Source of the DNA: Saprospiraceae bacterium
Lineage (GTDB): Bacteria > Bacteroidota > Bacteroidia > Chitinophagales > Saprospiraceae
Assembly (NCBI GenBank): GCA_013042795.1
Contig: JABDPK010000170.1
Span: forward strand, 1 to 13,270
Direction: 5' to 3'
Length of the DNA stretch: 13,270 nucleotides
Shown: piece after piece, positions 1-13,270 of the stretch
Position numbering within the stretch: position 1 is the first letter of the stretch
Layout of the letters: each line of letters starts with the position of its first letter
Notes under the pieces: model-generated
The model's input: the letters and a program-made list of their open reading frames with translations, nothing else
Told to the model about the DNA's origin: nothing
Database searches by the model: none
Made by a program: the position numbers and the translations under genes

Positions 1-105
1 TTTATTATTGAATTCTGGCAAGGTCGCGAGAACAGGTACCATGACCGCTTCAGGTACCAGCATTCAGATGACGGTCACTGGACACTGGACAGGATAGCAC
101 CTTGA
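1..105 (+). CDS. pdxH: Pyridoxamine 5'-phosphate oxidase, C-terminal end (partial)
   Basis: Only the last 34 codons are in the window, open from base 1 and ending in TGA at 103-105. The residues read [17 protein letters not shown], then a short variable stretch, then LDRIAP. This matches the PdxH C-terminus, which in E. coli has WEFWQGG-x-RLHDR and ends IDRLAP. The family is an FMN enzyme that oxidises pyridoxamine or pyridoxine 5'-phosphate to pyridoxal 5'-phosphate in the cytoplasm. The Arg and His of the R-x-H signature, which contact substrate in characterised members, are both present (R13 and H15 of the fragment). The gene is tail-to-tail with the next one, and the two stop codons touch (TGA|TCA). 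The rest of the protein is outside the window, so its integrity cannot be judged. Confidence 0.9.
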
Positions 106-618
106 TCAGAATAAACTTGTGATTTCCCTCATTGAACATAAATGATGATCATCGTGCTCTGCGCTGAAATATGCCAGGTCAATTGGTCGCATCGGGATCA
201 ATAACCGGGGATGTACGGCTGAATAATTATGGTCTTCCGCTTTCATATCAGAAAATTCTGATATGAAGATCAGGCGTTGTTCTGAAAACTCGCCTATAAG
301 CTCTTTGATTGGAACCTCATTGTGGTTTGATGAATATGTTCGTTTATTTGACATATCCGCTCCAGTCAGTTTGTCTTTTCGATGCTTAAGCTCCATTATT
401 CTTTTTATATGCAGGAATTCCAGATCATAAAGATGTCCAACATGCTCCTTGATACTCCATTTGGCATCGGGTTTTAATTGGAGTTGATCTTCACTCAATG
501 ATCCGCAAAGATCCTCCATCCTTGCTTTTGTACCATGCAATCTTTCAATAACATTAAAAAGCCAGCCTGCCGGTAAATCCAATGTGAACTTCCTATCCAC
601 CCAGGGTGTCCTGTTCAT
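106..618 (-). CDS. DinB-fold (DinB/YfiT superfamily) protein
   Basis: A 170-residue protein starting at ATG 616-618. The motif WSIKEHVGHLYDLE (residues 54-67) and the late HDDHH (155-159) are the two conserved stretches of the DinB/YfiT four-helix bundle. In that family, three His residues bind a divalent metal; here they would be H59 or H62 together with H155 and H159. Such proteins act as metal-dependent hydrolases or thiol-transferases (for example bacillithiol S-transferases), but the substrate of this branch cannot be told from sequence. Length is normal for the family. No signal peptide is seen, so it is probably cytoplasmic. It ends against the pdxH stop with no spacer, leaving no room for a separate terminator between them. 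The coding sequence contains a 26-bp perfect palindrome, listed separately. Confidence 0.8.
   Translation of the reverse strand: MNRTPWVDRKFTLDLPAGWLFNVIERLHGTKARMEDLCGSLSEDQLQLKPDAKWSIKEHVGHLYDLEFLHIKRIMELKHRKDKLTGADMSNKRTYSSNHNEVPIKELIGEFSEQRLIFISEFSDMKAEDHNYSAVHPRLLIPMRPIDLAYFSAEHDDHHLCSMREITSLF
242..267. repeat. 26-bp palindrome inside the DinB-fold gene
   Basis: Two perfect 12-base arms, TTCATATCAGAA (242-253) and TTCTGATATGAA (256-267), are separated by AA. On the coding strand they encode roughly residues 118-125 of the DinB-fold protein (around SEFSDM). A perfect 12-bp stem with a 2-base spacer is unexpected in a coding sequence. It could be a protein-binding site, a cruciform or an mRNA hairpin, or a chance product of codon choice. 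Confidence 0.6.
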
Positions 619-711
619 GTCAAATACTTTTAGGTAAAATACTCAACAATAACATAGCTGTCAAATTTCACATTAGTAAAATTTGTCAGACCTTAAGCTT
701 TTGTAATATAA

Positions 712-1152
712 TTAAGCGCTTTGCAATTCGGGAAGAGGATGCAGAAGGTTGTCCTTGATTTGAACGATTTTTTCAAAGTTATTAGCTACAATCATCCTTG
801 CAAATCCTATCAATGATCTATTACTTAAAACCCTGACGTATGCAGGCATAAGTAATGATAGCCTGGTATTGATATTACCCAATACGAGGGGATCCTTGTA
901 GTTTTTATTCTTCGTGGTTATCAACTTAGATTTTTTAGGTCTGATATATACCCTATCCTTGGATATCAGATCGGTATACTTGCTGATACAATCAATATTG
1001 AATTGCCTGATCTCAATCAGTATCTCGATCAGTTCATTATCGATATCACTTGATGACACGATATCCAGGTACTCCTGAAAGTCTGTATGATGAAGCAACA
1101 GATCATTCAGTATGGCTCCCTGTGTGATTTGGTTTCTAGATTTGGTTTCCAT
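712..1152 (-). CDS. Hypothetical protein, mostly helical, 146 residues
   Basis: I do not recognise this protein. It starts at ATG 1150-1152 and ends LHPLPELQSA. There is no signal peptide and no membrane segment. Residues 10-65 are rich in Leu, Ile, Asp and Glu with helical periodicity. A basic linker (about 70-90, KKSKLITTKNKNYK) follows, then a second hydrophobic helical part (about 93-137). It has a single Cys and no catalytic motif I can name. The pattern would suit a small helical-bundle or protein-binding cytoplasmic protein. It lies 134 bases downstream of ygiQ on the same strand and 93 bases before the DinB-fold gene, so it is likely transcribed separately. The clean reading frame and native-looking composition support a real gene. 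Confidence 0.6.
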   Translation of the reverse strand: METKSRNQITQGAILNDLLLHHTDFQEYLDIVSSSDIDNELIEILIEIRQFNIDCISKYTDLISKDRVYIRPKKSKLITTKNKNYKDPLVLGNINTRLSLLMPAYVRVLSNRSLIGFARMIVANNFEKIVQIKDNLLHPLPELQSA

Positions 1153-1286
1153 AATCTACTCAATTTCAGGTTGATACATATAATTTTATTACAATATAAA
1201 CGATTAATTTGTTCATAATGTATATTGATTGTTAATATTTTATGATGAAAAGGCTTGAAAATGTCCTGAAATAGGTGGATTTGATA

Positions 1287-3200
1287 CTATTTGTGCCTTC
1301 TTTTCCGAGCTATTTGGTTTGATTTTGACCTGATAATTCTGGCTTTGTGTTGCTTTTTTTGTTTTTCAAGCAGTTTTTCTATTAAGTCAGGTCTACCCCA
1401 ATTGGTCAGTTTGTCCCTGATTCTTTGATAGTTCTCTCTTTTATACCAGAAGAAGAACAAATGCTGATTCTGTTTTTGTTTTGGTGTCGTAGCGGTATAT
1501 ATTTCCCGTAAAGTATAAGGATGCAGTCCGGTATAAAAGATCACCGTGGCCACAGTCATTGGTGTTGGTGTAAAACCTTGTACCTGCTCCAGTTTAAAAC
1601 CCATATCCCTTGTTTCTGCGGCAAGGTTAGCCATCTCTTCTTCGGTAGATCCCGGATGTGAGGATATGAAATAAGGGATTAATGGCTGATTCAGATCATG
1701 TTTTTTATTGTATTTATCATACTTCTTTTTGAAACTGTGAAAATGTTTGAAAGAAGGTTTGCGCATGACCTTAAGTGTCGCATCAGATGTATGTTCAGGA
1801 GCTACTTTGAGTCTTCCGCAAACATGCTTGCTCACCAGTTGATCCATATATTCGTCCAGGCTGTCATCATGATTCTTGTTATAGTCTTCAACCAGCAGAT
1901 CATACCTGATACCGGAACTTACAAACGCCTTTTTTACTTCCGGATGATTGTCAACTTTCCTGTAAATTTTGGTCAATGGCTTATGACTGGTATCCAGGTT
2001 ACTGCATACAACCGGGTGAATGCACGAAGGAGCCACACATCTGTCACAAATAGCCTGGACCTTCCCTTTCATTTTATACATATTCGCCGAAGGACCACCA
2101 AGGTCACTGATATAGCCTTTAAATCCAGGCATCCTGACAATCTCTTCTACTTCCTTTAAAATGGAATCTTCAGACCGACTGGCAACAAACTTTCCCTGGT
2201 GGGCTGATATTGTACAGAAACTGCATCCACCAAAACAACCCCTGTGCATATTTATAGAAAAACGAATCATTTCAAAAGCGGGAATCGATCCTTTTTTGTT
2301 GTATTTGGGATGAGGTAACCGGGTATAGGGAAGATCAAACGACCTGTCGATTTCATCCTCTGTCATCGGTGGATAAGGGGGATTGATGACAAGCATATGA
2401 TCTCCTACGCCCTGGAGTAATCGCTGAGCCTGTACTTTGTTCGACTCCTGTTCTATATGCTTGAAATTTGCTGCAAAGGCTCTTTTGTTCCTCAGGCATT
2501 TTTCATGAGATGACAAAGCAAGGTCTTTCCATCCATTGAGTTCTTCGATTTTCTCATGGCGAGGATGAAGAAAAGCTGTTTGTGGTACATCCCTGATCTC
2601 GTTTAGCGGCACGCCTGCTTCAATTTTTCTGACGATTTCTCTCAGGGGCATTTCTCCCATGCCATAGACCAGGAGATCTGCGCCACTCATACTGAGGATA
2701 TTGGGAAATAATTTGTCTTCCCAATAATCGTAATGTGTTACTCTTCTTAATGAAGCTTCAATACCACCGAGCAAAACAGGTACGTCCGGGAATAATTCTT
2801 TGAGTATTTGACTATAAACTTTAGCAGCATAATCAGGTCTGAACCCTGCTTTTCCACCCGGTGTATAGGCATCTGTCGACCTCCTCCTTTTATTAGCCGT
2901 ATAATGATTAACCATTGAATCCATACAGCCGGAAGTCACACCAAAAAAGAGTCTTGGTTTTCCGAATTTTTTAAAATCTCTCAGGTCATCCTGCCAGTTT
3001 GGTTGAGGCACTATAGCTACTTTAAGGCCCATATCTTCGAGTATCCTCCCGATGACAGCAGCGCCAAAGGCCGGGTGATCGACATAGGCATCACCGGAAA
3101 TCAATACTACATCCAATTGTTCCCATCCCCGATAATCGGTTTCCTTCCTTGTAATTGGGAGCCAGTCGGATAATGGCCGTCCAGATAAAGTATTTTGCAT
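1287..3200 (-). CDS. ygiQ: YgiQ family radical SAM protein
   Basis: A 637-residue protein, somewhat shorter than E. coli YgiQ. The N-terminal part has the family signature DAYVDHPAFGAAVIGRILE (38-56), then VAIVPQPNW, FFGVTSGCMDSMVNHYTANK and LLGGIEASLRR (143-153). The radical SAM core carries the cluster motif C322-x3-C326-x2-C329 (MHRGCFGGCSFCTISAHQGK), which binds the [4Fe-4S] cluster that cleaves S-adenosylmethionine. The C-terminal domain contains KVAPEHTSDATLKVMRKPS and PYFISSHPGSTEEEM, also typical of YgiQ. The tail after about residue 600 is Lys/Arg-rich and probably disordered. The reaction of the family is not established to my knowledge. It is cytoplasmic, with no transmembrane segment. 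The ATG at 3198-3200 directly precedes a well-conserved N-terminus, so the start is probably right. The 142-bp region upstream is shared with the divergent TM2 gene. Confidence 0.92.
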   Translation of the reverse strand: MQNTLSGRPLSDWLPITRKETDYRGWEQLDVVLISGDAYVDHPAFGAAVIGRILEDMGLKVAIVPQPNWQDDLRDFKKFGKPRLFFGVTSGCMDSMVNHYTANKRRRSTDAYTPGGKAGFRPDYAAKVYSQILKELFPDVPVLLGGIEASLRRVTHYDYWEDKLFPNILSMSGADLLVYGMGEMPLREIVRKIEAGVPLNEIRDVPQTAFLHPRHEKIEELNGWKDLALSSHEKCLRNKRAFAANFKHIEQESNKVQAQRLLQGVGDHMLVINPPYPPMTEDEIDRSFDLPYTRLPHPKYNKKGSIPAFEMIRFSINMHRGCFGGCSFCTISAHQGKFVASRSEDSILKEVEEIVRMPGFKGYISDLGGPSANMYKMKGKVQAICDRCVAPSCIHPVVCSNLDTSHKPLTKIYRKVDNHPEVKKAFVSSGIRYDLLVEDYNKNHDDSLDEYMDQLVSKHVCGRLKVAPEHTSDATLKVMRKPSFKHFHSFKKKYDKYNKKHDLNQPLIPYFISSHPGSTEEEMANLAAETRDMGFKLEQVQGFTPTPMTVATVIFYTGLHPYTLREIYTATTPKQKQNQHLFFFWYKRENYQRIRDKLTNWGRPDLIEKLLEKQKKQHKARIIRSKSNQIARKRRHK

Positions 3201-3342
3201 GTTGGTCTAAAGATAATAGTAATTCAGCTAAGTAATTTCAGACTTACCCGGGAACCAGCTAAATTAATTATGAAATTGAATTCGATTTTTAATTAAACTG
3301 GAACCTGAATAGTCTTCTGGTTTGTTGAATTAAACATAAAAC

Positions 3343-3687
3343 ATGTATAAACTGATGGATGTTCAAAAAGTTGATCTGTTCCTCCTTACCAAGGGTAATA
3401 ATTTTGAAAGTATTGACTTACCATATGTCCGGGAACAACTTATAAAAATGGATGAAGAAAAGTGGCCAAGGTTACAGGCCATGCACTTTAAAAATCCTAT
3501 GGCAATGCTCATTATTTCCCTGCTAGCAGGACCCCTTGGCGTGGACCGGTTCCTGATCGGAGATATAGGATTGGGCGTGGGAAAGCTGATTACATGCGGC
3601 GGATTTGGAGTCTGGGCAATTGTTGACTGGTTCCTGATCATGCAAGCTACTAGGACAAAAAATATTGAAATGTTCAATACACTTTAA
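3343..3687 (+). CDS. TM2 domain-containing membrane protein
   Basis: A 114-residue protein. A soluble N-terminus of about 48 residues is followed by a TM2 domain: helix one MAMLIISLLAGPLGVDRF, a short loop IGDIGLGVGK, then helix two LITCGGFGVWAIVDWFLIM. The G-x-x-G-x-D/H-R-F...G...K...T.GG.G.W..D pattern is the hallmark of the TM2 family of two-helix hairpin membrane proteins, whose function in bacteria is mostly unknown. It is the first gene of a plus-strand run and lies 5 bases before the next gene, so the two are almost certainly cotranscribed. A second ATG four codons in (MDVQ) is an alternative start. Confidence 0.85.
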   Translation: MYKLMDVQKVDLFLLTKGNNFESIDLPYVREQLIKMDEEKWPRLQAMHFKNPMAMLIISLLAGPLGVDRFLIGDIGLGVGKLITCGGFGVWAIVDWFLIMQATRTKNIEMFNTL

Positions 3688-3692
3688 TAATC

Positions 3693-4103
3693 GTGTCAAG
3701 AAAAAGCCTGTATACTTTTATGATTGGAGGATGGATTGCTGGTATTATCTTCCTCTTTTTACATATGAATAACTTTGGAATTCATCTCTCTGAAGGTCAG
3801 ACGTTTTGCATAAGTAATAATGTTTTGGGAATACCTTGTCCCTCGTGTGGTGCTACCAGGTCGGTCATTGCTATTCTGAACGGGCAATTCATCCAGGGAT
3901 TATTATATAATCCAATCGGGTACCTGCTTGTTCTGCTTTTATCAAGTCCATTATGGATTATTTATGATATAATGACCACATCTTCCGGTTTTTACAACTT
4001 TTACAGGAAAACTGAATTCATGCTTCGTCAAAAACTGGTATTATTTCCTGCTCTAATTTTAATCATTGCAAACTGGATATGGAATCTATACAAATATTTG
4101 TAG
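3693..4103 (+). CDS. DUF2752-like membrane protein
   Basis: The open frame has a GTG at 3693, 5 bases after the TM2 stop. An in-frame ATG at 3720 (MIGGWIAG) is an equally plausible start. The signature GIPCPSCGATRSVIAILNG, followed by a helix and LLYNPIGYLL, is characteristic of DUF2752, whose members have a CPxCGxTR motif between hydrophobic helices. I see helices near residues 9-25, 68-88 and 110-133, so it is an inner-membrane protein. The two Cys of CPxC could bind metal or be redox active, but no function is known to me. The tight spacing to the TM2 gene implies a joint role. Confidence 0.8.
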   Translation: MSRKSLYTFMIGGWIAGIIFLFLHMNNFGIHLSEGQTFCISNNVLGIPCPSCGATRSVIAILNGQFIQGLLYNPIGYLLVLLLSSPLWIIYDIMTTSSGFYNFYRKTEFMLRQKLVLFPALILIIANWIWNLYKYL

Positions 4104-4133
4104 TAACTTTTTAGGTATAATCAAACATCAGAT

Positions 4134-4535
4134 ATGCCTGAAATTAATTTAACAGCTGTGATACTTGGAGGATTAATGCCGTTACTTATAGGCTATATAT
4201 GGTACCATCCAAAAGTTTTCGGTGATATCCTGAGTATAATAAATCATGGTGAGATCATTAAAAAACCACATCCCCCATTGATCTATTTCGTGACCTTTAT
4301 CCTTTCAGTCCTGATTACTATGTTGATCGCTGCCATTTTGAGCACTCATGCTATTGAAGATCAGACAGCAGCTCATGGTGCTTTTCATGGATTAATGGCT
4401 TCAATATTTATGGGGATACCAACATTTGCCATTATTGCCATGTTCGAATCAAAGTCTGTAAAATATATTCTCATACATGCATTCTACTGGATGATATGTT
4501 TCGCACTTATGGGCTTTATTGTTGGTTTGCTCTGA
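4134..4535 (+). CDS. DUF1761-like membrane protein
   Basis: A 133-residue, very hydrophobic protein with four probable transmembrane helices (about 6-24, 48-70, 83-103 and 110-131). The N-terminal stretch GYIWYHPKVFGDI and the repeated Gly/Ala-rich pattern AAHGAFHGLMASIFMGIP resemble the DUF1761 family, in which an early WY-x-P-x-x-F-G motif is typical. The function of that family is not known. The gene lies 30 bases after the previous one on the same strand. The assignment rests on pattern only and is moderate in strength. Confidence 0.65.
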   Translation: MPEINLTAVILGGLMPLLIGYIWYHPKVFGDILSIINHGEIIKKPHPPLIYFVTFILSVLITMLIAAILSTHAIEDQTAAHGAFHGLMASIFMGIPTFAIIAMFESKSVKYILIHAFYWMICFALMGFIVGLL

Positions 4536-4573
4536 TAAGGGAACTTTATAATTTTCTAATCTGTTTTGCTATT

Positions 4574-4918
4574 ATGTCCGCCCGAAAAACAATCCTGTCG
4601 TATATATTGCTGACCTTTCTTGGTCTAGTCAGCTTATTCTGGTTTCCTTTTGAAGAAGCAGAACCAAACTTGTTCCAACAACAGGAAGAGATTTCTTTAA
4701 TTAAGGATGGTGAAGTTTACCAGTTAGTTCTAAGCTTTGATAAGCCCGCCATAAAAGCACTAGATTTCTTCAATCACTTTAAAAAGAAGAATATTCTGGG
4801 TTGGAATTGTTTGAACTCGATTTTCAAAGCACAATCCCTGGTGTTTATCAACCACAGTCTGCAAAATTCTTACCTGGGCTATTACCGAGTATTATTGCTG
4901 TCTATCCTCCCCTCCTGA
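4574..4918 (+). CDS. Hypothetical small exported or anchored protein, possibly frameshifted
   Basis: I do not recognise it. The open frame extends upstream to 4496, but that part overlaps the previous gene. The ATG at 4574 (MSARKTILSYILLTFLGLVS) gives a positively charged start plus a hydrophobic helix, a likely signal or anchor. It continues with an acidic region and SLIKDGEVYQLVLSFDKPA up to DFFNHFKK. After the A5 run at 4781-4785, the minus-one frame remains open to TGA at 4924-4926. That frame reads KEEYSGLELFELDF and then a Pro-rich end. It has more G-starting codons and more A/T third positions than the continuing frame (NILGWNCLNS..., stop 4916-4918). One added A would join the two parts into about 117 residues. 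Either the true C-terminus is in the other frame, because of an indel or sequence error, or the gene is intact as read. Confidence 0.5.
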   Translation: MSARKTILSYILLTFLGLVSLFWFPFEEAEPNLFQQQEEISLIKDGEVYQLVLSFDKPAIKALDFFNHFKKKNILGWNCLNSIFKAQSLVFINHSLQNSYLGYYRVLLLSILPS

Positions 4919-4983
4919 TCTTATGATTTTCGGGCTTAAAGCCTGCTTGTCTTCATAAGATTCTCTGATTCAAATCTCATTTA

Positions 4984-5211
4984 ATGAAAAAATTAATACG
5001 CAAGTATGCGATCATCACATGCATCGTTATGTTTTCAATTGTAGCCTTTGACAAGAATATTGGAAAACACCTTTTAGGTCAGATGCTTAACTCACTGGGC
5101 GAAAATCAAAAAATTGAAGCGGTTGAAAAAAAGAAAAAAGTTGAAGTTGAGTACAAAATTCAATCTGATCCATTAAACCTAATACAAAGAAATATATCTA
5201 ACAAAGCATAA
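4984..5211 (+). CDS. Hypothetical 75-residue membrane-anchored protein
   Basis: The product starts MKKLIRKYAIITCIVMFSIVAF, a basic N-terminus followed by a single hydrophobic segment (about 8-23). The rest is a hydrophilic domain with a Lys run (EAVEKKKKVEVEYKI, about 46-60). It lacks a convincing signal-peptidase site, so a single-pass inner-membrane anchor with an outward-facing tail is most likely. It ends only 9 bases before the next start, which strongly suggests cotranscription with the exported Trp/His-rich protein and possibly a joint function in the envelope. No family is recognised. Confidence 0.6.
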   Translation: MKKLIRKYAIITCIVMFSIVAFDKNIGKHLLGQMLNSLGENQKIEAVEKKKKVEVEYKIQSDPLNLIQRNISNKA

Positions 5212-5220
5212 CATTCAGCC

Positions 5221-6129
5221 ATGAAACAAATATTTACTTTTATTCTGCTATCTACGCTTTGTGCTGGCTTATCGGCACAGGGTGAAAAACCTACAAGTTT
5301 TGACGGCGACCATTTCAGCCTTGAAGGGACATTGGAATTATTCAAAAATTCCAAATCTCCTGAAGAATTCGAAAAAAATCTTAATCATGAAAATCTGTAT
5401 ATCAATAATCTGGATCTAAACCGGGATGGCCAGACCGATTATATCATGGTTAAAGACAATTTTACTGATAACGCCCATGCTATTGTTTTACAGGTAGCAG
5501 TCAATAAAAATGAAATCCAGGATATTGCAGTTATTGAAATTGAGAAAACAGGGAATCAGGATGCCATACTCCAGATTATCGGAAATGAAGATGTTTTTGG
5601 AGAAGAATTAATTGTTGAACCTTATGATCTGGACGGTCATAGTGAAGGCAATGGACCCATTGCTGAGTTGGAATTCTTCCGGATTACAGTAAATGTTTGG
5701 TTCTGGCCTTCTGTAAGATATATCTTTCGTCCAGGATATACAGTATGGGTTTCACCCTGGAGATGGAATCACTATCCTGTATGGTGGAAACCATGGAGAC
5801 CAAGAAGCTGGCAAGTATTCCATCCTCTTGTTGTCAAACATCATCACGGGCATTATTATCACAGGGTTCATAACCACCGGGTGGTCAATGCACATAAAAT
5901 CTATTCACCGCGGAGAAAATCATCTTCTATTGTAGTATCAAGGACTAAGCTAAATAATAGCAAAATTGTCGCTGGTCATAGAATTCCGAATCAAAAAATC
6001 AAAAAAAATACTATAAAAAAGACAAGGATAACTGAAGGAAATAATGCTTCAAATACTGTAAAGAAAACAACGGTCAGGAAAACTACCGTGAAAAAAACCA
6101 TCCCTGTCAAGAAAAAGAAAAAAGGATAA
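5221..6129 (+). CDS. Exported protein with EF-hand-like loop and Trp-, His- and Lys-rich blocks
   Basis: A 302-residue protein with a clear signal peptide (residues 1-19, cleavage near LSA|Q). The sequence is organised in blocks. Residues 20-150 form an acidic domain with LDLNRDGQTDYI (64-75), a D-x-N-x-D-G-x-x-D calcium-loop-like motif. Residues 160-197 contain nine Trp among Pro and Arg (VNVWFWPSVRYIFRPGY, WVSPWRWNHYPVWWKPWRP). Residues 201-225 contain nine His (KHHHGHYYHRVHNH). From about 230 on it is a low-complexity Lys/Thr/Arg tail ending KKKKKG. I recall similar WPSV...SPWRW proteins of unknown function in other Bacteroidota. The composition suggests an envelope protein that binds metal, peptidoglycan or polyanions; that is inference. 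The tail is very basic and may be disordered. Confidence 0.75.
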   Translation: MKQIFTFILLSTLCAGLSAQGEKPTSFDGDHFSLEGTLELFKNSKSPEEFEKNLNHENLYINNLDLNRDGQTDYIMVKDNFTDNAHAIVLQVAVNKNEIQDIAVIEIEKTGNQDAILQIIGNEDVFGEELIVEPYDLDGHSEGNGPIAELEFFRITVNVWFWPSVRYIFRPGYTVWVSPWRWNHYPVWWKPWRPRSWQVFHPLVVKHHHGHYYHRVHNHRVVNAHKIYSPRRKSSSIVVSRTKLNNSKIVAGHRIPNQKIKKNTIKKTRITEGNNASNTVKKTTVRKTTVKKTIPVKKKKKG

Positions 6130-6149
6130 TCTGGAAGTTCTTTTATATT

Positions 6150-6190
6150 TGGTTAGCGTAGTTCACTGTAATAAGTTTCTGCGCTAACCA
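6150..6190 (+). promoter_or_regulatory. 12-bp-stem hairpin in the leader of the DoxX-like gene
   Basis: The arms TGGTTAGCGTAG (6150-6161) and CTGCGCTAACCA (6179-6190) pair along 12 positions with one G-U wobble, around a 17-base loop. The right arm ends 5 bases before the ATG at 6196, so the hairpin would cover the ribosome-binding region. There is no T-run after it, which argues against a simple intrinsic terminator. It could be a translational switch, a protein-binding inverted repeat or a processing signal. Confidence 0.55.
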
Positions 6191-6195
6191 TTATT

Positions 6196-6585
6196 ATGAA
6201 AAAATACTTTTTTTTAATCATTAGGATCGTCGTCGCCGTCATCCTTCTCCAAACTCTTAGGTATAAGTTTAGTGCTCATCCTGACAGTGTCTATATATTC
6301 TCTACAGTAGGATTGGAACCAGTAGGAAGGATTTTTATCGGTGTTGCAGAACTTGTGGCAGCTCTTCTTATCCTCATTCCACGTACCATTTGGCTTGGAG
6401 CCAGTCTGACTGCTGGAATACTTGCCGGGGCTATTATTATGCATTTAACCCTTATCGGGATTGAAGTACAAGGGGATAAGGGTACACTTTTCTATATTGC
6501 CGTCTTAACATTCATACTTAGCCTGGTCATTTTATGGAATGAACGTAAGAAAATTCCAATTATTAAAAATTACTTGGGTGCATAA
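6196..6585 (+). CDS. DoxX-like four-helix membrane protein
   Basis: A 129-residue protein with four transmembrane helices (about 5-21, 43-61, 65-86 and 97-113). The early helix ends in a charged segment (LRYKFSAHPDSVYIFSTVGLEP). GRIFIGVAELVAALLILIPRTIWLGASLTAGILAGAI is typical of the DoxX/DoxD superfamily, where the GxxEl..g..Ll.p segment is conserved. Members are small quinone- or thiol-linked inner-membrane proteins of varied and often unknown role. The gene is 66 bases after the previous gene, with a hairpin between, and 32 bases before the gamma-glutamyltranspeptidase-like gene, with which it is probably cotranscribed. Confidence 0.75.
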   Translation: MKKYFFLIIRIVVAVILLQTLRYKFSAHPDSVYIFSTVGLEPVGRIFIGVAELVAALLILIPRTIWLGASLTAGILAGAIIMHLTLIGIEVQGDKGTLFYIAVLTFILSLVILWNERKKIPIIKNYLGA

Positions 6586-6617
6586 ATCAATTTAAGGACG
6601 GAGCTAACATAACAATT

Positions 6618-8087
6618 ATGGCAACAGGGATATCAGCAGGTCACAAATTGACAAGAGATACAGCAAAGGAAGTCCTGGAAAACGGGGGTAATGCCTTTGA
6701 TGCGGCCATTGCGGCCTATGCTGTGATGTTTATATCTGAACCTGCCATGGCTTCAGCCGGAGCGAGTGGATTTGCAAACTGTTTCAGACCTGAAGATGGC
6801 TTCAGGATATTTGATTTCTTTTCTCAAACCCCAAAACGACGACTGGATTTTAATAATCTTGATTATTATCCCATTCATATCGAGTTTCCAGATGCCATTG
6901 AAGAATTCCATGTAGGTTTGGGGACTGCAACAGTGCCAGGTGCCATCGCTGGTATGCATCGCATTCATGAAACATATGGATCCATACCTCTTAAAGAGCT
7001 TTTTCAGCCGGCCATTGAACATTGCAAAAAAGGTGTTCCCCTGGATGACTTTCAAGCCTACGATATTAACCTTTTGCAAAAAATTCTAAAAGCCAGCAAA
7101 ACCGGTGAAGAGATATTTTTCAAGGAAGGCAGGATAAAACAATCAGGTGAAATTATTCAGATGGAAAAAGCAGCCGATTTCCTTGATTATATAGCTCAAG
7201 AAGGTGAAGATGCTTTTTACAAAGGAGAAATCGCCCGGTCTATATGTGAAGATTGCATTACAAAAGGTGCGCATCTGATGCGGGCGGACTTTGAAGAATA
7301 CAAGGTTCGGATTCATAAGCCTATAGACCTGGAATGGAAAAATTATACGATCGCCGTACCGGGAGCCCCTAGCATAGGAAGTTTTGGATTTGCACTTTAT
7401 TGGGGACTGCGTAAACAACTAAACTGGGAAGATGCTGAAGCACTAAAATTCACCGCTGAAAATATCCGGCAAAAAGACCTGGTTATAAAAAAGCTGAAAG
7501 AGATTTATCCACATATGGAAGCCTCTATCAAATCAAGTGAGATATCGAGTAAGGGAACATCCCACTTCAGTATTGTAGACCAATATTCCAATGCCATCAG
7601 TCTTACCACTTCTATTGGAGAAGGATGTGGATACTTTATTCCCGGCACACAAATGCACATGAATAATATGCTTGGGGAAACTTACCTACTCCCTGGGGGT
7701 GCACATTCCTGGACAGAGAATGTGCGCTTGAATTCAATGATGACACCAACCATTGTGTTGAAAGACAAGGAATTGTTTTTTGTGACTGGATCCGGAGGTG
7801 CCAGCAGGATTCCAGTGGCCATCAAACAGGTATTATCCAACCTGATCAAGAGGAACATGTCCCTTACTGAAGCAACTGAAGCTCCCAGGATTCATTTCCA
7901 GGACAACACCCTTCATCTGGAAAATGGCAGAAGTTGTATAATGCCGGAAGGAGAATATGAGACCATGTCCTGGTCCACAAAATCACTTTATTTCGGCGGT
8001 GTCAATTCAGTTATCCGGCATTCTGATGACAATTATGAAGCTTGGGCAGATTCGAGGAGACTTGGATCAGCAGGAGTTTACTCATAA
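6618..8087 (+). CDS. Gamma-glutamyltranspeptidase-like Ntn hydrolase
   Basis: A 489-residue protein. The N-terminal GGNAFDAAIAAYAV (23-36) is the typical family start. GTATVPGAIAGMHRIHETYG (102-121) follows. GTSHFSIVDQYSNAISLTTSIG (313-334) holds the likely self-cleavage site and catalytic Thr314. GTQMHMNNMLG (343-353), SMMTPTIVL (373-381) and GSGGASRIPVAIKQVL (391-406) complete the small subunit, and the end ADSRRLGSAGVYS matches the usual D.RR.G.A finish. The family hydrolyses or transfers gamma-glutamyl groups, classically from glutathione. Two departures are visible. No signal peptide is present, although classical enzymes are exported. The usual Gly-rich motif after the N-terminal helix is replaced by PAMASAGASGFANCF, with FDFFSQTPKR in place of the RETAP motif. 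It is shorter than classical GGT, so its substrate may differ. Confidence 0.85.
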   Translation: MATGISAGHKLTRDTAKEVLENGGNAFDAAIAAYAVMFISEPAMASAGASGFANCFRPEDGFRIFDFFSQTPKRRLDFNNLDYYPIHIEFPDAIEEFHVGLGTATVPGAIAGMHRIHETYGSIPLKELFQPAIEHCKKGVPLDDFQAYDINLLQKILKASKTGEEIFFKEGRIKQSGEIIQMEKAADFLDYIAQEGEDAFYKGEIARSICEDCITKGAHLMRADFEEYKVRIHKPIDLEWKNYTIAVPGAPSIGSFGFALYWGLRKQLNWEDAEALKFTAENIRQKDLVIKKLKEIYPHMEASIKSSEISSKGTSHFSIVDQYSNAISLTTSIGEGCGYFIPGTQMHMNNMLGETYLLPGGAHSWTENVRLNSMMTPTIVLKDKELFFVTGSGGASRIPVAIKQVLSNLIKRNMSLTEATEAPRIHFQDNTLHLENGRSCIMPEGEYETMSWSTKSLYFGGVNSVIRHSDDNYEAWADSRRLGSAGVYS

Positions 8088-8135
8088 TGATTGGATAGTT
8101 CCCTTGTCACCTTATTTCCTTGCTCCATTAAACTC

Positions 8136-9494
8136 CTACATCAAAACACTTTCATTTGTGTAATCGAAGTGAATCAGGACATCGAATAATTTGGATAATG
8201 GCATGAATTGGGTATACCTGCTGATCAGCTTGTAATTAAAACCTGCCCCACATTGGTAAACGCGTTGCTGATTCCTGAAATATTCCGCAGCCGCCCCTGC
8301 ATGGTTAAGATCATTGAATATGATGTAGTGCTGGTCACCGTCCAGTTCAGTAAGCGTATTGTTTACCGTGAGACAGGAAGTATAAGGAACTATATGTTTC
8401 CTGACCCCGCCTGCGAAGGAGTTATTAGGTCCGGAAACAAACGCATTCAGGCATCCCCTGCCAAATGAAAAACCAACATTTAAATAATTATCCTGGTGTT
8501 CCTGTTTCAGATATCCACCCATCCAGTCTGGTCCACCCAAAGATCTGCTATCCATCACGTGTGCGTTGTGCGCCCAGACAGCCACTTTCGCTTCATAAGC
8601 AACAATACGCTGCCACCAGTTGCTATATACAGCCATAAGGGAATCCCTTGGAGTACCAAAGGACTGGATCCTGTAGATATATTCACGATGTTTGATGACA
8701 TGAGCTGCCATTAATGCAATCTGGAATTCATAATCTGAAGATGCCCCTGCAAATTCCTCTTCATGGGAAAGGAGGTATTGGTACACATAATCTACACGTT
8801 CCTTGTTTGTCTCTTTCTGCATATCCGACACAGAATCATATTCCTGCAAATTCGTAGATAAGGAAGCATAATAAGCGGCAATAGTTAATGCTGAATCGGG
8901 TTGTACTTTTTCAAGGTACTTGTACACAATCTCTTTTTCTATTTCGAAATCTCCTCCTTGTGGATCACAACCAACAAAAAAGATCTTGTTGCCATCAGTT
9001 CTTTCCAGGTTGATGTCATGAATCCACTGTGCCAAATCCCTGACTTCCTGTGTATCATATACCCAGTAATAACTTTGGTTCAATGCACTGTCAGCATCGC
9101 CTATTCCCTTGACAACGAAATCATTAATTTTCATAGCATGACCCCATGGAATTTCAAAGATGATCGCATTGAAATTTTTTTCCAGTGCAAGAGATCTAAA
9201 AATCTTGTCTTTCATCTGAAAAAATTCTGATGTGCCATGTGTACCCTCGCCCAGACCAACAATTTTTGCGTTGCCAAGGTATTCAATCAGCCGATCCAAT
9301 CTAGTTTCTTCTATCAAAGGATCAGAAGATTCAAATGGAACTGCTTCCTCGTTTAGCTCATTGACGACCAATTGTTCCTCTTCGGTCAGGATGCATGGTT
9401 CAGGAGCTGAAAACATTTCGTCTTCGCTACATGAAAAAACCCCGAATAAACAAATCGCAAAAATAAATTGTCGAATATTAAAAGTACTGGACAT
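8136..9494 (-). CDS. Erythromycin-esterase-family lipoprotein
   Basis: A 452-residue protein. The N-terminus has a lipoprotein signal (FAICLFGVFSC, acylated Cys22) followed by SEDE. This acidic stretch resembles the lipoprotein surface-export signals described in Bacteroidota, so a surface location is inferred. The catalytic domain shows IVGLGEGTHGTSEFFQMKDKIFR (78-100), with the Glu83 and His86 that correspond to the EreB active site. FEIPWG follows, then VAVWAHNAHV (304-313), with His309 and His312 matching the later conserved His pair. PRDSLMAVYSNWW (282-294) is also typical. Known members hydrolyse the macrolide lactone, but many homologues are uncharacterised esterases, and drug resistance should not be assumed. 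The gene converges on the transpeptidase-like gene (48-base gap) and is divergent from the ArsR gene (76-base gap), whose operator lies in that gap. Confidence 0.87.
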   Translation of the reverse strand: MSSTFNIRQFIFAICLFGVFSCSEDEMFSAPEPCILTEEEQLVVNELNEEAVPFESSDPLIEETRLDRLIEYLGNAKIVGLGEGTHGTSEFFQMKDKIFRSLALEKNFNAIIFEIPWGHAMKINDFVVKGIGDADSALNQSYYWVYDTQEVRDLAQWIHDINLERTDGNKIFFVGCDPQGGDFEIEKEIVYKYLEKVQPDSALTIAAYYASLSTNLQEYDSVSDMQKETNKERVDYVYQYLLSHEEEFAGASSDYEFQIALMAAHVIKHREYIYRIQSFGTPRDSLMAVYSNWWQRIVAYEAKVAVWAHNAHVMDSRSLGGPDWMGGYLKQEHQDNYLNVGFSFGRGCLNAFVSGPNNSFAGGVRKHIVPYTSCLTVNNTLTELDGDQHYIIFNDLNHAGAAAEYFRNQQRVYQCGAGFNYKLISRYTQFMPLSKLFDVLIHFDYTNESVLM

Positions 9495-9535
9495 ACAACT
9501 AAATTAATTTATACCAGAATAAAATCTGTAATTAC

Positions 9536-9566
9536 TTGCAACTTAAATTAGTATATCGTAATATTG
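9536..9566 (+). promoter_or_regulatory. Candidate promoter of the ArsR gene
   Basis: TTG at 9536-9538 and TAATATTG at 9559-9566 are separated by 20 bases. They fit the Bacteroidota pattern TTTG or TTG followed by TAnnTTTG with one mismatch. The second box lies inside the palindromic operator, so a bound repressor would block the polymerase. Transcription starting a few bases later would begin about at the ATG (9571), giving a leaderless or nearly leaderless mRNA. This is inference from pattern. Confidence 0.45.
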
Positions 9567-9572
9567 CGATAT
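9553..9572. promoter_or_regulatory. ArsR operator, copy 1, overlapping the start codon
   Basis: A 20-base near-palindrome: ATATCG, then TAATATTG, then CGATAT, symmetric at 18 of 20 positions. It reaches into the first two bases of the ArsR ATG. Bases 9554-9570 (TATCGTAATATTGCGAT) are repeated exactly at 9910-9926. Position, symmetry and the exact second copy make an ArsR binding site the best explanation, with autorepression as in other ArsR systems. Confidence 0.75.
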
Positions 9573-9891
9573 GGGAGCAAGTAAAACAGAATTATTCTCT
9601 GAATATCACAACAGGCTGGCAGGTATGGCAAAAGCTTTGGCTCATCCTGCTCGTATTGCTATTCTTGAACTTCTAGTCAAGAAAGGAACTTGTGTATGTG
9701 GAGATCTTGTGGATGAATTACCACTTTCCCAGGCAACGGTATCACAACATTTGAAAGCAATGAAAAATGCAGGGATCCTCAAAGGAGAGGTTGACGGGCC
9801 ATACAGATGTTATTGTGTTGATATGAAACAATGCAACAATTTGAGAAATTCAATTGAGCAATTATTCTCAAAACTGGATACTTGTTGTTAA
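9571..9891 (+). CDS. ArsR/SmtB-family metal-responsive repressor
   Basis: A 106-residue winged-helix repressor. [21 protein letters not shown] (19-39) is the conserved first helices. [11 protein letters not shown] (40-50) carries a CxC pair (C41, C43), matching the metal-sensing ELCVCDL motif of ArsR and Cad[19 protein letters not shown] (53-70) is the recognition helix, followed by a wing with CYC (C80, C82). The protein ends TCC. Seven Cys in 106 residues is high and points to a thiophilic ligand such as arsenite, antimonite, cadmium, lead or copper(I); which one cannot be told. ATG 9571 gives the N-terminus I recall for close Bacteroidota relatives (MG.TKTE.F...), so it is preferred over Met19. 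It is divergent from the esterase gene and followed after 69 bases by a tiny Cys-rich peptide gene with the same operator. The family releases DNA on binding its ligand. Confidence 0.92.
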
Positions 9892-9909
9892 TATTTTTTT
9901 GGCTATAGC

Positions 9910-9926
9910 TATCGTAATATTGCGAT
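9910..9926. promoter_or_regulatory. ArsR operator, copy 2, before the Cys-rich peptide gene
   Basis: TATCGTAATATTGCGAT, identical over 17 bases to the site upstream of the ArsR gene. Its 16-base core is palindromic at 14 of 16 positions. It lies 18 bases after the ArsR stop and 34 bases before the peptide ATG, with an A/T-only stretch following it up to the final G of the leader. The TAATATTG inside could again serve as the -7 element, giving the peptide its own repressed promoter, although no TTG lies at the ideal distance upstream. Confidence 0.72.
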
Positions 9927-9960
9927 TTATTATTTATTAATTTATTTAAAAAATTTAAAG

Positions 9961-10059
9961 ATGAAGAAAATATTTGCACTTGCGGCAGTAGTAATCGGGG
10001 GTATCGCTTTGGCTTGTTGTGACTTGCCATGCTGTACCGGCGGCGGCGTCTGCTGTTAA
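9961..10059 (+). CDS. Tiny cysteine-rich secreted peptide or lipopeptide, 32 residues
   Basis: The frame reads M-K-K, then a hydrophobic signal segment (IFALAAVVIGGIALA), then the mature part CCDLPCCTGGGVCC, and stops at TAA 10057-10059. ALA before Cys19 suits signal peptidase I. IALAC also satisfies the loose lipoprotein box, so either a free 14-residue peptide or a lipid-anchored one is possible. Six of 14 mature residues are Cys, in three CC pairs spaced by three and five residues. A short A-rich AAAG precedes the ATG. The gene sits 69 bases after the ArsR gene and has its own copy of the ArsR operator, so induction by the same ligand is likely. The probable role is binding of a thiophilic metal or metalloid in the envelope, though no family is known to me. 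The gene is short, but signal peptide, Cys pattern and operator together argue that it is real. Confidence 0.72.
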   Translation: MKKIFALAAVVIGGIALACCDLPCCTGGGVCC

Positions 10060-10092
10060 TTCGGAAAATATCTTATTGATATAAAAATGAAA

Positions 10093-10117
10093 AGCCCCGG
10101 CTCAAAGAGTCGGGGCT
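10093..10117 (-). terminator. Intrinsic terminator of the OmpA-family gene
   Basis: The arms AGCCCCGGCTC (10093-10103) and GAGTCGGGGCT (10107-10117) form an 11-bp GC-rich stem, with one wobble position, around an AAA loop. Read on the minus strand it is followed by TTTCATTTTT, the T-rich tract expected of a terminator for the OmpA-family gene that stops 41 bases before it. On the plus strand the stem could also stop transcripts from the Cys-rich peptide gene, but no T-run follows there. Confidence 0.85.
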
Positions 10118-10157
10118 CATCAGTTATGAAAAAACTATTTAAAGTTTTCCGTTTCTT

Positions 10158-11717
10158 TTATCCTTTCTTTCCTTTCTTCTCAACTACTCTCTTCACTGTA
10201 CTACCTGTTACGATTGCTCTTCTGTTCAATCTTCTTCCTTCGGCAGTTGCATTATCAGCTATAGGATTGGCCTCTCCATGACCTTCATAGTATAATCTTT
10301 CCGGATCAATTCCAGCTTTCACAAGAGAGTTGTAAACTTTCTTAGCTCTCCTTGTAGACATTCTCATGTTTGAAGATTCTGATCCCATTGAATCGGAGTA
10401 ACCTCCAATATTAAGGTATGCATCAGGATATGCATTGGCAAATTCAACGATACTTGAAATATGATCATCGTATCCTTCTGCAGGAATAGTTCCTCTTTCA
10501 AACAAAATCATTGGACTTGCATATCCATTGATGATTTCTTCTGTAGTAGGTTTTCTGACCTTAGGACAACCATCAAGTTCAGGAATACCAGCTTCATCAG
10601 GACATTTGTCAAATTTGTCGCCTATTCCGTCTCCATCTGCATCAGGACATCCTTTTGCATCAGCTGGTCCCGCCTCGTCAGGACAAGCATCATCTTTGTC
10701 TGCAATACCATCTCCATCACCATCAGGGCAACCCTGAAGATCTCCTTTAGTATTTATACAGTTATCATTTTCATCATCGAATCCGTCACCATCAGTATCA
10801 GGAATCGGGCAACCGTTATATCTTGAAACACCTGATTCCTCAGGACATTCATCAACATTATCACCAACGCCGTCGCCATCAGTATCCGGGCAACCTGCAT
10901 ACATGGCATCACCTGCTATTTCAGGACAAGCATCATCTCCATCGATAACACCATCACCGTCAGTGTCCGGACAACCATTATACTGCGCCAAACCTGCAAC
11001 CTGAGGACAATCATCTTCTCCGTCGATGATTCCATCAAGGTCTGAATCCGGGCAACCGTCATATTCTTTTAATCCTGGTGTTTCAGGACAAGCGTCTTTA
11101 CTGTCTGCTACCTTATCTCCATCCATATCTTTCTTTCCTAGATTGAATCCAATACCTATTTCAGTGATCAAATGGTTGTCATTACTGTCATCAGTAACAT
11201 TACCATCATAATCATCACCGCTGTAGAGGCCATACTGTGTATGAACGAACAATCCGAAAACATCGGAAATATTGTATTTGAACCCAAGTCCAACAGTAGG
11301 CAATACAAGCCCGCTGTCATCAGCACTTGAACCTCCATCAGCACCAAAACTTGCATAACCAAGTCCTGCTGAAAGGAAAGGAATAAATTTAGTGTCCTTC
11401 AGGATTTTGAACTGTCCATGAAGTCCAAGATGCATAGCACTTGCTGTAAATTGAGATACACCATTGTCATCTTCATACCCTGTTTTACCAAAGTTTGCAG
11501 TAAATGAAGCATCGAATCTTGGGCTTAAATATTTTGAAACCCTCGCACCAAATATAGATTCAGGAGAACTGAACACAAGGTTTGAGCCATAGTCTCCTGT
11601 ATAGTCAAGTTTACCCCAACTTAAACCTACGCTCCAGGGCGCAACATCAGACTGAGCCGATACGGTAAAAGTCAGACTCATGAATAATATTAATGTAAAT
11701 AAGATTTGCTTTTTCAT
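10158..11717 (-). CDS. OmpA-family outer membrane protein with TSP type-3 repeats
   Basis: A 519-residue protein. It has a signal peptide (1-21, cleavage near VSA|Q). Residues about 25-195 form an N-terminal beta-barrel-like domain rich in alternating aromatic and Gly residues (GLGYASFGADGG, GLGFKYNISDVFGLFVHTQYG, ending IGIGFNLG). Seven thrombospondin type-3 repeats (about 197-385) follow. The last part is a C-terminal OmpA peptidoglycan-binding domain (about 400-505). In it, IGGYSDSMGSESSNMRMSTRRAKKVYNSL holds the conserved Asp (D442), and GRRLNRRAIV holds the conserved Arg near 499-500 that binds diaminopimelate in the family. The protein ends in a Lys-rich tail (KKGKKG). It is expected to tie the outer membrane to peptidoglycan, with the calcium-binding repeats as a stiff spacer. 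It follows gabD on the same strand after 168 bases and probably has its own promoter. Confidence 0.93.
   Translation of the reverse strand: MKKQILFTLILFMSLTFTVSAQSDVAPWSVGLSWGKLDYTGDYGSNLVFSSPESIFGARVSKYLSPRFDASFTANFGKTGYEDDNGVSQFTASAMHLGLHGQFKILKDTKFIPFLSAGLGYASFGADGGSSADDSGLVLPTVGLGFKYNISDVFGLFVHTQYGLYSGDDYDGNVTDDSNDNHLITEIGIGFNLGKKDMDGDKVADSKDACPETPGLKEYDGCPDSDLDGIIDGEDDCPQVAGLAQYNGCPDTDGDGVIDGDDACPEIAGDAMYAGCPDTDGDGVGDNVDECPEESGVSRYNGCPIPDTDGDGFDDENDNCINTKGDLQGCPDGDGDGIADKDDACPDEAGPADAKGCPDADGDGIGDKFDKCPDEAGIPELDGCPKVRKPTTEEIINGYASPMILFERGTIPAEGYDDHISSIVEFANAYPDAYLNIGGYSDSMGSESSNMRMSTRRAKKVYNSLVKAGIDPERLYYEGHGEANPIADNATAEGRRLNRRAIVTGSTVKRVVEKKGKKG
10563..11129 (-). repeat. Seven tandem TSP type-3 (calcium-binding) repeats
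   Basis: Repeats of about 25-29 codons, each of the form D-x-D-x-D-G-x-x-D followed by D-x-C-P, a variable Gly-containing stretch and GCP. The first two repeats are degenerate (DMDGDKVAD, DSDLDGIID). The fifth has CINTKG in place of the usual CPE.AG and is shortened. The DNA is correspondingly repetitive, with recurring ATCACCATC- and GGGCAACC-like words on the plus strand. This makes recombination or misassembly in this segment more likely than elsewhere. Confidence 0.9.
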
Positions 11718-11747
11718 AAATGAGATTTTGTGAAACTAAATTTGCGG

Positions 11748-11755
11748 CAAAAATA
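11748..11755 (-). promoter_or_regulatory. Candidate -7 box of the OmpA-family gene
   Basis: On the minus strand this reads TATTTTTG, a full match to the Bacteroidota TAnnTTTG element, 30 bases before the ATG. I found no convincing TTTG at the expected distance upstream, so this is a half-site call. Confidence 0.4.
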
Positions 11756-11885
11756 TCAAAAAACACAATAAACACATCATAATTTGTCAATTGTGTTAAG
11801 AATCTAATTTTCCATGTTTGATCCGTGTCGGATTTTGGTCTGAAAGATCATCAAAACAAAGAAATCAGGCAGACCGCCGGCAATT

Positions 11886-13270
11886 TTATTCTACACCTCC
11901 CCAACACAAGTATTTAATTTCCAGGTAATCATCCATACCATATTTCGAACCTTCTCTTCCAAATCCGCTTTCCTTGATTCCACCGAAAGGTGCAACAGCT
12001 GTAGAGATCATTCCTGTGTTTATACCAACCATACCATATTCCAGCGCTTCTGCAACCCGCCATATCCGGGCATAATCCCGGCCATAAAAATATGAGGCCA
12101 GTCCATAGGATGTATCATTTGCCATTGCAATAACTTCTTCTTCACTGTCAAACCTGAATATCGGTGCTACCGGTCCGAATATTTCCTTGTTATAAACATC
12201 CATATCCGACGTAACACCAGTCAGAACAGTGGGCTCATAAATCAGGCTTTCATTATTATTTTCAAATCTTCTTCCTCCTGTGATTACTTGTGCTCCTTTG
12301 ATTACGGCATCCTGGACTACATCTTCAACAAACTTTATTGCTTTTTCTTCAACCAACGGGCCTATGGTCACGCCTTCTCTTGTTCCATCTCCGATTTCCT
12401 GATCAGCGACTGCTTTTGCAAATTTTTCAGCGAATTCATCATACACCCTTTCCTGGGCAAATAACCGGTTGGAACAAATACAGGTTTGCCCTGCATTCCG
12501 ATATTTCGATGCAATTGCACCCTCAACTGCCAGTTCTAGATCTGCATCATCAAACACAATAAATGGTGCGTTCCCTCCGAGCTCCATGGAGACTTTTTTA
12601 ACTGTATCCGCACATTGTCTCAGTAAGATCTTACCTACTTCAGTCGATCCTGTAAATGATAATTTCCTGACAATTGGACTGGAACACATTTCCTGTCCTA
12701 CCGAAGGCGCCTGGTTTGAACAAATGATATTCACAACTCCAGGAGGAAAGCCTGCCCTATCGGCCAGTTCTGCCAATGCCAGTGCTGAAAGGGGTGTCAA
12801 CTCAGCAGGTTTGATCACAACGGTGCAACCGGCTGCCAGGGCAGGCGCCACTTTCCTGGTGATCATAGCATTCGGGAAATTCCATGGAGTGATTGCAGCA
12901 ACAACACCTACAGGTTGCTTGATAGTGATAATCCTCTTGTCTGACATATGGCCTGGAATGGTGTCTCCATAAACACGTTTGGCTTCTTCAGCAAACCACT
13001 CTACAAATGAAGCACCATATCTAATTTCACCTTTGGCCTCATTCAGGGGTTTGCCTTGCTCGTGGGTTAGGATCAGTGCCAGGTCATCCACATTCTCCAA
13101 CTGTAATTTGTACCATTTCTTGAGAATCCTGCTGCGTTTACCGGCAGTATATGACCTCCATATCTTAAAAGCTTTTTCTGCTGCTTCTATTGCTTGGCGT
13201 GTCTCTTCCACACCGCAATCACTTACTTCTGCCAGTTTATCACCGTTATATGGATTTGTGACATCAAATC
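11886..13270 (-). CDS. gabD: Succinate-semialdehyde dehydrogenase, 5' end beyond the window
   Basis: An aldehyde dehydrogenase very close to E. coli GabD throughout: EQGKPLNEAKGEI, YGDTIPGH, ITPWNFPNAMITRK, SFTGSTEVGK, MELGGNAPFIVFDDADL (catalytic Glu), NAGQTCICSNRL (catalytic Cys, codon 12480-12482) and APFGGIKESGFGREGSKYG. It oxidises succinate semialdehyde to succinate, feeding 4-aminobutyrate carbon into the TCA cycle in the cytoplasm. KPAE after the cofactor-binding strand, rather than the KPAS of E. coli GabD, suggests NAD over NADP preference. The second Cys two residues after the catalytic one could form the redox-switch disulphide described for human SSADH. A GTG at 13209-13211 looks like a start but is not: the frame continues to the window edge with DVTNPYNGDKLAEVSD, matching the GabD N-terminus. 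Only a few dozen N-terminal residues should be missing. Confidence 0.93.
   Translation of the reverse strand, partial: FDVTNPYNGDKLAEVSDCGVEETRQAIEAAEKAFKIWRSYTAGKRSRILKKWYKLQLENVDDLALILTHEQGKPLNEAKGEIRYGASFVEWFAEEAKRVYGDTIPGHMSDKRIITIKQPVGVVAAITPWNFPNAMITRKVAPALAAGCTVVIKPAELTPLSALALAELADRAGFPPGVVNIICSNQAPSVGQEMCSSPIVRKLSFTGSTEVGKILLRQCADTVKKVSMELGGNAPFIVFDDADLELAVEGAIASKYRNAGQTCICSNRLFAQERVYDEFAEKFAKAVADQEIGDGTREGVTIGPLVEEKAIKFVEDVVQDAVIKGAQVITGGRRFENNNESLIYEPTVLTGVTSDMDVYNKEIFGPVAPIFRFDSEEEVIAMANDTSYGLASYFYGRDYARIWRVAEALEYGMVGINTGMISTAVAPFGGIKESGFGREGSKYGMDDYLEIKYLCWGGVE

Follow-up and report, generated by a model that had tools for sequence, protein, structure and literature searches.

The window, a stretch of 13,270 nucleotides from a Saprospiraceae bacterium, carries an arsR gene followed by a gene for a 32-residue peptide with three CC pairs, and an exact copy of the same 17-base putative operator precedes each of the two genes. 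Both the peptide gene and its control by an arsenic-type repressor have good support, and we state them with high confidence. That the two genes together would work as an arsenic-inducible thiol trap is our preferred reading, which we consider reasonably probable. The repressor and the operator are of an already known kind; the peptide as a partner of ArsR is new among metal-chelating small proteins, and the open-licence full text searched, outside whose scope most subscription papers and preprints lie, held no earlier description of an ArsR-controlled CC peptide. The features of the region are:

8136-9494, minus strand: erythromycin-esterase family protein (PF05139), divergent from arsR.
9554..9570, no strand: operator 1, TATCGTAATATTGCGAT, immediately before the arsR start codon.
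9571..9891, plus strand: arsR, 106 aa, ArArsR-like repressor with Cys 41, 43, 80, 82, 88, 105 and 106.
9894..9926, plus strand: 33-nt block TTTTTTTGGCTATAGCTATCGTAATATTGCGAT, before the peptide gene and ending in operator 2.
9910..9926, no strand: operator 2, exact copy of TATCGTAATATTGCGAT, 18 nt past the arsR stop codon and 34 nt before the peptide ATG.
9961..10059, plus strand: peptide gene, 32 aa, MKKIFALAAVVIGGIALACCDLPCCTGGGVCC, made of a hydrophobic leader plus CCDLPCCTGGGVCC, with three CC pairs in all.
10092..10118, no strand: GC-rich hairpin 3' of the peptide gene, from a permissive hairpin search run without shuffle control.
10158-11717, minus strand: OmpA-like protein, convergent with the peptide gene.

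The repressor gene and the operators are as an earlier note on this DNA had described them: a 106-residue ArsR with seven cysteines lies at 9571-9891 on the plus strand, and exact 17-base copies stand before both genes, at 9554-9570 and 9910-9926. In a Pfam and NCBIfam scan, which covered seven window proteins only, the window ArsR fell into the ArsR/SmtB winged-helix family, with NF033788 and HTH_5 both above cut-off. The arsR start codon is directly adjoined by operator 1; the transcript may be leaderless, and TAATATTG within this operator resembles the Bacteroidota -7 box. Both neighbours of the arsR-peptide pair lie on the opposite strand and look unrelated to it. The erythromycin-esterase family protein has a lipoprotein-like start, as judged by eye, and scores far under the NCBIfam cut-offs for resistance enzymes. 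The earlier note also remarked that the window contains no pump, no P-type ATPase and no arsenate reductase, with which the ORF list, read by eye, agrees. A consensus terminator scan of both strands from 9480 to 10200 found none, and the hairpin at 10092-10118 may chiefly serve the convergent ompA-like gene, because no plus-strand T run follows it.

Conservation of the peptide was followed through its repressor. Scanning genomes with an alignment of ArsR proteins yielded 80 loci, one of which (L001, in a Saprospiraceae draft genome) led to a family sample of 298 genomes; 221 of these held an ArsR at E 1e-18 or better, and the best 30 plus 40 less similar loci were read. The best 30 arsR loci belong to one Saprospiraceae-like group, and in 25 of them (L086, L093-L115 and L118, here called the clade) a diverged CC peptide follows arsR. 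A CC peptide was found in 2 of the 40 less similar loci, namely L177 and L182, the latter a weak case in which the ORF is about 250 nt away and the 160-nt scan met no operator. Among the wider 80 loci, 79 of them readable (L003 is cut), 2 had a CC peptide: L080 and L001, the second being the same place as L086. Peptides were chosen for at least two CC pairs, the position of the pairs being no part of the choice. Nevertheless a CC lies at most 3 residues from the end in all 29 peptides, window included, and 27 end exactly in CC.

The peptide sequences are otherwise strongly diverged (MKKLFFAVVGLASLAAITCCDLPCCSGACC, MKKLFALAGILSAVALACCNLPCCSAGCC and MKNILSIVAGLLGTAAVVAACCPPGCCGGACC are examples). 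When the 400 nt after arsR were dinucleotide-shuffled, an ORF of at most 60 aa with at least two CC pairs arose in 20 of 5,200 shuffles; all 26 actual carrier loci, the window and the 25 from the clade, have such an ORF. The 171 cysteine codons of the peptides are mixed, with 92 TGC and 79 TGT, and pN/pS is 0.20-0.62 in the 31 peptide pairs with at least 50% identity. This choice of pairs favours low pN/pS, so the TGT/TGC mixing is the cleaner evidence. A chance ORF, with the second operator serving arsR feedback or a non-coding RNA, would suit a 32-aa product known here from genes alone, but the shuffle control and the codon mixing rule it out for practical purposes, and conservation across genomes also argues against it; we regard it as extremely improbable. 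The earlier note had proposed that missing conservation or missing coding constraint in relatives would count against its reading. That comparison was run and the peptide survived it, on shuffles, conservation and synonymous-biased change. Thus the Cys-rich 32-residue ORF, linked to ArsR and to duplicated operators, is real and conserved. The statement that the gene is too short for standard gene callers was overstated: Prodigal requires 90 nt, and the 99 nt of the gene just exceed this minimum. Genes of this size are nonetheless easily missed by annotation.

The peptide is probably the last gene of its transcript, because the sole plus-strand ORF of at least 60 aa before the ompA-like gene (64 aa, 10087-10281, starting between the peptide gene and the convergent gene) overlaps that gene. 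The same ORF, as the only candidate downstream, counts against a regulatory leader or sensor peptide that would control something else through translation or cysteine oxidation, as does the synonymous-biased change along the peptide. The very short product with its own operator, and the arsM or DUF6428 gene that follows in L080 and L177, would fit such a role, which we judge very improbable.

Searches with the peptide itself returned little. A 40-aa relative gave no candidate in a set of 5.8 billion proteins. With at most 20 candidates scored per genome, a peptide profile matched in 8 of 396 genomes of an order sample (6 known carriers and 2 matches in longer frames, of 168 and 190 aa) and in 3 of 395 genomes of a phylum sample (the seed genome and 2 longer frames, of 323 and 204 aa). 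At E 0.001 the profile recovered 20 of 28 carriers, all 20 being its training rows, and it missed all 7 carriers absent from those rows. Since it is blind to carriers outside its training rows, the sample counts hardly bear on rarity outside the family. Viral contigs gave five distant ArsR-like matches, and plasmids gave ArsR matches at about 64% identity or less.

The operator before the peptide gene was looked for across the clade by scanning 160 nt per locus. In 19 of the 25 loci the slot after arsR contains a match at 16 of 16 positions of the operator consensus (Y at position 5 and R at position 12 allowed). In L105 the second operator is present, but beyond the range of the 160-nt scan. 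Second operators are degenerate, at 13-14 of 16 positions, in L097, L102 and L111, which are 3 of the 4 leaderless clade peptides. The operator is also embedded in a longer conserved block. The stretch TTTTTTTGGCTATAGCTATCG that leads into the operator has exactly the same letters in the window and in 13 of the 25 clade loci, each time ahead of the peptide gene, and no such block with operator was found in the labelled non-carrier loci. The GGCTATAGC portion of the block at 9894-9926 lies outside the operator. From their sequence, the window copies of TATCGTAATATTGCGAT are putative ArsR binding sites.

A search of the 25 clade genomes with ATCGTAATATTRCGAT, allowing 0-1 mismatches and thus passing over weaker operators, placed operator sites at arsR and the peptide gene only in 17 genomes; in one of these, G140, the contig begins inside arsR and the peptide site alone is visible. 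A further operator-like site occurs in the other 8 genomes, and 3 of these sites lie at second arsR genes (G028, with arsM, L187; G010, with DUF6428, L188; and G153). The pattern read backwards matched in 1 of 26 genomes. The suggestion that further operon members stand elsewhere is therefore borne out at most in the 8 genomes with an additional site, and in the 17 others none was seen.

In an alignment of 28 ArsR sequences, window included, Cys 41, 43, 80, 82 and 106 are invariant and Cys 105 is nearly so. The residues Cys41, Cys80 and Cys82, together with Cys43 and the C-terminal CC, numbered as in ArArsR, are all present in the window ArsR. ArArsR, from the ArarsRMC operon of Arsenicibacter rosenii SM-1, is reported to respond to arsenite and methylarsenite; in the published account sensing is done by Cys41, Cys80 and Cys82, while Cys43 of the CxC is not needed and the C-terminal Cys pair is dispensable for sensing (PMC11868830). 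Its DNase I footprint contains TATCGTAATATTGCGAT, the 17-mer of the window letter for letter (PMC11868830). The two repressors are thus alike in belonging to Bacteroidota, in Cys41/43/80/82, in the C-terminal CC and in having TATCGTAATATTGCGAT at hand, within the footprint in one case and as a putative operator in the other. The paper mentions Spirosoma oryzae as carrying a close homologue (PMC11868830), and this species also appears among our scanned loci (L056, 63% identity over query residues 1-84). Because the cysteine positions and the operator 17-mer are those of ArArsR, the ligand of the window ArsR is very probably trivalent arsenic, As(III) or methylarsenite. The earlier note had assigned the CxC motif to the sensing of thiophilic metals or metalloids; the ligand can now be narrowed to these arsenicals, and by analogy with ArArsR the role given to the CxC as a whole does not stand, Cys43 being unnecessary there.

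It might be argued that arsenic likeness is confined to the regulator and that the peptide deals with another thiophilic metal, such as Cu, Cd, Zn or Hg. CC-rich peptides can bind many soft metals. In addition, the ArArsR tests that we draw on concern arsenicals only (PMC11868830). The shared cysteine positions and the identical 17-mer nevertheless point to arsenic, and so does the slot after arsR in relatives, which mostly holds arsM or DUF6428, with acr3 following in L080. We therefore consider another metal quite improbable.

The ArsR proteins of the clade also group together. In a tree of 147 sequences, built from a short alignment and leaving 67 of 142 inner branches open, 25 clade rows, the window included, form one group (SH-aLRT 93, not starred). 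The repressors of L080, L177 and L182 fall outside it, and 4 changes were counted, against a shuffled mean of 26. L114 (arsR start off the contig), L162 (length) and L001, L081, L082 and L087-L092 (duplicates, distant or cut rows) were left out of the tree.

The location of the peptide was considered from its N-terminus. The window leader has a mean hydropathy of 2.70 over 15 residues, and its designation as a signal peptide was judged by eye and from this value. A hydrophobic stretch (15-residue mean hydropathy of at least 1.8) is present in 22 of the 29 peptides, mostly after MK or MKK; the other 7, from clade loci L097, L102, L105 and L111 and three cases outside the clade, are without a hydrophobic leader. 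Accordingly, the earlier view of a secreted or envelope-exposed product is compatible with the 22 peptides that have a leader and is weakened as a conserved property: secretion was rejected as a general feature and an envelope role is not general, because 7 peptides lack the leader. The existence of leaderless forms indicates that the CC part is the conserved thing and that anchoring in the membrane characterises the main branch. A lipoprotein reading was also rejected; a lipobox-like pattern occurs in only 3 of 29 peptides, the window peptide not among them, and the residue before the first CC varies. By the positive-inside rule, the CC pairs behind the leader would face away from the cytoplasm. 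For the main branch, that the peptide acts beyond the inner membrane is a reasonable guess, which we put just short of even.

The ends of the leaders vary among peptides (AIT, IYP, AWP), the window having ALA before CC. This ALA, which suits signal peptidase I, and the small size would agree with a secreted thiol peptide acting on other cells, as a bacteriocin-like factor or a signal. Such a function is hardly credible given that leader ends are not conserved, that leaderless forms exist and that an arsenic-type repressor is the sole control seen.

Outside the clade the slot is occupied by larger genes, labelled by motif: arsM in 61 loci, DUF6428 in 43 and others in 16. Two DUF6428 proteins and the arsM product of L080 were matched against Pfam and NCBIfam. 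CC-x-CC tails occur in ArsM and DUF6428 (PF20001) of Bacteroidota ars loci, encoded as the first gene after arsR (L001-L080 and L116-L188). A CC lies at most 3 residues from the C-terminus in 52 of the 61 arsM-slot proteins and 42 of the 43 DUF6428-slot proteins, with a double CC-x-CC tail in 44 of the former type and 19 of the latter. In L001-L085, 67 of 679 ORFs of at least 150 aa end in a CC tail, and 63 of the 67 are slot genes. The exact tails CCAPGCC and CCPPGCC are found in 4 of the 29 peptides (L094; L106, L109, L115) and at ArsM ends, and protein ends with CCTPGGGCC resemble the CCTGGGVCC of the window. Since slot proteins often end in CC-x-CC, the peptide resembles a tail of this kind on its own; in ArsM and DUF6428 the tail forms the end of a larger protein, whereas the peptide is free-standing and mostly lies behind a hydrophobic helix. 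This resemblance is one of likeness only and would be compatible with common descent or with convergence. The C-terminal pair of ArArsR being dispensable for sensing, as published, CC ends in these loci need not all matter. DUF6428 was not named in the open-licence full text searched, and the likeness among the CC ends of ArsR, ArsM, DUF6428 and the peptide offers a testable idea for the role of DUF6428 and of the tails.

Carriers and non-carriers also differ in their arsenic genes. Acr3 above cut-off was found in 3 of 28 carriers and 14 of 40 non-carriers (Fisher p 0.026), and the corresponding numbers for a close ArsM, meaning E 1e-70 or better, were 7 of 28 and 22 of 40 (Fisher p 0.024), where both p values ignore relatedness and the close-ArsM threshold was chosen once the table was known. 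In non-carrier G226, Acr3 is in pieces and below cut-off. ArsP exceeded its cut-off in 3 of 40 non-carriers and, weakly, in 1 of 28 carriers; ArsB did so in 0 of 68 genomes, and only 1 of 14 control genomes reached the cut-off with the ArsB model. Neither Acr3 above cut-off nor a close ArsM was seen in 19 of the 25 clade genomes. The same holds for 17 of the 40 non-carriers, which weakens the peptide as a pump replacement in the sense of a clean rule. The lack of Acr3 and ArsM is thus suggestive only, because the genomes are mostly drafts, the groups are internally related and these 17 non-carriers behave alike. As 16 of the 17 are of the DUF6428 slot type, DUF6428 may act as an arsenic effector in its own right.

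These counts bear on a possible role of the peptide as a small adaptor or chaperone at the membrane, whose helix would dock on a transporter or envelope protein and whose CC pairs would pass trivalent arsenic on rather than store it. The hydrophobic segment in 22 of 29 peptides accords with this, and vicinal Cys pairs are likely arsenite ligands in ArsD. So does L080, in which arsR is followed by a leaderless CC peptide, arsM, acr3 and a gene for an arsC-like low-molecular-weight phosphatase (below the NCBIfam ArsC cut-offs). However, Acr3, ArsP and ArsB rarely or never pass their cut-offs in carriers, so that an adaptor would lack an obvious partner, and leaderless peptides exist. We consider an adaptor unlikely, though less so than the other alternatives.

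Altogether, we favour the thiol trap, which would operate as follows. Without arsenic, ArsR would occupy both operators and keep arsR and the peptide gene shut off. Trivalent arsenic would bind ArsR through Cys41, Cys80 and Cys82, by analogy with ArArsR, ArsR would be released, and the peptide would be made. Its cysteine pairs would then bind the arsenical, a step that we infer and regard as probable, and in this way the peptide could be protective. In the main branch, the hydrophobic N-terminus would anchor the peptide in the inner membrane, or export it across, with the pairs outside. A stoichiometric trap may be costly compared with a pump, and CC pairs outside the cytoplasm may be prone to oxidation. 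More tentatively, the unit might be a minimal defence in which one repressor and one membrane-tethered CC microprotein make up the whole operator-linked response, replacing pump, reductase or methyltransferase; the peptide would then be part of a mobile CC-tail module, which Bacteroidota would also have attached to ArsM and DUF6428 as a common handle for passing arsenic on. This extension is possible rather than probable.

The usual bacterial answers to arsenic are pumps, reductases and methyltransferases. Intracellular chelation is given as an arsenic strategy 'in eukaryotes' in the ArArsR paper (PMC11868830). If our reading is true, bacteria would also use chelation, through a gene devoted to it and perhaps at or outside the membrane; the arsR-peptide unit is small enough to be synthesised and assayed in full.

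Among known small proteins, the window peptide had no Pfam match at E up to 10 and no NCBIfam match above cut-off; five other peptides searched against Pfam gave two weak matches below cut-off, neither to a metallothionein. Bacterial metallothioneins of the SmtA and MymT type are likewise short, Cys-rich and under a metal-sensing repressor. The peptide differs from them in its 32 aa, in window cysteines that occur as neighbouring pairs only, in its hydrophobic leader and in its arsenic-type repressor. ArsD, which is soluble and folded, has about 120 aa and supplies the ArsA ATPase, resembles the peptide in having vicinal Cys pairs within an ars regulon; the peptide is far shorter and without Pfam match, and no ArsA partner was seen in the window ORF list, read by eye. 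Among the closest systems is also that of ArArsR, in which a single promoter ahead of arsR serves arsM and arsC as well under ArArsR control, and the main text of that study does not contain the words 'peptide' or 'small protein' (PMC11868830). In the window, unlike the ArArsR unit, a second operator precedes a tiny CC peptide, with no other gene nearby.
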